Shown here: positions 1 through 64,000 of the stretch, piece by piece
How the letters are laid out: each line of letters begins with the position of its first letter
Numbering within the stretch: the first letter of the stretch is position 1
Assembly (NCBI GenBank): GCA_017305535.1
Contig: JAFKKN010000003.1
Span: 434,001-498,000 of the forward strand
Direction: 5' to 3'
Source: Hyphomicrobiales bacterium
GTDB taxonomy: Bacteria; Pseudomonadota; Alphaproteobacteria; Rhizobiales; Xanthobacteraceae
DNA length: 64,000 nt
The notes under the pieces: generated by a model
Database searches by the model: none
What the model saw: only the letters and a program-made list of their open reading frames with translations
Told to the model about the DNA's origin: nothing
Translations under genes and position numbers: made by a program

Positions 1-142
1 CCGAGGCCGCTGCCTCGGCAGGCCGCTCAGGCTTGATGTCGGTGACCACCACGCGATAGCCACGCTCCGCCAGCATGATCGCGGTGGCCGCGCCGATGCC
101 ACGGCTGCCGCCGGTGACAAGAATGATGCCGTCTGTTGTCAT
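1..142 (-). CDS. Short-chain dehydrogenase/reductase, N-terminal fragment (runs off left edge)
   Basis: Reading leftward from an ATG at 142, about 47 residues are visible. They begin with a Rossmann strand and the NAD(P)-binding motif TGGSRGIG, then an alpha helix and a second strand (RVVVTDI), which is the classical SDR start. The catalytic Ser-Tyr-Lys residues lie outside the window, so the substrate cannot be guessed. The start codon overlaps the stop of the upstream tetR gene (ATGA), so the two are translationally coupled and form the end of a leftward operon with the acyl-CoA synthetase at 794-2296. The family is clear; the function is open. Confidence 0.8.
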   Translation of the reverse strand, partial: MTTDGIILVTGGSRGIGAATAIMLAERGYRVVVTDIKPERPAEAAAS

Positions 143-801
143 GATTTTCTCGTGCGGTTCGCGGGTTTGAACAGTCCGCGCGTGATCAGTTTCTGATAGG
201 CGGTGATGACGTCGTCCGGCACCGAGGCGGTGTCACTGCCGGAGGCATAGCGGCGGCTGAGATAGCTGCGCGCGCCCATGAACATGTGGACGATCGCTTC
301 GAACTCCTCGTCGCTATAATCGACGATGTCGCCATCGGCGCGGGCACGCTTGAAAATGCGAATATAGGCGGTAGCGACGTTGTCGAAGTGCTTCTGATAG
401 CCCTCGGGGGCAAAGAATTCCGCTTCGTTGAGGATACGCTGGAATTCCGGCACGCGATGCACGAACTCGAAGAACGCGCGAAAACCCGCCAGTTCGCGTT
501 CGGCGGCCGGCAGGTTTGGCCCGGCGCGTTCACGAATGAAATGGACCATGTCGATACCGATGGCGGGCAGCAACTGGTCCAGCAACTCTTGCCGGTTCTC
601 GAAGTGATTGTAGAACGTGCCCTGCGCGACGCCTGCCAATTCAGTGATGCGCGCGACGGAAGCTTCGGCATAGCCGTATTTACCGACGACCTTGGTGGCG
701 GCGTCGAACAACCGTTGCCGGGTTTCTTCGTTACGCTCGGCCCGGCTGAGCTTTTCGATCTTGCGGCCGCTGCGTGCGGGAAGGGGAGTGGCTTTAGCCA
801 T
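139..801 (-). CDS. TetR family transcriptional regulator
   Basis: 220 aa, the usual TetR length. Residues about 27-73 form the N-terminal helix-turn-helix; the recognition helix region carries GVAQGTFYNHFENRQEL, a textbook TetR signature. The C-terminal two thirds are the variable ligand-binding and dimerisation domain. The gene overlaps the acyl-CoA synthetase upstream by 8 nt and the SDR downstream by 4 nt. It is therefore in one leftward operon with lipid-type enzymes, and divergent from a HAAT transporter operon. By analogy with FadR/PsrA-type TetR proteins it probably senses an acyl-CoA made by its neighbours (inference). Its operator would be expected at 2297-2471. Confidence 0.9.
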   Translation of the reverse strand: MAKATPLPARSGRKIEKLSRAERNEETRQRLFDAATKVVGKYGYAEASVARITELAGVAQGTFYNHFENRQELLDQLLPAIGIDMVHFIRERAGPNLPAAERELAGFRAFFEFVHRVPEFQRILNEAEFFAPEGYQKHFDNVATAYIRIFKRARADGDIVDYSDEEFEAIVHMFMGARSYLSRRYASGSDTASVPDDVITAYQKLITRGLFKPANRTRKS

Positions 802-2296
802 CCGCGATTCCTTCCAGTTCGGCGCGCAGCACGCGCTTGAGCACCTTGCCGGAGGGATTTCGCGGCAGGCTGTCGCGCAGGATCATCTGCTTTGGCACCT
901 TGAAGGAGGCGAGCCGCGCGCGGCAGTGTTCGGTGAGGGCGGCGAGATCGAGCGCGGCGCCGCCCGCGAGCGCGATCACCGCCACTGGCCGCTCGCCCCA
1001 GCGCGCATCGGGCACGCCGATCACCGCGACTTCGCTGACCTGCGGCAGTTCGTAGATCACACGCTCGACTTCGGAGGAGGCGATGTTCTCGCCGCCGGAG
1101 ATGATGATGTCCTTCTTGCGGTCGGTCAGATACAGGAAGCCGTCGGCATCGAGATAGCCGACGTCGCCGCTGCGGAACCAGTCGTCGAAGAACGCCGCCG
1201 CGGTCTTGTCCGGATCTTTCCAGTAACCCTTGGTGATTTTCGGTCCGCGCAGGCAGATTTCGCCGGGTTCGCCGGCGGCGACCGCGTGTCCCGCGTCGTC
1301 GCGGATTTCGATTTCGACATGCGCGATAGCGCGGCCGGTGGAGCCGATCTTGTCGATCTCGAACCCGGTTTCCATGAAGGTGTCGCCGCCGCAGGTCTCA
1401 GTCAGGCCATAGGCGTCGATGTAACGGCCGTTGGTGAAGTAATCCGAGAACGCACGGATGCGCGATTCCGGCGTCTTCTCGCCGCCGCCGATGGCCCATT
1501 GCAGGCTGGAGACGTCGTAGCGGTCGCGATGCGGCAGAGCGAGGATCGAGGATGTCATCACCGGTGCGAACCACGCGCCGGTGAGCTTTTCGGCTGCAAT
1601 GGCGGCGATGGTTTCCTCGGCGTCGAAGTTGCGATGGATGCACAACATCCCGCCGTGCCACAGCACCGCGATGCCGGGCAGATCGAGCGCGCCGACGTGG
1701 TAGAGCGGGCCGACCACCAGCAGGCGAGTGTCGCGGCTCAATCCCAGTGCAATCGTCTGGTCGGCGGACTTCCAGTAGATGTTGTCGTAAGTCAGCATCA
1801 CGCCCTTGGGGCGATCGGTGGTGCCCGAGGTGTACATCAGCCGCATCAGGTCGCCCGGCTGCACATGATGCAGCGGCGCGGGCGCGGCATCCGGCGCGAG
1901 CCGCGTGGCGTCGTGTTGCGTAGCCTCGTCGATCAATACCACCGGCGCGGGTCCGCCGGCGTTGCTTGCCAATTCGTCGTCAACGATCAGAATCCGCGCG
2001 CCGGAATTTTCAACGATGTATGCGACCTCATCGCGCGAGAGGCGGAAGTTGATCGGCAGGAATACCGCGCCGATGTGGCTGGTCGCGAATGCGATATCGA
2101 GAAACGCCGCGCTGTTCTTCATCAGCACCGCGACCACATCGCCGGCCTTGACGTCGCGCGAGGCGAGCCAGCCACCGGTCTTGCGGATGCGCGTGTCGAA
2201 CGCGGAATAGCTGATTTCGTGGCCGCGATATTTCAGCGCACATCGCTCCGGGGTGCGGCGGGCGTGATAGGCGATAAAGCTCGATAAATTGATCAT
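794..2296 (-). CDS. AMP-forming acyl-CoA synthetase
   Basis: About 500 aa ANL-superfamily enzyme activating a carboxylic acid to its acyl-CoA with ATP. Visible motifs: the P-loop-like YTSGTTDRPKGV (residues about 155-166), YGLTET (about 296-301), the hinge region YLTDRKKDIIISGGENI, and the C-terminal PSGKVLKR lysine that serves adenylation. The start chosen is the ATG at 2296, giving MINLSSFIAYHARRTPE, a normal family N-terminus. An upstream ATG at 2374 would add 26 residues that look unrelated, and neither start has a strong ribosome site. The next gene, tetR, overlaps by 8 nt. The substrate is unknown; a medium-chain or aromatic acid is likely given the divergent HAAT importer. Confidence 0.88.
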   Translation of the reverse strand: MINLSSFIAYHARRTPERCALKYRGHEISYSAFDTRIRKTGGWLASRDVKAGDVVAVLMKNSAAFLDIAFATSHIGAVFLPINFRLSRDEVAYIVENSGARILIVDDELASNAGGPAPVVLIDEATQHDATRLAPDAAPAPLHHVQPGDLMRLMYTSGTTDRPKGVMLTYDNIYWKSADQTIALGLSRDTRLLVVGPLYHVGALDLPGIAVLWHGGMLCIHRNFDAEETIAAIAAEKLTGAWFAPVMTSSILALPHRDRYDVSSLQWAIGGGEKTPESRIRAFSDYFTNGRYIDAYGLTETCGGDTFMETGFEIDKIGSTGRAIAHVEIEIRDDAGHAVAAGEPGEICLRGPKITKGYWKDPDKTAAAFFDDWFRSGDVGYLDADGFLYLTDRKKDIIISGGENIASSEVERVIYELPQVSEVAVIGVPDARWGERPVAVIALAGGAALDLAALTEHCRARLASFKVPKQMILRDSLPRNPSGKVLKRVLRAELEGIADG

Positions 2297-2471
2297 TTTG
2301 ACCGTCGAAACGCCGGGTTGTCGCACGCTGCCGCAAATGAAATCGGCGAGCCTGAACTCTGAGTCGTAATTCATTTTTCGCTTGACGTCACCCCGGCGTG
2401 TCTGAAATTCTTCACGGCACGGAGACGGCATGATCTCCGAGCGAGGACGCGTACCCGTTGAGGAGGGCAAA
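2297..2471. promoter_or_regulatory. Divergent promoter region with an inverted repeat
   Basis: 175 bp between the leftward acyl-CoA synthetase/tetR operon and the rightward transporter operon. A perfect 6-bp inverted repeat CGGAGA/TCTCCG with an 8-nt spacer lies at 2422-2441, just before the binding-protein gene. A TTGACG hexamer lies at 2382-2387. The repeat could be a TetR operator or a leader hairpin; neither is proven. The AGGAGGG ribosome site at 2461 fixes the downstream start. Confidence 0.35.
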
Positions 2472-3731
2472 ATGACAAAGACTGGAAAGCCGGGGATCAA
2501 CCGGCGGACGACGCTTGCGTTGATGGGTGCCGGTGCCTTCACCGTGGCTTCGCCGTGGGTGGCGCGGGCGCAGGCCAAGACCATCAAGATCGGCATGCCG
2601 ACCATTCTGTCCGGGCGCGTCGCGCAACTCGGTACCTCGTCGCGCAACGCGGTGATGTTGGAAGTCGAGAAGGTCAATGCCGCTGGTGGTCTCGCCGGGC
2701 GGCAGATCGAAATGGTGGTCCGCGACTCCAAGGGGCAGCCGCAGGAAGCCGCGCGTATCGCGCGCGAACTGGTCAACACCGACGGCTGCGAAATCATTCT
2801 CGACGGCGAAGCGTCCTCCGGATCGTTCGCGGTGCATGAAGTCGCGCGCGACATCGGCGTGCTGTGCATCCACACCTGCTCGGAAGCCTCGTCGCTCACC
2901 GCCGATCCGAAGCAGCATATTCCGAACGCCTTCCGTTGCGTGCGGCAGGGCATCCACGATTCCATCGCCGGCGGCAGTTACGCGGCGAACATCGCCAAGG
3001 CCAAGGGCCTGAAGAAGTGGGCGACCTGCTCGCCGGACTACGCTTACGGCCGCGACACCACGGCGGAATTCGTTACCTACCTCAAGCACTTTGCGCCGGA
3101 CGTCGAGATCATCAGCGAGAACTGGCCGAAACTGTTCCAGCCGGATTACACCGAGACGGTGACCAAGATTCTGCAGGCGAAGCCGCAGGCGCTGTATTCC
3201 GCGCTGTGGGGTGGCGATCTCACGTCTTACATCGATCAGGCCAACATCTACGCGATGTTCACCCAGATGGAAGTGTTCGCGGTCAACATGGCGGACTACA
3301 CCGCGCTGACCGTGGTGAAGAACTTGCCAAAGGGCATTCACTCCGGCAACCGCTACATCAAGACCTATCCGGCCACCGCCGAGAACGCCGCGTGGGGCGA
3401 TGCCTACAAGGCGAAGTACAAGGAATATCCCACCAACTGGTCGTGGCAGAACGCGACCGCGGTGATGTTCCTCAGCGAAGCCGCGAAGAAGGCCAACTCC
3501 ACCGATGGCAAGAAGCTTGCGGAAGTGCTCACCGGCCTCACCATCAAGTGCCCGTTCGGCGCCGACGGCACCGTGACGATGCGCGGTGAGGACCGTACCC
3601 TGGTCGGCTACGCCATCGGCTGGGGCACTACCATCCCGAACGAGCCCTACGTGCCGGAGGTCAAGAGCGGCGACTGGAAACAGATCTTCGCGCTCGAAGC
3701 CGAATGGAAGAAGAGCAAGGGTTACACCTGA
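2472..3731 (+). CDS. HAAT-type ABC transporter substrate-binding protein
   Basis: 419 aa periplasmic binding protein of the leucine/isoleucine/valine-binding family (Peripla_BP_6 fold). The N-terminus carries a twin-arginine-like signal (NRRTTLALMGAGAF) with cleavage near VARAQA. The mature part starts KTIKIGMPTILSGR, the typical first beta strand. The ATG at 2472 follows a strong AGGAGGG site; an in-frame upstream ATG at 2430 lacks one. It is first in an operon with two permeases and two ATPases, so it is the dedicated receptor. Many family members bind aromatic or other carboxylates rather than amino acids. With an acyl-CoA synthetase divergent from it, a carboxylate ligand is plausible. 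Confidence 0.92.
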   Translation: MTKTGKPGINRRTTLALMGAGAFTVASPWVARAQAKTIKIGMPTILSGRVAQLGTSSRNAVMLEVEKVNAAGGLAGRQIEMVVRDSKGQPQEAARIARELVNTDGCEIILDGEASSGSFAVHEVARDIGVLCIHTCSEASSLTADPKQHIPNAFRCVRQGIHDSIAGGSYAANIAKAKGLKKWATCSPDYAYGRDTTAEFVTYLKHFAPDVEIISENWPKLFQPDYTETVTKILQAKPQALYSALWGGDLTSYIDQANIYAMFTQMEVFAVNMADYTALTVVKNLPKGIHSGNRYIKTYPATAENAAWGDAYKAKYKEYPTNWSWQNATAVMFLSEAAKKANSTDGKKLAEVLTGLTIKCPFGADGTVTMRGEDRTLVGYAIGWGTTIPNEPYVPEVKSGDWKQIFALEAEWKKSKGYT

Positions 3732-3741
3732 TCGTCAGGTG

Positions 3742-3770
3742 TGGGGTGTTCGTGATGAGCGTACACCCCA
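3742..3770 (+). other. mRNA hairpin between binding-protein and permease genes
   Basis: A perfect 8-bp stem TGGGGTGT/ACACCCCA with a 13-nt loop starts 11 nt after the stop codon. No T-run follows, so it is more likely an mRNA-stabilising or attenuating hairpin, as is common after binding-protein genes, than a full terminator. It would let the binding protein be made in excess over the permeases. Confidence 0.5.
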
Positions 3771-3780
3771 TACACGGCGT

Positions 3781-3807
3781 CGTCCCCGCGAAGGCGGGGA
3801 CCCATAC
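3781..3807. repeat. REP-like palindrome, GTCCCCGC/GCGGGGAC family
   Basis: 8-bp arms GTCCCCGC (3782-3789) and GCGGGGAC (3794-3801) are followed by CCATAC. Copies of the same family occur at 47309-47332 and twice in 48434-48562. The rest of the gap to the permease (3808-3942) holds no gene I can support. Confidence 0.75.
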
Positions 3808-3942
3808 GCTGTGTCATTGATGAAAGCCACCAAAGTCATTCCCGCGGCACTGGAATATCTTGCGGCGGGGATGGAGGTTATGGGACGCTGCTTGCGTCGG
3901 AACGACTCGCAGAACGTCACCATCTAACGACGGACACTTCCC

Positions 3943-4845
3943 TTGGATCTCGACGCGCTTATCGGCTGTCTTGGCAGCTCCGCCTGCGTGGTGACGCAGA
4001 CCACCAGCGGCCTCATCATCGGCATGCTGCTGTTTCTCGTCGCCGTCGGGCTGACGCTGATCTTCGGCGTGCTCAAGATCGTCAATTTCAGCCACGGCGC
4101 GTTCTATATGTTCGGCGCGTACTTCGCGCTGACCGGCTATCAACTGACCGGCAGTTTTGTTGTGGCGCTGCTGTTCGGCGCGATCGGCGCAGCATTGATT
4201 GGCCTGATCTTCGAGCGGGTCTTCATCAGCCGCGTCTATGGTCGCGATGTGCTGATGCAGCTTCTGGTCTGCTATGCCTTCGTGCTGATCTTCGACGACA
4301 CCGTGAAGCTGATCTGGGGCGCTGAATTCAAGTCGATGGGCATGCCGGAGGCGTTCCAGGTGCCGCCGTGGTTCATCGCCGGCGGCGTGGTGCCACCGTT
4401 CTATATCCTGCTCATCAGTGTGGCGTTGGCGGTGGCGGCGCTGCTCGGCATCGGACTGGCGCGCTCGAGACTCGGCAAGGTCATCCGCGCCGCCGCGCAT
4501 AATCCCGATATGGTCTCTGCGCTCGGCATCAATACTGCGCTGATCTATGGCAGCGTATTTGCGCTCGGCTGCGCGCTCGCCGGGCTTGCCGGCGCACTGG
4601 CCGCGCCGGTGCGCTCGATGACGCCGGGCATGGGTTTCTCGGTGCTGATCGAATCCTTCATCGTCACGGTGATCGGCGGCATGGGCTCGATCCTCGGTGC
4701 CCTGATCGGCGCGCTGTTGATCGGCCTGATCCGTTCGTTCGGTTCGCTAGGCTTTCCGCTGTTCACCGACGGGCTGATGTATCTGTTCATGGTGATTGTT
4801 CTGGTCGCGCGCCCGACTGGCTTGTTCGGCAAGGATGTGGCATGA
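3943..4845 (+). CDS. HAAT ABC transporter permease, LivH type
   Basis: 300 aa, strongly hydrophobic with about eight membrane segments, of the branched-chain amino acid permease family (BPD_transp_2). GLTLIFGVLKIVNFSHGAFYM is the conserved LivH-type early region, and VIGGMGSILGALIGALLIG is the conserved late segment. The start used is TTG at 3943 with no good ribosome site; no better start gives the full first helix, so the exact N-terminus is uncertain. It overlaps the next permease gene by ATGA. It forms the channel with the protein at 4842-5864. Confidence 0.9.
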   Translation: MDLDALIGCLGSSACVVTQTTSGLIIGMLLFLVAVGLTLIFGVLKIVNFSHGAFYMFGAYFALTGYQLTGSFVVALLFGAIGAALIGLIFERVFISRVYGRDVLMQLLVCYAFVLIFDDTVKLIWGAEFKSMGMPEAFQVPPWFIAGGVVPPFYILLISVALAVAALLGIGLARSRLGKVIRAAAHNPDMVSALGINTALIYGSVFALGCALAGLAGALAAPVRSMTPGMGFSVLIESFIVTVIGGMGSILGALIGALLIGLIRSFGSLGFPLFTDGLMYLFMVIVLVARPTGLFGKDVA

Positions 4846-5864
4846 GCGAGCTGAATGTCGAGAACCGCGCGGGGGCCGTGCCGTATGTCGCGAGGCCGCG
4901 CCGCGCCGCCGCTATCGACGTGGTAGCCGCTGTCGTCGCGTTCGCTATTCTGGCGGCGCTACCGTTCCTGTTCGACAGCAAGGCGCTGCTGGATTTTGTT
5001 ATCCGCTGCGCTGCCTTTGGCCTGTTCGCGACGTCGCTGAATTTGCTGGTCGGCTACACCGGCCTCATCTCGTTCGGCCACGGCATGTTCTTCGGCCTCG
5101 GCGCTTATGGCTTTGGCCTTCTGATGCAGCGCGCCAATGTGTCGATCCCGGTGGCGATGGTCTGCACGCTGGCGATCACGGCGGTGGCGGCAGTGGTGAT
5201 CGGCGCCATCTGCGTGCGGCTGAAGGAAATCTACTTCGCCTTCGTCACGCTGGCATTCCAGATGCTGATTCACAGCGTCATCCTGTCGTGGCAATCGCTC
5301 ACCGGCGGCGATCAGGGCTTGCGCGGCGGCATCAAGCGCCCGGTGTTCTGGGGTATCGATCTCACCAATCACGTCCAGCTCTACATCTTCAGTTGCGCGC
5401 TGCTGGTGATCGGGTTGCTTCTGATGCGCCAGATCGCGCAATCGCCGTTCGGCTATACGCTGCGGATGATCCGCGACAACGCCACCCGCGCCTCGTTCAT
5501 TGGCATCAATGTGTGGCGGGCCAAGCTCACCGTATTTGTGCTGGCCGCGCTGTTCGCCAGCGCCGGCGGCATGATCATGAGCCTGTTCGTTTCCGGCGCT
5601 TATCCTGAGTTTGCCTACTGGACCATTTCCGGCGAAGGCATTTTCATCAACATGCTCGGCGGCGTCACCACCTTCCTCGGCCCGATGGTCGGCACCGTGA
5701 TCCTGCTGATCCTCAACGACACCGCGACCCGGCTGACCGAACACTACGGCCTCGTGCTCGGCATCGTGATCCTTTTCTTCGCGCTGGGTCTGCGCAAGGG
5801 CCTGATGGATTTCGCCGTCGACTGGTATCGGGCGTGGCGCGACAAGGCGAAGGAGCAATCCTGA
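4842..5864 (+). CDS. HAAT ABC transporter permease, LivM type
   Basis: 340 aa inner-membrane protein of the LivM family. SLNLLVGYTGLISFGHGMFFGLGAY is the typical signature (only its core is needed for the call), and GGVTTFLGPMVGTVILL is the conserved C-terminal segment. The N-terminal 30 residues are polar and cytoplasmic. The start codon overlaps the upstream stop (ATGA), and its own stop overlaps the following SDR start (TGATG), showing tight coupling. It pairs with the LivH-type protein to form the translocation pore. Confidence 0.92.
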   Translation: MSELNVENRAGAVPYVARPRRAAAIDVVAAVVAFAILAALPFLFDSKALLDFVIRCAAFGLFATSLNLLVGYTGLISFGHGMFFGLGAYGFGLLMQRANVSIPVAMVCTLAITAVAAVVIGAICVRLKEIYFAFVTLAFQMLIHSVILSWQSLTGGDQGLRGGIKRPVFWGIDLTNHVQLYIFSCALLVIGLLLMRQIAQSPFGYTLRMIRDNATRASFIGINVWRAKLTVFVLAALFASAGGMIMSLFVSGAYPEFAYWTISGEGIFINMLGGVTTFLGPMVGTVILLILNDTATRLTEHYGLVLGIVILFFALGLRKGLMDFAVDWYRAWRDKAKEQS

Positions 5865-6652
5865 TGAGTACGATCACATCCGGTCCTGTCCGCGTCGTCA
5901 CCGGCGGCGCCAGCGGCATCGGCGCGGCGTGCGCGCGCAAACTCGCACAGAATGGCGGCGGGCCGGTCGCGGTGGTGGATCGCGATATTGCCAAGGCGCA
6001 AGCCATCGCGCGTGAGATCGGCGGCCGCGCTTATGCGCTCGATGTCGGCGACGAACGCGCGGTCGAGGCCTGCGCCGCAACGATCGAGCGCGAGTGCGGG
6101 CCGGTCGGCGTGCTGGTCAACAGCGCCGGCATCATCCAGATCCCGGTGCGGCCGCACGATTTGCCGATGGAGCGCTGGGACGATATCGTTCGCGTCGATC
6201 AGCGCGGCACCTATGTCGCTTGCACCGCGTTTGCTCGTGCCATGATTACGCGTCGTCGCGGCAGCATCGTCAATATCGCGTCCGTCGCCGGAATGCGCTC
6301 GATGCCGCTGCATGCCTATGCGCCGGCGAAAGCGGCGGTGATCTCGATGACGGCATGTCTCGCAGCCGAATGGGGACCGGCAGGCGTGCGCGTCAACGCG
6401 GTGTCGCCCGGCTATACGCTGACGCCGGCGTTGCAGGATGCCATCGATCGCGGCGAGCGCGATGTCTCGAACCTGTCGAATAATGCGGCCTTGCAGCGGC
6501 TGGTGACGCCGGAAGAAATCGCTAGCGTCGTCGCGTTCCTCGCGTCGGATGCGGCGTCCGCGATAACCGGCGTGAATGTGCCGGTCGATTGCGGCTGGCT
6601 CGCCGCCACACCGTGGAACACCTATGGCGGATTGCGGGAGGCGAACGGCTAG
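5864..6652 (+). CDS. SDR family oxidoreductase embedded in the transporter operon
   Basis: 262 aa. NAD(P) motif TGGASGIG at about residues 13-20, NSAG in the middle, and an active-site YAPAK (Tyr-x-x-x-Lys) after the catalytic serine region VNIASVAG. The C-terminus GVNVPVDCGW is typical of classical SDRs. The gene sits between the permease and ATPase genes with 1-nt and 2-nt junctions, an unusual place for an enzyme. It probably oxidises or reduces the imported compound or its CoA ester (inference). The start at 5864 is set by the TGATG overlap and GGAGCAATC ribosome site. Confidence 0.9.
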   Translation: MSTITSGPVRVVTGGASGIGAACARKLAQNGGGPVAVVDRDIAKAQAIAREIGGRAYALDVGDERAVEACAATIERECGPVGVLVNSAGIIQIPVRPHDLPMERWDDIVRVDQRGTYVACTAFARAMITRRRGSIVNIASVAGMRSMPLHAYAPAKAAVISMTACLAAEWGPAGVRVNAVSPGYTLTPALQDAIDRGERDVSNLSNNAALQRLVTPEEIASVVAFLASDAASAITGVNVPVDCGWLAATPWNTYGGLREANG

Positions 6653-6654
6653 CG

Positions 6655-7410
6655 ATGCTGGAAGTTCAGCACATCTCGAAGTCGTTCGGCGGCGTGAAAG
6701 CGACCGACGATGTCACGCTCGATTTCGCCACCGGCTCGCTGACCGCGGTGATCGGCCCCAACGGTGCCGGCAAGAGCACGTTCTTCAATCTGATTACCGG
6801 CGCGTTGAAGCCGGATAGCGGCCGCATCCTGCTCGACGGCGTCGACATGGCCGGGCGCTCGCCGCCGGACATCGTCCGCCACGGCATCGGCCGTGCGTTT
6901 CAGGTCGCGAGCATCTTTCCGTCACTCACCGTGAGCGAAACCATGCTGGCTGCAGTGGGTGCCGATCAGCGCCGTGCCAGCGTGATGCACCGGCGCTTTC
7001 CGCTGGCGGAAACCCGCGAGCGTGCCGACTACGTCATCGAACTGCTCGGGCTCGCCAACAAGCGTGACCGTATCGCCTCCGCACTGTCGCACGGCGACCA
7101 GAAGCTGCTCGACATCGCGCTGGCACTGGTGCTGGAGCCGAAGGTGCTGCTGCTCGACGAACCGACCGCCGGCATGGGCACCGAGGAACGCTGGCGCATG
7201 ATCGAGAAAGTCCACGAATTGTGGGTGCGCGAGAAGATCACCGTGGTCTTCATCGAGCACGACATGGATATCGTCTTCAAGATCGCGCTGTCCATCGTCG
7301 TGCTGTGTTACGGCCGCATTCTCGCGACAGGAACGCCGGATGAAATCCGCAGAAATCCCGCGGTGATCGAAGCCTATCTCGGCACCGATGAACATGCGGG
7401 TGCGCTATGA
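6655..7410 (+). CDS. HAAT ABC transporter ATPase, LivG type
   Basis: 251 aa cytoplasmic ATPase. Walker A GPNGAGKS at residues 34-41, LSHGDQKLLDIA as the signature region (LSHGD instead of LSGGQ, common in LivG), Walker B LLLDEPTAGMG, and a switch histidine in VFIEHDMD. Length is typical. It begins 2 nt after the SDR stop and overlaps the LivF-type gene by ATGA. It powers the importer whose permeases lie upstream. Confidence 0.93.
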   Translation: MLEVQHISKSFGGVKATDDVTLDFATGSLTAVIGPNGAGKSTFFNLITGALKPDSGRILLDGVDMAGRSPPDIVRHGIGRAFQVASIFPSLTVSETMLAAVGADQRRASVMHRRFPLAETRERADYVIELLGLANKRDRIASALSHGDQKLLDIALALVLEPKVLLLDEPTAGMGTEERWRMIEKVHELWVREKITVVFIEHDMDIVFKIALSIVVLCYGRILATGTPDEIRRNPAVIEAYLGTDEHAGAL

Positions 7411-8123
7411 GCACGCAAGCTGTCATCGAAGTCGAAGGGCTCGACGTCTATTACGGCACCAGCCAGATTTTGTTCGGCGTCGGGCTGTCGGTGCAGCCGG
7501 GCGAGACCATGGCACTGCTTGGCCGCAACGGCGCCGGAAAATCGACGACGATGAAAGCCATCGCCGGCCTCGCGCTGCCGCGGCGCGGCCGTGTCACTCT
7601 GCGCGGACGCACGGTGTCGGGTTTGAAGCCGCATCACATTGCGCGCGCCGGCCTCGGTTTCGTGCCGGAAGACCGTCAGATTTTTCCGGATCACAGCGTC
7701 GAGGACAATCTGGTCATCGGCCACAAGAAAGGCCCGGACGGTCAGGACGACTGGTCGATCAAACGCATCTATCAGGTCTTTCCGTTGCTGGAGCCGCTGC
7801 GCCATCGCGTTGCCGGCCGCTTGTCAGGCGGCGAACAGCAAATGCTGGCGATCGCGCGCACCTTGATGGGCAATCCGGTGCTGCTGTTGCTCGACGAGCC
7901 GAGCGAAGGTCTTGCGCCGATCATCGTGCAGCGGATCGGCGAACTCTTGCGGCAATTGCGCGACACCGGTGCGACGGTGTTGATCGCCGAGCAGAACATG
8001 CATTTCTGTCTCGGCATCGCCAGCCAGGCGACGGTGATCGACAAGGGACAGATCGTTTACAGCGCGTCCATCGACGAACTGAAAGCCAACGAGCAGATCC
8101 GTCAGCGCTATCTCGCGTTGTAA
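7407..8123 (+). CDS. HAAT ABC transporter ATPase, LivF type
   Basis: 238 aa. Walker A GRNGAGKS at residues 39-46, signature LSGGEQQMLAIAR, Walker B LLLLDEPSEGLAP, and switch region LIAEQNMHF. These are hallmark LivF features. It is the last gene of the importer operon, which runs without gaps from 3943. No clear terminator hairpin follows; the next transcription signals are for the operon at 8484. Confidence 0.93.
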   Translation: MSTQAVIEVEGLDVYYGTSQILFGVGLSVQPGETMALLGRNGAGKSTTMKAIAGLALPRRGRVTLRGRTVSGLKPHHIARAGLGFVPEDRQIFPDHSVEDNLVIGHKKGPDGQDDWSIKRIYQVFPLLEPLRHRVAGRLSGGEQQMLAIARTLMGNPVLLLLDEPSEGLAPIIVQRIGELLRQLRDTGATVLIAEQNMHFCLGIASQATVIDKGQIVYSASIDELKANEQIRQRYLAL

Positions 8124-8425
8124 GTCACCGGGCGTTAGCGTGCCGGACCGGATGATCTGGTTTTTGAGGCCCGTGCGTGACCCAAACAGGGTCGCTTTGC
8201 GCGCTCATTATTGTCGGTCGGAAATTGTCCGTCACGACCGCCAAACGGCTGGGGCAGTCCTAATACTGCTTTCAGGTCAGGCGTATTTGACCAGTTTGTC
8301 ATGCCCGGCCTTATGTCGGGTATCCGCGCCTTAAAAGATATGTAAATTCAATAGCATGGATGGCAAGGATAAGCCGACCATAGCGGCCGTATTGATTCAA
8401 CCTCAATTCATCGCGTGTGCATGGC

Positions 8426-8454
8426 TTGACAGCCAGACGCCTCCTCATCATAGG
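8426..8454 (+). promoter_or_regulatory. Candidate sigma-70-type promoter of the kinase/ACAD operon
   Basis: TTGACA at 8426-8431, a 17-nt spacer, then CATAGG at 8449-8454. The -35 is a perfect match and the -10 is degenerate, as is usual in alphaproteobacteria. The predicted transcription start near 8461 falls inside the palindrome at 8458-8472. Confidence 0.5.
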
Positions 8455-8457
8455 ATT

Positions 8458-8472
8458 TATTGTCGGACAATA
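8458..8472. promoter_or_regulatory. Perfect GntR/FadR-type operator
   Basis: TATTGTC-G-GACAATA: 7-bp perfect arms around one base. It contains TTGTCGGACAA, which fits the TNGTNNNACNA pattern known for FCD-class GntR regulators. It covers the predicted transcription start and lies just before the GGAGG ribosome site (8475-8479) of the kinase gene. The operon ends with a GntR/FCD gene at 12474, the obvious candidate repressor. Confidence 0.7.
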
Positions 8473-8483
8473 ATGGAGGCGAT

Positions 8484-9581
8484 GTGAACGCCAATCCGGT
8501 CATTCATCCGCTAGCCGCGGAGTCAGCCGCACTGCTCTCGGTCGCCGAGACAGTGCCGGCGGACTGGCATCGGCTCGCGGACTATTTGCGCGCGCAGGGG
8601 ATGAATTTCGATCCGGATCAGCCGATCCGGCAATTCGCCGGCGGCCTCGCCAACCGCAATTATCTTGTCGTCGTCGACGGCGTGCGCGCGGTGCTGCGCC
8701 GGCCGCCCGATGGCGATCTGCCGCCTGGCGCGCATGACATGGCACGCGAACACAAGATTCTTTCGCGCCTCGCCACCGCGCTGCCATTCATCGCGCCGAG
8801 CCTGCATTATTGCGAGCGCCGCGACGTCATCGGCGTGCCGTTTCAATTGATCGAGTATCGCAGCGGCATCGTGGTGCGCGGCGTTGATCTCGCTCCTGTT
8901 GCGTCGCATGCCGATGCGCCGCGCCTGTTGTGTGAGATGCTGGTGGCGACGCTCGCGAGCCTGCACAAGGTCGATGCGCAAGCTGTCGGGCTCGGCGATC
9001 TCGGCAAGCCGGACGGCTTCATCGCCCGCGCCATCGCCGGATGGTCGAAGCGCGGCGCGCTGGTGGCCGGCTCCGATACAGCGCGAAAACTGCTCGATGA
9101 TGTTGCGCAATGGCTGGCACAGCAGCGTTTTCGCGAACGGTCGGTCACGCTGCTGCATTGCGACTTCAAGCTCGACAACATGATCCTGAACCCTGAAACT
9201 CTGTCGCCGGTGGCACTGGTGGATTGGGACATGGGCACGCGCGGCGACCCGCTGTTCGATCTCGCCACACTGCTCAGCTACTGGGCTGAGCCGGGCGATC
9301 CGATTGCGTGGCGCGAGTTGCGGCAGATGCCGACGGCGCTTCCCGGTTTCTGGACGCGCGCCGAAGTCGCGCAACGCTACGCGGCGGCGACGGGATGCGA
9401 TCTCGACGATCTGCCGGCGATGCGCGTGCTGGCGCTGTTCAAACTCGGCATCGTCTTCCTGCAACTGCATCGCCAGTGGGTCAACGGTGCGGTGAAGGAC
9501 GAGCGTTACGCCGACTTTGCCCGTCTCGGCGAGAATATGGTGTTGATTGCGCGCGATGTCGCGACAGGAGGATTGAACTGA
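8484..9581 (+). CDS. APH-family phosphotransferase (ACAD10/11- and LvaA-like kinase)
   Basis: 365 aa, aminoglycoside-phosphotransferase/choline-kinase fold. Catalytic loop HCDFKLDN at residues 225-232 and metal-binding DWD at 247-249; the N-lobe has the FAGGLANRNYLV nucleotide loop. The GTG start at 8484 is set by GGAGG five bases upstream. In mammals this domain is fused to an acyl-CoA dehydrogenase (ACAD10/11), and in Pseudomonas putida LvaA phosphorylates 4-hydroxyvaleryl-CoA. Here the ACAD gene follows with a 1-nt overlap and a CoA ligase comes next, so phosphorylation of a 4-hydroxyacyl-CoA is the best guess. Aminoglycoside resistance is very unlikely. Confidence 0.85.
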   Translation: MNANPVIHPLAAESAALLSVAETVPADWHRLADYLRAQGMNFDPDQPIRQFAGGLANRNYLVVVDGVRAVLRRPPDGDLPPGAHDMAREHKILSRLATALPFIAPSLHYCERRDVIGVPFQLIEYRSGIVVRGVDLAPVASHADAPRLLCEMLVATLASLHKVDAQAVGLGDLGKPDGFIARAIAGWSKRGALVAGSDTARKLLDDVAQWLAQQRFRERSVTLLHCDFKLDNMILNPETLSPVALVDWDMGTRGDPLFDLATLLSYWAEPGDPIAWRELRQMPTALPGFWTRAEVAQRYAAATGCDLDDLPAMRVLALFKLGIVFLQLHRQWVNGAVKDERYADFARLGENMVLIARDVATGGLN

Positions 9582-10774
9582 TGACTGCACTTGATCTGAA
9601 TTTCGCATTGCCATCGCATGTGACGGACCTCGCCGCGCGGGTCAAAACCTTCGTGCAGGAGCAGGTCATTCCCTATGAAAAGGACCCGCGCTGGACCTCG
9701 CATGGGCCGACCGATGAACTGCGGCGTGAGTTGAACGCGCTCGCGGCCCGCGCCGGCGTGCTGGCACCGCATGCGCCGGAGGAGTTCGGCGGCGCGGGAT
9801 TGTCGCATATCGGCCGTGCCGCGGTGTTTACCGCCGCCGGTTATTCGATGCTCGGCCCCATCGCGTTACATTGCGCCGCGCCGGACGAAGGCAATATCCA
9901 TATGCTGGATGTGATTGCCAATCCGGAGCAACGCCAGCGTTACCTGAAGCCTTTGGCAACCGGCGTGGTGCGATCGTGCTTCTGCATGACGGAGCCCGCG
10001 CCCGGCGCCGGCTCCGATCCGGGGCAGATGCAGACCACCGCGCGGCGCGACGGTAACGAATGGGTGATCGATGGCGATAAGTGGCTGATCACCGGCGCGG
10101 AAGGCGCGGCGTTCGCCATCATCATGGCCAAGGTGGTCGGCGGCGAGGGCGATGGCGGCGCGACGATGTTCCTCGCAGATCTGCCGAACCCCGCGATCCG
10201 GATCGAGCGCACGCTCGACACCATGGATTCCAGTTTCGTCGGTGGTCACGCGGTGGTCCGCATCGACAATTTGCGGCTGCCGGCCGATGCCGTGCTCGGC
10301 GAAGTCGGGCAGGGCTTTCGCCACGCACAGGTCCGGCTCGCGCCGGCGCGGCTGACGCATTGCATGCGCTGGCTCGGCTCGGCGATCCGCGCGCACGAGA
10401 TCGCCACCGACTATGCGCGACGTCGCACCGCGTTCGGGAAGCCGCTCGGATCGCACGAAGGCGTGTCGTTCATGCTGGCCGATAACGCGATGGACATTCA
10501 CACCGCGCAACTGACGATCTGGCACGCCGCGTGGGTGCTCGATAAAGGCGAGCGCGGCGGCACCGAAAGCTCGATGGCCAAGGTGGTGTGCTCGGAAGCG
10601 GTGGCGCGCGTGGCCGATCGTTCCTTGCAGATTCTCGGCGGCCTGGGCATTACGCGCGACACGGTGGTGGAGCGCTTCTATCGCGACGTCCGCGCGTTCC
10701 GTATCTATGACGGTCCGTCGGAAGTGCATCGCTGGGCGCTCGGCCGCCGCATCGTTCAAGGACAGGCCGGCTAG
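9581..10774 (+). CDS. Acyl-CoA dehydrogenase family protein, partner of the kinase
   Basis: 397 aa flavoprotein with the ACAD N-terminal helical, middle (CFCMTEPAPGAGSDP) and C-terminal domains. The position of the usual catalytic glutamate reads IYDGPSEVHR: Asp377 replaces Glu, as in the ACAD10/11 group. In LvaC/ACAD11-type enzymes the ACAD removes phosphate from a 4-phosphoacyl-CoA to give an enoyl-CoA. The 1-nt overlap with the kinase gene supports such a joint reaction. The start at 9581 has GGAGGATTGAACTG upstream. A normal FAD-linked alpha,beta-desaturase role remains the alternative. Confidence 0.88.
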   Translation: MTALDLNFALPSHVTDLAARVKTFVQEQVIPYEKDPRWTSHGPTDELRRELNALAARAGVLAPHAPEEFGGAGLSHIGRAAVFTAAGYSMLGPIALHCAAPDEGNIHMLDVIANPEQRQRYLKPLATGVVRSCFCMTEPAPGAGSDPGQMQTTARRDGNEWVIDGDKWLITGAEGAAFAIIMAKVVGGEGDGGATMFLADLPNPAIRIERTLDTMDSSFVGGHAVVRIDNLRLPADAVLGEVGQGFRHAQVRLAPARLTHCMRWLGSAIRAHEIATDYARRRTAFGKPLGSHEGVSFMLADNAMDIHTAQLTIWHAAWVLDKGERGGTESSMAKVVCSEAVARVADRSLQILGGLGITRDTVVERFYRDVRAFRIYDGPSEVHRWALGRRIVQGQAG

Positions 10775-10827
10775 AGGAGCGATAACGCCACCGCCAACAG
10801 CAAGAACAACAATATCGGGAGGAAGCC

Positions 10828-12471
10828 ATGCGCGATGTGTTCTCGTTGGACAAGCCGATCGTGGAGAGCCACGCCGCGATGTGCGCGAGTTTCGATTGGC
10901 GCGTGCCGAAGACGTTCAACTTCGCCACCGATGTCATCGACCGCTGGGCTTCCGAACGCGATGGCCCGGCGCTGACCTGGGAGAATGCAGCCGGTGACGA
11001 GCGGACGTTCAGCTACTCCGAACTGGCGCGCCTCTCGAACCGGATGGCAAACGTGCTGCGCGCGCGCGGCGTCGAGAAGGGCGATCGCATCATCGTCATG
11101 CTGCCGCGATTGCCGGAGTGGTTTATCGCGGTGATCGCCGCGATGCGGATCGGCGCGGTGCCGATCCCCTGCGTCGAGATGCTGACGGCGCGTGACATCG
11201 CCTATCGCGTCGACAACGCCGAAGCGAAAGCCGCGATCTGCCGTCCCGAGCACACCGGGAAATTCTCGCTTGTCGCGGAAAAGGTTCCGGTGAAGATCGC
11301 CATCGGACAAGCGAAGGACTGGCTCGATTGGCATCAGGAAATGGCGGCTGCGGTGGACGCCGCCGAAGCGGCCATTGTCAACGCCGAAGACCCCGCCATC
11401 ATGTATTACACCTCCGGCTCGACCGGGCATCCGAAGGCGGTGATCCATTCCTCGCGCGCGATCTATTCATGGCGCGTGTCGGCGATCTACTGGCTCGATC
11501 TTCGTCCCGGCGAAATCATCTGGTGCACGGCGGACACCGGCTGGGCCAAGGCCGGGACCAGCATTATCTTCGGCCCGCTCAGTTGCGGCGCGTGTTCGTT
11601 CTTCTATGACGGTCCGTTCGACGCCAAGCTGCGGCCGCAGCTTTTGCGCAAGCACAACGTCACCGTCTATTGCGCGCCGGGCACCGAACTCTCGCGTGTC
11701 GTGCATGAGGTGCAGCGCGGGGATCTTCCCGCATTGCGACGCGTGGTGACGGCTGGTGAGGCGATGAATCCCGCAGTGGCCGAACGTTGGGAGCAGGCCA
11801 CCGGCATTCGCATCGACGAAGCCTACGGGCAGACCGAGGTGCTGATGGTCGCGCTCAACTATCCCGGCGAGCCGGTGCGCTATGGCTCGATGGGTTTGCC
11901 GTCGCCCGGCACCGAGATGGATGTGATCGACGCTGGCGGCCGGCGCTTGCCGCCGGGGCAGGAGGGTGACCTCGCGGTGAAGTTGCCGAACCCGCAACTG
12001 ATGCTGGGTTACTGGAAGGATGCTGAGAAGACCGCGGCATGCTTCGTCGACAGCCCGGAAGGCCGCTGGTATCTCACCAGCGATCGCGCCGAGAAGGATG
12101 CCGACGGCTACTTCTGGTATCGCGGCCGCTCCGACGACGTCATCAATTCCGCTGGCTATCGCATTGGCCCGCTGGAGGTTGAGAACGCGCTGGCCGAACA
12201 TGCCGCGATTCAGGTCTGCGCCGTGATCGGTAGCCCCGATGAGGAGCGCGGCGAGATCGTCAAGGCGTTCGTGGTGCTGCGCGACGGCGTCGCCCCTTCG
12301 TCGGCGTTGACGCGCGAATTGCAGGATCATGTGAAATCGGTGACCGCGCCTTACAAATATCCGCGCGCGATCGAATATCGCAGCGAATTGCCGACCACCA
12401 TCACCGGCAAGGTCAGCCGGCGCGCGTTGCGCGATGAGGATCGCGCGGTTGTCTCCGGAAAGCGGGGCTGA
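10828..12471 (+). CDS. Medium-chain-type acyl-CoA synthetase (MACS/ACSM-like)
   Basis: 547 aa AMP-forming CoA ligase. YYTSGSTGHPKAV begins at residue 193. TADTGWAKAG and YGQTEVLMV are features of the MACS/ACSM subfamily rather than FadD. The C-terminal TITGKVSRR holds the adenylation lysine. GGGAGGAAGCC precedes the ATG. It follows the ACAD gene by 53 bp and precedes the GntR gene by 2 bp, so it belongs to the same operon. It would supply the CoA ester used by the kinase/ACAD pair, the role LvaE plays in the levulinate pathway. Confidence 0.9.
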   Translation: MRDVFSLDKPIVESHAAMCASFDWRVPKTFNFATDVIDRWASERDGPALTWENAAGDERTFSYSELARLSNRMANVLRARGVEKGDRIIVMLPRLPEWFIAVIAAMRIGAVPIPCVEMLTARDIAYRVDNAEAKAAICRPEHTGKFSLVAEKVPVKIAIGQAKDWLDWHQEMAAAVDAAEAAIVNAEDPAIMYYTSGSTGHPKAVIHSSRAIYSWRVSAIYWLDLRPGEIIWCTADTGWAKAGTSIIFGPLSCGACSFFYDGPFDAKLRPQLLRKHNVTVYCAPGTELSRVVHEVQRGDLPALRRVVTAGEAMNPAVAERWEQATGIRIDEAYGQTEVLMVALNYPGEPVRYGSMGLPSPGTEMDVIDAGGRRLPPGQEGDLAVKLPNPQLMLGYWKDAEKTAACFVDSPEGRWYLTSDRAEKDADGYFWYRGRSDDVINSAGYRIGPLEVENALAEHAAIQVCAVIGSPDEERGEIVKAFVVLRDGVAPSSALTRELQDHVKSVTAPYKYPRAIEYRSELPTTITGKVSRRALRDEDRAVVSGKRG

Positions 12472-12473
12472 TC

Positions 12474-13220
12474 GTGTCCCCCGATCCCGCAAGCGGTGCG
12501 CCGCGCAACGAGCCCGCCTATCGGCTGGTGGTACGCAGCATCGAAGCGAAGATCATGTCGGGGCAATGGTCGGTCGGCGATCGCGTGCCGTCGGAAACCA
12601 CGATGGCAAATGACTTCGGCGTGCATCGCTCGACGGTGCGCGAAGCCGTCCGCGTGCTCGAGCAGAATGGCCTGGTGCGCCGCCACGATGGCGGTAAGCT
12701 GCTTTATGTCACCGCACCGCGCGAGGCGGAGATTTCGGCGAGGATCACGGCGGCCATCGTGCTGCACGAGATCAGCTTTCTCGAATTGTGGGAAAGCATG
12801 CGTTGCTTCGAGCCGGTGCTGGCGGAATGCGCCGCACGGCGCATCGACGACGAGACGCTCGATCTGTTGCAGGATAACCTCGACAAGACGCGAGCGAGCC
12901 TGGAGGACCGGCAGGCGCTGGTGCAACTCGATATCGCGTTTCATCAGATCATCGCCCGCGCCTCGCGCAATCGCGCGTTGCAATTGTGCCGACAGCCTAT
13001 CAGCCAGTTGTTCTATCCGTCCTTCTCCAAGGTGCTGACCAGCCTGAGCGCCGGCGAGCGCCTCTTGTTCGCGCACGAGAAGATCGTCCAGGCCCTGCGC
13101 AACCGCGACGCGGCCGGCGCGAAAAGCTGGATGGACAAGCACATCGTCGATTTCCGTCGGGGCTACGAACTCGCCAATCTCGATATCGACATGGCAGCGG
13201 ACTGGCCGACTGACCGCTGA
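12474..13220 (+). CDS. GntR family regulator, FadR/FCD subfamily
   Basis: 248 aa, GTG start 2 nt after the ligase stop. The winged helix occupies residues about 12-80 (SETTMANDFGVHRSTVREAVRVLEQNGLV is the HTH region), followed by an all-helical FCD ligand domain with the metal-type pattern D...H near DIAFHQ. FCD regulators usually sense organic acids. Last gene of the kinase/ACAD/ligase operon, so probably its autoregulated repressor. The palindrome at 8458-8472 matches the operator type of this subfamily. Confidence 0.9.
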   Translation: MSPDPASGAPRNEPAYRLVVRSIEAKIMSGQWSVGDRVPSETTMANDFGVHRSTVREAVRVLEQNGLVRRHDGGKLLYVTAPREAEISARITAAIVLHEISFLELWESMRCFEPVLAECAARRIDDETLDLLQDNLDKTRASLEDRQALVQLDIAFHQIIARASRNRALQLCRQPISQLFYPSFSKVLTSLSAGERLLFAHEKIVQALRNRDAAGAKSWMDKHIVDFRRGYELANLDIDMAADWPTDR

Positions 13221-13321
13221 TAGGTTGCGGCGTACGTCATTTCCGCGAGGCGAAATCCGTCTCTCCCGCATCTCGGCGAGTGCAGGGTGATTCCCGGTCA
13301 CGAACGCCTCGTTCAAGATAC

Positions 13322-13335
13322 GTAAAGGAATTGAC
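13322..13335. promoter_or_regulatory. Candidate MarR-type operator 1
   Basis: GTAAAGGAATTGAC matches the two MarR-flanking dyads (20005-20018, 20573-20586) at 12 of 14 positions when compared with GTAAATGCATTGAC, and the outer half-sites GTAAA/ATTGAC are identical. It is 77 bp upstream of the binding-protein start at 13412. Confidence 0.5.
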
Positions 13336-13411
13336 GTAATCCGAGGGCTCGGGCAGAATTGCCCCATACGCCATCGAGCGTTGAAAGAATCGCAAATTTC
13401 GGGAGGTGCGG

Positions 13412-14608
13412 ATGCGCGCTTGGATCGCCGCGGCGGCCATCATGGTGGGGGTTGGGGGAAGCGCGGTGGCGCAGCAGGGGCCGGTCAAGGTCGGCATCCT
13501 CAACGATCAGAATTCGGTTTATTCCAGCATCACCGGCATGGGCTCGGTCGCGGCCGCGAAGCTTGCGATCGAGGACATGGGCGGCACCATGTTCGGCAAG
13601 CCGATCGAGATCGTATTCGCCGACCACGGGCATAAGCCGGACAACGGCGTCAACATCGCGCGGCGCTGGTTCGACGTCGAGGGCGTCGGCGCGGTGTTCG
13701 ACATCTACAGCTCGGGCGTGTCGCTCGCGGTGCAGAGCCTCGCCGAACAGAAAGACAAGATCCTCGTGGTGTCGATGGCCAGCAGCAGCGACATCGGCGG
13801 AAAATCCTGTTCGCCGAACGGCATGCAGTGGGCCAACGACGGCTACGAAGTCGCCAACCTGACCATCAAGGGCGTGTCCGCCGACAAGGCCAGTTCGTGG
13901 TACTTCATCACGGTGGACTACACCGCCGGGCATTCCATCGAGGCCGATGCGCGCAAAATGATTGAAGCGGGCGGCGGCGAGTTCAAGGGCGCGGTGCGGT
14001 TCCCGCTCAATACGCCGGACTTCAGTTCGTTCCTGCTGACGGCGCAGGCATCGGGCGCGAAGAACATCGGCGTGATCGCCGGTGGCGCCGACCTCAGCAA
14101 CGCCGTGAAGCAGGCGGGTGAATTCGGCATCGAGCGTGCCGGCCAGCGCTTCGTGCCGCTGTCGATGACCACAGTGGATATCGAGGCGCTCGGCAACAAG
14201 GTGACGCAGGGCATGCCTCTGGTGTTCAGCTTCTACTGGGACGAGAACGACAAGACCCGCGCCTGGAGCGAACGTTTCAAGAAGGCGTTCGGCAAGATGC
14301 CGACCGATCCGCAGGCCAACGTCTACAGCGCCGTGCTGCATTACCTGAAGTCGGTAAAGGCGGCGGGGACCACCGAGACCAAGGCCGTTCTGGCGAAGAT
14401 GAAGGAAACGCCGGTGTCGGATTTCTTCACTGACAACGCCAAGATCCGCGCCGACGGCCGTCTGATGCGCGAGGTCTATTACGCTGAAGCCAAGAAGCCG
14501 GAAGACATGAAGTCGCCGACCGATCTGGTCAATCTGGTGAAGAAGGTGCCGGGCGAGCAGGCGTTCGTGCCGGCGGCCCAGAGCGCGTGCAAGCTGCTGA
14601 AGCAGTAA
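13412..14608 (+). CDS. Orphan HAAT-type substrate-binding protein
   Basis: 398 aa exported protein. Signal peptide MRAWIAAAAIMVGVGGSAVA with cleavage before QQGP, then VKVGILNDQNSVYS, the Peripla_BP_6 first strand. GGGAGG precedes the ATG at 13412. No permease or ATPase genes lie beside it. It is clearly related to the binding protein at 62387-63598 (both share GGEFGI, FG[KS]P or LGKP, DH..KPD and IARRW motifs) and belongs to a different subfamily from the one at 2472. It could use the permeases at 3943-5864 or other chromosomal ones. A possible MarR operator lies upstream. Confidence 0.9.
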   Translation: MRAWIAAAAIMVGVGGSAVAQQGPVKVGILNDQNSVYSSITGMGSVAAAKLAIEDMGGTMFGKPIEIVFADHGHKPDNGVNIARRWFDVEGVGAVFDIYSSGVSLAVQSLAEQKDKILVVSMASSSDIGGKSCSPNGMQWANDGYEVANLTIKGVSADKASSWYFITVDYTAGHSIEADARKMIEAGGGEFKGAVRFPLNTPDFSSFLLTAQASGAKNIGVIAGGADLSNAVKQAGEFGIERAGQRFVPLSMTTVDIEALGNKVTQGMPLVFSFYWDENDKTRAWSERFKKAFGKMPTDPQANVYSAVLHYLKSVKAAGTTETKAVLAKMKETPVSDFFTDNAKIRADGRLMREVYYAEAKKPEDMKSPTDLVNLVKKVPGEQAFVPAAQSACKLLKQ

Positions 14609-14619
14609 GATCGAACGTC

Positions 14620-14675
14620 ATGGCCGGGCTTGTCCCGGCCATCCACCTTCGAACGGCTATGCCCGGGCATGACGG
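14620..14675. repeat. Dispersed palindromic repeat, ATGGCCGGG family
   Basis: 9-bp arms ATGGCCGGG (14620-14628) and CCCGGCCAT (14634-14642), followed by a second stem around TATGCCCGGGCAT. Related copies are at 22276-22383, 23925-24013 and 48238-48366. Confidence 0.75.
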
Positions 14676-14687
14676 TTTTCCGGGCAA

Positions 14688-14722
14688 CAAAAAAGGCGGG
14701 ATTGATATCCCGCCTTTCTCTT
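14688..14722. terminator. Bidirectional rho-independent terminator
   Basis: Perfect 10-bp stem AAAGGCGGGA/TCCCGCCTTT (14692-14701 and 14708-14717) with a 6-nt loop, flanked by an A-run on the left and a T-rich run on the right. It lies between convergent genes (13412 rightward, 14749 leftward) and can serve both. Confidence 0.88.
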
Positions 14723-14748
14723 TTGCCGAAGGTGAAGTGCAGCCGCGC

Positions 14749-16476
14749 TCACAAGAACTGCGACAGCTCTTCCTTCTTCACCTTACCCGTCGCGGTCATC
14801 GGCAGCGCGTCGACGATGCGGATCTCCGGCAGCTTGTAGCCGGCGAGGCGTTCCTTGCAGAATGCGCCGAGCGTGTCCGCCGTCACCGTCTTGCGCTCCT
14901 CGGGAAGCAGCGTGATGAAGGCGACCGGCACTTGTCCGCGCGTATCGTCCTCGCGGCCGATCACGCCGCTGCCGGTCACGGCGGGGTGCTGGCCCAGCAC
15001 CGCCTCGATCTCGGCCGGAAACACGCTCATGCCCTTCACCTTCAGCATTTCCTTGCGGCGGCCGAGGAAATGCACGGTGCCGCGCTCGGAGATCATGCCG
15101 AGGTCGCCGGTGCGCAGCCAGCCGTTGACCAGCCCTTCGGCGGTGGCGTCCGGCTTGTTCCAGTAACCTTTCAGCAGCGACGGCGTGCGCACGCATAATT
15201 CGCCCTCAGTGCCGATCGGCATCAGTTTGTTGGAGCCGAATTCGAGAATCTTGAAATCGGTCGACGGCACCGGAATGCCGGCGAAGATCTGCTGTGCCTT
15301 GAGGTCCTGGTCGTCCTCCTGCCAGCCCTGGGTGAAGCTGTCGAAGGAATGGGTTTCTGTCATGCCCCACGCCGCTTCGCGCAGCGTGGAGCCGGTCAGG
15401 TCGAGCCAGCCCTGACGGAACGCCGGGTTGAGCTTCTTCACGAACGACGCCACCAGCACCTCGCGTAGCGAGCGCATGTTGTATTTCATCGCCTCCGGGT
15501 TGCTCATGATCTCGACGGCGTTGTCGACCACCATCATCGACACCGTGACCTTGTGCCGCTCCACCGCGCGCGCGTAGGCGATCGGGTCCCAGCGCGCCAG
15601 CAGCACGCAGGTGGCGCCGGTGATCACCGGCAGGATGATGCCGACATCCTCGCCGGCGATCCAGAAGATCGGCCAGAAATTGATGACGACGTCGGTATTG
15701 CCGACGTGCGCGCTGATCGAGCCCATCACCGCGCCGGTGAACAGCATGTCGCGCTGGGTGTGGACGCAGCCCTTCGGCATCCCGGTGGTGCCGCCGGTGT
15801 AGTTCAGCGCCGCGATGTCATCGAGGCCGACGTCAACCTGCGGCGGCTTGGCGTCTTCGGCCAGCGCAGTCATCAGGTCGATGGTACCGGGAATGTCGAT
15901 TTTCGGCACCGCCAGCGCCGAGGGCAGCGGGCCTTCCGGATCGGACGACAACGCGTCGCGATAGCTGGTGCTGATGACGTGATCGAGCGTGCAGTGCGGC
16001 CGCACCGTTTCGATCAGTGGGAACAGTTGATCCTGCACCACGATGATCCGCGCCCCGGAATCGTTCAGTTCGTAGCGCAACTCATGCTCGGTGAACATCG
16101 GGTTGACCGGCACATGCACGCAGCCGGCTTTCAGGATGCCATAGAAGCAGACATAGAACTGTGGGCAGTTCGGCAGGAACACCGCGATGCGGTCGCCCTG
16201 GCGCGCGCCGAGCTTGACCAATAGCGCCGCGAAATTGTCGCTGAGGCGGTCGAGATCGCGGTAGCTGGTTTCCGCGCCGTAGAATTTGATCGCCGCCTTG
16301 CCCGGCTGCTTTTCGGCCCAGGCATGCAGGTAGGCGGTCAGTGGCTTTTCCCCGAACGGAAAACGCGGCTGGCGCGGAACGTCGGCGGGCCACACCTTGT
16401 CGATGAGCTTGCGGACATGGGCGAGGTAGCTGGCCTCGTCGCGGGTGTAATCGGCCACGGCAGTTTCGGTCGTCAC
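14749..16476 (-). CDS. Long-chain-type acyl-CoA synthetase
   Basis: 575 aa ANL enzyme. YTGGTTGMPKGCV is the P-loop-type motif, WGMTETHSFD the A5 motif, FLGRRKEMLKVKGMSVFP the hinge, and MTATGKVKKEEL carries the adenylation lysine. The GTG start at 16476 follows CAGGAGAACGCC. It lies 33 nt downstream of the carboxylase gene in the same direction, so the two are co-transcribed. The ligase would make the acyl-CoA that the carboxylase then carboxylates (inference). The acyl chain cannot be read from the sequence. Confidence 0.9.
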   Translation of the reverse strand: MTTETAVADYTRDEASYLAHVRKLIDKVWPADVPRQPRFPFGEKPLTAYLHAWAEKQPGKAAIKFYGAETSYRDLDRLSDNFAALLVKLGARQGDRIAVFLPNCPQFYVCFYGILKAGCVHVPVNPMFTEHELRYELNDSGARIIVVQDQLFPLIETVRPHCTLDHVISTSYRDALSSDPEGPLPSALAVPKIDIPGTIDLMTALAEDAKPPQVDVGLDDIAALNYTGGTTGMPKGCVHTQRDMLFTGAVMGSISAHVGNTDVVINFWPIFWIAGEDVGIILPVITGATCVLLARWDPIAYARAVERHKVTVSMMVVDNAVEIMSNPEAMKYNMRSLREVLVASFVKKLNPAFRQGWLDLTGSTLREAAWGMTETHSFDSFTQGWQEDDQDLKAQQIFAGIPVPSTDFKILEFGSNKLMPIGTEGELCVRTPSLLKGYWNKPDATAEGLVNGWLRTGDLGMISERGTVHFLGRRKEMLKVKGMSVFPAEIEAVLGQHPAVTGSGVIGREDDTRGQVPVAFITLLPEERKTVTADTLGAFCKERLAGYKLPEIRIVDALPMTATGKVKKEELSQFL

Positions 16477-16509
16477 GGCGTTCTCCTGTTCTTTTATATT
16501 TTTATCGCA

Positions 16510-19500
16510 TCACCACAAATCGACCCGCGTCACCTTGCGGTCGGATGTCCGCTTTGGGCGAGGGACCGATTTGAGGCCGCGTATGATCCAGCGGCGAGTT
16601 TCGCACGGGTCGATGACGTCGTCGACTTCCAGAAATGTCGCGCTGCTCAGCGCCTTGTTTTCTTCGTAGGACTTGGCGACCATGTCGTCGAACCAGACTT
16701 TGCGCGCGGCCGGATCTTCGATGGCCGCCATCTCTTTGCGATAGGCGAGCTTGATCGCGCCTTCGAGGCCCATCGCGCCGAATTCCGCGCTTGGCCATGC
16801 CACGATAAAGAACGACGCCTGGCTGCTGCCCGCCGTCATCGCCAGTGCGCCGAGGCCGTAAGCCTTGCGCAGCACGACGGTGAAGAACGGGATGCTGGAG
16901 CGCGCGCCGGTGGCGAACATGCGCGAGACGTGGCGTACCTGCGCGGTCTTCTCCACTTCGGGGCCGACCATCATGCCGGGCGTGTCGCACAGCGACACCA
17001 CCGGAATATCGAACGCGTCGCAGAGCTGGATGAAGCGCGTGGCTTTATCGGCGCCGTCGGCATCGATCGCGCCGCCGAGATGATGCGAGTTGTTGGCGAT
17101 CAGGCCGAGCGGCCGACCCTCGATGCGAATGAACGCCGTGATCATGCCGACGCCGAAACGTGGACGCAGTTCGAGCACCGATCCGGCGTCGGCCAGCGTA
17201 TTGATGACGCTGCGGATGTCGTAGGCGCGCAGCCGGTTTTCCGGCACCGACTGCCGCAGCAGACGCTGATCGGCGCAATTCCACTGGTCGATCCGGCCCT
17301 GGAAATAGGAGAGATACTGCTTCGCGGCGGCAACGCCCTCGGCTTCGTCCTCGACCAGAATGTCGATCACGCCGTTGGTCGCTTGCACCGACACCGGGCC
17401 GATGTCCTCGGGCCGGAATACGCCGAGGCCGCCGCCCTCGATCATCGCCGGGCCGCCCATGCCGATGTTGGAGGTCTTGTCGGCGATGATGACGTCGCAG
17501 CTGCCGAGCAGCGCGGCGTTGCCGGCGAAGCAGCGGCCGGAGACGACGCCGATGGTCGGCACCTTGCCGTTGAGGTCGCCGAAGCGATGGAACGTCGTGG
17601 TGTCGAGTCCCGCCGGCGTCGGCCATTCGTCGCCGGGTCGTCCGCCTCCGCCTTCCGCGAACACCACCACAGGCAGCGCCCACTTGTCGGCCAACGTCAG
17701 CAGGCGATCTTTTTTCTTGTGGTTGGTGACGCCCTGCGTGCCGGCAAACACCGTGTAATCGTAGGCCATCACCGCGCAGCGCGCCTGCTCGTCGTCGAAC
17801 TGCGTGCCGTTGACGGCGCCGACGCCGGTCACCATGCCGTCCGCCGGACTCATGCGGCGCAATTCATCGATGCTGCGGCGATGACGCTGCGACGCCAGCG
17901 CCAGTCCGCCATATTCGATGAAGCTGTCAGGATCGCACAGGTCGGCGATATTTTCACGCGCGGTGCGCTGATTGGTCTTGCGGCGACGCGCGACGGCGTC
18001 GGGCCGGTTCTCGTCGTAAAGCGCGGCGCGGCGCGCCAGCGCTTCGGCGAGATCGCCGCGGATATGGTCGAGGTCGATGGCGGTTTCGGCCGTCTCGGTT
18101 GCGCCCGCGTCGTCGGACGGCGCGATGTGCAGCAGCGGTTCGCCTTCGAAGATCGTATCGCCGGGCGCGATCATCACGCCGTCGATTGTGCCGGCGACTG
18201 GCGCGGTGACGAGGTGCTCCATCTTCATGGATTCGATCACCAGCACCTGCTGGCCCGCCCGCACGGTGTCGCCGCTCGCCACATCGCAGGAGACGATGGT
18301 GCCCTGAAGCGGCGCGGCCACGAGGATGGCACCCTCCGGGAGCGGTGCCGAGGCAGCACTCGACGGTGCGTTACGGTCGGGCAGGGCGATAGCGGCGGCG
18401 CTGTCGAATACGCCGAGCGGATCGCTGGATACACGGGCGCGCTCGCTGGGGCGGCCACTGGCGTCGTTGCTGGACTCGAACTGCGTGGCGCTAGCAAGAA
18501 TGCCGTCGAGATGCGTTTCGATGAAGTTCGTCGAGATCCGGTCCGCGACGAAATCCGGCTGGTCGAGAATGGCGCGGAGCACCGGAATGTTGGTGGCGAC
18601 GCCGTCGATACGAAAATCGCGCAGCGCGCGGCGGCCGCGCTGGAGCGCGTCGCCAAAACTTTCTGGCGACGAGACGATGATCTTGGCAAGCAGCGAGTCG
18701 TAGCGCGGGCTGGTGCGATATCCTGCATAGCCGAACGTATCGATACGCACGCCGGGGCCGGAGGGAGGATCGAACGCACGCAAGATGCCGCCGCTCGGCT
18801 TGGCGCTGCCGTCCGGCGACAATGTTTCCATGTTGACGCGCAATTGCATCGCCGCGCCGCGCGGCGCGATGCGGGTAGAATCGAGACCGAGCGAGGCCAG
18901 CGTGGCCCCGCTGGCGATGCGGATTTGCGTCTTCACCAGATCGACGCCAAAAACTTCCTCCGTCACGGTATGCTCGACTTGCAGGCGCGGATTGGCTTCG
19001 ATGAAGACGAAGCCGTCGCCATCGGTCGGTACCAAAAATTCGAACGTACCGAGGCTGCGATAGCCGACCTTCGCCGCCATGGTGATGGCGGCGTCGCAAA
19101 TCGCCTTGCGCGTTGCAGCGGACAGTCCGGGGCTCGGCGCGATTTCGATCAGCTTCTGGTGGCGGCGCTGGATGGTGCATTCGCGCTCGCCGAGATGGGT
19201 GACGCTCGCGCCGTCGCCCACTACCTGCACCTCGATGTGACGCACGCTCGGCAGATAGCGTTCGACATAGAGCGCGTCGTTGCCGAACGCGGCCTTCGCC
19301 TCGGACTGGCAGCGTTGCCACGCGGAATCCAGTTCCGACGGCGCGCGGACGATGCGCATGCCACGCCCGCCGCCGCCGGCCACGGCCTTGATCATGATGG
19401 CGCCGCCGGAGCCGAGTTGGTCGAGGAAGGTGGCGGCCTGATCGCGCGTCGCCGTGGCGTCGTTGCCGTCCGGCACGGGGACGCCGCAGGCGCGCGCCAG

Positions 19501-19863
19501 CGCGCGCGCTTTGGCCTTGTCGCCGAACAGGTCGAGGGCTTCCGATGCCGGGCCGATGAAGGTGATGCCTTTCGCCGCCGCCGCGCGCGCGAAGGCAGCG
19601 CTTTCGGAAAGGAAACCATAGCCGGGGTGCACGGCGTCGCAGCCGGCGCGCTCCGCGACGTCCAGCAACGCATCGATCGACAAATAGGCGGCCGCGCCCT
19701 GTCCGGGAAGCTCGTAAAATTCCTCGGCGGTCGCGGCGTGTGCGGAGCCGCGATCGTCCGCCGGGGCCACCGCGACGGTGGCGATGCCGAGTTCGGCGGC
19801 GGCGCGGGCGATCCGCAGCGCGATTTCACCGCGGTTGGCGATCAGGATTTTCTGGAATGGCAT
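16510..19863 (-). CDS. Fused biotin-dependent acyl-CoA carboxylase (BC-BCCP-CT)
   Basis: 1117 aa with all activities in one chain. Residues about 1-450 are biotin carboxylase (ILIANRGEIALRI, ATP-grasp loop AGGGGRGM). About 515-580 is the biotin carrier with ESMKMEH; the biotinylated lysine is about residue 547. About 600-1117 is the carboxyltransferase (GARVGV-type region TGVGAVNG, and AEFGAMGLEGAIKLAYR). Most acetyl-, propionyl- and methylcrotonyl-CoA carboxylases split these parts over two genes. Substrate unknown; the partner ligase and MarR control suggest a dedicated catabolic acyl-CoA. Divergent from marR, with an operator in the shared gap. Confidence 0.9.
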   Translation of the reverse strand: MPFQKILIANRGEIALRIARAAAELGIATVAVAPADDRGSAHAATAEEFYELPGQGAAAYLSIDALLDVAERAGCDAVHPGYGFLSESAAFARAAAAKGITFIGPASEALDLFGDKAKARALARACGVPVPDGNDATATRDQAATFLDQLGSGGAIMIKAVAGGGGRGMRIVRAPSELDSAWQRCQSEAKAAFGNDALYVERYLPSVRHIEVQVVGDGASVTHLGERECTIQRRHQKLIEIAPSPGLSAATRKAICDAAITMAAKVGYRSLGTFEFLVPTDGDGFVFIEANPRLQVEHTVTEEVFGVDLVKTQIRIASGATLASLGLDSTRIAPRGAAMQLRVNMETLSPDGSAKPSGGILRAFDPPSGPGVRIDTFGYAGYRTSPRYDSLLAKIIVSSPESFGDALQRGRRALRDFRIDGVATNIPVLRAILDQPDFVADRISTNFIETHLDGILASATQFESSNDASGRPSERARVSSDPLGVFDSAAAIALPDRNAPSSAASAPLPEGAILVAAPLQGTIVSCDVASGDTVRAGQQVLVIESMKMEHLVTAPVAGTIDGVMIAPGDTIFEGEPLLHIAPSDDAGATETAETAIDLDHIRGDLAEALARRAALYDENRPDAVARRRKTNQRTARENIADLCDPDSFIEYGGLALASQRHRRSIDELRRMSPADGMVTGVGAVNGTQFDDEQARCAVMAYDYTVFAGTQGVTNHKKKDRLLTLADKWALPVVVFAEGGGGRPGDEWPTPAGLDTTTFHRFGDLNGKVPTIGVVSGRCFAGNAALLGSCDVIIADKTSNIGMGGPAMIEGGGLGVFRPEDIGPVSVQATNGVIDILVEDEAEGVAAAKQYLSYFQGRIDQWNCADQRLLRQSVPENRLRAYDIRSVINTLADAGSVLELRPRFGVGMITAFIRIEGRPLGLIANNSHHLGGAIDADGADKATRFIQLCDAFDIPVVSLCDTPGMMVGPEVEKTAQVRHVSRMFATGARSSIPFFTVVLRKAYGLGALAMTAGSSQASFFIVAWPSAEFGAMGLEGAIKLAYRKEMAAIEDPAARKVWFDDMVAKSYEENKALSSATFLEVDDVIDPCETRRWIIRGLKSVPRPKRTSDRKVTRVDLW

Positions 19864-20004
19864 GGCTGGCCTTTTTGGTGGTCAGCAGGCACAACATGAG
19901 GCCTGCATCGACAGTCGCGCGCCGCGCGGAGCCCATGACGTCAAGCGTGGTCCGGCATTCCGCGGGAATTTGATCGCACAAAACTATGGACGCCGGAAAT
20001 TCGT

Positions 20005-20018
20005 GTCAATACATTTAC
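20005..20018. promoter_or_regulatory. Candidate MarR-type operator 2 (upstream of marR)
   Basis: GTCAATACATTTAC, the inverted form of operator 3 with a single change. The dyad has the form GTnAATnnATTnAC. It ends 17 bp before the marR start, next to the GAGGGAGG ribosome site, and lies in the 172-bp gap shared with the divergent carboxylase/ligase operon, so it could control both. Confidence 0.65.
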
Positions 20019-20035
20019 CGAATTGAGGGAGGCCG

Positions 20036-20542
20036 ATGAAACAACAAGCAAAACGCGGGCGTGCCGCGACGGTTCGCCAGACGGCAAAAGCGGCCCCGCT
20101 CTCGCCGCGCGAGGAACTGAACAACAAGCTGTTCTTCCGCCTGTTTCAAACCGAGAACGTCTACCAGACGGCGGCGCTGCGCGAACTCGGCATCTCGGCG
20201 GTGCAGGGCGCTACCCTGGGCGCGCTCTATCGCGATCCCGAAAACGGCATGTCGTTCTCGGCACTCTACGGCTATCTGGCGGTCAGCCGGCAGAACATGG
20301 ACGCGGTGCTGAAGCGGCTCGAACATGCCGGCCTTGTCGAGCGTATCGAGGACAAGACCGATCGCCGCAGCAGGATCGTCCGTCTGACGCCGGACGGTGT
20401 CGCCGCATGGCGTGATTTGCATCTGCGGACCATTGATTTCTTCCGGCAGGGGACGGCCAACGTGTCGATGGCGCAGATTTCCGCCTGCATCGAGGTGCTT
20501 GCCAGCATCAGCCGCGGGCTGAAGGCGGCGCGCACGAAGTAG
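20036..20542 (+). CDS. MarR family transcriptional regulator
   Basis: 168 aa. After a basic N-terminal tail of about 20 residues come the MarR dimerisation helices and a winged helix (residues about 75-130: SALYGYLAVSRQNMDAVLKRL and DKTDRRSRIVRLTPDG, the wing signature). GAGGGAGG lies upstream. Matching dyads lie just before this gene and just before the next one, both good sites for autoregulation and local control. MarR proteins of this kind often respond to aromatic acids or their CoA esters, which would fit the surrounding CoA ligases. Confidence 0.92.
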   Translation: MKQQAKRGRAATVRQTAKAAPLSPREELNNKLFFRLFQTENVYQTAALRELGISAVQGATLGALYRDPENGMSFSALYGYLAVSRQNMDAVLKRLEHAGLVERIEDKTDRRSRIVRLTPDGVAAWRDLHLRTIDFFRQGTANVSMAQISACIEVLASISRGLKAARTK

Positions 20543-20572
20543 CCCCTGTGGCAGAAGCAATCTTGCAAATCG

Positions 20573-20586
20573 GTAAATGCATTGAC
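20573..20586. promoter_or_regulatory. Candidate MarR-type operator 3 (upstream of acyl-CoA synthetase)
   Basis: GTAAATGCATTGAC, a near-perfect dyad (6 of 7 base pairs symmetric), 34 bp before the synthetase ATG. It is the reverse complement of operator 2 except for one base. Confidence 0.65.
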
Positions 20587-20619
20587 ATAATTCAGAAAAG
20601 CCAGTCTGGGAGGCACGTC

Positions 20620-22242
20620 ATGACGGATGCAACGCAGAGTCCCGATCCCCGCGTTCCTGCGCGCGAGGATTGCGTGATGCGTTATGTGCTGGAGAAGCGC
20701 GCGGACCTGCATCCGGATCGGCCGTACATCCGCCTGCTGGACGGCGGCGCCATCAGCTACAGTGCGTTTCGCGACGAGGTGATGCGGATGGCCGCCGGTC
20801 TTGCCGCGCTGGGCGTCAAGCAGGGCGACCACGTCAACGTCTGGCTGCCCAACACCGTCGATATCGTTCGCGTCTGGTTCGCCATCAATTGGCTCGGCGC
20901 GGTCTATGTTCCGATCAATACCGCCTATCGCGGCAATCTGCTGGCGCACGTCATCGCGAATGGCGATGCGCGCGTCATGATCGTCAGCGCCGACCTTGTC
21001 GAGCGTCTCGTCCCGATCGACCGTGCCGCGCTGACCACGCTGGTCGTTGCCGGCGGCGCCGCGCCGGCCATCGACGGTCTGCGCCGGCTGTCCCTCGCCG
21101 AGCTTGACGCCGATCCCGCGACACTGCCGCCGCTGGCGCGACCGATCGAGCCGTGGGACGTGCAGTCAATCATCTACACTTCCGGCACCACGGGGCGCTC
21201 GAAGGGCGTGCTGTCGTCGTATGCGCACATGTGGCACATGAGCGGCCTCGAAGCGTTTCCGATGCTGGGCGAGGAGGACTGCTATCTCACCTTCCTGCCG
21301 TTCTTCCATGTCGGTGGTACCTTGCCGGTGATCGGCATGCTCAATCGCGGCGGCACCATCGGCATGGGCGGTGATTTCACCACGGAAGCATTCTGGCCTG
21401 CGGTGCATGCCGTGAAGGCGACCTACACCATTCTGCTCGGCGTGATGTCGAACTTCCTGTCGAAGCGCCCGCCCGCCGCCGACGATCGCGAGCATAGCTT
21501 GCGAAAAGTCACGATGATCCCGCTGCCCGACGACTGGCGCACCTTCGCGGATCGGTTCGACGCTAAGGTCTGGACCCTATTTAACATGACCGAACTCAAT
21601 GTGCCGATCGTGTCCGAGGCCGACCCCGATGCCATCGGCACCTGCGGACGGCAGCGACCGGGCAACGAGCTGCGGATCGTCGATGCGAACGATTGCGAGG
21701 TGCCGGTCGACACCATCGGCGAGTTGATCGTGCGCAGCGAGGGGCCGTGGGCGCTCAATTCCGGCTACTACAAGGATGCCGAGGCAACCGTGCGGGCGTG
21801 GCGCAACGGCTGGTTTCACACCGGCGATGCATTCCGGCGCGATGCCGACGGCAATTACTTCTTCGTCGACCGGATGAAGGATGCGATCCGCCGGCGCGGC
21901 GAGAACATTTCATCCTTCGAGGTCGAGGCCGAAATCCTCGCGCATCCGAAGGTGCGGGAGTGCGCCGTCGTCGCCGTGCCGAACGAAATGGCCGAGGACG
22001 ACGTGCTGGCGGTGGTCGCCACGGTGCCGGGTGAAGTGATCGAGCCGCTCGAACTGCTCGATTTCCTGCAACCGCGTCTGGCCCATTTCATGCTGCCACG
22101 CTACGTCCGTTTGCTCGCGGACCTGCCGCGCACGCCGACGCAGAAGGTCGAGAAATACGTTCTGCGGCAGCAGGGCATCACCGAAGATACTTGGGACCGC
22201 GTCAAGGCTGGCGTCGAGATCAAGCGGCAGAAGATCGGCTAG
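20620..22242 (+). CDS. AMP-forming acyl-CoA synthetase
   Basis: 540 aa. YTSGTTGRSKGV at about residues 186-197, FLPFFHVGG, a variant A5 motif FNMTELN in place of YGxTE, FFVDRMKDAIRRRGENIS, and the C-terminal PTQKVEKYVL lysine motif. The ATG at 20620 follows GGGAGGCACGTC. The MTEL form and RRRGENIS hinge are typical of the CaiC-like group of carnitine/crotonobetaine and related CoA ligases, but substrate assignment is not safe. The MarR-type dyad directly upstream suggests control by the neighbouring regulator. Confidence 0.88.
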   Translation: MTDATQSPDPRVPAREDCVMRYVLEKRADLHPDRPYIRLLDGGAISYSAFRDEVMRMAAGLAALGVKQGDHVNVWLPNTVDIVRVWFAINWLGAVYVPINTAYRGNLLAHVIANGDARVMIVSADLVERLVPIDRAALTTLVVAGGAAPAIDGLRRLSLAELDADPATLPPLARPIEPWDVQSIIYTSGTTGRSKGVLSSYAHMWHMSGLEAFPMLGEEDCYLTFLPFFHVGGTLPVIGMLNRGGTIGMGGDFTTEAFWPAVHAVKATYTILLGVMSNFLSKRPPAADDREHSLRKVTMIPLPDDWRTFADRFDAKVWTLFNMTELNVPIVSEADPDAIGTCGRQRPGNELRIVDANDCEVPVDTIGELIVRSEGPWALNSGYYKDAEATVRAWRNGWFHTGDAFRRDADGNYFFVDRMKDAIRRRGENISSFEVEAEILAHPKVRECAVVAVPNEMAEDDVLAVVATVPGEVIEPLELLDFLQPRLAHFMLPRYVRLLADLPRTPTQKVEKYVLRQQGITEDTWDRVKAGVEIKRQKIG

Positions 22243-22275
22243 GGTCTTTCTGCTTTCGATAGAATTATCTGTTCG

Positions 22276-22383
22276 TCATGCGTGGACATGATCCGGCATC
22301 CATCTTCTTGAAACATGGATTGCCGGGGCATGGGCGAGCGAAGCGACGCCGTCCTTCGAGCGGCTATGCCCGGCAATGACGCC
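22276..22383. repeat. Dispersed palindromic repeat, degenerate copy
   Basis: Begins GTTCGTCATGCG and ends GCCCGGCAATGACG. The middle carries GCGAGCGAAGCGACGCCGT, which is also present in the copy at 48238-48366. The whole gap 22243-22570 holds only this repeat and the palindrome at 22433. Confidence 0.65.
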
Positions 22384-22432
22384 CTGGGTTGCTGAGTGCA
22401 GCGCGTGAGCGCGCTTTTCAAACATCCGCCGA

Positions 22433-22449
22433 TTCGAACAATGTTCGAA
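22433..22449. promoter_or_regulatory. Perfect 17-bp palindrome upstream of ACAD gene
   Basis: TTCGAACA-a-TGTTCGAA: 8-bp perfect arms around one base, 121 bp before the GTG of the acyl-CoA dehydrogenase. The shape is that of a TetR- or LacI-family operator. The cognate regulator is not known; the TetR at 139-801 is one candidate. Confidence 0.55.
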
Positions 22450-22570
22450 CGGCATTTTGCAGGTGACGAGGTGCGCGATCTGCGCGATAGATCGACGTGC
22501 TGCTGCGGCGAAAGCGCGGCATGCAATCAATTCGGATACGATCTGCGCCAGGAACAGCGGAGGGGTTTAC

Positions 22571-23875
22571 GTGGACATCACTCAGAGCGAACGCAGCCAG
22601 GAACTGGCCGGCCGCATCCAGCGCTTCATGGCGCGTCATATTTATCCGAACGAGCGCCGCTTCTATCAGGAGGCCGAGCGCCTCGGGCCGTGGGCGGTGC
22701 ATCCGGTGGTCGAGGAGTTGAAGCCGCTGGCGCGCGAGGAGGGACTGTGGAATCTGTTCCTGCCGGCGCACGAAGGCGGGCTGACCAATCTCGAATACGC
22801 GCCGCTGTGCGAGATCATGGGCCGCTCGCATCTCGCGCCGGAAGTCTTCAATTGCAGCGCGCCCGACACCGGAAATATGGAGACGATCCTGCGCTACGGC
22901 ACCGAGGCGCAGAAGGATCGCTGGCTGAAGCCGCTGCTGGCCGGTGAAATTCGTTCGTCGTTCGCGATGACCGAGCCCGACGTCGCCTCGTCCGACGCCA
23001 CCAATGTCGCGAGCCTGATCGTGCGCGACGGCGACGACTACGTCATCAACGGCCGCAAGTGGTACACCACCGGCGCCACCGATCCGCGCTGCAAGATCGT
23101 CATCTTCATGGGGCAGACCGATCCGAACAATCCGGATCGCCACAAGCGCCAATCGATGATCCTGGTGCCGAAGGATGCGCCCGGTGTGCGCGTCATTCGC
23201 TCGCTGCCGGTGTTGGGTTTCTATGGCGTGCCGGATCGTGCCTCGGAGGTGATCTTCACCGACGTGCGGGTGCCGGCGAGCAACATGCTGCTCGGTGAGG
23301 GCAGGGGCTTCGAGATCGCGCAGGGGCGTCTCGGGCCGGGCCGCATCCATCACTGCATGCGGCTGATCGGCCTATCCGAGCGCGTGCTCGAGCGCATGTG
23401 TCGCCGCACCATGAACCGCGTTGCGTTTGGCAAGCCGGTCGCCGAGCAGACGGTGACGCTCGAGCGTATCGCCGAAGCGCGCATCATGATCGAGCAGGCG
23501 CGATTGTTGACGCTCAAGGCGGCCTACATGATGGACACTGTCGGCAACAAGGCGGCGCGGCAGGAAATCGCGATGATCAAGGTCATCGCACCCAACATGG
23601 CGCAGACCATTGTCGATTGGGCGATCCAGGCCTTCGGCGGCGGCGGCACCAGCAACGACCACTTCCTCGCCGCCGCGCTGGCGACGACGCGCCTGCTGCG
23701 GCTGGCGGATGGTCCCGATGAAGTCCACCGCAACCAGATCGGCAAACTTGAACTGCGCCGCTGGCTCAACACCGATCCGAAACAGACCGGCGGCAGCGGC
23801 GATCAATTGTCACCGGATGAGTCCGCCGCGTGGTCGGACGGCGGGTTGTGGCCGCGGCCGAAGAATTTGTCGTAA
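22571..23875 (+). CDS. Acyl-CoA dehydrogenase, ACAD11-like
   Basis: 434 aa. N-terminal helical domain, [15 protein letters not shown] flavin/substrate segment, and C-terminal [20 protein letters not shown]. The ADGPDEVH sequence is the hallmark of the ACAD10/11 branch and places Asp380 where glutamate is catalytic in classical enzymes. The start is GTG at 22571, 5 bp after GGAGGGGTTTAC; an in-frame upstream frame lacks family similarity. It stands alone behind a palindromic operator. It may act on the same 4-hydroxyacyl intermediates as the enzyme at 9581 or be an ordinary long-chain dehydrogenase. Confidence 0.9.
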
Positions 23876-23924
23876 GGGTGTGCACTGAAAAGCAATCCGT
23901 AGATTTGGCACCATAGTTACGGTT

Positions 23925-24013
23925 CGTCATGGCCGGATTTATTCCGGCCATCCACGTTCTTAACGAGCCGATGCGACCAAGGCGTGGATGGCCGGGACGA
24001 GCCTGGCCATGAC
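23925..24013. repeat. Dispersed palindromic repeat pair, ATGGCCGGA family
   Basis: Stem ATGGCCGGA/TCCGGCCAT (23929-23937 and 23943-23951). A second inverted unit, with GTGGATGGCCGGGACG and GGCCATGACG, lies at 23982-24013. It lies between convergent genes and may act as a transcription stop. Confidence 0.75.
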
Positions 24014-24075
24014 GAAAATCAACTCACTGCCAGATTTGCTGATACTTCGAGATATTCTCGTCAGGTCAGCCTCGC

Positions 24076-25428
24076 TCATCCCGCCGCCGAAAGCCCCGCA
24101 TCCAGCGCCTGCGCGATCTTGGTGACGTCGGCGGCGGTGAGGATCAGCGGCGGCGACAGGATGATGTTGTTGCCCGAGACGCGGATCATCACGCCGGCCT
24201 CGTAGGCCGTCTCGGCGATTGTCGCGAGTCGCGCCTTGTCCAACGGCTTCTTTGTCGCCCTGTCCTCGACCAGTTCGAGCGCTGCCATCAGTCCCTTGCC
24301 ACGGACGTCGCCGACGATTTGATGTTTGGTTTGGAGCGCGCGAAGCGCCGCGATCAGTTCCTCGCCGCGCGCGGCCGCGTTCTCGTTGAGTTTGAGGCGG
24401 CGCGTTTCAGCCAGCGCGGCGATGCCGGCGGCGCAGCCGACCGGATGTCCGGAATAGGTGTAGCCGTGGCCGATCGAGGCGGTGCCGGATTTATCGGATT
24501 CGAAAACCTCCGCCATTGTCTCGCCGATCAAGGTAGCGCCGAGGGGGAAGTAACCCGACGTGATCGCTTTCGCGATCGTCATCATGTCCGGCTTCACGCC
24601 CCACAGCCGCGCGCCCGACCACGCGCCGGTGCGCCCGAAGCCGGTGACGACCTCGTCGGAAATCATCAGGATGCCGTGCTTGTCGCAGATCTCGCGCACC
24701 AGCTTCATGAAGCTCTCATGCGGCACGATCACGCCGCCGGCGCCGAGCACCGGCTCCATGATGAAGGCTGCGATGGTGTCGCCGCCCTGAAACGCGATCT
24801 CGTCCTCCAGCGCGGCGGCACAGAGCTGTGCCAGCTTGGCCGGATCGGTTTCGTTGAACGGATTGCGGTAGGTCCACGGCGCGGGAATGTGAAATACGCC
24901 GGGCAGCAGCGGCTCGTAGTTGCGACGGAAGTTGACATTGCCGTTGACAGAAGCCGCGCCGAAATGCGTGCCGTGATAGCCCTTCTTGAGCGCCAGGAAT
25001 TTGGTGCGGTCGTTCTCGCCCTTGATCTTCCAGTATTGCCGCGCCAACCGCAGCGCGGTCTCGACCGAGTCCGAACCTCCGGAGGTGAAGAACGCGCGCG
25101 CCATTCCTTCCGGCTTGAACCATTCGGTCAACTCGTCCGCGAGCTGGATCGAGGGGCCGGTCGAAGTGCCGCGAAAGCCCGAGTAATAAGGCAGCATGTC
25201 GAGTTGTTCGGCGATGGCTTTCTTGATGGGATCGCAGCTATAGCCGAGGTTGACGTTCCACAAGCCCGCCACTGCATCGAGAAGCGTGCGGCCCTCGATA
25301 TCGGAGACGTGAACGCCGGAGCTCTTCATCATGATCTTCGGCGGATGCGCGCGCATTTCCGCCGGATGCGCCATCGGGTGCCAGATGGCCTTGGCGTTGT
25401 TGGCGATCAGAAAATTGCTGTCCTGCAT
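24076..25428 (-). CDS. Class III aminotransferase (omega-amino acid:pyruvate type)
   Basis: 450 aa fold-type I PLP enzyme. SDEVVTGFGRTG carries the PLP-ring aspartate (Asp258) and MTIAKAITSGYFPLGA the Schiff-base lysine (Lys287). N-terminal IWHPMAHPAEM and LWNVNLGYS are characteristic of omega-transaminases acting on beta-alanine, taurine, putrescine-like amines or aromatic amines with pyruvate as acceptor. It lies downstream of an iclR gene in the same direction (63 bp gap), and a second class III enzyme is divergent. The amine substrate is not determinable here. Confidence 0.9.
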   Translation of the reverse strand: MQDSNFLIANNAKAIWHPMAHPAEMRAHPPKIMMKSSGVHVSDIEGRTLLDAVAGLWNVNLGYSCDPIKKAIAEQLDMLPYYSGFRGTSTGPSIQLADELTEWFKPEGMARAFFTSGGSDSVETALRLARQYWKIKGENDRTKFLALKKGYHGTHFGAASVNGNVNFRRNYEPLLPGVFHIPAPWTYRNPFNETDPAKLAQLCAAALEDEIAFQGGDTIAAFIMEPVLGAGGVIVPHESFMKLVREICDKHGILMISDEVVTGFGRTGAWSGARLWGVKPDMMTIAKAITSGYFPLGATLIGETMAEVFESDKSGTASIGHGYTYSGHPVGCAAGIAALAETRRLKLNENAAARGEELIAALRALQTKHQIVGDVRGKGLMAALELVEDRATKKPLDKARLATIAETAYEAGVMIRVSGNNIILSPPLILTAADVTKIAQALDAGLSAAG

Positions 25429-25491
25429 GACGATGGCCTTCTTTGTTCGGACGAAAATATCGTGGCTGCGGCGCGTCTCTGCGTCAGTGTC

Positions 25492-26265
25492 TCAAGCCAC
25501 TCTGGCGTGCCGCGGCGTCGGCTGTTCGCCGAACAGCCGCGTGGAAATCGCCCGTGCCGCGCCGCGCACGGCTTGAATGTGGCGCTCGGTAGTCGCCTTG
25601 GTGTTGCGTGACTGCGGCATTGCGATGGCGATTGATCCGATGGCGTATCCGTCGAGGCCGAGGATCGGCGCGGCGATACTGAAGACGCCGTCTTCATAGC
25701 CTTGCTCGCCGCGTGAATAGCCGTGCTCCGCGGCGGCGTTGATGGCGTCGTCGAGGCGCGCCGGCTGCACCAGTGTGTGGCGCGTGAAGGCGGTCAGGGA
25801 TTTTCGCAGATACGACCTGGCAAGTTGCGACGGCGAGAACGCGAGGAATGCGATGCCGGACGCGGTGGCATGCAACGGCAGGATCTGGCCGGTCGAGACA
25901 CTGACGCGATTGGCCTTGGTCGATTCCTCGACATGAAGCGTGACGAGGCCGCGTCCGCCGAACTCCGACAGATGCACGGTTTCGTCGGTGGAGGCAGCGA
26001 CGTCGCGCAGCACTGGCACTGCGACCTGCAACAGCGGGAAGTGCGATTCACGCACCCGCGCGAGGCGCAGCAATCCCGCGCCGAGCTGATAGCGCCGTGT
26101 CACCGTGTGCTGTTCGATCAAGCCTGAATTAGCGAGGGCGACAAGCAGGCGGCGTGTCGTCGCCTTGTCGAAGCGCGCTTGTCGGGCCAATTCGGAGAGC
26201 CCCCACTCGGGGGTGTCTTCAGTAAAGAAATTCAGCAGCGAAATGGCTTTTTCAACGGTGCTCAT
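25492..26265 (-). CDS. IclR family transcriptional regulator
   Basis: 257 aa. N-terminal winged helix (residues about 5-65: VEKAISLLNFFTED, LSELARQARFDKATTRRLL) and C-terminal GAF-like ligand domain ending in FGEQP. The ATG at 26265 is preferred because an upstream extension adds 19 non-family residues; the ribosome site is weak. It is divergent from the transaminase at 26358 and upstream of the one at 24076, so it probably controls both. Dyads in the 92-bp divergent gap are candidate binding sites. Confidence 0.92.
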   Translation of the reverse strand: MSTVEKAISLLNFFTEDTPEWGLSELARQARFDKATTRRLLVALANSGLIEQHTVTRRYQLGAGLLRLARVRESHFPLLQVAVPVLRDVAASTDETVHLSEFGGRGLVTLHVEESTKANRVSVSTGQILPLHATASGIAFLAFSPSQLARSYLRKSLTAFTRHTLVQPARLDDAINAAAEHGYSRGEQGYEDGVFSIAAPILGLDGYAIGSIAIAMPQSRNTKATTERHIQAVRGAARAISTRLFGEQPTPRHARVA

Positions 26266-26321
26266 GGATGCGGGCTCACGATGCCTCTGCCTTAACTTGA
26301 CACCGAGCCGACCGCGATGCA

Positions 26322-26337
26322 AGTCTATATATGAACT
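26322..26337. promoter_or_regulatory. Imperfect dyad, candidate IclR operator
   Basis: AGTCTATATATGAACT: 12 of 16 positions symmetric about ATATAT. It lies in the iclR/transaminase gap about 20 bp before the transaminase start. A TTGACA hexamer is at 26297-26302. Confidence 0.4.
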
Positions 26338-26340
26338 AAC

Positions 26341-26357
26341 GGATCAAATAATGATCC
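26341..26357. promoter_or_regulatory. Inverted repeat abutting a start codon
   Basis: GGATCA-AATAA-TGATCC: perfect 6-bp arms ending immediately before the ATG at 26358, with no conventional ribosome site between. It could be an operator or an mRNA hairpin that hides the start. If the ATG at 26370 is the real start, the repeat is in the leader. Confidence 0.45.
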
Positions 26358-27767
26358 ATGGATGATCTCATGACGATGACGATGCAGGCGACCGCCGAGG
26401 CGACAATCGAGGCGCTGCTCGATGCCGAGCAGGCTCGATTTTTGAAAAATCATCCGCGCTCGGCGGCTGCGTGGCAGGAAGGGCAGGAGCATTTCCTGTT
26501 CGGTGGCCCGTCGCACTGGATGCGTCGCTGGGCCGGCGGCTTCCCGGTCTATGCCGAGCAGGCGCAAGGCGCGCGCATTCGCGACATCGACGGCCACGAC
26601 TATGTCGATTTCTGCCTCGGCGATACCGGCGGCATGTGTGGCCACACGCCGGCGCCGGTGCTGCAAGCGGCGCAGCGTCAGCTTGCGCGCGGCACCACGA
26701 TGATGCTGCCGACCGAGGACAGCTTGTGGGTCGGACAGGAACTGACGCGGCGCTTCGGTTTGCCGTACTGGACGCTGACGACGTCGGCGACCGACGCCAA
26801 TCGTGGCGCGATCCGTATCGCGCGCATGATCACGGGCCGCACCAAGGTGCTGGTGTTCTCGGGCTGCTATCACGGCGGCGTCGAGGAAGCGCATGTCGAA
26901 ATCCGCGACGGCAAGATCGGCCTGCGCAACATGATCCATCCCAACGGGGTCAATCACGCGGCGGTGTCAAAGGTGGTCGAGTTCAACGATCTCGCCGCGC
27001 TCGAAGCGGTGCTTGCGGAAGGCGACGTCGCCTGTGTGCTCACCGAGCCGATCATGACCAATTTCGGAATGATCCCGCCGGCGGAAGGATTTCACGCCGC
27101 ATTGCGCGAGTTGACGCGGCGCACAGGCACCGTGCTGGTGATCGACGAGACGCATACGCTGTCGTCGGGCCCCGGCGGCTATACGGCGCTGCACGGACTC
27201 GAGCCGGATATTCTGGTTGCCGGCAAGGCGATCGCGGGCGGGATTCCGGCGGCGGTATTCGGCCTGACACAGGCGATCGCCGAGCGGGTCTGGGCCATCG
27301 TGCCGCGCGTCAATCCGCGAATCCGCCAGTCCGCGCATCTCGGCATCGGCGGGACGCTCGCCGGCAACGCATTGACGGTGGCGACGATGCGCGCCGTGCT
27401 CGAGGAGGTGCTGACACCCGCGAACTACACGCACATGATCGGGCTCGCATCGAAACTCGCGGACGATGCGCGTGCGATCATCGATGCCCATCGTCTGCCG
27501 TGGCATGTCACCCAAGTCGGCGCGCGTGCGGAAATCATGTTCATGCCGTTGCCGCCCAAGAGCGGCGCCGATGTCATCGCCGGGCGGCGCGCCAATCTGG
27601 AGACGCTACTGCATGCCTTCTACATGAACGAGGGCATTCTGGTGACGCCGTTCCACACCATGTTCCTGATGTGCCCGGCGACGGAAGCCGCCGACGTCGC
27701 GCGCCACGCCGAGGTGTTCGCGCGCTTCGTCGCGCTGCTGCAACAGGCGAAGGTGATCCGAGCGTGA
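26358..27767 (+). CDS. Class III aminotransferase, glutamate-1-semialdehyde aminomutase-like
   Basis: 469 aa PLP enzyme. VIDETHTL carries the PLP-ring Asp263, and VAGKAIAGGIPAAVFG the Schiff-base Lys290. GGPSHWMRRW and GDTGGMCGH place it near GSA-aminomutase-like transaminases rather than omega-transaminases. It is unlikely to be hemL, because it sits with SDRs under IclR control. The N-terminus is uncertain: ATG 26358 lacks a ribosome site, and ATG 26370 removes four residues. The stop overlaps the next SDR start (GTGA). Confidence 0.87.
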   Translation: MDDLMTMTMQATAEATIEALLDAEQARFLKNHPRSAAAWQEGQEHFLFGGPSHWMRRWAGGFPVYAEQAQGARIRDIDGHDYVDFCLGDTGGMCGHTPAPVLQAAQRQLARGTTMMLPTEDSLWVGQELTRRFGLPYWTLTTSATDANRGAIRIARMITGRTKVLVFSGCYHGGVEEAHVEIRDGKIGLRNMIHPNGVNHAAVSKVVEFNDLAALEAVLAEGDVACVLTEPIMTNFGMIPPAEGFHAALRELTRRTGTVLVIDETHTLSSGPGGYTALHGLEPDILVAGKAIAGGIPAAVFGLTQAIAERVWAIVPRVNPRIRQSAHLGIGGTLAGNALTVATMRAVLEEVLTPANYTHMIGLASKLADDARAIIDAHRLPWHVTQVGARAEIMFMPLPPKSGADVIAGRRANLETLLHAFYMNEGILVTPFHTMFLMCPATEAADVARHAEVFARFVALLQQAKVIRA

Positions 27768-28564
27768 GCGTGCGTCCGTTCGATCTGACCGGAAAGGTCG
27801 CGCTTGTCACCGGCGGCGGGCGCGGCATCGGCGCGGCCATCGTCACGCGTTTTGCGGGGGCCGGTGCGCATGTCGTCATCGCCAACCGCACCGCCGACGT
27901 CGCGGAAGAGCTGGCCGCGATGCTCAAGAGGCAACAATGCAAGGCCGACGTAGTGCCGTTTGATCAACTCGATCGCGATAGTCTCCGCAAGCTGGTCGAT
28001 GGTGTTGCCGGCACACACGGCCGGCTCGATATCCTCGTGCACAATGCCGGCGGCTGTCCGTGGGCGTCGCTGGATGAACTCGATCAGGACAAGCTGGACG
28101 ATGTGCTGACGCTGAATCTCAATGCCGCGATCTGGCTGACGCAGGCGGCGGTGCCGCACATGAAGCGCGCCGGTGCCGGGCGTGTACTGGTGACGTCGTC
28201 GGTGTCGTCGCGGGTCGCGATGGGCGGCGGCGCGCATTACTCGGCGGCAAAGGCCGGCGTCAATGCATTCCTGCGCGGCGCGGCGTTCGAACTGGCGCGC
28301 GATGGGATCACCGTCAACGCCGTTGAGGCGGGGTTCATCGCCAAGCCGGGGCGCGGCACCATGAGTCAGCCTGAGAATAGAAGCCGCATCGAGCATTTCG
28401 TGCCGATGGGGCGGATGGGCGAGGCCGACGATATCGCCTTCGCGATGCTCTATCTGGCTTCGCCGCAAGCCAAGTATGTCACCGGGCAGACCATCGTGGT
28501 CGATGGCGGCTCGACCTTGCCGGAAACCGGCTTCGCCGTCGAACGGCAATGGGGAGGGTGCTGA
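27764..28564 (+). CDS. SDR family oxidoreductase
   Basis: 266 aa. NAD(P) motif VTGGGRGIG near residue 15, HNAGG, catalytic Ser in VTSSVSS and YSAAK. The C-terminus GQTIVVDGG is classical. The start is GTG at 27764, overlapping the transaminase stop by 4 nt, so it is translationally coupled. It is followed by another SDR with a TGATG overlap. With a transaminase upstream it could reduce or oxidise the carbonyl product (inference). Confidence 0.9.
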   Translation: MSVRPFDLTGKVALVTGGGRGIGAAIVTRFAGAGAHVVIANRTADVAEELAAMLKRQQCKADVVPFDQLDRDSLRKLVDGVAGTHGRLDILVHNAGGCPWASLDELDQDKLDDVLTLNLNAAIWLTQAAVPHMKRAGAGRVLVTSSVSSRVAMGGGAHYSAAKAGVNAFLRGAAFELARDGITVNAVEAGFIAKPGRGTMSQPENRSRIEHFVPMGRMGEADDIAFAMLYLASPQAKYVTGQTIVVDGGSTLPETGFAVERQWGGC

Positions 28565-29334
28565 TGCGGCGGCTGCAAGGGCGACAGGCGCTCGTCACCG
28601 GCGCGGCAACCGGTATCGGCCGGGCAACGGCTGAACTGTTCGCGCGACATGGCGCAAATATTGTTGCGTTCGGCTTTGGTGGATCATTGCTCGACGAACT
28701 GGCGAGCGCGATCGGCGGCTGCGCGGTGCATGGTGACGTGACGCGGCAGGCCGATATCGATGCGGCGTTGCGCGCGTGTGATGGTCAACTCGATATCGTC
28801 GTCAACGCCGCCGGTATCATCACGCCGGATCGGCCGGAGACGATCACGGACGAAGTCTGGGCGAAGACCTTCGCCGTCAATGTCACCGGTACGATGGCGG
28901 TATGCCGCGCGGCGCTGCCGTTGTTGCAGCAGCGCGGCGGCGCGGTGGTGAACGTTGCGTCGGTTGCGGCGTTTAACGCCAGTCCGGACAGCGCGAGCTA
29001 CGCGGCGAGCAAGGCCGCGGTCGTGTCCTATACCCGCTCGCTGGCTTATGCCGCCGGGTCTTACGGCGTGCGCGCCAACGCGGTCGCGCCGGGTTGGGTT
29101 CGCACGCCGATGAGTGAATACGAGATGCAGCTTGCGGCCGAAAAGAACAACAGCACGCCCGAAAACGAGTTCGCTGCGACGGCCAATCGTATTGCGCTAG
29201 GCCGCATGGCGCAGCCGGAGGAGATCGCTGCGTGCTGCCTGTTTCTCGCGTCGGACGAGGCATCGTTCGTGACCGGCGCAACGCTGGTCGCCGATGGTGG
29301 CGGTCGCGCGCCAGTGCAGAGCCGCGCGGTGTAG
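28564..29334 (+). CDS. SDR family oxidoreductase
   Basis: 256 aa. VTGAATGIG near residues 10-17, NAAG, catalytic VNVASVAAF serine and YAASK, and a C-terminal GATLVADGGG. The start at 28564 overlaps the upstream stop and follows GGGAGGGTGC. Third gene of the transaminase/SDR/SDR operon; a secreted SnoaL-like protein follows 32 bp later. Two SDRs in tandem suggest two successive oxidations or opposite stereo-preferences, which cannot be resolved here. Confidence 0.9.
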   Translation: MRRLQGRQALVTGAATGIGRATAELFARHGANIVAFGFGGSLLDELASAIGGCAVHGDVTRQADIDAALRACDGQLDIVVNAAGIITPDRPETITDEVWAKTFAVNVTGTMAVCRAALPLLQQRGGAVVNVASVAAFNASPDSASYAASKAAVVSYTRSLAYAAGSYGVRANAVAPGWVRTPMSEYEMQLAAEKNNSTPENEFAATANRIALGRMAQPEEIAACCLFLASDEASFVTGATLVADGGGRAPVQSRAV

Positions 29335-29366
29335 CCAAGGTATCTGAAACCGAAGGAGTAAGGCTG

Positions 29367-29837
29367 ATGACTGTACTTCCGCGAATTTTCAGTGGCGTCG
29401 TCGTTGCGGCGGCGCTGGCGATGTCTGCGTCCGTCGCGTTTGCCGCCGATGTCAGCAAGGAACAGGAGCAAGCCAACCTGAAGGCGGTTCTGGCGTTCTA
29501 CGAGAAGGGGCTGAACCAGAAGGATGCCGATGGCGCGATCGCCTATATCGGCGACCGCTATATCCAGCACAACCCGACCGCGGAGGATGGCGTTGCCGGC
29601 TTTCGCAAGTTCATCAGTTTTCTGAAGGACAAATTCCCGGCGTCGCACAGCGAGATCAAGCGCTCGTTCGTGGATGGAAACCACGTCATCCTGCATGTCT
29701 TCGCCAAGCGCGAGGCGTCCGATCGCGGCCGCGCGATCATCGATATCTTCCGTCTCGAAAACGGCAAGATCGTCGAGCACTGGGATGTTGCCCAACCGGT
29801 GCCGGAAACCGCGGCGAATACGAACACGATGTTCTGA
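29367..29837 (+). CDS. Exported SnoaL/NTF2-like protein
   Basis: 156 aa. A signal peptide (MTVLPRIFSGVVVAAALAMSASVAFA) should direct it to the periplasm. The rest fits the SnoaL-like NTF2 fold: a helical start (ANLKAVLAFYEKGLN), YIQHNP, VDGNHVILHVFAKRE and FRLENGKIVEHWDV. HNP and HWD are the typical active-site positions of this group. GGAGTAAGGCTG precedes the ATG. Such proteins are common as secreted partners of detoxification or catabolic genes, but the reaction is unknown. Same direction as the SDR pair and probably co-transcribed. Confidence 0.85.
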   Translation: MTVLPRIFSGVVVAAALAMSASVAFAADVSKEQEQANLKAVLAFYEKGLNQKDADGAIAYIGDRYIQHNPTAEDGVAGFRKFISFLKDKFPASHSEIKRSFVDGNHVILHVFAKREASDRGRAIIDIFRLENGKIVEHWDVAQPVPETAANTNTMF

Positions 29838-29876
29838 AGCCGTTCTTGTCGGATCGGCCATGCGGGAAGCGATCGC

Positions 29877-31079
29877 CTATCCGATCGCCTTGTTCTCGCG
29901 CAGGTGCGCGATGGCGGCGGCGTCGTAGCCGGCCTCGAGCAAGATCTGCTCGTTGTGCTCGCCGAGTTCGGGCGGTTTGCGCGGCGTCACCTTATTGGCG
30001 CCGGTGACGAAGAACGGGCTGTTCACCGTCATCATGGTATCGCCTTCGAACGGCAGCAACACTTTCGTCTCATGCATCTGCGGGTCGTTGGCGACCTGAT
30101 CCATCGTCGCCACCGCCTCGAACACCAGCCCGTTGGCCATGAACAGCGCGCGCCAGTCGCCGCTGTCGCGGGTGGCGAAGGCGGCGTCGAGCTCCGCGAT
30201 CAAGGCCGTCGAGTTCTTCGATCGCGAGGCGCGGTCGGCGAAGCGCGGGTCTGACGGTAACTCCTCGCGGCCGAGGCATTTCGCCAGCACCGGCCAGTGC
30301 TTGTCTTCATTGACGAGTGCCAGCAGCAACCAGCCGCCGTCGCGACAGCGGTAGTAGCAGGAGAGCGCGTTGAAACTCTGCTCGCGTGGCGGCCGTGGCT
30401 GGAATGCCGCGCCGCACAGCGCGGCCTGTGCCCAGACGCCGTTGGCCCAGACACCGTTGGCGATCAGCGACGAGCCGACATGGGCGCCGCGCCCGGTGCG
30501 TTCGCGCTGATAAAGCGCCAGCATGATGGCCGAGAACAGCGAGACGCCGGAGGGATGATCGCCCATGCCGCTGAGCGCGCGGGCGGGCGTCGCGCCGGCG
30601 TGCGGCACCACCTGGTCCATCAGGCCGGAACGCGCCCAATAAGCGGTGAGGTCGAAACCCGGCTTGCCGGATTCGTCGCCGGTTTCACCGTAACCGGTGA
30701 AGGATGCATAGATGAGGCGGTCGTTGAGCGCGGAAAGCGTCTCGTAGTCCGTCCGTAGTTTCTTGCGCACCGCGAGCGGCTGGTTGGTGATGAAGACATC
30801 CGCGTTCTTGACGAGATTGTGCAGCACCTCCTGCCCGGCCGGCGAGGCGAGGTTGAGCGCGAGGCCGCGCTTGCTGCGGTTGTCCAGTAGCCAGCCGTAA
30901 TTGTGTTCGGACTTCGGCATGCCGGGATTGCGGGTGACGTGGCGATAGGCATCGCCGCTGCCGGGCGGTTCGACCTTGATGACATCGGCGCCGAAATCGG
31001 CCATCACCGTGCCGGCGATGGCGGCGGCGATGAAGCTGCCGCAATCGATCACCTTCAAGCCCTCGAGAATTCCGGTCAT
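29877..31079 (-). CDS. Family III (CaiB/BaiF) CoA transferase
   Basis: 400 aa. LKVIDCGSFIAAAIAGTVMADFGADVIKVEPPG is the family N-terminal signature (cut here to the core), and NRSKRGLALNL follows. Length matches formyl-CoA/crotonobetaine CoA transferases. These enzymes move CoA between carboxylic acids without ATP. AGGGAGGGACGCC precedes the ATG at 31079. Last gene in a leftward set with a carnitine-dehydrogenase-like enzyme, an SDR and an acetoacetate-decarboxylase homologue, so it probably activates or deactivates an intermediate of that pathway. Confidence 0.9.
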   Translation of the reverse strand: MTGILEGLKVIDCGSFIAAAIAGTVMADFGADVIKVEPPGSGDAYRHVTRNPGMPKSEHNYGWLLDNRSKRGLALNLASPAGQEVLHNLVKNADVFITNQPLAVRKKLRTDYETLSALNDRLIYASFTGYGETGDESGKPGFDLTAYWARSGLMDQVVPHAGATPARALSGMGDHPSGVSLFSAIMLALYQRERTGRGAHVGSSLIANGVWANGVWAQAALCGAAFQPRPPREQSFNALSCYYRCRDGGWLLLALVNEDKHWPVLAKCLGREELPSDPRFADRASRSKNSTALIAELDAAFATRDSGDWRALFMANGLVFEAVATMDQVANDPQMHETKVLLPFEGDTMMTVNSPFFVTGANKVTPRKPPELGEHNEQILLEAGYDAAAIAHLRENKAIG

Positions 31080-31168
31080 GGCGTCCCTCCCTGAGTTGTG
31101 GTGTTGATTGCGATGAAGGAGCCGACGATGCGGCTCCATTCTTGTTCAGTTGTCGTCCGAGCCTCGGA

Positions 31169-31945
31169 CTAGCCGAGGCTGGTTTGATCGCCGTCGACCG
31201 GAATGGCTTGCCCGGAAATGTTCTTGCCGCCGTTGCCGACGAGGAAAACCACCAGCGCGGCAACGTCCGCGGCGGTCACGCCATGTCCCAACGAGATATT
31301 TTTCGCGACACTGCGTTGAATTTCCTCGTAGGAAATGCCGAGGGATGCGGCCTTCTCGCGCATCACGCGTTCGACGCGCGGGCCTTCGACCATGCCCGGC
31401 TGGATGGCGTTGACGCGAATGCCGAAGCGGCCGAGCTCGATTGACAGCGTCTTGGTGAAGCCGATGATGCCCCACTTGGCCGCCGCATAAGCCGCGCGCT
31501 TCTGATATCCGAGCCGGCCGCCGATCGACGACATGTTGACGATGCTGCCGCCGCCGGCGGCGCGTAGCAGCGGAATCGCGCGCCGCGAGCACAGGAAGTG
31601 GCCGTCGAGATTGACGGCGAGGGTGCGCTGCCAGTCGGCGAGCGACAGTTCCTCCACCGCTAGGGTCGGCCCGGAGATGCCGGCATTGTTGACCAGGATG
31701 TCCAGGCCGCCGAATTGCGCTTCGACGGTCCCGAACAACGCCTCGACCTGCGCTTCATTGGAGACGTCGGCGCGCACCGCGAGATCCTTGCCGAACGTCG
31801 CCGCGTAATCGGCGAGCGCCGTTGCGTCGACGTCGCAGACCATGCAGCGGGCACCGGCATCGATCAGTTGCTGCGCGATGACGCGGCCGATGCCTGCGGC
31901 GCCCGCCGTCACCAGTGCGCGGCGTCCTTGAAGTGAACCACTCAT
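31169..31945 (-). CDS. SDR family oxidoreductase
   Basis: 258 aa. The glycine motif reads VTAGAAGIG; the usual TGG is TAG, a mild variant. NNAG, VNMSSIGG and YAAAK are present, and the C-terminus GQAIPVDGDQ is normal. The start codon overlaps the stop of the dehydrogenase gene upstream (ATGA). It may interconvert a beta-hydroxy and beta-keto acid in the pathway shared with the decarboxylase homologue. The substrate is not known. Confidence 0.9.
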   Translation of the reverse strand: MSGSLQGRRALVTAGAAGIGRVIAQQLIDAGARCMVCDVDATALADYAATFGKDLAVRADVSNEAQVEALFGTVEAQFGGLDILVNNAGISGPTLAVEELSLADWQRTLAVNLDGHFLCSRRAIPLLRAAGGGSIVNMSSIGGRLGYQKRAAYAAAKWGIIGFTKTLSIELGRFGIRVNAIQPGMVEGPRVERVMREKAASLGISYEEIQRSVAKNISLGHGVTAADVAALVVFLVGNGGKNISGQAIPVDGDQTSLG

Positions 31946-32922
31946 GACCGGCCGCCTTGTTGTGCGTCGACGTCCGCCAGCGCGTGCAGGATCGCCAGTT
32001 GGGAGTCGTCGCGCTTGCGTTCCATCTGAGGGATCGGCGTTCTGCCGAACGATACGGCAGCCTGATCGATGATGGTCCGCTGAAGTTTCTCGTCGAGTTC
32101 GACCTGCGGGATGATCTTGAACGACACCGCCATGTTCTTGCCGAGGTGCTGGAAGAACGACTCCAGCCCCTTTGGTCCGCCGCCCATGTGGAACGAACTG
32201 AAGGGCCCGTTCACGGCCCAGCGCAGGCCGATCGAACTGGTGACGATGTCGTCGAGTTCATCGACGGTGACCACGCCTTCCTGCACCAGATAGCAGGCCT
32301 CGCGCATGATGGCGCGTTGCAGCCGGTTGGCGACAAAACCCTGGATTTCCTTCTTCAGCACCCGCGGGACCTTGCCGATCGCTTCGTAGAAAGCGACCGC
32401 GTCGGCGGTAGCGTCCGGCGAGGTGTGGTCGCCCGGCACGACCTCGACCAGCGGAATGAGATGCGGCGGATTGAATGGGTGGCCGACCAAGAGGCGGCTC
32501 GCGTCCTTCATCAGCTTGCCTTGCTCGGTCGCGGGACGCGCTGAACTCGATGACAAGAGCAACGCGTGCTTCGGCAAGGCCGGTTCGACGCGGGCCCACA
32601 ATTTCTGCTTCCATTCCGGATTTTCCGGGCCGTTTTCCTGAATCAGGTCGACGCCGGCGACAGCGTGCTCAAGATCGGCTTCGAAGCGCAGGTTTTTCTC
32701 CAGCCCTTCATGGGGAAGCCCGAGCGCCTTCAATGTCGGCGCGGCCTTCGCCAGCATCGTCCGTACCACGTCTTCGATGTTCGGTTGCGGATCGTTGACG
32801 ACGACGTTCAGGCCATGCGCCAGAAACAGCGCCGCCCACGAGGCGCCGATCACGCCGGCGCCGATCACGCAGGTGTTGCGATAGCGGTCGAGCACCGCCG
32901 AATGGTTTCCTCCTGACGACAT
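31942..32922 (-). CDS. 3-hydroxyacyl-CoA dehydrogenase family, L-carnitine dehydrogenase-like
   Basis: 326 aa. Rossmann motif GAGVIG at residues 21-26, SSSSA in the middle, and HPFNPPHLIPLVEVV with the catalytic histidine. The C-terminal helical domain has SIGLRWAVNGPFSSFHMGG. These features match L-carnitine dehydrogenases and lambda-crystallin-like enzymes better than FadB-type proteins. The usual product would be a beta-keto acid such as 3-dehydrocarnitine. GGGAGAAAGCC precedes the ATG. It sits 79 bp downstream of the acetoacetate-decarboxylase homologue, which acts on beta-keto acids. Confidence 0.85.
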   Translation of the reverse strand: MSSGGNHSAVLDRYRNTCVIGAGVIGASWAALFLAHGLNVVVNDPQPNIEDVVRTMLAKAAPTLKALGLPHEGLEKNLRFEADLEHAVAGVDLIQENGPENPEWKQKLWARVEPALPKHALLLSSSSARPATEQGKLMKDASRLLVGHPFNPPHLIPLVEVVPGDHTSPDATADAVAFYEAIGKVPRVLKKEIQGFVANRLQRAIMREACYLVQEGVVTVDELDDIVTSSIGLRWAVNGPFSSFHMGGGPKGLESFFQHLGKNMAVSFKIIPQVELDEKLQRTIIDQAAVSFGRTPIPQMERKRDDSQLAILHALADVDAQQGGRS

Positions 32923-33001
32923 GGCTTTCTCCCGTCCGCATGAGCATGGTGACTTGGAAGTTTGCTGAGAAGGAGCCGCTAAATACGGCGCGCTTCGGCC
33001 G

Positions 33002-33760
33002 CTATCCGGTGCTGTCGAGGTAATTATAGCAACGCTTGGCGCGCGCGAGCGTCAGGTCGGTCAGAATATGACTTGCCCCGACGACTTCGCGGACCGGGAA
33101 GTCCGCCATGGGCGCGAGCGCGTGGGCGAACAGCTCCAACCGCGCCGGACCGGTCCATGCGCCCTTGACGGTGATGTCGGTGATCTCGGTGCGCAGAAGT
33201 TCGCAGATGCGTGGCTCGCCGGCCGGTTTCGGGCTGTCGTAGGTCCACAGGATCTTCAGCATGAAGGTCGGGACGCAAATCTCCTTCCGGGCGACTTCGA
33301 GATCCATCGCGCGGTGCTTGTAGCCCATGGTCGCGGTGGCAACACGCAATGTGCCGTAATCCAGCGTGCCGACCAGCGTATCGGAATCGACATAGAGCCG
33401 CGGCTTGCCGATGACTTTCGGATAGGCGCTGATCTCGCGGCCGGACGCCAGCGCCGGCAGGTTGTCGAGATACATCGCGTGCAGATATTCGCCCTTTTCC
33501 TCGCCGAGCCGCACCTGAATGGCATGTCCGCATTCGGTGTAGTCGCCGAGGCCGGAGACATCGGGCATCCGCATGATTTCCCAGCGCACCAGCGGATCGT
33601 CGATTTCGAGCGGCTCGGGAACGACGGCGCGCAACGCCTCGATGTCGGTCCGATAGAGGATGTTGAGATATTCGCGGTTGGTGAACCGGAACGGCCCGCG
33701 CGGAAAGGCCGGCGCGCCGATCGGAGTGGTCAGTTGCCTGAGCACGTCTTTCTGCTTCAT
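33002..33760 (-). CDS. adc: Acetoacetate decarboxylase family protein
   Basis: 252 aa, the family's usual size. REISAYPKVIGKPRL and DSDTLVGTLDYGTLRVATATMGYKH are strongly conserved blocks. Counting from Met1, the Schiff-base lysine is Lys115, and Glu76 and Arg29 are also present, all at the Clostridium acetobutylicum enzyme positions. The neighbouring lysine (Lys116 in that enzyme) is Val here. GGGAGGATTCCG precedes the ATG. First gene of a leftward cluster with a carnitine-dehydrogenase-like enzyme, SDR and CoA transferase. It could release acetone from acetoacetate or decarboxylate another beta-keto acid. Confidence 0.9.
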   Translation of the reverse strand: MKQKDVLRQLTTPIGAPAFPRGPFRFTNREYLNILYRTDIEALRAVVPEPLEIDDPLVRWEIMRMPDVSGLGDYTECGHAIQVRLGEEKGEYLHAMYLDNLPALASGREISAYPKVIGKPRLYVDSDTLVGTLDYGTLRVATATMGYKHRAMDLEVARKEICVPTFMLKILWTYDSPKPAGEPRICELLRTEITDITVKGAWTGPARLELFAHALAPMADFPVREVVGASHILTDLTLARAKRCYNYLDSTG

Positions 33761-34361
33761 CGGAATCCTCCCGGAGATGCTTTTGATTTCGCCCGGGCGG
33801 GCGCCGACGCGTTTCCGTCGCTATCGCATCTCTCGACAGGGAGGGTATCGAAGCCCGACGAAGAGGGGAAAGGTGCAGTTGGACCTTTGTTCGGGTGACT
33901 TGAGGACGGAATGTCTCGATCGGCAGATCGGTCAGTGAACCTGTCCTGTATACTTCGGATACGAAGTACGCCGTTTGCCGCGGCGCATTCAGAGTGTGAT
34001 TCAAGAGCAGCCGAATATGTGCCGGTTGGAAGTTCCGATCTGGTGGACGTTTAAAGAGCAACTCGCCTGACTGTCGTGGAATGCAGCGCGCTTGCGCATT
34101 GCTCCGCGCGGATTTCTTTGTCGTCATGCGTATTCGTTATCGGCGGTTCTCCGGCGAATATGCGATCGGAAGAAATCGACAAGCGTAAACTATAAATGAA
34201 GTTCGGCCTTCGCTGCTCGACGCCGTTGCGAAGAAGTTGCGGATGTCAAATCCGCTTCGCTATCGAAGGCGTTGCATTCGGCGCGGGATCAGGATTAGCT
34301 TCTGAAAAAAATGCATCATCTTGACTGGGAGGATTCGGATTAAGGCGCGTGGAGGGCGACA
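33761..34361. other. 601-bp divergent intergenic region
   Basis: Lies between the leftward decarboxylase cluster and the rightward araC gene. I see no gene or RNA in it. It should hold the promoters of both. The only clear element is the inverted repeat at 33951-33968. Base composition drops around 34130-34220 (ATAAATGAAG region), which suits a promoter. Confidence 0.5.
33951..33968. promoter_or_regulatory. Inverted repeat in the adc/araC gap
   Basis: TACTTCG-GATA-CGAAGTA: perfect 7-bp arms. It is 191 bp upstream of the adc start and about 390 bp before araC. Candidate operator or small hairpin; the regulator is unknown. Confidence 0.4.
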
Positions 34362-35441
34362 ATGGCTGTTATGGACAAGCCGCATCGGCTGGAGAACGGG
34401 GACCCGGCGCACAAGTCGCCGCCGAGCTTCGAACAGCGCATGTACTCGCCGCACACCATCGCCGCTGTGGTGGCTGAACTTGAGGAACAGGGCATCGATC
34501 CGGTGCAGTTGCTTGAGGGGACAGACCTTGCTGCACCGCAACTGAGCCGCCACACCACGAAGATATCGTACCGGCAGCTTGATCAGGTCATTCGGAACGC
34601 GATCCGCCTGTCGAACGATGCCGCTTTGGCATTGCGCGCCGGTCAGCGGATGCACATCACCGCTTATGGAATGTACGGCTATGCCCTGCTGAGCAGCGCG
34701 ACCCATGCCGAGGCGCGCGACTTCGCGATCAGGTACATGCGTGTGATCGGTCCGTTCTGCGATTGCGCGCTATCGTTCGACGAGGCAGTTATATCCGTCG
34801 CATTCGAGCCGATGCACTGGCCGAATCCCACCGATAACATTCATCGCTTCGCCGTCGAGTTCGCGCTGTCGGCGCATTTGACAGCAACCAGGGATCGTAT
34901 CGGGCCGCATTTCGCCTTCTCGCGCGTGCTTCTCGATTATGCGCCGCCGCCCTATGCCGAGATGTATGACCGGATCTTCGAATGTCCGATCTTGTTTCGG
35001 CAGCCCGGGTGCAGCTACGAGCATGTGCGGGATGACGGTGCGGTGAAACTGGCAGATCCGCGCACCCACGCCATGGCGCGGGAGATGTGCGAGCAGTTGC
35101 TGGACGAAATCAATCGCACTGGCGGCATCGCCGCTGACATCCGCCGCATCCTGATCGAGCAACCCGGTCGCTATCCGAGCATCGAGGCGATCGCCGAGAA
35201 GCTGGAGATGTATCCGCGCGCGCTGCGGCGCAAGCTCGAAGCGGAAGGGACCTCCTATCGCGATCTGCTGGCTGAAGTGCGGATGCGGCTTGCCATCGAG
35301 TACTTGCGCAAGACGCAAATGACCAACGAGGAAATCGCCGGCCGGCTTGGCTATAGCGATGCCGCCAATTTTCGCCACGCTTTCATCCGCTGGACGGGAA
35401 AGAGCCCGTCCGATTTCCGCAGCGCCACGCGCGCGTTGTGA
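34362..35441 (+). CDS. AraC family regulator with PF12625-type ligand domain (copy 1)
   Basis: 359 aa. Residues about 30-220 resemble the arabinose-binding-like domain of OruR/VirS-type AraC proteins (GQRMHITAYGMYGYALLSS is conserved). Residues about 255-355 are the double HTH, with EEIAGRLGYSDAANFRHAFIRWTGKSP as the second HTH. GGAGGGCGACA precedes the ATG. A paralogue follows at 35867. VirS-type relatives control lipid-metabolism operons in mycobacteria, so control of the downstream lipid island or the upstream adc cluster is plausible. Confidence 0.92.
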   Translation: MAVMDKPHRLENGDPAHKSPPSFEQRMYSPHTIAAVVAELEEQGIDPVQLLEGTDLAAPQLSRHTTKISYRQLDQVIRNAIRLSNDAALALRAGQRMHITAYGMYGYALLSSATHAEARDFAIRYMRVIGPFCDCALSFDEAVISVAFEPMHWPNPTDNIHRFAVEFALSAHLTATRDRIGPHFAFSRVLLDYAPPPYAEMYDRIFECPILFRQPGCSYEHVRDDGAVKLADPRTHAMAREMCEQLLDEINRTGGIAADIRRILIEQPGRYPSIEAIAEKLEMYPRALRRKLEAEGTSYRDLLAEVRMRLAIEYLRKTQMTNEEIAGRLGYSDAANFRHAFIRWTGKSPSDFRSATRAL

Positions 35442-35482
35442 CGAGCGCGAAATGATGACAGTACGGCCGGGCTGGCCATACG

Positions 35483-35533
35483 TTGTCCGCAACTCACTGC
35501 AAGTTTGGCTCGATCGCACCTTTCAGATCGAAA
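35483..35533. repeat. 51-bp direct repeat, copy A
   Basis: Starts TTGTCCGCAACTCACTGCAA. It matches copy B at 40 of 51 positions without gaps. It lies 42 bp after the first araC stop. Shared cores are TTGTCCGCAA, TGGCT and GATCG-ACCTT. Confidence 0.65.
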
Positions 35534-35718
35534 GGGGAGCGATACGCTGCATCTCCATTCAGTGTATTCCGCCCCCCAAACTGGATCGCCGGCGCTGCCG
35601 GCGGTCGTCCTTTTGAGGGAGTTGAGCGTCGGCGTTCAGTGCGATGGGGTATTTTCCTGATCGCGCATTCCGTCGCGTAAACGCTGCACCGCAGCGATGG
35701 ACAACGCGGATCGCAATT

Positions 35719-35769
35719 TTGTCCGCAAATCACCTGAAGTCTGGCTTGATCGAACCTTCCAAGCCGAAA
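35719..35769. repeat. 51-bp direct repeat, copy B
   Basis: Starts TTGTCCGCAAATCACCTGAA. It lies 98 bp upstream of the second araC start and 236 bp from copy A. Long, non-palindromic direct repeats are the usual form of AraC-family binding sites. Confidence 0.65.
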
Positions 35770-35866
35770 AACCTGCCGATAGCCTCCTGAGATCGATCGT
35801 CATCGGTCGCAATGAACTCCGGCATCGCGATGCCGGACGGCATCAACGCCGGAGGAACGCTGAAGC

Positions 35867-36943
35867 ATGTATCGGCCGACCCCCAATCTCGTACAGCGCA
35901 TCCACCTGACGCAGCGCATCGCCGCGGTTGTCGATGTTCTCGAAGAGGAAGGCATCACGTCCTCGCGCACGCTGACGGGGACCGGCCTCAAGAGCGCCGA
36001 TCTCAGATCGCCTGACACCCGCGTGTCCTATCGGCAGGTTGAAACCGTCTTTCGCAACGCGACCCGGCTGTCGAGCGATCCGGCGATCGCCTTTCGTGCC
36101 GGCCAGCGCATGCATGTCATCGCTTACGGCATGTACGGCTACGCGCTGTTGAGCAGTCCGACCCGCGAGGACGGAATCGAGTTCGCCATCAAGTACAGTC
36201 GCCATCTCGGTATGGTTGCCGACGTGGCGTTTTCGCGCGACGACGATACCGCGACCTATACGCTTGCCGCATTGCTCTCGCGTAATTCGGCCAAGGACGT
36301 TCATCGTTTCGCGCTAGAATTCGCCTTTGCGACGTGTCTGACGTTCAGCACCGACGTTTATGGCCCGTCGTTCCGCTTCTCCTGCCTGCGGGCGACGTAT
36401 CCGCAGCCACCGCATGTGGATCTGTATCACGAGTTGTTCCGGTGCCCGGTTCTGTTCGAGCAGGCCGGCAATGAAATGGAATTCGACGTGGGGTGGGTCG
36501 ATCATCCGATGGTCAGTCCCGATCCGACCACATGCGTGATGGCGGCTGACATGTGCGAGCCGCTGCTCGACGACGTCAATCGCGAAGGCGGCATCGCAGC
36601 CGATCTGCGCCGCGCCATGGTCGCGCGTCCCGGCTGGTTCCCCAGCATCGAGACCATGGCCGCGCAGCTCTCGGTGCATCCGCGCACGCTGCGCCGCAAA
36701 CTCGAAGCGGAACAGATTACTTATCGTCGGATCATCGCCGAGGTGCGGATGAAACTCGCGATCGAATATCTGCGCAACACCGAGATGACCAACGAGGAAA
36801 TCGCCGCGCGACTGGACTACAGCGACGCCGCGAACTTCCGTCACGCCTTCGCGCGCTGGACGCGCAAGAGTCCGTCGGCGTTTCGCAATGGAAAAGACAC
36901 CATGACTGCTGCAACGCACACGCCAATTTTTGTCCCAAAGTAA
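35867..36943 (+). CDS. AraC family regulator with PF12625-type ligand domain (copy 2)
   Basis: 358 aa, colinear with the protein at 34362-35441. GQRMHVIAYGMYGYALLSS and EEIAARLDYSDAANFRHAFARWTRKSP are nearly shared, while the region at about 120-220 has diverged, implying a different ligand. GGAGG lies 11 nt upstream of the ATG. The pair looks like a tandem duplication. It is immediately upstream of the hydrolase/phasin/wax-ester genes and is the best candidate for their local regulator. Confidence 0.92.
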   Translation: MYRPTPNLVQRIHLTQRIAAVVDVLEEEGITSSRTLTGTGLKSADLRSPDTRVSYRQVETVFRNATRLSSDPAIAFRAGQRMHVIAYGMYGYALLSSPTREDGIEFAIKYSRHLGMVADVAFSRDDDTATYTLAALLSRNSAKDVHRFALEFAFATCLTFSTDVYGPSFRFSCLRATYPQPPHVDLYHELFRCPVLFEQAGNEMEFDVGWVDHPMVSPDPTTCVMAADMCEPLLDDVNREGGIAADLRRAMVARPGWFPSIETMAAQLSVHPRTLRRKLEAEQITYRRIIAEVRMKLAIEYLRNTEMTNEEIAARLDYSDAANFRHAFARWTRKSPSAFRNGKDTMTAATHTPIFVPK

Positions 36944-37002
36944 CCGTTGAGATGGGCCAACCGCACCTTTTCGCTCTTTCGCACGCTCGATAGCGTTTCA
37001 TT

Positions 37003-37020
37003 CCGTTGCAGATGTAACGG
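37003..37020. promoter_or_regulatory. 18-bp imperfect palindrome before the lipid island
   Basis: CCGTTGCAGATGTAACGG: 7 of 9 base pairs complementary, 44 bp before the hydrolase start. A 9-bp direct repeat CAACCGCAC flanks it (36958-36966 and 37034-37042). Candidate operator for the hydrolase/phasin cluster. Confidence 0.45.
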
Positions 37021-37064
37021 CATCCAGGCGGGTCAACCGCACTAACATGAGGGAACGTTCCGAC

Positions 37065-37877
37065 ATGGAGATGGCCGCGAATGGCAAGAAGCCGCCCTCG
37101 AAGTTGCTGCTGGCACTCGAGATGCGCGGCATCTGGGAACTGCAAGCATTCTTTGCTCTCTATCCGTTGTTGCGCCGCGCGCCGCGCGGCGACGGACATC
37201 CGGTGCTCGTGCTTCCGGGACTGTCCGCCAGCGACGCCTCGACGCGACCGCTGCGTACCTATCTGAAGGCGCAAGGCTACGCCGCGCACGGCTGGAAGCT
37301 CGGCCCTAATCGCGGTCCGCGTCCCGGCGTCGAAGATGGGATGGATGCGCGCCTTGCCGAACTTGCCGATCGCTATCAACAGAAGGTCAGCCTGATCGGA
37401 TGGAGCCTCGGCGGTGTGTTCGCGCGCGAACTGGCGCGACGTTCGCCGTCGCTGGTGCGTCAGGTGATCACGCTCGGCAGCCCGTTCGCCAGCGAGCCGA
37501 AGGCCAGCAATGCCTGGCGGCTTTACGAATATCTCAGCGAGCGCAAGGTCGACGACTGGCCGGAGCGCGAAGCCATGAAGCTGCCGCCGCCGGTGCCGAG
37601 CACTGCGATCTATTCGCGCACCGACGGCATCGTCGCCTGGCAGGGATGCCGCGAGCAAGAGGCGACCACGACGCAGAACATCGAGGTCGAGGGCAGCCAC
37701 TGTGGTCTCGGGCATCATCCGGCGGTGCTGTACGCCATCGCCGATCGTCTCGCGCAGAAAGAGGGCGAATGGTCGCCGTTCGATCGCGGTGGCCTTCGCG
37801 GGTTGATCTATCCCGATCCGAATCGTGCCGACGACGACTATGCGCGGCTGTTGCAGGCTGAACCGTTCGCGGCCTAG
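37065..37877 (+). CDS. Alpha/beta hydrolase (lipase/esterase-like), paralogue of 47399
   Basis: 270 aa from the ATG at 37065; an ATG at 37047 is possible but lacks a ribosome site. HPVLVLPGLSASD forms the oxyanion loop, GWSLG (residues 112-116) holds the nucleophile Ser114, and GSHCGLG holds the likely catalytic His. No signal peptide, so cytoplasmic. It precedes a phasin gene by 69 bp, suggesting action on stored polyester or neutral lipid. The protein at 47399-48172 has the same layout with its serine at the same number. Confidence 0.85.
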   Translation: MEMAANGKKPPSKLLLALEMRGIWELQAFFALYPLLRRAPRGDGHPVLVLPGLSASDASTRPLRTYLKAQGYAAHGWKLGPNRGPRPGVEDGMDARLAELADRYQQKVSLIGWSLGGVFARELARRSPSLVRQVITLGSPFASEPKASNAWRLYEYLSERKVDDWPEREAMKLPPPVPSTAIYSRTDGIVAWQGCREQEATTTQNIEVEGSHCGLGHHPAVLYAIADRLAQKEGEWSPFDRGGLRGLIYPDPNRADDDYARLLQAEPFAA

Positions 37878-37946
37878 TGCCGTCGACCAATGGCGTTGGC
37901 GCGCCGCATGCCCGGCGCAAGTAATGAGTTCAAGAGGAGGACGACC

Positions 37947-38399
37947 ATGGGAGCCGATAACAACAAATCCGACAACGGGATCACCGCCATGATGCCGTGG
38001 CTGGACGACTTCAAGCAGATGGTCGAGAAGTACAAGCTGCCCAACGTGGACATCGCGGCGCTCGTTGAATGGCAGCGCAAGGACATGGAAGCGCTGGTCG
38101 AAGCCAACCGGAAGGCCAATGAAGGCATCCGCGCGCTGATCGAGCGACGCAACGAAATTCTCGGTGAAACCTTCGCCGAATGGCAGGCCGCGGTCCAGAA
38201 CATGGCCGGTAACATGACCGGCACGGATGCGCTGTCGAAGCAGGCCGACATCGCCAAGCAGGGCGTCGAGAAGGCCGTCGCGAATTTCCGCGAACTGACG
38301 CAACTGGAAATGCAGGCGCACACCAACGCCTGGAAGGTTGTGCAGGAGCGCATGCAGGAAAACATGGCCAATCTGCAAAAGCTGTTGCAGCCGAAATAA
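37947..38399 (+). CDS. Phasin family (granule-associated) protein
   Basis: 150 aa, almost entirely helical and amphipathic, rich in Ala, Glu, Gln and Met, with no cysteine. It has the phasin pattern VEANRKANEGIRALIERRNEI and KAVANFRELTQLEM. Phasins coat polyhydroxyalkanoate granules. AGGAGGACGACC precedes the ATG. It lies between a hydrolase and an SDR/FadD/wax-ester synthase set, so it may coat mixed polyester or neutral-lipid inclusions. The family call is strong; the granule type is inference. Confidence 0.88.
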   Translation: MGADNNKSDNGITAMMPWLDDFKQMVEKYKLPNVDIAALVEWQRKDMEALVEANRKANEGIRALIERRNEILGETFAEWQAAVQNMAGNMTGTDALSKQADIAKQGVEKAVANFRELTQLEMQAHTNAWKVVQERMQENMANLQKLLQPK

Positions 38400-38534
38400 C
38401 GTTGCCATTCCGGTCGATGCGGCAATTCAAGACCGCAACCGGCGCCGCGACGCGGCAATGACTTCAAGGGTGTGAAACGCTGATGACGCGATCGCTTGTC
38501 GGTCGCGATCGGATCGCCATGGGAGAAGGCCGCA

Positions 38535-39302
38535 ATGAGCCTGGCGAAGTTGCAGGATTTGACGGGACGGGTGGCGCTGGTCACCGGCGGTTCGCGTGGC
38601 CTCGGTTTGCAGATGGCCGAGGTGCTGGGTGAACTGGGCGCGAAGGTCGCGATCACCGCGCGCAAGCGCGACGAACTCGACACCGCCGCCACGCATCTGA
38701 AGTCGCTCGGCATCGAGGCGCTGCCGCTGGTCTGTGACATGGGGCAACTGGCGACCATCCCGCCGATGGTGGAGCAGGTGATCGCCGCGTTGGGGCCGAT
38801 CGACATTCTCGTCAACAATGCCGGGACGTCGTGGGGTGCGCCGACCATCGAGCATTCGATGGACGGCTGGAACAAGGTCATCACCCTGAACGTCACCGCG
38901 ATCTTCGTCGCCACGCAGGAAGTCGGCCGTCGTTGCATGGTGCCGCGCCAGAGCGGCAAGGTGATCAACATCGCCTCGATCCAGGGGCTCACCGGCACCT
39001 ATGCGGACGACATTCCGACGCTCGCCTACAACGCCAGCAAGGGCGCGGTGGTCAACATGACGCGCACGCTCGCCAACGAGTGGGCGAAGTACGGCATCAA
39101 CGTCAACGCCATCGCGCCGGGATACTTCCCGACCAAGATGACGGAGCGGCTCGGCGAAACCTCGACCGCGCAAATGGCGCCGATGAATCGCGGCGGCGGC
39201 CCGGAGGATCTCAAGGGCGTCACGGCGCTGTTCGCATCGGACGCCTGTGCCTTCATCACCGGACAGACGCTCGCCGTGGACGGCGGACTGACCGCGGTTT
39301 GA
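38535..39302 (+). CDS. SDR family oxidoreductase in lipid island
   Basis: 255 aa. VTGGSRGLG near residues 16-24, NNAG, VINIASIQG with the catalytic serine and YNASK; the C-terminus GQTLAVDGG is normal. GGGAGAAGGCCGCA precedes the ATG at 38535. It is 34 bp ahead of the FadD-type gene. A 3-ketoacyl or 3-hydroxyacyl reductase role in supplying storage lipid precursors is plausible but not shown. Confidence 0.9.
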   Translation: MSLAKLQDLTGRVALVTGGSRGLGLQMAEVLGELGAKVAITARKRDELDTAATHLKSLGIEALPLVCDMGQLATIPPMVEQVIAALGPIDILVNNAGTSWGAPTIEHSMDGWNKVITLNVTAIFVATQEVGRRCMVPRQSGKVINIASIQGLTGTYADDIPTLAYNASKGAVVNMTRTLANEWAKYGINVNAIAPGYFPTKMTERLGETSTAQMAPMNRGGGPEDLKGVTALFASDACAFITGQTLAVDGGLTAV

Positions 39303-39336
39303 AACACACGCAAAACAAAAAACGGGAGGATTGCAA

Positions 39337-41052
39337 ATGAACGATATGTCGCTCGGGGACATGCCCTGGATCAAGTCGTATCCGCCTGGCGTCAAATGGG
39401 ACGCGGATATTTCGCCCACGCCGGTTCAGCAGATTCTCGAAGACGCGGCGGCGAAATGGCCCGGAAAATCCGCGATCGACTTCATGGGGCGCAAGATCAC
39501 GTTCGCCGAACTGAACGACTACGCCAATCGTGCCGCGGCCGGCTTGCAGAAGCTGGGAGTGGGGCCGGGCGTGCACGTCGGCCTCTATCTCGCGAACACG
39601 CCGCATTACCTCATCAGTCTGTTCGGCGTGTTGAAAGCCGGTGGAACGGTCGTCAACTATTCGCCGCTCGATGCCGCCAAGGTGCTCGAGCACAAGATCG
39701 AGGACAGCCAGACCGATTTCCTGATCACGCTCGATCTGGCCGCGCTCTATCCGCAGATGGCACCGATGCTCGGCACCACGCGCCTGAAGAAGATGATCGT
39801 CGGCAACGTCGCGGAAATGTCCGGAAACCCCGACGCGGTTCGCGCGCAGATGCAGGCGACCAAACAACTCGCCAGCGTGGCGAGCGACGACAAGCACATC
39901 GCCTTCCAGGCGTTGCTCGACAATGACGGCATCTATCGCAGTTACCCGATCGCCGACCTGACCGATGCGGTTGCGTTGTTGCAGTATACAGGCGGCACGA
40001 CCGGCCTGCCCAAGGGCGCGATGCTGACCCACGGCAACCTGACGTCGGCGACCAATCAATGCATCGAGACGACGCGGACCGATCCGCCGACGCTGGATGA
40101 GGGCAAGGAGCGCGTGCTCGGTGTGTTGCCGCCGTTCCATATCTACGCATTGACGGTCAATATGCTGCTTGGTGTCCGGCTCGGCGCCGAACTGGTTCAG
40201 CATATCCGCTTCGATCCGGATACGGTGGTCAGGGAGCTTGCGGAGAAGAAGATCACCGCGTTCCCCGGCGTGCCGACGATGTTTGTCGCGGTGCTCAATC
40301 ACCCCGAAGCAAGCAAGGTTGACCTGACTTCGTTGAAGTGGTGCAATTCCGGTGGCGCACCGCTGCCATTGGAAGTCCAGCGCAGCTTCGAGAAGCTGAC
40401 CGGCTGCCGGCTCGCTGAGGGTTGGGGTATGACGGAAACGTCGCCGACAGGAACCTTCACGCCGGTCACCAACGAGCCGCGGGCAGGTTCATGCGGCGTC
40501 CCAAGCCCGGGCATCGTCATCAAATTCCTCGATACCGGCGACAACGCCACTTACGTCCCGCTCGGCCAGACCGGCGAGCTGTGCATCAAGGGTCCGAACG
40601 TGATGAAGGGCTATTGGAAAAAGCCCGACGCCACTGCCGACATCATGACTGCCGATGGTTTCATGCGCACCGGCGACGTCGGTTACATGGACGCCGACGG
40701 CTACGTCTATATCGTCGACCGTACCAAGGACATGCTGCTGTGCGGCGGCTTCAATGTCTATCCGCGTGTGCTGGAAGAAGCGGTCTACAAGCATCCGTCG
40801 GTTGAGGAAGTGGCGGTGATCGGCATCGATGACGAATATCGCGGCCAGTCGCCAAAAGCCTTCGTCAAGCTCAAGGCGGGAGCGGCCGCGTTCACGCTGA
40901 AGGAGCTTCAGGCCTTCCTGAAGGACAAGCTCGGCAAGCACGAGATGATCCACGCGCTCGATATTCGCGGCGAACTGCCGAAAACGGCGGTCGGAAAGAT
41001 TTCAAAGAAAGATCTCTACGACGAGGAAGCGAAGAAGGCGAAGGCGTCGTAA
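39337..41052 (+). CDS. Long-chain fatty acid CoA ligase (FadD type)
   Basis: 571 aa. YTGGTTGLPKGAMLTH, EGWGMTETSP and VDRTKDMLLCGGFNVYPR are the classical long-chain ligase motifs, and the C-terminus TAVGKISKKDL has the adenylation lysine. GGGAGGATTGCAA sets the ATG at 39337. It makes long-chain acyl-CoA for the wax-ester synthase encoded 140 bp downstream. Same-strand and closely spaced with the SDR, so likely one operon. Confidence 0.93.
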   Translation: MNDMSLGDMPWIKSYPPGVKWDADISPTPVQQILEDAAAKWPGKSAIDFMGRKITFAELNDYANRAAAGLQKLGVGPGVHVGLYLANTPHYLISLFGVLKAGGTVVNYSPLDAAKVLEHKIEDSQTDFLITLDLAALYPQMAPMLGTTRLKKMIVGNVAEMSGNPDAVRAQMQATKQLASVASDDKHIAFQALLDNDGIYRSYPIADLTDAVALLQYTGGTTGLPKGAMLTHGNLTSATNQCIETTRTDPPTLDEGKERVLGVLPPFHIYALTVNMLLGVRLGAELVQHIRFDPDTVVRELAEKKITAFPGVPTMFVAVLNHPEASKVDLTSLKWCNSGGAPLPLEVQRSFEKLTGCRLAEGWGMTETSPTGTFTPVTNEPRAGSCGVPSPGIVIKFLDTGDNATYVPLGQTGELCIKGPNVMKGYWKKPDATADIMTADGFMRTGDVGYMDADGYVYIVDRTKDMLLCGGFNVYPRVLEEAVYKHPSVEEVAVIGIDDEYRGQSPKAFVKLKAGAAAFTLKELQAFLKDKLGKHEMIHALDIRGELPKTAVGKISKKDLYDEEAKKAKAS

Positions 41053-41192
41053 CCGGCGCGACGACGAACACGTCGGATGCGGCCGCGCCGCTCGCATCCG
41101 GTTCGACAAGGGCGTTTCGGCCGCAAGAGTCGAAGCGTTTGGCAAAAAACGGAAGCGAACCGAAACCGCGTTCGCATGAGGGAGGCACGGCG

Positions 41193-42716
41193 ATGGACCA
41201 ACTCAGCAGCATGGACGCATCATTCCTGCATTTCGAAACGCCGGAAACGCCGATGCATGTCGGCAGCCTGATGCTGTTCGAATTGCCCGAAGGGTATGAC
41301 GGCGATTACTACGAAGACGTCAAGGCGATGCTCGGCAAGCGGCTGCATCTCGCCTCGGTGCTGACGCGCAAGCTGGCACCGATGCCGTTCGAACTGGCCG
41401 AACCGGTCTGGATCGAGGACGACGATATCGACCTCGACTACCACATCCGTTCCGTGACGTTGCGCCGCCCCGGCACCATGGCGCAGCTCGAGCAGTTGAT
41501 CGCGCGGCTGCATTCGACGCTTCTCGACCGCAGCCGCCCGCTGTGGGAAATGTACGTCATCGACGGCCTCGAGAACGGCCAGATGGCCTTCTACACCAAG
41601 GCGCATCACTCGGGCGTCGACGGCAAGGCCGGCGTCGAGCTGGCGAAGGTGCTCTACGATACCTCGCCGAAGATGCGCGAAGTGCCGCCGCCGCGCCGCA
41701 AGCGGACGAGCGGACAATATCAGCTCGGCGTCACGGAGCTGCTGCAAGCCGCGGCCACCAACGCGGCGCAACAGTATCGCAAGATCGCCGAGGCGCTGCC
41801 GACCGCGGCCAAGGCGTTCAGCACGGCCGCCGGTGTGATCGCCAGCCAGCGCGTGCCGCAAGGCGAGCGCCAGTTGAATCTCGGTCTCGCGCCCAAGACC
41901 ATCTTCAACGACTCGATTACCAATCAGCGCTCCTATTCGACGTTGTCGGTGCCGCTCACCGACATCAAGGAATTGGGCAAGCGTGTCGGCGGCACCGTCA
42001 ACACCATCGTGATGGCGATGTGCAGTATCGCGCTGCATCGCTTCCTGAAGGAGCGCAACCTGCTGCCGAAGGAGCCGCTGATTGCGATGGTGCCGGTCAG
42101 CCTGCGCGCCGAGGGCGACAGCGCGATGAACAACCAGGTGTCGGCGGTGCGCGTCGATCTCGCCACCGACATCAAGAACCTGCCGGATCGCTTCAAGGCG
42201 ATCCACGCCTCATCGGAAGCGGCGAAGGCGGTGGTGCGCGAACTCAAGCCGGTGCTCGGGATGAATGTGCCGATCACCGGTGCGCCGTGGCTGATGACCG
42301 GCCTTGCGTCGCTGCTCGGCCGCTCCAATCTGGCGAGCCGCGTTCCGGCCGCCGGCAACGTCATGATCTCCAACGTTCCCGGCCCGCCGATGCCGCTGTT
42401 CATGGCGGGCGCGCAGATGGTGCACTACTTCCCGGTGTCGATTCCGTATCACGGGGCCGCACTGAACATCACGGTGCACAGCTATGCCGGCGTGCTGGAG
42501 TTCGGGCTCACAGCCTGCCGGCGCGTGCTCTCGCAGGATGAGTCCTATGAACTCATCGAGCATCTGAAGAAGGCGCTGAAAGAGATCGAGGCGCTGCCGC
42601 CGGCCACGGAAGCCGGGGCCGCTGCCGCGCCCCAGCCCGCCGAGCTGACCATCGAACCGTCGAGCAAGGCGGGCAAAGCGAAGGCTGCAAAGCCTGAAGC
42701 CTCCCGGGAGGCATGA
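41193..42716 (+). CDS. Wax ester synthase/diacylglycerol acyltransferase (WS/DGAT)
   Basis: 507 aa. The catalytic HHSGVDG (HHxxxDG) is at residues 138-144. The N-terminal SSMDASFLHFETPETPMHVG is a strong WS/DGAT marker, and NVMISNVPGPPMPLFMAGA marks the C-terminal DUF1298 domain. The last about 40 residues are a low-complexity Ala/Pro/Lys tail. The enzyme joins acyl-CoA to a fatty alcohol or diacylglycerol to form storage lipid at the membrane. GGGAGGCACGGCG precedes the ATG at 41193. Alphaproteobacteria outside marine and Bradyrhizobium-like groups rarely have it. Confidence 0.94.
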   Translation: MDQLSSMDASFLHFETPETPMHVGSLMLFELPEGYDGDYYEDVKAMLGKRLHLASVLTRKLAPMPFELAEPVWIEDDDIDLDYHIRSVTLRRPGTMAQLEQLIARLHSTLLDRSRPLWEMYVIDGLENGQMAFYTKAHHSGVDGKAGVELAKVLYDTSPKMREVPPPRRKRTSGQYQLGVTELLQAAATNAAQQYRKIAEALPTAAKAFSTAAGVIASQRVPQGERQLNLGLAPKTIFNDSITNQRSYSTLSVPLTDIKELGKRVGGTVNTIVMAMCSIALHRFLKERNLLPKEPLIAMVPVSLRAEGDSAMNNQVSAVRVDLATDIKNLPDRFKAIHASSEAAKAVVRELKPVLGMNVPITGAPWLMTGLASLLGRSNLASRVPAAGNVMISNVPGPPMPLFMAGAQMVHYFPVSIPYHGAALNITVHSYAGVLEFGLTACRRVLSQDESYELIEHLKKALKEIEALPPATEAGAAAAPQPAELTIEPSSKAGKAKAAKPEASREA

Positions 42717-42881
42717 CGCGCCGTCGCAGCGGCCGTGGCGAAGCGATTCTCGAACACCGTTCGGGCATGACGTCGTCACGGTTGCAGCAACCGGGCGGGG
42801 ACGGAAAAATTTCGACGGGCGGTCTTTCCGCGACGGAAAGCCATCGTTCACTGAACAGACTATCGGGTGGAGGGAACCAAA

Positions 42882-44228
42882 ATGCATCCTACGACGACGG
42901 GCAAGACGCCCCACGTGGCCGAGAGCGCACCGCTCAACGCTCTATTCTCCAAGATCAACTGGCGCATCATTCCGCTGCTGCTGATCGCTTACATGGTCGC
43001 TTATCTCGACCGCATCAATATCGGCTATGCGCAGTTGCAGATGAAGCAGACGCTGCCGTTCAGCGATGCGGTGTATGGCCTCGGCGCGGGCATCTTCTTT
43101 ATCGGCTACTTCCTGTTCGAGGTGCCGAGCAACCTGCTGCTTGAAAAGATCGGCGCGCGCAAGACGCTGCTGCGCATCATGGTGCTGTGGGGCGCCGCCG
43201 CCACCGCGATGATGTTCGTCTCGACGCCGACGCAGTTCTATGTCGTGCGCTTCCTGCTCGGCGCGTTCGAGGCCGGCTTCTTCCCCGGCGTCATTCTGTA
43301 CTTCACGTATTGGTATCCGTCGGTGCGGCGCGGGCAGGTGATCGCGATCTTCATGTCGGCCACCACCATCGTCTCGGTCATCGCCGGGCCGCTGTGCGGC
43401 AGCATTCTGAAGTACTTCGACGGCATCGCCGGCCTGCACGGCTGGCAGTGGTTGTTCCTGGTGCAGGGCATTCCCGCGATCATTCTCGGCTTCCTGGTCT
43501 TCGTTCTGCTTCAGGACAAGCCGGCGCAGGCCGACTGGCTGACGAGCGAGGAAAAGGCGCTGCATGCCGACCGCATGAGCCATGACGTCAAGGATGTACA
43601 GGGCGAGCCCGCCGGTTCGTTCGGTCAGTGCCTGCGCGATCCGAAGGTCTACATCCTCTCGCTGGTGTACTTCCTGCTCCTCGGCGCCACCTACACCATG
43701 GTGTTCTGGCTGCCGACCCTGATCCAGAGCTGGGGTGTCAAGGACCTGTTCCTGATCGGCATCTACGCCGCCATTCCCAACGCTGTCGGCGTCATCGGCA
43801 TGATTCTGATCGGCCGCCACTCGGACAAGTGGCACGAGCGCCGCTGGCACTTCGCGGCCTGCGTCGCCATCGCGGCACTCGGTCTATTCATCACCACGTT
43901 ACTGCAAGGCAATCTGGCGGGATCGATCATCGCGCTGTCGTTCGCCGTGATCGGCATCGCGTCGGCAACGCCGTTGTTCTTCGCGCTGACCAGCGAATAC
44001 CTGTCGGCCGGCGCGGCCGCCGGCGGCCTCGCGCTGATCAGCAGCCTCGGCAACCTCGGCCCGGCGGTGAGCCCGTCGATCAACGGCTTCATCGTCAAGA
44101 ACACCGGCGACAATATCTACAGCATGTATTTCGTGATGGGGCTCTACATCCTGTCCGGCTTGCTGCTGCTGCTGGCGATCAAGCCGACGGTGACCGCGCG
44201 TGGCGCGGTGCCGGCTCCGGCGCATTGA
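42882..44228 (+). CDS. MFS transporter, anion:cation symporter (ACS) family
   Basis: 448 aa, 12 predicted membrane segments. LIAYMVAYLDRINIGYAQLQM in TM1 and FFIGYFLFEVPSNLLLEKIG (TM2 and loop) are typical of the phthalate/tartrate/hydroxyphenylacetate ACS group. RFLLGAFEAGFFPGVILY follows. GGTGGAGGGAACCAAA precedes the ATG at 42882. A strong palindrome with a short T-run follows the stop. It probably takes up an organic acid by proton symport; the link to the upstream lipid genes is positional only. Confidence 0.9.
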   Translation: MHPTTTGKTPHVAESAPLNALFSKINWRIIPLLLIAYMVAYLDRINIGYAQLQMKQTLPFSDAVYGLGAGIFFIGYFLFEVPSNLLLEKIGARKTLLRIMVLWGAAATAMMFVSTPTQFYVVRFLLGAFEAGFFPGVILYFTYWYPSVRRGQVIAIFMSATTIVSVIAGPLCGSILKYFDGIAGLHGWQWLFLVQGIPAIILGFLVFVLLQDKPAQADWLTSEEKALHADRMSHDVKDVQGEPAGSFGQCLRDPKVYILSLVYFLLLGATYTMVFWLPTLIQSWGVKDLFLIGIYAAIPNAVGVIGMILIGRHSDKWHERRWHFAACVAIAALGLFITTLLQGNLAGSIIALSFAVIGIASATPLFFALTSEYLSAGAAAGGLALISSLGNLGPAVSPSINGFIVKNTGDNIYSMYFVMGLYILSGLLLLLAIKPTVTARGAVPAPAH

Positions 44229-44255
44229 CGGCGTCGTCCGCCACCGATCGAAACG

Positions 44256-44280
44256 GAGGCCGCCCCATGGGGCGGCCTTT
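44256..44280 (+). terminator. Probable rho-independent terminator after MFS gene
   Basis: 20-bp perfect palindrome GGCCGCCCCATGGGGCGGCC at 44258-44277 followed by only TTT. It begins 30 bp after the MFS stop. The short T-run lowers confidence. Confidence 0.65.
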
Positions 44281-44335
44281 GCCAATGATTATCCGCAACG
44301 ACGTTCTAACGCCTTCGATGGAAGTCTGAACGCCG

Positions 44336-44920
44336 ATGGACCTGAACGCACTGACGCGAGAGATGCCCGAGGACGAGCGGCCGCAATTGCTGGCGCATCT
44401 TCTGGCGCTCGGGCCGGAGGATCGTCACCTCCGGTTCGGCCATACCCTGTCCGACGACGGCATCCGGAAATATGTCGAGGGTATCGATCTGTCGCGCGAT
44501 GTCGTCTTCGTGGTGACCGATGCCGAACTGGCGGTGATCGGTGCCGCGCATCTGGCGCGCAAGGAGAATGACGCCGAGCTTGGCGTGTCGGTTCTGCCCG
44601 AACATCGCGGGCGCGGCATCGGCGCGGCGCTGCTGGAGCGCTCGGCCGCGCGCGTGCGCAACTGGGGCGTGCGCGTGCTGTTCATGAATTGCCTGGTCGA
44701 GAACACCACGATGATGAATCTCGCGCGCAAGCAGGGCATGAAAATTGTGGTGTCCGGCGCCGACGCGGAGGCCTTCGTGAAACTACCGCGCGCCGATCTC
44801 GCGAGCTATGCCAGCGAGGCCGTCGCCGAGCATCTCGGCCTGTTCGATCATGCACTGAAATCAGGATGGCAGGCGCTGCACGGTCGTTTTGCGCCGCCGA
44901 CCGATCCGTCCAAAGCCTAA
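44336..44920 (+). CDS. GNAT family N-acetyltransferase
   Basis: 194 aa. The central acetyl-CoA-binding motif A reads VLPEHRGRGIGAALLE. LGPEDRHLRFGHTLSDDGI near the N-terminus matches a GNAT subgroup common in Bradyrhizobium-type genomes. The C-terminal 50 residues are a variable helical extension. The ribosome site is weak (TGGAAG, with about 13 nt spacing). The substrate, a small molecule or a protein amine, is unknown. It precedes an SDR by 25 bp. Confidence 0.87.
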   Translation: MDLNALTREMPEDERPQLLAHLLALGPEDRHLRFGHTLSDDGIRKYVEGIDLSRDVVFVVTDAELAVIGAAHLARKENDAELGVSVLPEHRGRGIGAALLERSAARVRNWGVRVLFMNCLVENTTMMNLARKQGMKIVVSGADAEAFVKLPRADLASYASEAVAEHLGLFDHALKSGWQALHGRFAPPTDPSKA

Positions 44921-44945
44921 TCGTCGAAAGCAGGAGAGGGACGCC

Positions 44946-45740
44946 ATGGCAACGAACGAGAACGAAGGGCAATGCGCGCTGGTGACCGGCGCGTCCGCCG
45001 GCATCGGTCAGGAGCTGGCGCGGATTCTTGCCGCCAACAAATTCAACCTCGTTTTGCTGGCGCGCAGCCGCGACAAGCTGCAAGAACTCGCCAATGAGTT
45101 ATCGACTGCGCACGGCGTCCGTACCACCATCGTTCCGGCGGATTTAAGCGAGCCCGGCGCGGCACAGGCGGTGTTTGCGGCGGTGCGCGATGCCGGAACG
45201 CAGGTCGATCTTCTGGTCAACAATGCCGGGCTGCTGATGGAGGGCCGCTTCAACGCGCTCGATCTCGACAAGCAGTTGCAACTCCTGCAGGTCAACATCG
45301 TCGCCATGACCGCGATGACGCATCTGTTTCTCGCGCCGATGCTGGAACGCAAGCATGGCCGCATTCTCAACGTCGCGTCCATCGCGTCGTTCATGCCGGT
45401 GCCGAATCTCGCGGTCTATGCCGCATCCAAGGCTTATGTCCGTTCGTTCGGCGATGCGCTGTTTCAGGAATTGAGCGGTAGCGGCATCACGGTGACGACG
45501 CTCTGTCCCGGCGTCACCGACACCGGCATGGTGAAGGGCACCGATCTCGGCAGCGTGCCGAGCGTGATGATCATGGACCCCAAAAGCGTGGCGCTGGAAG
45601 GCTATCGCGCCTGCATGGCCGGCAAGCCGGTCCATGTCGCGGGCATCGCCAACGAGCTTGCGATGCAGTGGATCAAGTATCAGCCGAGCTGGCTGGTGCG
45701 GGCGGTCGGCAGCGTGTTGAGCAAGGGGCGCGACACGTGA
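44946..45740 (+). CDS. SDR family oxidoreductase (YdfG/short-chain type)
   Basis: 264 aa. [13 protein letters not shown] near residues 12-20, [14 protein letters not shown] with the catalytic serine and YAASK. It lacks the usual C-terminal VDGG motif and instead ends [17 protein letters not shown], as in the DltE/HSD17B12-like SDRs that act on lipids. GGAGAGGGACGCC precedes the ATG. It is 28 bp ahead of the pyrophosphatase gene. Confidence 0.88.
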
Positions 45741-45768
45741 GGCCGTCGCTTTCGGGAGAACGTCACGC

Positions 45769-46293
45769 ATGAATATCGACGCCATTTCGATCGGGAAAAA
45801 CCCGCCGGACGAGGTCAATGTGTTGATCGAGGTGCCGATCGGTGGCGAGCCGATCAAGTACGAGATCGACAAGAAAGCCGGCACCTTGGTGGTCGATCGC
45901 TTCCTCTATACGCCGATGCGTTATCCGGGAAACTACGGCTTCATCCCGCACACGCTGTCGCAGGACGGTGATCCGTGCGACGTTCTGGTCGCCAACACGC
46001 GGCCGATCACGCCGGGCGCGGTCATCGCCGTGCGTCCCATCGGCGTGCTGCGGATGACCGACGAGGCCGGCGGCGATGAGAAGATCATTGCGGTGCCGAC
46101 GGCACGGCTGACGCAGCGTTACGCGCACATCAGGAATTATACCGACCTGCCCGAGATCGCCTGCCGCCAGATCGAGCATTTCTTCGCGCACTACAAGGAT
46201 CTCGAGCCGGGGAAATGGGTGAAGTGCGACGGCTGGGGTGACGCCAATGAGGCGCGCCGCCTGATCGTTGAAGCGATCGCGCGCGCCAAGTAA
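45769..46293 (+). CDS. ppa: Inorganic pyrophosphatase (family I)
   Basis: 174 aa, the standard length of bacterial soluble pyrophosphatases. The active-site signature DGDPCDVLV is intact, with the three metal-binding aspartates; YPGNYGFIP and the late GWGDANEA are also typical. It hydrolyses the pyrophosphate released by AMP-forming enzymes, including the five acyl-CoA synthetases in this window, but it is essential housekeeping in general. GGAGAACGTCACGC precedes the ATG. Confidence 0.96.
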
Positions 46294-46371
46294 GGTTGCG
46301 CACCGAGCGATCGGGTGAAGTGAACGATCCAATGTTTCTGAAGACGACTAAACCTGAGGAGTGAACTGCTT

Positions 46372-47283
46372 ATGCCTACAGTTGCCGCGAACGGAATCGA
46401 GATCGCCTATGACGAGTTCGGTGATGCGAAGGCGCCGGTCATTTTGTTGATCATGGGCCTCGGCACCCAGATGATCGCGTGGCCGGTCCCGTTTTGCGAA
46501 GCGCTTGCCGCGCGCGGCTTTCGCGTGGTGCGGTTTGACAACCGCGACATCGGCCTCTCGACCAAGTTCGACAGCGTCGGGCCGGTCGATGTGGTCGCCG
46601 GATTCACGAACGCCTTGGCCGGGAAGCCGGTCGAAGCGCCTTACACGCTGAACGACATGGCGGCCGATGCCGTCGGCCTCATGGACAAGCTCGGCATCGC
46701 GCGCGCCCACATCGTCGGCGCTTCGATGGGGGGCATGATCGCGCAGGTCGTCGCCGCGAAATATCCCGACCGCACGCGAAGCCTGGTGTCGATCATGTCG
46801 TCGAGCGGCGATCCGAATCTGCCGCCGGGCAAGCCCGAGGCCATCGCCGCGCTGCTGGCGCCGCGCCCCGACGCCGCCGACCGCGAGGCCATCATCACGC
46901 ACGGCATGAAGGTCTATCGCGTCATCGGCAGCCCCGGTTTCCCGACCTCCGACGCGGAGTTGCGCGTCAAGATCGAACAATCCACCGATCGCTCGTATTA
47001 TCCGGTCGGCGTCGGGCGGCAGTTGATGGCTGTGCTCGCCTCCGGCAGCCGCGTCGATCTGCTGAAAACCATTGCCGCGCCGACGCTGGTGCTGCATGGC
47101 GCCGACGATCCGCTGGTCCCGGTCGAAGCCGGGCAGGATACTGCCAAGCACGTCCCCGGTTCGAAGCTCACCATTGTGCCCGGAATGGGCCACGATATCG
47201 CGCCCGGCCTGGTGCCGGTCCTGGTCGAAGCCATCGCCGACCATTGCCGCGCCGCCGACCGTCAGCCGCAGCCGGCCGAATGA
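46372..47283 (+). CDS. Alpha/beta hydrolase (haloperoxidase/esterase-like)
   Basis: 303 aa. GASMGGM holds the nucleophilic serine, GADDPLVP the acid and GMGHDIAP the histidine, a complete catalytic triad. FDNRDIGLSTKFD in the N-terminal half is typical of the 3-oxoadipate-enol-lactonase/haloperoxidase-like group. No signal peptide. TGAGGAGTGAACTGCTT precedes the ATG. The function could be an ester or lactone hydrolase. Confidence 0.9.
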   Translation: MPTVAANGIEIAYDEFGDAKAPVILLIMGLGTQMIAWPVPFCEALAARGFRVVRFDNRDIGLSTKFDSVGPVDVVAGFTNALAGKPVEAPYTLNDMAADAVGLMDKLGIARAHIVGASMGGMIAQVVAAKYPDRTRSLVSIMSSSGDPNLPPGKPEAIAALLAPRPDAADREAIITHGMKVYRVIGSPGFPTSDAELRVKIEQSTDRSYYPVGVGRQLMAVLASGSRVDLLKTIAAPTLVLHGADDPLVPVEAGQDTAKHVPGSKLTIVPGMGHDIAPGLVPVLVEAIADHCRAADRQPQPAE

Positions 47284-47308
47284 CGCGGTGTCATGCAACC
47301 CGGAAAGC

Positions 47309-47332
47309 GTCGTCCCCGCGCAGGCGGGGATG
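47309..47332. repeat. REP-like palindrome, GTCCCCGC/GCGGGGA family
   Basis: Arms TCCCCGC (47313-47319) and GCGGGGA (47324-47330) sit between two hydrolase genes. Same family as 3781-3807. Confidence 0.7.
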
Positions 47333-47398
47333 ATGCAGTGAGTGTTGCTACGACGTGTGCACTCGGCGACGTCATTCTGCCACTGAAGGAGACAATCG

Positions 47399-48172
47399 AT
47401 GGCTCGAGACAGCAAGACGGTGAAAGCGCCGTCGCTTGCCCTGCTCGCGACCGAAGGGCGCGGGTTGCTGGATATCCCGGCGCTGCTCGCCGCCGCGCCG
47501 TTCCTGGCCACCGCGCCGCGCGGGCAGCCGCATCCGGTGATGGTGCTGCCCGGCCTCGGTGCCGATGACACCTCCACGATCGCCATTCGCGGCTTCCTCG
47601 AACGTCTCGGCTACAAGGTTCAGGGCTGGGGTCGCGGGCGCAACGTCCGCGCGCCGGATTCCGATCTCGTATCGATCGCCGAGCAGGTCAAGAAGCTTCA
47701 CGCGGAGTCGGGCGAGAAGGTCAGCCTGATCGGCTGGAGCCGCGGCGGCATCATCGCGCGCGAGGTGGCGCGGCATGTGCCCGAGGCGGTGCGTCTGGTG
47801 GTGACGCTCGGCAGTCCGTTCGCGGCACCCGGCGCGAGCAACGTTAAGACCATCTGGCGCGTGCTCACCGGCCAGAAATACGAGCCGCCGACGGAGGAGA
47901 GGATCAGCCGGCTGGCGCAGCCGATCCCGGTGCCATCGACCTCGATCTACACCCGCGCCGACGGTGTGGTGGCGTGGCAGGCGTGCCTCGAGGAGGACGG
48001 CGAGGGGCGCGAGAATATCGAAGTGATCACCACGCATATCGGGCTCGGCTTCCACGCGCCTGCGTTGTGGGTGATCGCCGACCGTCTCGCGCAGCCATTG
48101 GGAAGCTGGAAGCTGTTTCGCCCTAGCGCGCTGGTCGCGCCCTGGTTTCCACGGCGGCGTCGGGGGACGTGA
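47399..48172 (+). CDS. Alpha/beta hydrolase, paralogue of 37065
   Basis: 257 aa. HPVMVLPGLGADD, GWSRGG (nucleophile Ser114) and HIGLGFHAP with the likely histidine. Sequence and serine position match the hydrolase at 37065-37877: both have PHPV or HPVLVLPGL, a GY..(Q/H)GW..G.N segment and VTLGSPFA. GGAGACAATCG precedes the ATG. The two paralogues bracket the lipid island, about 10 kb apart. No export signal. Confidence 0.87.
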   Translation: MARDSKTVKAPSLALLATEGRGLLDIPALLAAAPFLATAPRGQPHPVMVLPGLGADDTSTIAIRGFLERLGYKVQGWGRGRNVRAPDSDLVSIAEQVKKLHAESGEKVSLIGWSRGGIIAREVARHVPEAVRLVVTLGSPFAAPGASNVKTIWRVLTGQKYEPPTEERISRLAQPIPVPSTSIYTRADGVVAWQACLEEDGEGRENIEVITTHIGLGFHAPALWVIADRLAQPLGSWKLFRPSALVAPWFPRRRRGT

Positions 48173-48237
48173 GCGTTGTCGTTGCTGACGGCGCTTGTGA
48201 AGTTGAACTCCCATTGTTTGCCTCGCCGAAAAATCTT

Positions 48238-48366
48238 TGCCGTCATGGTCGAACCTGTTCCGGCCATCCACGTCTTTGATGATGTACGAATAGAAAGACG
48301 TGGATGCCCGTGACATAGGCGAGCGAAGCGACGCCGTTCTTCGAACGGCTGCGCACGGGCATGACG
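48238..48366. repeat. Dispersed palindromic repeat, long copy
   Basis: Contains GTTCCGGCCATCCACGTC and, inverted, GACGTGGATGCCCG, plus the GCGAGCGAAGCGACGCCGT block shared with 22276-22383. It is the first half of a 494-bp gap (48173-48666) with no gene. Confidence 0.7.
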
Positions 48367-48433
48367 CCGTGTTAGATGTGAGGCCCGCTTCACCCTGAGG
48401 TGATCGTGTGCGAAGCGGCTCAACATCCTCGGC

Positions 48434-48562
48434 GTCGTCGCCGCGCAGGCGGGGACCCATACGCCGTGTCGCATATGATGCGGATGGCGGTCATAACCTT
48501 TAACGAATACCCCGGTAACCACTGACGCCAGGGGATCTGGGTCCCCGCCCGTGCGGGGACGA
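48434..48562. repeat. Pair of GTCCCCGC/GCGGGGAC repeats in inverted orientation
   Basis: Unit 1 near 48436-48467 reads CGCCGCGCAGGCGGGGACCC. Unit 2 (48541-48560) is a perfect GTCCCCGC-CCGT-GCGGGGAC stem in the opposite sense. Between them is AT-richer, non-coding sequence. Confidence 0.7.
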
Positions 48563-48666
48563 CTGCTGTGTGTGTTGTCCATCGTCCGTCCGCCCAAGGG
48601 ATGCCTTGGCGCATCCGGCGTGCGGATGCTAAGGCTGGCCCATATCACGAGAGGCGGGCGGCGAGC

Positions 48667-49983
48667 ATGAGCGCAGCGGTTTCGATCGGTGACAGCAAGG
48701 CGGCAAGCCTGGAGCCGCACCCTCTGCGCACGGCGGTGCTGGGCGAGGTCCATGCCCGGCCGGTCACCGCGATCGTCGCGCCGACGCGCATCCTGCATTT
48801 CGCTTTCGATACCACTGGCGAGCGCGCGGCTGCCGATCGGGCGCAACTCACCGCGTTCTGTACCGCGCGCGGTTTGGCGACGCCGCAGCGTGGCGAGAAG
48901 CATTTGCGCGTCACGCTCGGCGCCACCGTGTTGCGCTGGGAGCAACATTCGGAGTTCACCACTTATACGTGGGAATTTCCGTCCGAAGCCGACATGCCGC
49001 CGTTTCATCCCTCCGCCGAAAGCCTCGCCGCGCCGATGCGGCAGGTGAGCCAGTCGGGGCCGGTGCTGGTGGCCATCGACCTGCATCTGTTGCCAGAGAA
49101 CCCGGCGCGTACTGCACCGGAGCAACTGTTCGACCGCGCCAGCCTTGCCGCCGCCGAAACCGCGGACGCGCTCGCGACCTATGCCACCGACTTCCAGCTC
49201 GACGCCGGCGGCTATGTCCGCATTCTTGTTACCGACCGCGGCATGAGCGGCGAGCGCGCCGGCACATTGATCCAGCACATCATCGACATCGAGACCTATC
49301 GCACCTTCGCGCTGCTCGGCCTGCCCGAAGCGCAGCGGCTCGCACCCTCCATCGCCGCCGCCGAGAAGCGGCTGGCGGAAGTGACTGAAACGATGCGCGG
49401 CGCGCGCGATCTTTCCGATAACCATCATTTGCTTGACGAGTTGATGGCGCTGTCCGCCGAGGTCGAGGCTGGCGGCGCCGCCAGCCTGTTTCGCTTCGGC
49501 GCCAGCCGCGCCTACGACGAGATCGTCGCGCAGCGGCTACAAGGCATCGGCGAGCGCGCCATCGGCAGCCTGCCGACGTGGTCGTCGTTCCTCGCCCGCC
49601 GCATGGCGCCTGCGTTGCGCACCTGCATGGCGACCGAGGCGCGGCAGGCGGCCCTGTCGGAGAAGCTGAAGCGCGCCGCCAACCTGTTGCGTACCCGCGT
49701 CGATGTCGAACGCCAACAGCAGAACCAGCAACTGCTGTCGTCGATGAACGAGCGCACCCGGCTGCAACTGCGATTGCAGACCACAGTGGAAGGGCTCTCC
49801 GTCGCCGCGATCACTTACTATGTGGTCGGCCTGTTCGGCTATCTCGCCAAGGCCGCGCATGAGGCGCATGTGGTGCCGATCGATCCGCTCTATCTCAGCG
49901 CCGGCTTCGTGCCGATCGCGGCGCTGGCCATCTGGTGGGTGGTGCATCGCATCCGCAGCAGGCACATCGGCGAGCCGCACTGA
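48667..49983 (+). CDS. DUF3422 family membrane protein
   Basis: 438 aa. PLRTAVLGEVHARP near residue 20 is the DUF3422 hallmark, and FTTYTWEF and VLVTDRGMS-like blocks follow. The middle (about 300-380) is helical and charged, likely coiled coil (LSEKLKRAANLLRTRVDVERQQQNQQLL region). Two membrane segments lie near the C-terminus (AAITYYVVGLFGYLA and LYLSAGFVPIAALAIWWVV). GAGAGGCGGGCGGCGAGC precedes the ATG. The family has no established function; it may be an inner-membrane anchored complex member. Confidence 0.88.
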   Translation: MSAAVSIGDSKAASLEPHPLRTAVLGEVHARPVTAIVAPTRILHFAFDTTGERAAADRAQLTAFCTARGLATPQRGEKHLRVTLGATVLRWEQHSEFTTYTWEFPSEADMPPFHPSAESLAAPMRQVSQSGPVLVAIDLHLLPENPARTAPEQLFDRASLAAAETADALATYATDFQLDAGGYVRILVTDRGMSGERAGTLIQHIIDIETYRTFALLGLPEAQRLAPSIAAAEKRLAEVTETMRGARDLSDNHHLLDELMALSAEVEAGGAASLFRFGASRAYDEIVAQRLQGIGERAIGSLPTWSSFLARRMAPALRTCMATEARQAALSEKLKRAANLLRTRVDVERQQQNQQLLSSMNERTRLQLRLQTTVEGLSVAAITYYVVGLFGYLAKAAHEAHVVPIDPLYLSAGFVPIAALAIWWVVHRIRSRHIGEPH

Positions 49984-50037
49984 AAGCCTCAGGAGCTAAT
50001 CGATGCCCATCGATCGCGGTGCGATCCGTTTCGGCGG

Positions 50038-50105
50038 ATTGTTATCAAGTTAAGTAGTGGGCGCGCCGCGCTTTCCGAAATTGTTATCACGTTAAGTAAT
50101 GGGCG
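50038..50105. repeat. Tandem 26-bp repeats, 42 bp apart, upstream of nirK
   Basis: Two copies (50038-50063 and 50080-50105) match at 24 of 26 positions. Each starts ATTGTTATCA and ends TGGGCG, with GTTAAGTA inside. The 42-bp period equals four DNA turns, so bound proteins would face the same side. They lie 50-125 bp upstream of the FNR-type box. Candidate activator or repressor sites. Confidence 0.7.
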
Positions 50106-50156
50106 TGCGATCGCGCGGCCATGAGAAATAAGATCGATCTCGAATATTTGTTTTGT

Positions 50157-50197
50157 TTGCGAAGTCGCAAAGAGCGCACGGCGGGCCACGGCATACT
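50157..50197 (+). promoter_or_regulatory. nirK promoter with FNR/FixK/NnrR-type box
   Basis: TTGC-GAAGTC-GCAA at 50157-50170 fits TTG(A/C)-N6-(T/G)CAA exactly and sits in a longer perfect palindrome (TTTGCGA-AG-TCGCAAA, 50156-50171). A -10-like CATACT at 50192-50197 puts the box centre about 41 bp upstream of the expected start, the position for a class II activator. Low oxygen and nitric oxide are the usual signals for this type of site. Confidence 0.75.
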
Positions 50198-50234
50198 CGC
50201 GGCATCAATCACGGACACCGAACAGGAGAGTGTC

Positions 50235-51353
50235 ATGATCACCCGCCGAACCGCATTGATGGGCGTTGCCGCCGTAGCTCTTGTGATCGCCGCGCCGGCA
50301 TTGGCCGACGATCTCAAGCTGCCGCGCGAGAGCGTCGAACTGGTGGCGCCGCCGTTCGTGCATGCGCACGATCAGGTCGCCAAGGGCGGCCCGAAGATCA
50401 TGGAGTTCAAACTGACCATTCGGGAGAAGGAGGTCGTCATCGACGATGCCGGCACCAAGCTCCAGGCCATGACGTTCAACGGTTCGATCCCGGCGCCGAT
50501 GATGGTGGTGCACGAGGGCGACTACGTCGAACTCACGCTGGTCAATCCCGAGACCAACACCATGCCGCACAACATCGACCTCCATGCCGCGACCGGTGGT
50601 CTCGGCGGCGGCGCGCTCACCCACGTCAATCCGGGTGAGCAGACGGTGCTGCGCTTCAAGGCGACCCGTACCGGAACCTTCGTCTACCACTGCGCGCCGG
50701 AGGGAATGATCCCCTGGCATGTGGTTTCCGGGATGCACGGGACGATCATGGTTCTGCCACGGGATGGCCTCAAGAATCCCGAGGGTAAACCGCTGCACTA
50801 TGACCGCATCTATTACGTCGGCGAGAACGACTTCTACATTCCGAAGGACGAGAACGGGAAATACAAATCCTACGATTCTCCCGGCGAAGCCTTTGCCGAC
50901 ACCACCGAGGTGATGCGCAAGCTGATCCCGACCCATGTCGTCTTCAACGGTCGCGTCGGCGCGCTCACCGGCAAGAACGCCATGACTGCCAAGGTCGGTG
51001 AAACGGTGATGTTCGTGCATTCCGAAGCCAATCGCGACACACGCCCGCATATCATCGGTGGCCACGGCGACTACGTCTGGGAGACCGGCAAGTTCAGTAA
51101 TCCGCCGGAGAAGGATCTCGAGACCTGGTTCATCCGCGGCGGATCCGCGGGAGCCGCGCTCTACACCTTTCGGCAGCCTGGCGTTTATGCCTACGTCAAC
51201 CACAACCTGATCGAGGCGGCTGAACTCGGTGCTACCGCGCACATCAAGGTGGATGGCGAATGGAATAACGACCTGATGAAGCAGGTCGTGCCTCCAGGCC
51301 CGATCCCGGTCGGCAAGTCCAGCGCGGCCGCGGCGACGGTGCTGACGCGATGA
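50235..51353 (+). CDS. nirK: Copper-containing nitrite reductase, NO-forming, class I
   Basis: 372 aa precursor; an RR-containing signal ([22 protein letters not shown]) exports it to the periplasm, where it reduces nitrite to NO. Type 1 copper ligands: His112, Cys153, His162, Met167 ([19 protein letters not shown] region). Type 2 ligands: His117, His152, His323. Catalytic Asp115 and His272 are present. All are intact, so it should be active. The ATG at 50235 follows CAGGAGAGTGTC. An FNR-type promoter precedes it and nirV follows by 66 bp. Confidence 0.97.
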
Positions 51354-51419
51354 CGACGAGGCGGCCTGCGGAGGCTCCGCAGGCCGCGCATCCTTGAGAA
51401 TTTGCTTGGAGGATGGACC

Positions 51420-52295
51420 ATGTTACTGGCGATGAAACTCAAGGCGGCGTTGACCGCCGCGGCATTGGCAAGTCCGTTTGCGATGACGGCGGTGACGCCG
51501 AGCGACACCCTACCGTCGGCGCAGGAATTCGCCGCGTTGAAGGCGGAGAATTTCTCCTATCGCATCGCCGGTGATTTTTCCCGCGACGGAAAGCCGGTGG
51601 CGGCGCCGCTGCGCCAGATCAAGCTCGACTCCTCTCTCGCCATCATGACTCGTCAGGTGACAGCGGCCGAGTATGCCCGCTGTGTTGATGATGGCGGTTG
51701 CCCGCGCATTCCGCAGGCTTCAACAAAGGACGACATGCCGATGGTCGGCGTCAACTGGCGCGATGCGACAGCCTACGCACGGTGGATGACCCGAACTACC
51801 GGCAAGCTCCATCGACTGCCGACCGACGAGGAGTGGGTATTTGCCGCGGCAGAAAAGGCCAGCGACGATGCCTTGCCGGTGACCGGAGCGGCCGATCCGG
51901 TGCGGGTCTGGATCGCGCGATACGAAGCGGAGACGAGTCGCGAACGGCCAGCCCTGCTTGCGCCGCAGCCGGTCGGTGCCTTCGGCCGTAACGAACGCGG
52001 ATTGCAGGACGTCGCTGGCAACGTCTGGGAGTGGACCGACACTTGTTTCGTGCGGCATGACGTTGAACCGTCGGGTGCCGCGCGGGTGACCAACACCAAC
52101 TGCGGTGTCCGCGTCGTTCAGGGCGCGCACCGCGCCTACATGACCGACTTCATCCGCGATCCGCGCACCGGAGGCTGTGCCGCCGGGGTGCCGCCCGCCA
52201 ATCTCGGCTTTCGTCTTGTGGTCGAACAGGAGAGGTGGCCGGGACTGCGGCGGATGGCGGAACGCGCCGCCGACAAAGTGTTCGGACGCCTGTAG
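51420..52295 (+). CDS. nirV: NirV, formylglycine-generating-enzyme-like protein
   Basis: 291 aa, exported (signal MKLKAALTAAALASPFAM). The FGE-sulfatase/SUMF1 fold is seen in MTRQVTAAEYARCV, PMVGVNWRDATAYARWM, LPTDEEWVFAAA, VWEWTD and the closing GFRLV. NirV is regularly encoded beside nirK and its role in denitrification is not well established. GGAGGATGGACC precedes the ATG at 51420. A strong terminator follows, so nirK-nirV is a closed unit. Confidence 0.93.
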   Translation: MLLAMKLKAALTAAALASPFAMTAVTPSDTLPSAQEFAALKAENFSYRIAGDFSRDGKPVAAPLRQIKLDSSLAIMTRQVTAAEYARCVDDGGCPRIPQASTKDDMPMVGVNWRDATAYARWMTRTTGKLHRLPTDEEWVFAAAEKASDDALPVTGAADPVRVWIARYEAETSRERPALLAPQPVGAFGRNERGLQDVAGNVWEWTDTCFVRHDVEPSGAARVTNTNCGVRVVQGAHRAYMTDFIRDPRTGGCAAGVPPANLGFRLVVEQERWPGLRRMAERAADKVFGRL

Positions 52296-52304
52296 GGCGG
52301 GCTC

Positions 52305-52345
52305 CATCGCCAAGGCGCAGTTGCGCCTTGGCGATGTGTTTTTTC
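52305..52345 (+). terminator. Rho-independent terminator after nirV
   Basis: 15-bp perfect stem CATCGCCAAGGCGCA/TGCGCCTTGGCGATG (52305-52319 and 52322-52336) followed by a TGTTTTTTC run. Confidence 0.92.
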
Positions 52346-52439
52346 GTACAAGGAAGCTATGCAAGGAAATGCTTGAAGTTCTATTTTCCGCAAGCCATCA
52401 AGGACATGGCGCTGTCGCGCGGAAAATGGAAGAGAGTGG

Positions 52440-53885
52440 ATGTCGTCATCGGGCGATCCTGATGTTCTGGTGATCGGGGGCGGTAACGCGGCGCTGTGCG
52501 CGGCGCTGATGGCGCGCGAGGCCGGCGCTTCGGTTCTGATCCTGGAATCCGCGCCGCGCGCCTGGCGCGGCGGCAATTCGATGCATGTTCGCAATCTGCG
52601 CTGCATGCACGATGCGCCGCAGGACGTGCTGGTCGAGGCCTATCCGGAGGAGGAATTCTGGCAGGATCTCCTGAAAGTCACCGGCGGGCTGACCAACGAA
52701 GGTCTGGCGCGGTTGGTGATCCGTCATTCCTCGCGTTGCCGGCCGTGGATGCGCCGCCATGGGGTCCACTTCCAGCCGCCGCTCTCTGGTGCATTGCACG
52801 TCGCGCGCACCAATGCGTTCTTCATGGGTGGCGGCAAGGCACTGGTGAATGCCTACTATCGCAGCGCGCGGAATCTCGGTGTGCGGATACGTTACGAGAC
52901 GCCGGTGAAAAGCCTCGAGATCGCCGATGGCCGCTTCAAGGCCGCGATCACTGAAGCGGGCGAGCGCATTACGGCAAAGAGCTGCGTGCTGGCGTGCGGC
53001 GGCTTCGAGTCGAATCTGGAGTGGCAGCGCGAAGCCTGGGGGCAGAACGAGCGTGGTGAATGGCCGGCGGAGAATTTTCTGATCCGCGGCACGCGCTACA
53101 ATCAGGGCGTGCTGCTCAAATTCATGATCGATGCCGGGGCCGACACCATCGGTGATCCCACTCAGGCGCACTGCGTGGCAATCGATGCCCGTGCGCCGCT
53201 CTATGACGGTGGCATCTGCACGCGGATTGATTGCGTGTCGCTGGGTGTCGTGGTCAATCGCGACGGGCAGCGATTCTACGACGAAGGCGAGGATTTCTGG
53301 CCGAAGCGCTACGCGATCTGGGGACGTCTCGTCGCGCAGCAACCCGGGCAAACGGCGTGGTCGATCATCGACCGCAAAGCCGTCGGCCGCTTCATGCCGC
53401 CGGTGTTCGAAGGGACGCGCGCGGGTACGCTTGAAGACCTTGCACAAAAGATCGGCCTCGATCCCGTGCCGTTCATGGACACCATGCGCGCTTACAACAC
53501 CGCGTGTCGCGTTGGCACTTTCGATCACACGACGCTCGACGATTGCCACACCGAAGAGCTTTCGCCCGCCAAGACCCATTGGGCGCTGCCGATCGATGCG
53601 CCGCCGTTTTACGCTTACCCGCTTCGGCCCGGCATCACGTTCACCTACCTCGGCATGCGCACGGATCGCACCGCCGCGGTACATTTTGGCGGTGCTCCGA
53701 GCGTCAATCTGTTTGCTGCCGGCGAGATGATGGCCGGCAACGTGCTTGGTAAAGGCTACACCGCCGGCGTCGGCATGAGCATCGGCACCGCGTTCGGACG
53801 CATTGCCGGCGTCAACGCGGCGCAAAGCGCGGGCTTCGCGCATCCGGAGTTCAAGGAGGAATTCGCTTATGCCGCCGCGCTCTGA
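52440..53885 (+). CDS. tcuA: FAD-dependent tricarballylate dehydrogenase
   Basis: 481 aa flavoprotein. The FAD-binding [17 protein letters not shown] (residues about 14-30) and a C-terminal [20 protein letters not shown] match TcuA of the fumarate-reductase/succinate-dehydrogenase flavoprotein family. TcuA oxidises tricarballylate to cis-aconitate, passing electrons to TcuB. The ATG at 52440 is preceded by GGAAGAGAGTGG. An 8-bp inverted repeat TTTTCCGC/GCGGAAAA (52384-52391 and 52419-52426) surrounds its leader. No tcuR or tcuC is in the window. Confidence 0.9.
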
Positions 53886-55080
53886 TCAGGCCGTGATAGA
53901 GACGCCGCCTGCCTGCGGCGATGCGCTCGGGCTCGCGGCAATGCTGACGGCAAGTGAGCAGGATGTCGCGCGGATGATGCAGATCTGCAACGCGTGCCGT
54001 TACTGTGAAGGCTTCTGCGCGGTATTTCCGGCGATGACGCGCCGTCTGGAGTTCGGCAAGGCGGATGTTCATTATCTCGCCAACCTTTGCCACAACTGCG
54101 GGGCCTGCCTGCACGCCTGCCAATACGCGCCACCGCATGAGTTCGCGGTGAACGTGCCGCAAGCCATGGCGAAAGTGCGAGTGCAGACCTATCAGGATTA
54201 TGCCTGGCCTCGCGCGATGGGGCAGTTGTATCGGCGTGCGGGGCTGAGCGTGGCTCTGGCGCTGGCAGGCGGGTTATCGCTGTTCATGGTGCTGGCGGTG
54301 GCAATGAGCGGCCGTCTGATCCATCAACCGCTGGCTGGAAATTTCTATGCGATCTTCCCGCACAATTTTCTCGCTGTCGTATTCAGCTCCGTGTTTCTGT
54401 TCGCGATCCTGGCGCTGTGTATCGGTGTGACGCGTTTCTGGCGTGAGGTCTCTCCGACGCGCGATGTTGTCAGTGAAGATAGATTTGCAATCGCAGCAGC
54501 TCGACTCCCTGCTACCGCCGAAGCGGTCTCCGATGTCGCGACCTTGAGATATCTCGGCGGCGGACACGGAGAGGGCTGCAACGAAGAGGATGACGGGTTC
54601 ACGCTGCTGCGGCGCTATTTCCATCAGTTCACCCTCTATGGCTTCCTGCTGTGCTTCGCGGCAACCAGCGTGGCGACGCTCTATCACTATCTGTTCGGTT
54701 GGGAGGCGCCGTATCCGTGGATCAGCCTGCCCGTCATTCTCGGCAGCCTCGGTGGTGCAGGATTGCTGCTTGGCCCCGCCGGTTTGCTGTGGTTGAATCT
54801 CCGTCGTGATCCGCAGCATGGCGATAGCGCGCAGCATGGCATGGATCGTGGCTTCATTGCATTGCTGTTCCTGATCAGCGCAACGGGATTCGCGCTACTG
54901 GTGTTGCGCGATACGCGGTTCATGGCGCTCTGGCTGGCGATCCATCTCGGTACAGTGATGGCGCTGTTCCTGACGATGCCCTATGGCAAGTTCGCGCATG
55001 GCGTGTTCCGCTCGGCTGCGCTGCTCAAATACACAATCGAAAAGCGGTTGCCGAATAGACTCGCATCGGGCGGGGAGTGA
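53869..55080 (+). CDS. tcuB: Tricarballylate utilisation iron-sulfur/heme membrane protein
   Basis: 403 aa. Two CxxCxxCxxxC clusters, Cys40/43/46/50 and Cys74/77/80/84, hold two [4Fe-4S] centres. Then come about six membrane helices that probably bind heme and pass electrons to quinone. AAGGAGGA sets the ATG at 53869, overlapping tcuA by 17 nt. It reoxidises the TcuA flavin. A charged loop (residues about 200-240) joins the helix pairs. Confidence 0.9.
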
Positions 55081-55181
55081 GCGGCCGGGTGCATGAAATC
55101 CGGAAGCGAGGGCCGGGAAAGGCCTGAATTGTCTCATGACGCATATATCTAACGGACGGGGTCTTGGACGTTCCGTTCGGT

Positions 55182-55210
55182 TTGACTCGTCGTTTTTTTT
55201 GTCATTAACT
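55182..55210 (+). promoter_or_regulatory. Candidate promoter of the sugar-type ABC operon
   Basis: TTGACT at 55182-55187, a 17-nt spacer, then TTAACT at 55205-55210. A poly-T stretch lies in the spacer. A second possible -10 (TATAAT at 55418-55423) lies nearer the gene. Confidence 0.4.
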
Positions 55211-55355
55211 GATCGGGGTTCGCCATCAATTGAATTGGCTTCACCGTAATCGGCAGTGTGTCTGGACCGGTTGCGAGGATGCGGGAGGTTCGATGTTGTT
55301 CTCGCGGAGAATGCAACAAGCCCGCGGCCAGCCGATCCAACAGCCGATCAGTCGA

Positions 55356-55372
55356 GTACCTGCTCAAGGTAC
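55356..55372. promoter_or_regulatory. Inverted repeat, candidate operator
   Basis: GTACCT-gctca-AGGTAC, perfect 6-bp arms, 79 bp before the first permease gene. No local regulator gene is present. Confidence 0.35.
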
Positions 55373-55450
55373 CCGTGATCCCTGAGTTGCATCGGGGTTC
55401 TCAGGATTGGTGCTCCGTATAATATAAAGAAAACAAAATAGAGACGTGGG

Positions 55451-56422
55451 ATGAAGCTCAAGCGGCTTGGCCAGCAGGAAGTTGTTTTCGCGATATTTGC
55501 CGTGCTGTTCGCCATATTTGCGATCTTCCTTCCAGGGTTTGCGACCACCCAGAACATGCTCACGTTGCTCCAGAACGTCGCGGTTCTGGGCATCCTTGGC
55601 CTGGCGATGGCGCTCATCGTTATTGGGCGCGGCATCGATATCTCGCTGATCGCCGCGCTTGCGGTGCCGCCCGGGCTGGTGTTGCAAATGGTTCAGGATG
55701 GTTATTCGCTACCGGTCTCGATGGTGGCGGCCGTGGCGTTGGCGCTGGTGTTCGGTCTCGTCAACGGCTGGCTGATTGCCTACGCCGAGGTTCCGTCACT
55801 CTTCGCGACGCTGGCGACGGGTATTTTCCTCGCAGGGTTCGGCCAAGCCGTTCTGTTCAAGCTTGACGTGGTGCAATGGAGCACCGGGATGAATGGGTTC
55901 GAGCGTCTCGGTCAGGGCGCCATTCTCGGCATCCCGACGCCGATCATCGCATTCGCCGTCGTCTGTATCGTGGTCGCTCTACTATTGCGGCAGACGCGGA
56001 TTGGCGCCTATTTCTACGCCATCGGCGATAATCCTTACGGCGCGCGGGTGACCGGCATCCCATCGCGACCGATCATCGTCTTGCAATATGTGCTCGCCGC
56101 GCTGATCGGATGTTTTGCAGGCTTTGTTCTTGCGGCGTCCGTCAGCAGTATGCCAACGCGCATTTTCAATTCGACGCTGATCTATGATGTCATTCTCGTC
56201 GTCGTTCTTGGCGGTATTGGCCTCTCCGGCGGCCGTGGCGGCGTGCTGAACGTCATTATCGGAACATTGCTGATCGGGACCATGCTCAACGGCATGACGA
56301 TCATGGATATTTCTTACTCGGGGCAAAATCTGATCAAGGGCATGGTTTTGCTCGTGGCGGTTGTCGTCGATTCATTCTTGAATCCACGCAACGAGGAAAC
56401 AGCGCAACAGGGCGATATCTGA
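55451..56422 (+). CDS. Sugar-type ABC transporter permease (RbsC family)
   Basis: 323 aa, about nine membrane segments. NMLTLLQNVAVLGILGLAMALIVIGRGIDISL is the RbsC-family signature (core shown only for identification), and ILVVVLGGIGLSGGRGGVLNVIIG is its C-terminal counterpart. The ribosome site is weak (GACGTGGG). First of five same-strand genes making a complete importer. Unusually the second permease is encoded after the binding protein and carries an extra enzyme-like domain. Confidence 0.9.
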   Translation: MKLKRLGQQEVVFAIFAVLFAIFAIFLPGFATTQNMLTLLQNVAVLGILGLAMALIVIGRGIDISLIAALAVPPGLVLQMVQDGYSLPVSMVAAVALALVFGLVNGWLIAYAEVPSLFATLATGIFLAGFGQAVLFKLDVVQWSTGMNGFERLGQGAILGIPTPIIAFAVVCIVVALLLRQTRIGAYFYAIGDNPYGARVTGIPSRPIIVLQYVLAALIGCFAGFVLAASVSSMPTRIFNSTLIYDVILVVVLGGIGLSGGRGGVLNVIIGTLLIGTMLNGMTIMDISYSGQNLIKGMVLLVAVVVDSFLNPRNEETAQQGDI

Positions 56423-56467
56423 CCTGATGCGATAACGATAGCAAGAATGAGAGGGAGGACATCGATC

Positions 56468-57484
56468 ATGAAGAATATCAAAAGACTTATCGTGGCAGGT
56501 ATAGCTGGTGTCGGTCTTGCGACGCTCGCGGTCGCGCCGGTGCTGGCGCAGGGGCTCGACGAACCGTTCCAGGCTTCGTTCAAGAAGGCGCTCGAAGGCA
56601 AGACGGTCGGCTATCTGCCGGTGGCGATGAATTTCGACCTCACCGAGGGCTGGTTCGCTGGCGTCAAAAAGGAGCTGGAACCCTACGGTGTGAAGGTAAT
56701 CGTGCGCGATCCGAACTGGAGCACGAGCGCGGGCGCGCAGGCGCTGACAACACTGATTTCGGAGAAACCAGCTGCCATCATCGTGCATAATCCCGACGTG
56801 CAGACCTATGCCAAGCTGATGCAGCGCGCCGAGAAGGAAGGCATCTACGTCATCCAGGTCAACATGGGATCGGTCTATCGCAGCGCGGCCTTCGTGGGTG
56901 CGAACTGGATCGAGATCGGCGAACGCAATGCCGACGCGGTGATCAAGGCGTGTCAGGGCAAATCCAACAAGATCGCCATCGTGCAAGGCGCGCTGTCGGC
57001 CGCGACCTCGGCTTACACGCTCAAGGGCGTCGAAAACGTTCTCGCCAAGCATCCGGAGATCAAGGTTGTCTCCAGCCAGGCGGCGGATTGGGATGCAGCC
57101 AAGGCCAAGGCCATCACTCAGACCGTGCTCAAGCAAAATCCGGATTTGTGCGGCATCATCGGCTTCTGGGACGGCATGGATATCGGCACCGCTGCCGCGG
57201 TGAAGGAAGCCGGGCTGACCGGCAAGGTCTTCCTTGCGACGTCCGGTGGCGGCGAACGCAAGGGTGCCTGCGAACTGGTCAAGTCGGGCGCGTTTGATCT
57301 CAACGTCAGCTACGATGTGCCGACCCAGGCCGCCGATATGGCTGGCATGATCAAGTGGCTGCTGTCCTCGGGTGTGAAGCCGGGCGATGCGAAGGGGTCG
57401 ATCTACACGACCCTGACCAACATCACGAAGGACAATGCGGGCTCGGATACCGCGTGTTGGAATCTCAGCGACCTCAAGAAGTAG
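56468..57484 (+). CDS. Sugar-type ABC transporter substrate-binding protein
   Basis: 338 aa periplasmic protein of the RbsB/Peripla_BP_4 family. Signal peptide MKNIKRLIVAGIAGVGLATL with cleavage near VLAQG. GKTVGYLPVAMNFDLTEGW and GIIGFWDGMDIGTAAAV are family-like strands. GAGGGAGGACATCGATC sets the ATG at 56468. The ligand is unknown; relatives bind pentoses, inositol or small polyols and lactones. It is flanked by two permeases. Confidence 0.92.
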   Translation: MKNIKRLIVAGIAGVGLATLAVAPVLAQGLDEPFQASFKKALEGKTVGYLPVAMNFDLTEGWFAGVKKELEPYGVKVIVRDPNWSTSAGAQALTTLISEKPAAIIVHNPDVQTYAKLMQRAEKEGIYVIQVNMGSVYRSAAFVGANWIEIGERNADAVIKACQGKSNKIAIVQGALSAATSAYTLKGVENVLAKHPEIKVVSSQAADWDAAKAKAITQTVLKQNPDLCGIIGFWDGMDIGTAAAVKEAGLTGKVFLATSGGGERKGACELVKSGAFDLNVSYDVPTQAADMAGMIKWLLSSGVKPGDAKGSIYTTLTNITKDNAGSDTACWNLSDLKK

Positions 57485-57568
57485 GCTGATACGTCCCCAT
57501 CGGATGGCGTTCGCGGGGTGCGGGCGCCATCCACACTGCTCCATCCGCGATTGTTGTTGGGACGTGCA

Positions 57569-59686
57569 ATGCAGGAAACTATTGTCCGACTGAAGGCGCG
57601 CTACTGGCCGGACCATCTGCTCGGTGAAATTCTTTCGAAGCGCTGGACCGAGACGGCGATTCCCGTCATCGTTCTCATTCTCGTCGCTTTCGCGCTGAGC
57701 GGAATGATTGACAATTTTTTCACGCCGGCTGCGCTTTCGGACACCGCGCGTCAGGCCGGTGAAGTCGGCTTCGTCGTTCTCGGCATGGCGCTTGTCGTCA
57801 TTGTCGGCGGCATTGATCTGTCGGTCGGCTCGATGTTCGCGCTGTGCGATTTTTGCGCGCTGTATTGTCTCAACATCTTGAACTGGCCAGTGCCGGCCGT
57901 GGTAGTGGCGACTATCGTTTGCGGAGCGCTGTTAGGCGCGGTTAACGGCTTCCTGATCGGCTATCTGCGATTGCGCGCGTTTATCACAACGCTGATCACG
58001 CTGATTATCTATCGCTCGGCCTACGACCTGCTGTTGTTCGGAAACTCTGTGAAAATCGCGTCGGCCATGCCCGATTTCCCGTCATGGGATTTCCTTGGGA
58101 TGGGGGCCGTATTCGGTATCCCTAGCGTCGCGCTGGTCTATCTTGTCATTGCAGTGTTCGGGCACATCTTTATGACGCGGATGCGGCCGGGCTGGCACAT
58201 CACGGCGATCGGTGGCTCCCGTCGCTCCGCTTACAACTCCGGTATTGCCGTTCGCCGCACTATCGCGCTGTGCTATGTGGCGAGTGGTGCGTTGACCGCG
58301 ATCGGCGCGCTGTTCTTCGCGGCACGGCTCGGGACTGTCGGCGGTGACGTCGGTATCGGCCTTGAGGTGACGGTTCTGACGGCAACTGTGCTGGGCGGCA
58401 TCACGCTTGGCGGCGGCAATGGATCGGTCGCGAAGGCGCTGGCGGGAACGCTGATCGTGCTGCTGGTCACCAATGGCCTGACCACGCTTGGTGTGCGCGG
58501 CGGTTTCAATCGAATGGTTCTGGCTTCCATTCTACTGGTCGCGGCCATTGTTGATATTCGCTGGCTGAAAAACCGCACCCGCATCATCAGCAAGGTGTAT
58601 GTGAGCCCGACCTATCACTTCCTGCCGCCGCCGCCCTCAACGGAAGTCGGCAAAGGTGGACCGTTCGAGCAGAATGACAAGCTGCGCGATGTCACCTTGA
58701 TCGGGGAAGGGCGCATCGAGGCGCCGGAGGATGTCATCCTCGACCGGCACGATAACCTGTACGCCGGATCGCGACATGGCGACATCATCCGCTTTCTCGC
58801 GCCCGACTACCAGACGATGGAAGTTTACGCGCACATCGGCGGCCAGCCGCTGGGAATGGCCTTCGACCGGCAGGACAATCTCTATTGCTGCATCGGCGGT
58901 ATGGGCCTGTACCGCATCACACCCGACCGCAAAATCGAGAAGGCAACCGACGAGACCAACCGTAGCCTCTACTCCGTGAATGACGACAGTCGGCTGCGGC
59001 TCGCGGACGATCTCGACATTGCCGACGACGGGCGCATCTTCTTCTCGGAAGCCACGGTCCGTTACGAGATGCATGAATGGCCGGTGGATGGCCTCGAGGC
59101 GCGCGGCAACGGTCGCATCATCTGTTACGATCCCAACAAGGGCACAACGCACACGGTGTTGCGTGGTCTGAAATTTCCAAACGGCATTTGTATCGCCAGC
59201 GACGGGCAGTCGATCCTGTTCGCGGAGACATTCGGCTGCTCGATCAAGCGCTACTGGTTCGACGGACCGAGCAAGGGCAAGGTCGAAGTGGTGATGGACA
59301 ACCTGCCGGGCTATCCCGACAACATCAACCTTGCTTCCGACGGCAACTATTGGTTGGCGCTGGTCGGGATGCGTTCGCCCGCGCTGGATCTGGCCTGGCG
59401 GATGCCCGGTTTCCGCAAGCGTATGGGCAAGCGGCTGCCGATCGACGAATGGCTGTTCCCGAACATCAACACCGGTTGCGTTGTTAAATTCAACGAGAAA
59501 GGCGAGATCCTCGAGTCGTTCTGGGATCTCAAGGGTGTCAATCACCCGATGATCACCTCGATGCGCGAGCATCGCGGGCACCTTTATCTCGGCGGCATCT
59601 CGAACAACCGGATCGGACGTTACAAACTCGCGAACGCGGATCCCGATTTCGTGCAGTATGACCGACGCTGGGGGAAGCAATCGTGA
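57569..59686 (+). CDS. ABC permease fused to a strictosidine-synthase-like beta-propeller
   Basis: 705 aa. Residues about 1-340 are an RbsC-family permease (VLGMALVVIVGGIDLSVGSM, TVLGGITLGGGNG). After a Pro-rich linker (LPPPPSTEVGKGG), residues about 366-700 are a six-bladed propeller of the strictosidine synthase-like/SMP-30/APMAP class: LKFPNGICIASDGQS, FAETFGCSIKRYWFDGP and NLPGYPDNI are close to that family's core. With an odd helix count the propeller may lie in the periplasm, but the side is not settled. RbsC relatives normally stop at about 330 aa. The next gene encodes a second propeller and overlaps by 4 nt. Confidence 0.88.
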   Translation: MQETIVRLKARYWPDHLLGEILSKRWTETAIPVIVLILVAFALSGMIDNFFTPAALSDTARQAGEVGFVVLGMALVVIVGGIDLSVGSMFALCDFCALYCLNILNWPVPAVVVATIVCGALLGAVNGFLIGYLRLRAFITTLITLIIYRSAYDLLLFGNSVKIASAMPDFPSWDFLGMGAVFGIPSVALVYLVIAVFGHIFMTRMRPGWHITAIGGSRRSAYNSGIAVRRTIALCYVASGALTAIGALFFAARLGTVGGDVGIGLEVTVLTATVLGGITLGGGNGSVAKALAGTLIVLLVTNGLTTLGVRGGFNRMVLASILLVAAIVDIRWLKNRTRIISKVYVSPTYHFLPPPPSTEVGKGGPFEQNDKLRDVTLIGEGRIEAPEDVILDRHDNLYAGSRHGDIIRFLAPDYQTMEVYAHIGGQPLGMAFDRQDNLYCCIGGMGLYRITPDRKIEKATDETNRSLYSVNDDSRLRLADDLDIADDGRIFFSEATVRYEMHEWPVDGLEARGNGRIICYDPNKGTTHTVLRGLKFPNGICIASDGQSILFAETFGCSIKRYWFDGPSKGKVEVVMDNLPGYPDNINLASDGNYWLALVGMRSPALDLAWRMPGFRKRMGKRLPIDEWLFPNINTGCVVKFNEKGEILESFWDLKGVNHPMITSMREHRGHLYLGGISNNRIGRYKLANADPDFVQYDRRWGKQS

Positions 59687-60783
59687 TCGCCGCGCTCAGG
59701 GATTTTACCGACCGCGTCTTTGGCCGCGGCAGCGCCGCGATTACCGTGCCTCCGTTTGACGGCGCGCTGAAGCCGAACCAGATGCTCGAAGGAGCCGAGG
59801 TCGTTGCCGAGTTCGCGCAACCGAACGACCTCGCGAGCCACGGTGATGATCTTTACATCGCCGATGGTGTTGCGGTGTTGCGTCATGCCGCCGGTGCGAT
59901 GCAGGTCGTCGCGCATTTCGATCGCGAGGTGACGGCGCTGTGCGCGTTGCCTGACGGCCGTCTGGCGGTTGCGCTCGATGGCCGGGAAGTACGTGTTTTC
60001 TCGGCGGCAAACGGACCGGCTGACACCGACGTGGTGATCAGCAGCGGGAACATGACGGCAGTGAATGCGCTAGCGGCTGCGTCGTCGGGCAGTCTGTTGG
60101 CAACGGATGGCTCGGCATCATACCCGACATCGCAATGGGCGCATGATCTCATGAGCCACGGACGGAGCGGCCGGGTCTTGTCGATCGATCTTGCATCGAA
60201 GCAGGTTCAGGTGCTCGCAAGCGGACTTCGCTATGCCTTTGGCGTTGCCGCTTCGCGCGACGGTGCGATTGTCAGTGAGAGCTGGCGTCATCGGCTGCTC
60301 ATGATCGGGACGAAGGGGGCTGGTCGTTCGCCGCTCGACAATCTACCGGTGTATCCGTCGCGGCTCTGCCCGGCGGCGGGCGGCGGCTTCTGGCTGACGG
60401 CATTTACCGGTCGGACGCAACTCGTGGAATTCGTACTGCGCGAGAATGCCTATCGCCGTCGGATGATGCAGGAGATCGATCCGGAATTTTGGGTCGCGCC
60501 GCGCCTCAATTCCGGGAATTCGTTCCGTGAGCCGATGCAGGGCGCGCATCTCAAGACCATGGGTGTCGTCAAGCCCTGGGCGCCGCCGCGCTCTTATGGT
60601 CTCGTCATTCGGCTCAGCCCCGATTGCGTGCCGCGTTATTCCTTGCATAGCCGAGTGGATGGCCACAACCACGGTGTGGTCGCGGCTGCGGAGGTGGGCG
60701 GCGCGCTTTATGTTCTGGCGAAGGGCGCCGGCCGCTTGCTGCGGCTGCCGCTCAAGGATATCGAAGCGGAGTTCGGGACATGA
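59683..60783 (+). CDS. Stand-alone SMP-30/strictosidine-synthase-like beta-propeller protein
   Basis: 366 aa, no signal peptide. It shows repeated propeller-type strands (DGDDLYIADGVAVLRH, ALPDGRLAVALDGREV, SGLRYAFGVAASRDGAIVSE, AAGGGFWLTAFTGRT) and a late DGHNHGVVAAAEVGGALYVLAKG. It resembles the C-terminal part of the upstream fusion and probably arose from the same domain. GTG start at 59683 overlaps the upstream stop; GGGGGAAGC precedes it. It overlaps the ATPase gene by 4 nt. Likely a cytoplasmic lactonase or esterase-like enzyme, or a binding partner (inference). Confidence 0.75.
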   Translation: MIAALRDFTDRVFGRGSAAITVPPFDGALKPNQMLEGAEVVAEFAQPNDLASHGDDLYIADGVAVLRHAAGAMQVVAHFDREVTALCALPDGRLAVALDGREVRVFSAANGPADTDVVISSGNMTAVNALAAASSGSLLATDGSASYPTSQWAHDLMSHGRSGRVLSIDLASKQVQVLASGLRYAFGVAASRDGAIVSESWRHRLLMIGTKGAGRSPLDNLPVYPSRLCPAAGGGFWLTAFTGRTQLVEFVLRENAYRRRMMQEIDPEFWVAPRLNSGNSFREPMQGAHLKTMGVVKPWAPPRSYGLVIRLSPDCVPRYSLHSRVDGHNHGVVAAAEVGGALYVLAKGAGRLLRLPLKDIEAEFGT

Positions 60784-62276
60784 CGGACAATGTTGTCGAA
60801 CTTCGCAAGGCGACCAAGCTCTATGCCGGCGTGCCTGCAATCAAGGACGTAGACCTGCAACTTCGTCGCGGCGAAATTCATGCGTTGGTTGGCGAGAATG
60901 GCGCCGGCAAATCGACGCTGACCAAGGCGCTATCTGGCGTGGTGACGCTGACGTCGGGACAATTGTTCATCAACGGGGTTGAAGTCTCACCCAGAACTCC
61001 GCTGGAAGCACGGCAACTCGGCGTGGCGATGGTATTTCAGGAGAACAGCCTGGTTCCAACCATGACGGTGGCCCAGAATTTGTTTCTCGGGCAGGAAAAA
61101 TTCTACAACCGCCTCCGTGGCATCTACATCGCGGCACAGCAATTTCTTCAGTCGCTGAACTTCGACGTGCCGCCCACTGCGACGGTAGGCCTCCTCGGTG
61201 CGGCCAAGAAGCAGATGGTGGAAATCGCACGTGCGGTTCTGCATCAGGCGAAGGTGATCATCTTCGACGAGCCGACCGCAACGCTGACGCCGGAAGAGAA
61301 GGCTTACTTCTTCGATCTGGTGCGCGATCTGAAGAAACGTGGCGTTTCGATCATCTTTATTTCGCACGCGCTTGAAGAGGCACTTCTGCTCGCGGACCGC
61401 ATCACGGTTCTGCGTGACGGCAAGCATGTTGTGACGGATGATGCCGCGAATTTCGATCGTGCGCGGATCGTTCAGGCGATGGTCGGCCGCGATCTGTCCA
61501 ATACGCTCTACGGCAAACGGAAGACCACCGTGCGTCGCTCCGGCGAGCGGATATTGTCGGTGCAAAACCTGAAGATGGCGCCGATGGTCAAGAACAACTC
61601 GTTGTCGATTTTCGCGGGCCAGATCACAGGTGTGTTCGGTCTGGTCGGTGCCGGACGTACCGAGACATTCAAGATCGTCGCCGGCGTGCTCAAGCGCGAT
61701 TTCTTCTATGGCGGAGAGGTTCTGCTGAAGGGCAAGCCGGTACGCTACCGTGTGCCAGCGCCGGCAGTACAGGATGGCGTTGCCTACGTCACCGAGGATC
61801 GCAAGGTTGAGGGTTTCTTCGAAACCATGTCAATCGCGCGAAATGTCTATCTCGGCCTGCTCTCGAAGTTTCCCGGCGGTCGATTCCTGCTCTCGCGACG
61901 AGAGGCGGATCAGACCGGCGACGACTGGATCTCGCGGCTGAAGGTGCGGGCCATCAGCCCGAGGGCCAAGGTGGTGGAGTTGTCGGGTGGTAATCAGCAG
62001 AAGGTGGTGATCGCCAAGTCGCTGGCGCAGGAGCCGGATCTGATCATCTTCGACGAACCGACGCGCGGCGTCGATGTCGGCGCCATCGTTGAGATTCATG
62101 AACTGATCAACAAGCTTGCCGACGACGGCAAGGCCGTGGTCGTTATCTCGTCCTACTTGCCGGAAATTCTGGCGCTCTCGGATCGAATCCTGGTCAGCCG
62201 CCAGGGTAAGGTGGTGGAGGAATTCTCCGCGCTTGATGCGACCGAAGAGAAGATTATGTATGCCGCCATTCACTAG
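60780..62276 (+). CDS. Sugar-type ABC transporter ATPase (RbsA/MglA type)
   Basis: 498 aa with two nucleotide-binding halves. Half 1: Walker A GENGAGKST (residues 38-46), Walker B VIIFDEPTATLTPEE. Half 2: a degenerate Walker A GLVGAGRTE (Lys replaced by Arg) but a good signature LSGGNQQKVVIAKSL and Walker B LIIFDEPTRGVDVG. This asymmetry is normal for RbsA-class proteins. The start overlaps the upstream stop (ATGA). It completes the importer encoded from 55451. Confidence 0.93.
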   Translation: MTDNVVELRKATKLYAGVPAIKDVDLQLRRGEIHALVGENGAGKSTLTKALSGVVTLTSGQLFINGVEVSPRTPLEARQLGVAMVFQENSLVPTMTVAQNLFLGQEKFYNRLRGIYIAAQQFLQSLNFDVPPTATVGLLGAAKKQMVEIARAVLHQAKVIIFDEPTATLTPEEKAYFFDLVRDLKKRGVSIIFISHALEEALLLADRITVLRDGKHVVTDDAANFDRARIVQAMVGRDLSNTLYGKRKTTVRRSGERILSVQNLKMAPMVKNNSLSIFAGQITGVFGLVGAGRTETFKIVAGVLKRDFFYGGEVLLKGKPVRYRVPAPAVQDGVAYVTEDRKVEGFFETMSIARNVYLGLLSKFPGGRFLLSRREADQTGDDWISRLKVRAISPRAKVVELSGGNQQKVVIAKSLAQEPDLIIFDEPTRGVDVGAIVEIHELINKLADDGKAVVVISSYLPEILALSDRILVSRQGKVVEEFSALDATEEKIMYAAIH

Positions 62277-62329
62277 CGCGACAACCGATACGGCGCAGAA
62301 GTCGCTCCACTGTTATTTACTTCCGAAAT

Positions 62330-62370
62330 AACAGCCGCCCCGAATGCTGTGCGCATCGGGGGCGGTTGTT
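62330..62370. terminator. Hairpin between convergent operons
   Basis: Stem AACAGCCGCCCCGA against TCGGGGGCGGTTGTT, with one bulged G and a 12-nt loop. It lacks a long T-run on either side, but its place between convergent genes (62276 and 62387) suits a bidirectional stop. Confidence 0.55.
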
Positions 62371-62386
62371 CACGACTTGGATGACT

Positions 62387-63598
62387 TTACTTCTTCACCA
62401 GCGGGCAGGCGGGGTCCGGCGGGCCGAAGGCGTCGTCGCCGGAGATCTTGGTCAGGATCTTGTAGTAATCCCAAGGGTATTTCGATTCCTCCGGCTTCTT
62501 GACTTGCACCAGCCAGAGGTCGTGCACCATCAGGTTATCCTCGCGCAGCTTGCCGTTACGCGCGAAGAAATCCTCGACCGGCTTCTCGCGCATCTTCGCG
62601 GCGACTTTCAACGGGTCGTCGGTGCCCGACTCCTTGATTGCGTTGAGATAGTTCATCACCGACGAATAGACGCCCGCCTGCCACATGGTGGGCATCCGGT
62701 TCATTTTGGCGAAGTAACGCTTCGACCATTCGCGCGTCTTGTCGTCCATGTCCCAGTAGAACGACGTGGTCAACAACAAGCCTTGCGCGACGGGCAATCC
62801 CAATCCATGGATGTCGGTGATAAGCGCAAGGAGTGCTGCCATCTGCTGCCCTCCCTTGAAGATGCCGAATTCACCGCCGGTCTTGATCGCGGTGGTGTTG
62901 TTGGGCGGCCCGCCTGCGATGCCGATGATCTTGGCCTTGGAGGCTTGGGCTTGCAGCACGAAGGAAGAGAGGTCAGGAGTCGCGAAAGGCGGGCGGACAG
63001 AGCCGATGACCTTGCCGCCGTTTTTTGTGATGACGGTCGATGCGTCACGCTCAAGGGAGTGGCCGAAAGCGTAGTCATCGGTGATAAAGAACCAGGTGTC
63101 GCCGCCGCGCTTCAGGACTTCCTGGGCAGTTCCCACCGCCAGCGCGCGCGTGTCGAAGACCCATTGAATGGCGTAGGGCGAACAGAACTTTCCATGGAAG
63201 TCGGCGGAGCCCGTGGAATGGGTGATAAACAGCTTGTGGCGGTCGTTCGCAACGCTTTGCACCGCAAGCCCGACCGCGGACACTGGCACGTCGAGGATCA
63301 GGTCGACCTGTTCGGCGTCGTACCAGCGACGGGCGATGCCCGAGCCGATATCCGGTTTGAGTTGATGATCGCCGACGATGACCGAGATCGGTTTGCCGAG
63401 CACCTTGCCGCCGAAGTCATCAACCGCCATCTGCGCGGCGGTCACCGATCCCTGACCCGACGGTGTCGAGGCCGGCCCCGACATATCGGTCAAAACACCG
63501 ATTTTGACAATGTCGTCCGAGACTTGAGCATGTCCGGCAGATGATGACAGCAAGATCGCCGCCAAGGCTGCGGGGACAGATAGACGTCGCGCCTTCAT
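62387..63598 (-). CDS. Orphan HAAT-type substrate-binding protein
   Basis: 403 aa. Signal peptide MKARRLSVPAALAAILLSS with cleavage after GHA, then IVKIGVLTDMSGPAS, the Peripla_BP_6 start. Similar to the protein at 13412-14608 along its length (KPD, IARRWYDAE, LAVQSVA, FITDDYAFGHSLE). No transport genes beside it. GGGGAGGCTCTTTGTC precedes the ATG. The ligand is likely a carboxylate or amino acid. Confidence 0.92.
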   Translation of the reverse strand: MKARRLSVPAALAAILLSSSAGHAQVSDDIVKIGVLTDMSGPASTPSGQGSVTAAQMAVDDFGGKVLGKPISVIVGDHQLKPDIGSGIARRWYDAEQVDLILDVPVSAVGLAVQSVANDRHKLFITHSTGSADFHGKFCSPYAIQWVFDTRALAVGTAQEVLKRGGDTWFFITDDYAFGHSLERDASTVITKNGGKVIGSVRPPFATPDLSSFVLQAQASKAKIIGIAGGPPNNTTAIKTGGEFGIFKGGQQMAALLALITDIHGLGLPVAQGLLLTTSFYWDMDDKTREWSKRYFAKMNRMPTMWQAGVYSSVMNYLNAIKESGTDDPLKVAAKMREKPVEDFFARNGKLREDNLMVHDLWLVQVKKPEESKYPWDYYKILTKISGDDAFGPPDPACPLVKK

Positions 63599-63677
63599 GA
63601 CAAAGAGCCTCCCCTGGGTTTCGGCCTGTTAGCCGTTATTTTAAGCCTTAATTTTTAGAGCGTTTTTCCCCGGCTTG

Positions 63678-63692
63678 GCAATCATCCTGCCG
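63678..63692 (-). promoter_or_regulatory. Possible sigma-54-like promoter for the orphan binding protein
   Basis: On the minus strand CGGCAG-N5-TTGC gives GG and GC separated by 10 nt, with GGCA and TTGC intact. It is about 80 bp before the ATG at 63598. A weaker sigma-70-like pair (TTGCCA-N18-TAAAAA) overlaps it, so the class is undecided. Confidence 0.3.
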
Positions 63693-63716
63693 TTCCTTGG
63701 AGCGGTCTGGATACGC

Positions 63717-64000
63717 TTATTGTAACGTCGCGAGCTTGCGGACATCGATGGTGCGGAAAGCGGCCTGCACCGTGATCTCGTAGTGATCGGTTTGCAGAAT
63801 GTCGGTGATGTTGCGGGGCCGATGCGTGACGACGTTAGTTCCTCCGGCAAGGCGCACGCTGTCGTAGATCAATCCTGCGCCGCCGCTGGCCCGGATCTGC
63901 TCGCCGAATGGCTGCGATGCCGCATAGCTATTGCTTGCGTAGATATCAGGACGCGAGGCTTGCTGTCCTCGGATATCGAGGTAGTCGCCGTGTAGGGTCG
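63717..64000 (-). CDS. RES-domain protein, C-terminal part (runs off right edge)
   Basis: Reading leftward from the edge to a TAA at 63717, about 94 residues are visible: LHGDYLDIRG, YAASQPFGEQIRASGGAGLIY, SVRLAGGTNVVTHRPR. These are characteristic of the C-terminal half of the RES domain, including the conserved Ser and Asn region. RES proteins are NAD-degrading toxins usually paired with an Xre-type antitoxin gene just upstream, which here would lie beyond 64000. No start is visible, so completeness cannot be judged. Confidence 0.75.
   Translation of the reverse strand, partial: TLHGDYLDIRGQQASRPDIYASNSYAASQPFGEQIRASGGAGLIYDSVRLAGGTNVVTHRPRNITDILQTDHYEITVQAAFRTIDVRKLATLQ

Follow-up and report, generated by a model that had tools for sequence, protein, structure and literature searches.

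A sugar-type ABC importer with a propeller fused to one permease and a second, apparently inactive propeller in the same operon: a candidate for import-coupled hydrolysis

ABC importers are usually viewed as pumps that carry small regulatory domains at most. The window analysed here (the whole stretch of 64,000 nucleotides, from a Hyphomicrobiales bacterium) raises the question of what an enzyme-like propeller might do when it is joined to the channel of such an importer and accompanied by a second propeller encoded in the same operon. This operon (55451-62276) comprises five ORFs, in the order permease 1, binding protein, fused permease 2-SSL propeller, separate propeller and double ATPase:

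55451..56422, + strand: permease 1, RbsC/AraH-like, BPD_transp_2, 323 aa, without a propeller (ORF and domain search; position kept in 73 complete operons)
56447..57484, + strand: periplasmic sugar-type binding protein, Peripla_BP_4 (ORF, domain search, same-genus copies)
57518..59686, + strand: fused permease 2 and SSL propeller, 722 aa from GTG (ORF, domain search, alignment)
57569..58567, + strand: permease half of the fusion, BPD_transp_2 (domain search, topology)
58658..59683, + strand: propeller half of the fusion, SSL/N6P type, SSL_N and Str_synth/SGL (domain search, model)
59683..60783, + strand: second, separate propeller, 366 aa (ORF, domain search, alignment)
60780..62276, + strand: ATPase, RbsA/XylG-like, with two nucleotide-binding domains, 498 aa (ORF, domain search)

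Two of these starts probably lie further downstream, at ATG 56468 instead of ATG 56447 for the binding protein, since same-genus copies (L008-L011) are 339 aa long, and at ATG 57569 (705 aa) rather than GTG 57518 (722 aa) for the fused protein, as judged from orthologue starts. ORFs and Pfam domains bear out the original prediction of a complete Rbs-like importer, with binding protein, two permeases and double ATPase all in the operon, and of two propellers, one fused to permease 2 and one a separate 366-aa protein, whose gene does overlap both neighbours by 4 nt, as its ORF coordinates indicate (59683-59686 and 60780-60783). The fusion point had been placed after residue 340, which is slightly early: the fusion itself stands, and in GTG numbering the permease ends nearer 345-350 and the propeller starts at about 381. 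Pfam finds BPD_transp_2 (74-342), SSL_N (381-426), SGL (427-617) and Str_synth (497-583) on the fused chain, and Str_synth as the only match on the second propeller (38.7 bits for a cut-off of 25).

The component set is that of CUT2 importers, that is, a sugar-type binding protein, BPD_transp_2 permeases and a double-NBD ATPase in one operon. None of the components reaches the NCBIfam CUT2 equivalog cut-offs, the best scores being 159.8 of 378 for permease 1, 139.9 of 398 for permease 2, 77.5 of 335 for the binding protein and 472.2 of 699 for the ATPase. Permease 1 has the usual CUT2 length (~320-340 aa, no added domain), which permease 2 (705-722 aa) far exceeds.

Could the fusion be an artefact, in which annotation, assembly or a frameshift has joined two adjacent genes? 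In its favour, a single draft genome has both a frame with an internal TGA and a short one of 548 aa, out of 18 matches in relatives. Against this stands the recurrence of the architecture. The source genome holds three copies of the operon, and the 73 complete operons compared, drawn from alpha-, beta- and gammaproteobacteria, all have the same gene order. This argues against an assembly accident and agrees with the expectation that the fusion would recur across genera in the same operon. The fused architecture was also found in nine other genomes of the 101 searched (49-97% identity) and in plasmid records, 15 of the 17 matched covering at least 80% of the fused-protein query, and is thus no chance event. 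When the propeller alone was used as query, 31 strong loci were recovered, one of them truncated by a contig end and all others in frames as long as the fusion, and neither these searches nor the operon set revealed relatives with separate permease and propeller genes, the finding that had been named in advance as fatal to the idea. With 108 fused sequences aligned, complete plasmids among them, we regard an artefact as vanishingly improbable.

An importer with a propeller-bearing channel is common to many soil and marine bacteria. Its fused propellers form their own tree group (99/96 support), and unfused SSL proteins a distant one. An unfused SSL encoded beside an Rbs-like operon (L156) was considered as a fusion precursor, but it falls in the distant unfused group; the two rows nearest to it (L161 and L162) showed no Rbs-like operon in the stretch read. 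On viral contigs, none of 51 stretches with a pattern match codes for a relative, and the six matching phage records cover the permease region alone (at most 34% of the query). A search for this fusion in a literature library with few subscription papers found no description in titles or abstract starts. Most of the annotated plasmid records matched name the fused protein only 'SMP-30/gluconolactonase/LRE family protein', a misleading label that conceals the importer half.

What kind of propeller sits on the channel? It has both the SSL sequence models and the propeller fold, its structure model matching TGW6, strictosidine synthases, DFPase and the lactonase RPA3624. Its metal ligands were placed by alignment with unfused SSLs and by reference to the DFPase ligands:

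58727..58729, + strand: predicted metal ligand E404 (E in 108/108)
59006..59008, + strand: predicted metal ligand D497 (D in 106/108, N in 2/108)
59180..59182, + strand: predicted metal ligand N555 (N in 108/108)
59318..59320, + strand: predicted metal ligand D601 (D in 105/107)

All four predicted ligands of the hydrolytic N6P superfamily are kept, as they are in unfused SSLs, so that by alignment the residues expected of a metal-dependent hydrolase are in place. According to a review (PMC4215206), SSL proteins in their great majority seem to retain four metal ligands and are more probably hydrolases. A positive tail follows the last helix of the permease half, which predicts that the propeller lies on the cytoplasmic side.

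The second propeller is different. An aspartate at the position of D601 occurs in 0 of 102 sequences and an asparagine at that of N555 in 15 of 102, the remaining two ligand positions being partly kept (E in 9/25 or D in 13/25; N in 11/25), so that at least one metal ligand, usually two, is missing everywhere. Given this broken set, the second propeller does not duplicate the fused one and is instead an apparently inactive, pseudoenzyme-like protein. It carries an extra conserved loop, and no signal peptide was seen by eye.

The architecture, its conservation, the ligand residues and the gene context are direct observations, and the reading that we tentatively prefer, at a little under even chances, has a CUT2-type ABC importer bring in a lactone or ester, which a hydrolase tethered to it on the cytosolic side then opens, with an inactive propeller as partner. 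The binding protein would hand over a small lactone or ester, which the permease 1/permease 2 heterodimer and the double ATPase would bring in; a metal-dependent N6P/SSL hydrolase on the cytoplasmic end of permease 2 would open it on arrival and trap it as an acid or alcohol; and since many of the operons have genes for alcohol and aldehyde dehydrogenases, CoA-transferases and acyl-CoA ligases nearby, these enzymes might then take over the product (neighbour families were counted around these importer operons alone). The second propeller would be a catalytically dead paralogue that probably pairs with the fused one or docks on the complex. Location, hydrolysis, substrate and the role of the second propeller are what we infer here. 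In favour of this reading, the fused propeller is as conserved as the ATPase (mean identities of 0.673 and 0.682) and keeps the four ligands that are broken in its paralogue. Against it, the binding protein varies far more (mean identity of 0.501) than the fused propeller does, which would be odd if the substrate differed between operons.

That same contrast, a conserved propeller beside diverging binding proteins, would suit a sensor or gate, in which binding of a cytosolic metabolite (the product, for instance) would make the fused propeller inhibit transport, with no turnover of substrate, much as regulatory domains inhibit transport in some importers. A regulatory complex would also accommodate the second propeller, whose gene lies between those of permease and ATPase and whose metal site is broken. 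A pure sensor would presumably have no need of all four hydrolase ligands, and we consider this explanation unlikely. Quite unlikely, in our estimation, is a mainly structural role, in which the propellers would be a fixed scaffold for assembling the permease heterodimer with the ATPase, and perhaps with enzymes acting downstream, and the ligand residues would bind a structural metal. Conservation of 98 of 352 fused-propeller columns (28%) at 97% or more, including the fusion-specific H676-P677, and the co-occurrence of both propellers at 18/18 strong loci would agree with it, but a scaffold need not retain a hydrolase metal site, and other CUT2 importers assemble without propellers.

If the tethered propeller is a hydrolase, what might it open? 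For some relatives, a lactone or ester as substrate is partly supported by gene context, through HMG-CoA reductase clusters and through alcohol, aldehyde and acyl-CoA genes. A degradative HMG-CoA reductase is encoded beside the operon in five relatives, with an HMG-CoA-lyase-like gene at or near four of the five operons and a CoA-transferase and an enoyl-CoA hydratase at three of the five. Degradative HMG-CoA reductase and HMG-CoA lyase make up the mevalonate catabolism cluster of Pseudomonas mevalonii. These neighbours suggest mevalonate-like lactones or acids as substrates there, the probable compound being mevalonolactone or an anhydromevalonyl relative of it. Against the preferred reading, the link concerns few operons (4 of 60 non-redundant ones and one MAG copy), and the four do not form one clade of the importer tree, for which the row DongiaHMGR, taken in the wrong frame, was disregarded in placement and HMG-CoA reductase label count. 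Three other HMG-CoA reductase loci (~19.5 kb read) showed no match to either propeller and have a LIV-type binding protein adjoining or close by, so mevalonate catabolism seems not to need a propeller. As for tcuAB, which lie beside the window copy, they adjoin the operon in only two (L215 and L221, same genus) of seven related loci fetched, and were rejected as a functional clue; they are absent beside it at L216-L220, where L217 (same genus) has a distant 36% tcuA match alone, and no match was seen in the Bradyrhizobium/Rhodopseudomonas-type loci compared.

A fixed and widespread fusion to an enzyme-like propeller, with a broken-site paralogue, would join transport to chemistry, and the importer offers a clue to possible routes by which mevalonate-like lactones enter bacterial cells. 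It is possible, although we hold the idea loosely, that this is import-coupled hydrolysis of a new kind, uptake and the first catabolic step forming one machine with a dead propeller as partner, and that one set of relatives encodes a full pathway from mevalonolactone/anhydromevalonolactone to HMG-CoA and acetoacetate, in which CoA-transferase and hydratase would convert anhydromevalonate to mevalonate.

How does this system compare with known ones? With mevalonate catabolism clusters, the operons of the five relatives share the degradative HMG-CoA reductase, whereas most importer operons, including that of the window, have no HMG-CoA reductase or lyase genes. With the SSL/N6P hydrolases (unfused bacterial SSLs, TGW6, DFPase, PON1, RPA3624), the fused propeller shares fold, SSL_N/Str_synth models and the four ligands, and differs in being joined to an ABC permease, in its own tree group and in H676-P677. 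With CUT2 importers (RbsABC, AraFGH, LsrABCD, YtfQRT-YjfF), the operon has in common the Peripla_BP_4-type binding protein, BPD_transp_2 permeases and double ATPase, with two different permeases as the Lsr and Ytf/Yjf systems have; unlike them, all its components score far below the equivalog cut-offs, one permease bears a propeller and the operon encodes a second.

In the window, the five-gene operon at 55451-62276 contains one 722-aa frame (from GTG 57518, the numbering used for residues here) that matches BPD_transp_2 together with SSL_N/SGL/Str_synth in Pfam, and the fused protein likely starts at ATG 57569. The 366-aa frame next downstream (59683-60783) matches Str_synth, while the others are a Peripla_BP_4 binding protein, a further permease (BPD_transp_2) and an ATPase with two ABC domains (Pfam). 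In NCBIfam the importer parts come closest to importers of ribose, arabinose, allose and xylose, all far under curated cut-offs. ORF coordinates bear out the 4-nt overlaps originally described on either side of the second propeller gene. Two further features flank the operon:

52440-55080, directly upstream: tcuAB-like genes (TcuA tricarballylate dehydrogenase and TcuB 4Fe-4S protein), both over NCBIfam cut-offs
62387-63598, convergent with the ATPase gene: LIV-type binding protein (Peripla_BP_6, Pfam)

The fusion is widespread. There are three fused copies, on three contigs, in the window's own genome (15 contigs), and a search with the fused protein (E <= 1e-60) of 101 genomes, this one included, gave 18 matches in 10 genomes, 17 of them in frames of at least 709 aa (one with an internal TGA) and the remaining one in a 548-aa frame. 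Of the 17 matches among plasmid records, 15 span 80% or more of the fused protein; of the remaining two, one is a fragment lying right where its record begins and one is an unfused strictosidine-synthase-like protein (SSL) of Pseudomonas aeruginosa. The genome_contigs scan found at least 591 stretches, with 575 confirmed relatives; a fused frame, sometimes cut by a contig end, is present at 79 of the best 80 kept from at least 575 relatives, a set that favours fusions because the query was itself fused. At the last of the 80 (L091) a contig end cuts the propeller frame; this short MAG-type contig, labelled Mycobacteriaceae, may be a binning error, although this is a guess. Recurrence with the same operon, originally named as the result that would support the fusion, is seen in records naming Rhizobiales, Rhodobacterales, Rhodospirillales, Burkholderiales and Alcanivorax, to which the plasmid set adds Pantoea. 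One Dongia MAG (L106/G440) has five copies of the importer's fused propeller, three on one contig, and a Pollutimonas harenae operon (L076:7709-9940) has two binding-protein frames in tandem.

The propeller alone is a less biased query, fusion being read here from frame length and locus counts being lower bounds, since at most five candidates were scored per genome. The class sample yielded at least 18 strong loci (E <= 1e-130) in 10 of 385 genomes, 17 in 710-755-aa frames and one (559 aa) that runs off a 3.2-kb contig; the rest, at E 1e-71 or weaker, are unfused SSLs (358-417-aa frames) or the second propeller. In the phylum sample (398 genomes), there are at least 19 strong loci (E <= 1e-160), every one in a 707-840-aa frame, followed by a gap down to 1e-79; one weaker match falls within an 840-aa frame that contains a stop, the ORF itself being 354 aa. 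Six loci are common to both samples. Permease and propeller as separate genes in relatives, the arrangement originally named as refuting, did not appear among the at least 31 distinct strong loci, which are in fusion-length frames except for the one cut by a contig end. No such permease was found in the stretches read around four unfused loci, and even the most divergent copy examined (L142, 48% propeller identity) is fused, in the same operon. Searched against the class sample, the second propeller also gave 18 strong loci, each coinciding with a fused one. A tree was built from 73 propellers, of which 23 are fused, 25 separate and 25 unfused, and in it a single branch sets each group off from the rest (support 99/96, 100/100 and 98/98); the tree is unrooted, and the simplest reading of these sequences is that the fusion arose once. 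A separate pairing of an SSL with a CUT2-type importer occurs at L156:2200-7168, where an unfused SSL (365 aa) is divergent from an Rbs-like operon of binding protein, ATPase and permease. Branched-chain or sugar-type permeases are numerous in the window's genome (4.7 Mb), which has 93 BPD_transp_2 matches, several in frames >600 aa.

Gene order is identical in 72 of 73 complete operons with all six components (11 plasmid, 62 genome_contigs loci) by an automatic check, which at L106, with its tandem copies, took a neighbour's permease 1; on reading the locus, the right one is in place. Overlaps of the ATGA/GTGA/TTGA pattern mark the fused-gene stop in 68 of 73 and the second-propeller stop in 65 of 73. 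Mean pairwise identity, window included, is 0.673 for the fused propeller and 0.682 for the ATPase, 0.565 for permease 1 and 0.556 for the permease 2 half, and 0.501 for the binding protein and 0.438 for the second propeller. That the fused propeller is so strictly conserved while binding proteins vary is the chief argument for rival explanations in which it would act in gating or as a scaffold.

By hhalign the two propellers share a common ancestry (99.9% over 311 columns, 20% identity), but they differ at a predicted metal site. Its four positions in the fused propeller would correspond to E21/N120/N175/D229 of DFPase, which PDB titles name as mutated active-site residues. In the fused alignment (n=108), E404 and N555 are invariant (108/108 each), D497 is D in 106 and N in 2, and D601 is D in 105/107. 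Second propellers never have D at the D601 position (0/102; S, G, A or C instead, with R as the next residue in 98) and have N at that of N555 in only 15/102; among the 25 of them in a joint alignment, the E404 position has E in 9 but D in 13, and that of D497 is N in 11. The 25 unfused SSLs of this alignment have E in 24 at the E404 position, D or N in 25 at that of D497, N in 25 at that of N555 and D in 24 at that of D601. H676-P677 sets the fused group apart (H in 22/23, against 4/25 second and 0/25 unfused propellers), and second propellers have an extra conserved loop.

Neighbouring genes were surveyed in 60 non-redundant operons, taking co-directional ORFs by a simple rule that admits some spurious ones (118 downstream and 116 upstream called; 116 and 112 scanned after removal of end-cut or over-long ones). 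Among the 25 commonest families listed, and as description rather than enrichment, these include (downstream/upstream) aldehyde dehydrogenase (8/2), class III CoA-transferase (8/4), short-chain dehydrogenase (6/7), AMP-binding ligase (5/4), enoyl-CoA hydratase (4/4) and zinc alcohol dehydrogenase (6 downstream). The window copy's own neighbours (tcuAB and the LIV-type binding protein) recur in only two same-genus loci among those inspected (L215, L221), and outside the window tcuAB was seen beside the operon only there.

HMG-CoA reductase lies upstream of 4 of the 60 operons (Shinella HZN7, two Mesorhizobium, Alcanivorax), and in the three that were scored (L079, L100, L025) it passes the cut-off for the degradative enzyme (428-434 versus 260 bits). 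In L079, L085 and L100, reductase, CoA-transferase and enoyl-CoA hydratase all precede the importer, with an HMG-CoA-lyase-like gene after it (L085), convergent (L079) or ahead of the reductase (L100); in L085, 4-nt overlaps join hydratase to permease 1 and ATPase to lyase-like frame. In a Dongia MAG (L222) the importer stands directly between a reductase (over cut-off) and a lyase-like gene; in Shinella no lyase match was found within 30 kb. The degradative reductase is over cut-off in 13 genomes of the class sample, the importer is present in 10, and 3 have both (hypergeometric 0.003, or 0.03 without the window's genome, included by design; phylogeny ignored), the two adjoining in only one of the three. 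Proteins 49-50% similar to the window's LIV-type binding protein lie near degradative reductases in the same genome (L223), G151 and G303; at the reductase loci of these three genomes a LIV-type binding protein is close by and neither propeller was matched in the stretch examined. CoA-transferase and hydratase beside the reductase would make sense for anhydromevalonate, which forms a lactone and would be converted by these two enzymes via mevalonyl-CoA to mevalonate; our literature search found no paper on such a route.

An AlphaFold model of the 705-aa form, built with sequences of 53 relatives (mean pLDDT 86.2, pTM 0.63), shows one half made of helices, a long final helix (311-344) and another half rich in strands; how the two halves are placed relative to each other is unsure since pTM is modest. 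Simple hydropathy and charge counts put the fused propeller on the cytoplasmic side, because positive charge prevails both in loop 218-250 (mean K+R 6.0, D+E 0) and in the tail that follows the last segment (K+R 4.9, D+E 1.2), and four hydrophobic segments separate the two. By eye, the second propeller sequence has no signal peptide, and it is therefore probably cytoplasmic too.

The simplest mechanism is import followed by immediate hydrolysis: the fused propeller would hydrolyse the substrate at the cytosolic face as soon as it is imported, and the second propeller would be an inactive partner. Foldseek against PDB ranks first TGW6 (8kg3; E 4e-17, TM 0.82 by target), reportedly an IAA-glucose hydrolase, followed by strictosidine synthases, DFPase and the Rhodopseudomonas palustris lactonase RPA3624, all 50 rows listed being propeller structures by title. 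According to a review of the N6P superfamily, SSLs, unlike true strictosidine synthases, more likely hydrolyse, because the huge majority of them appear to keep four metal ligands (PMC4215206).
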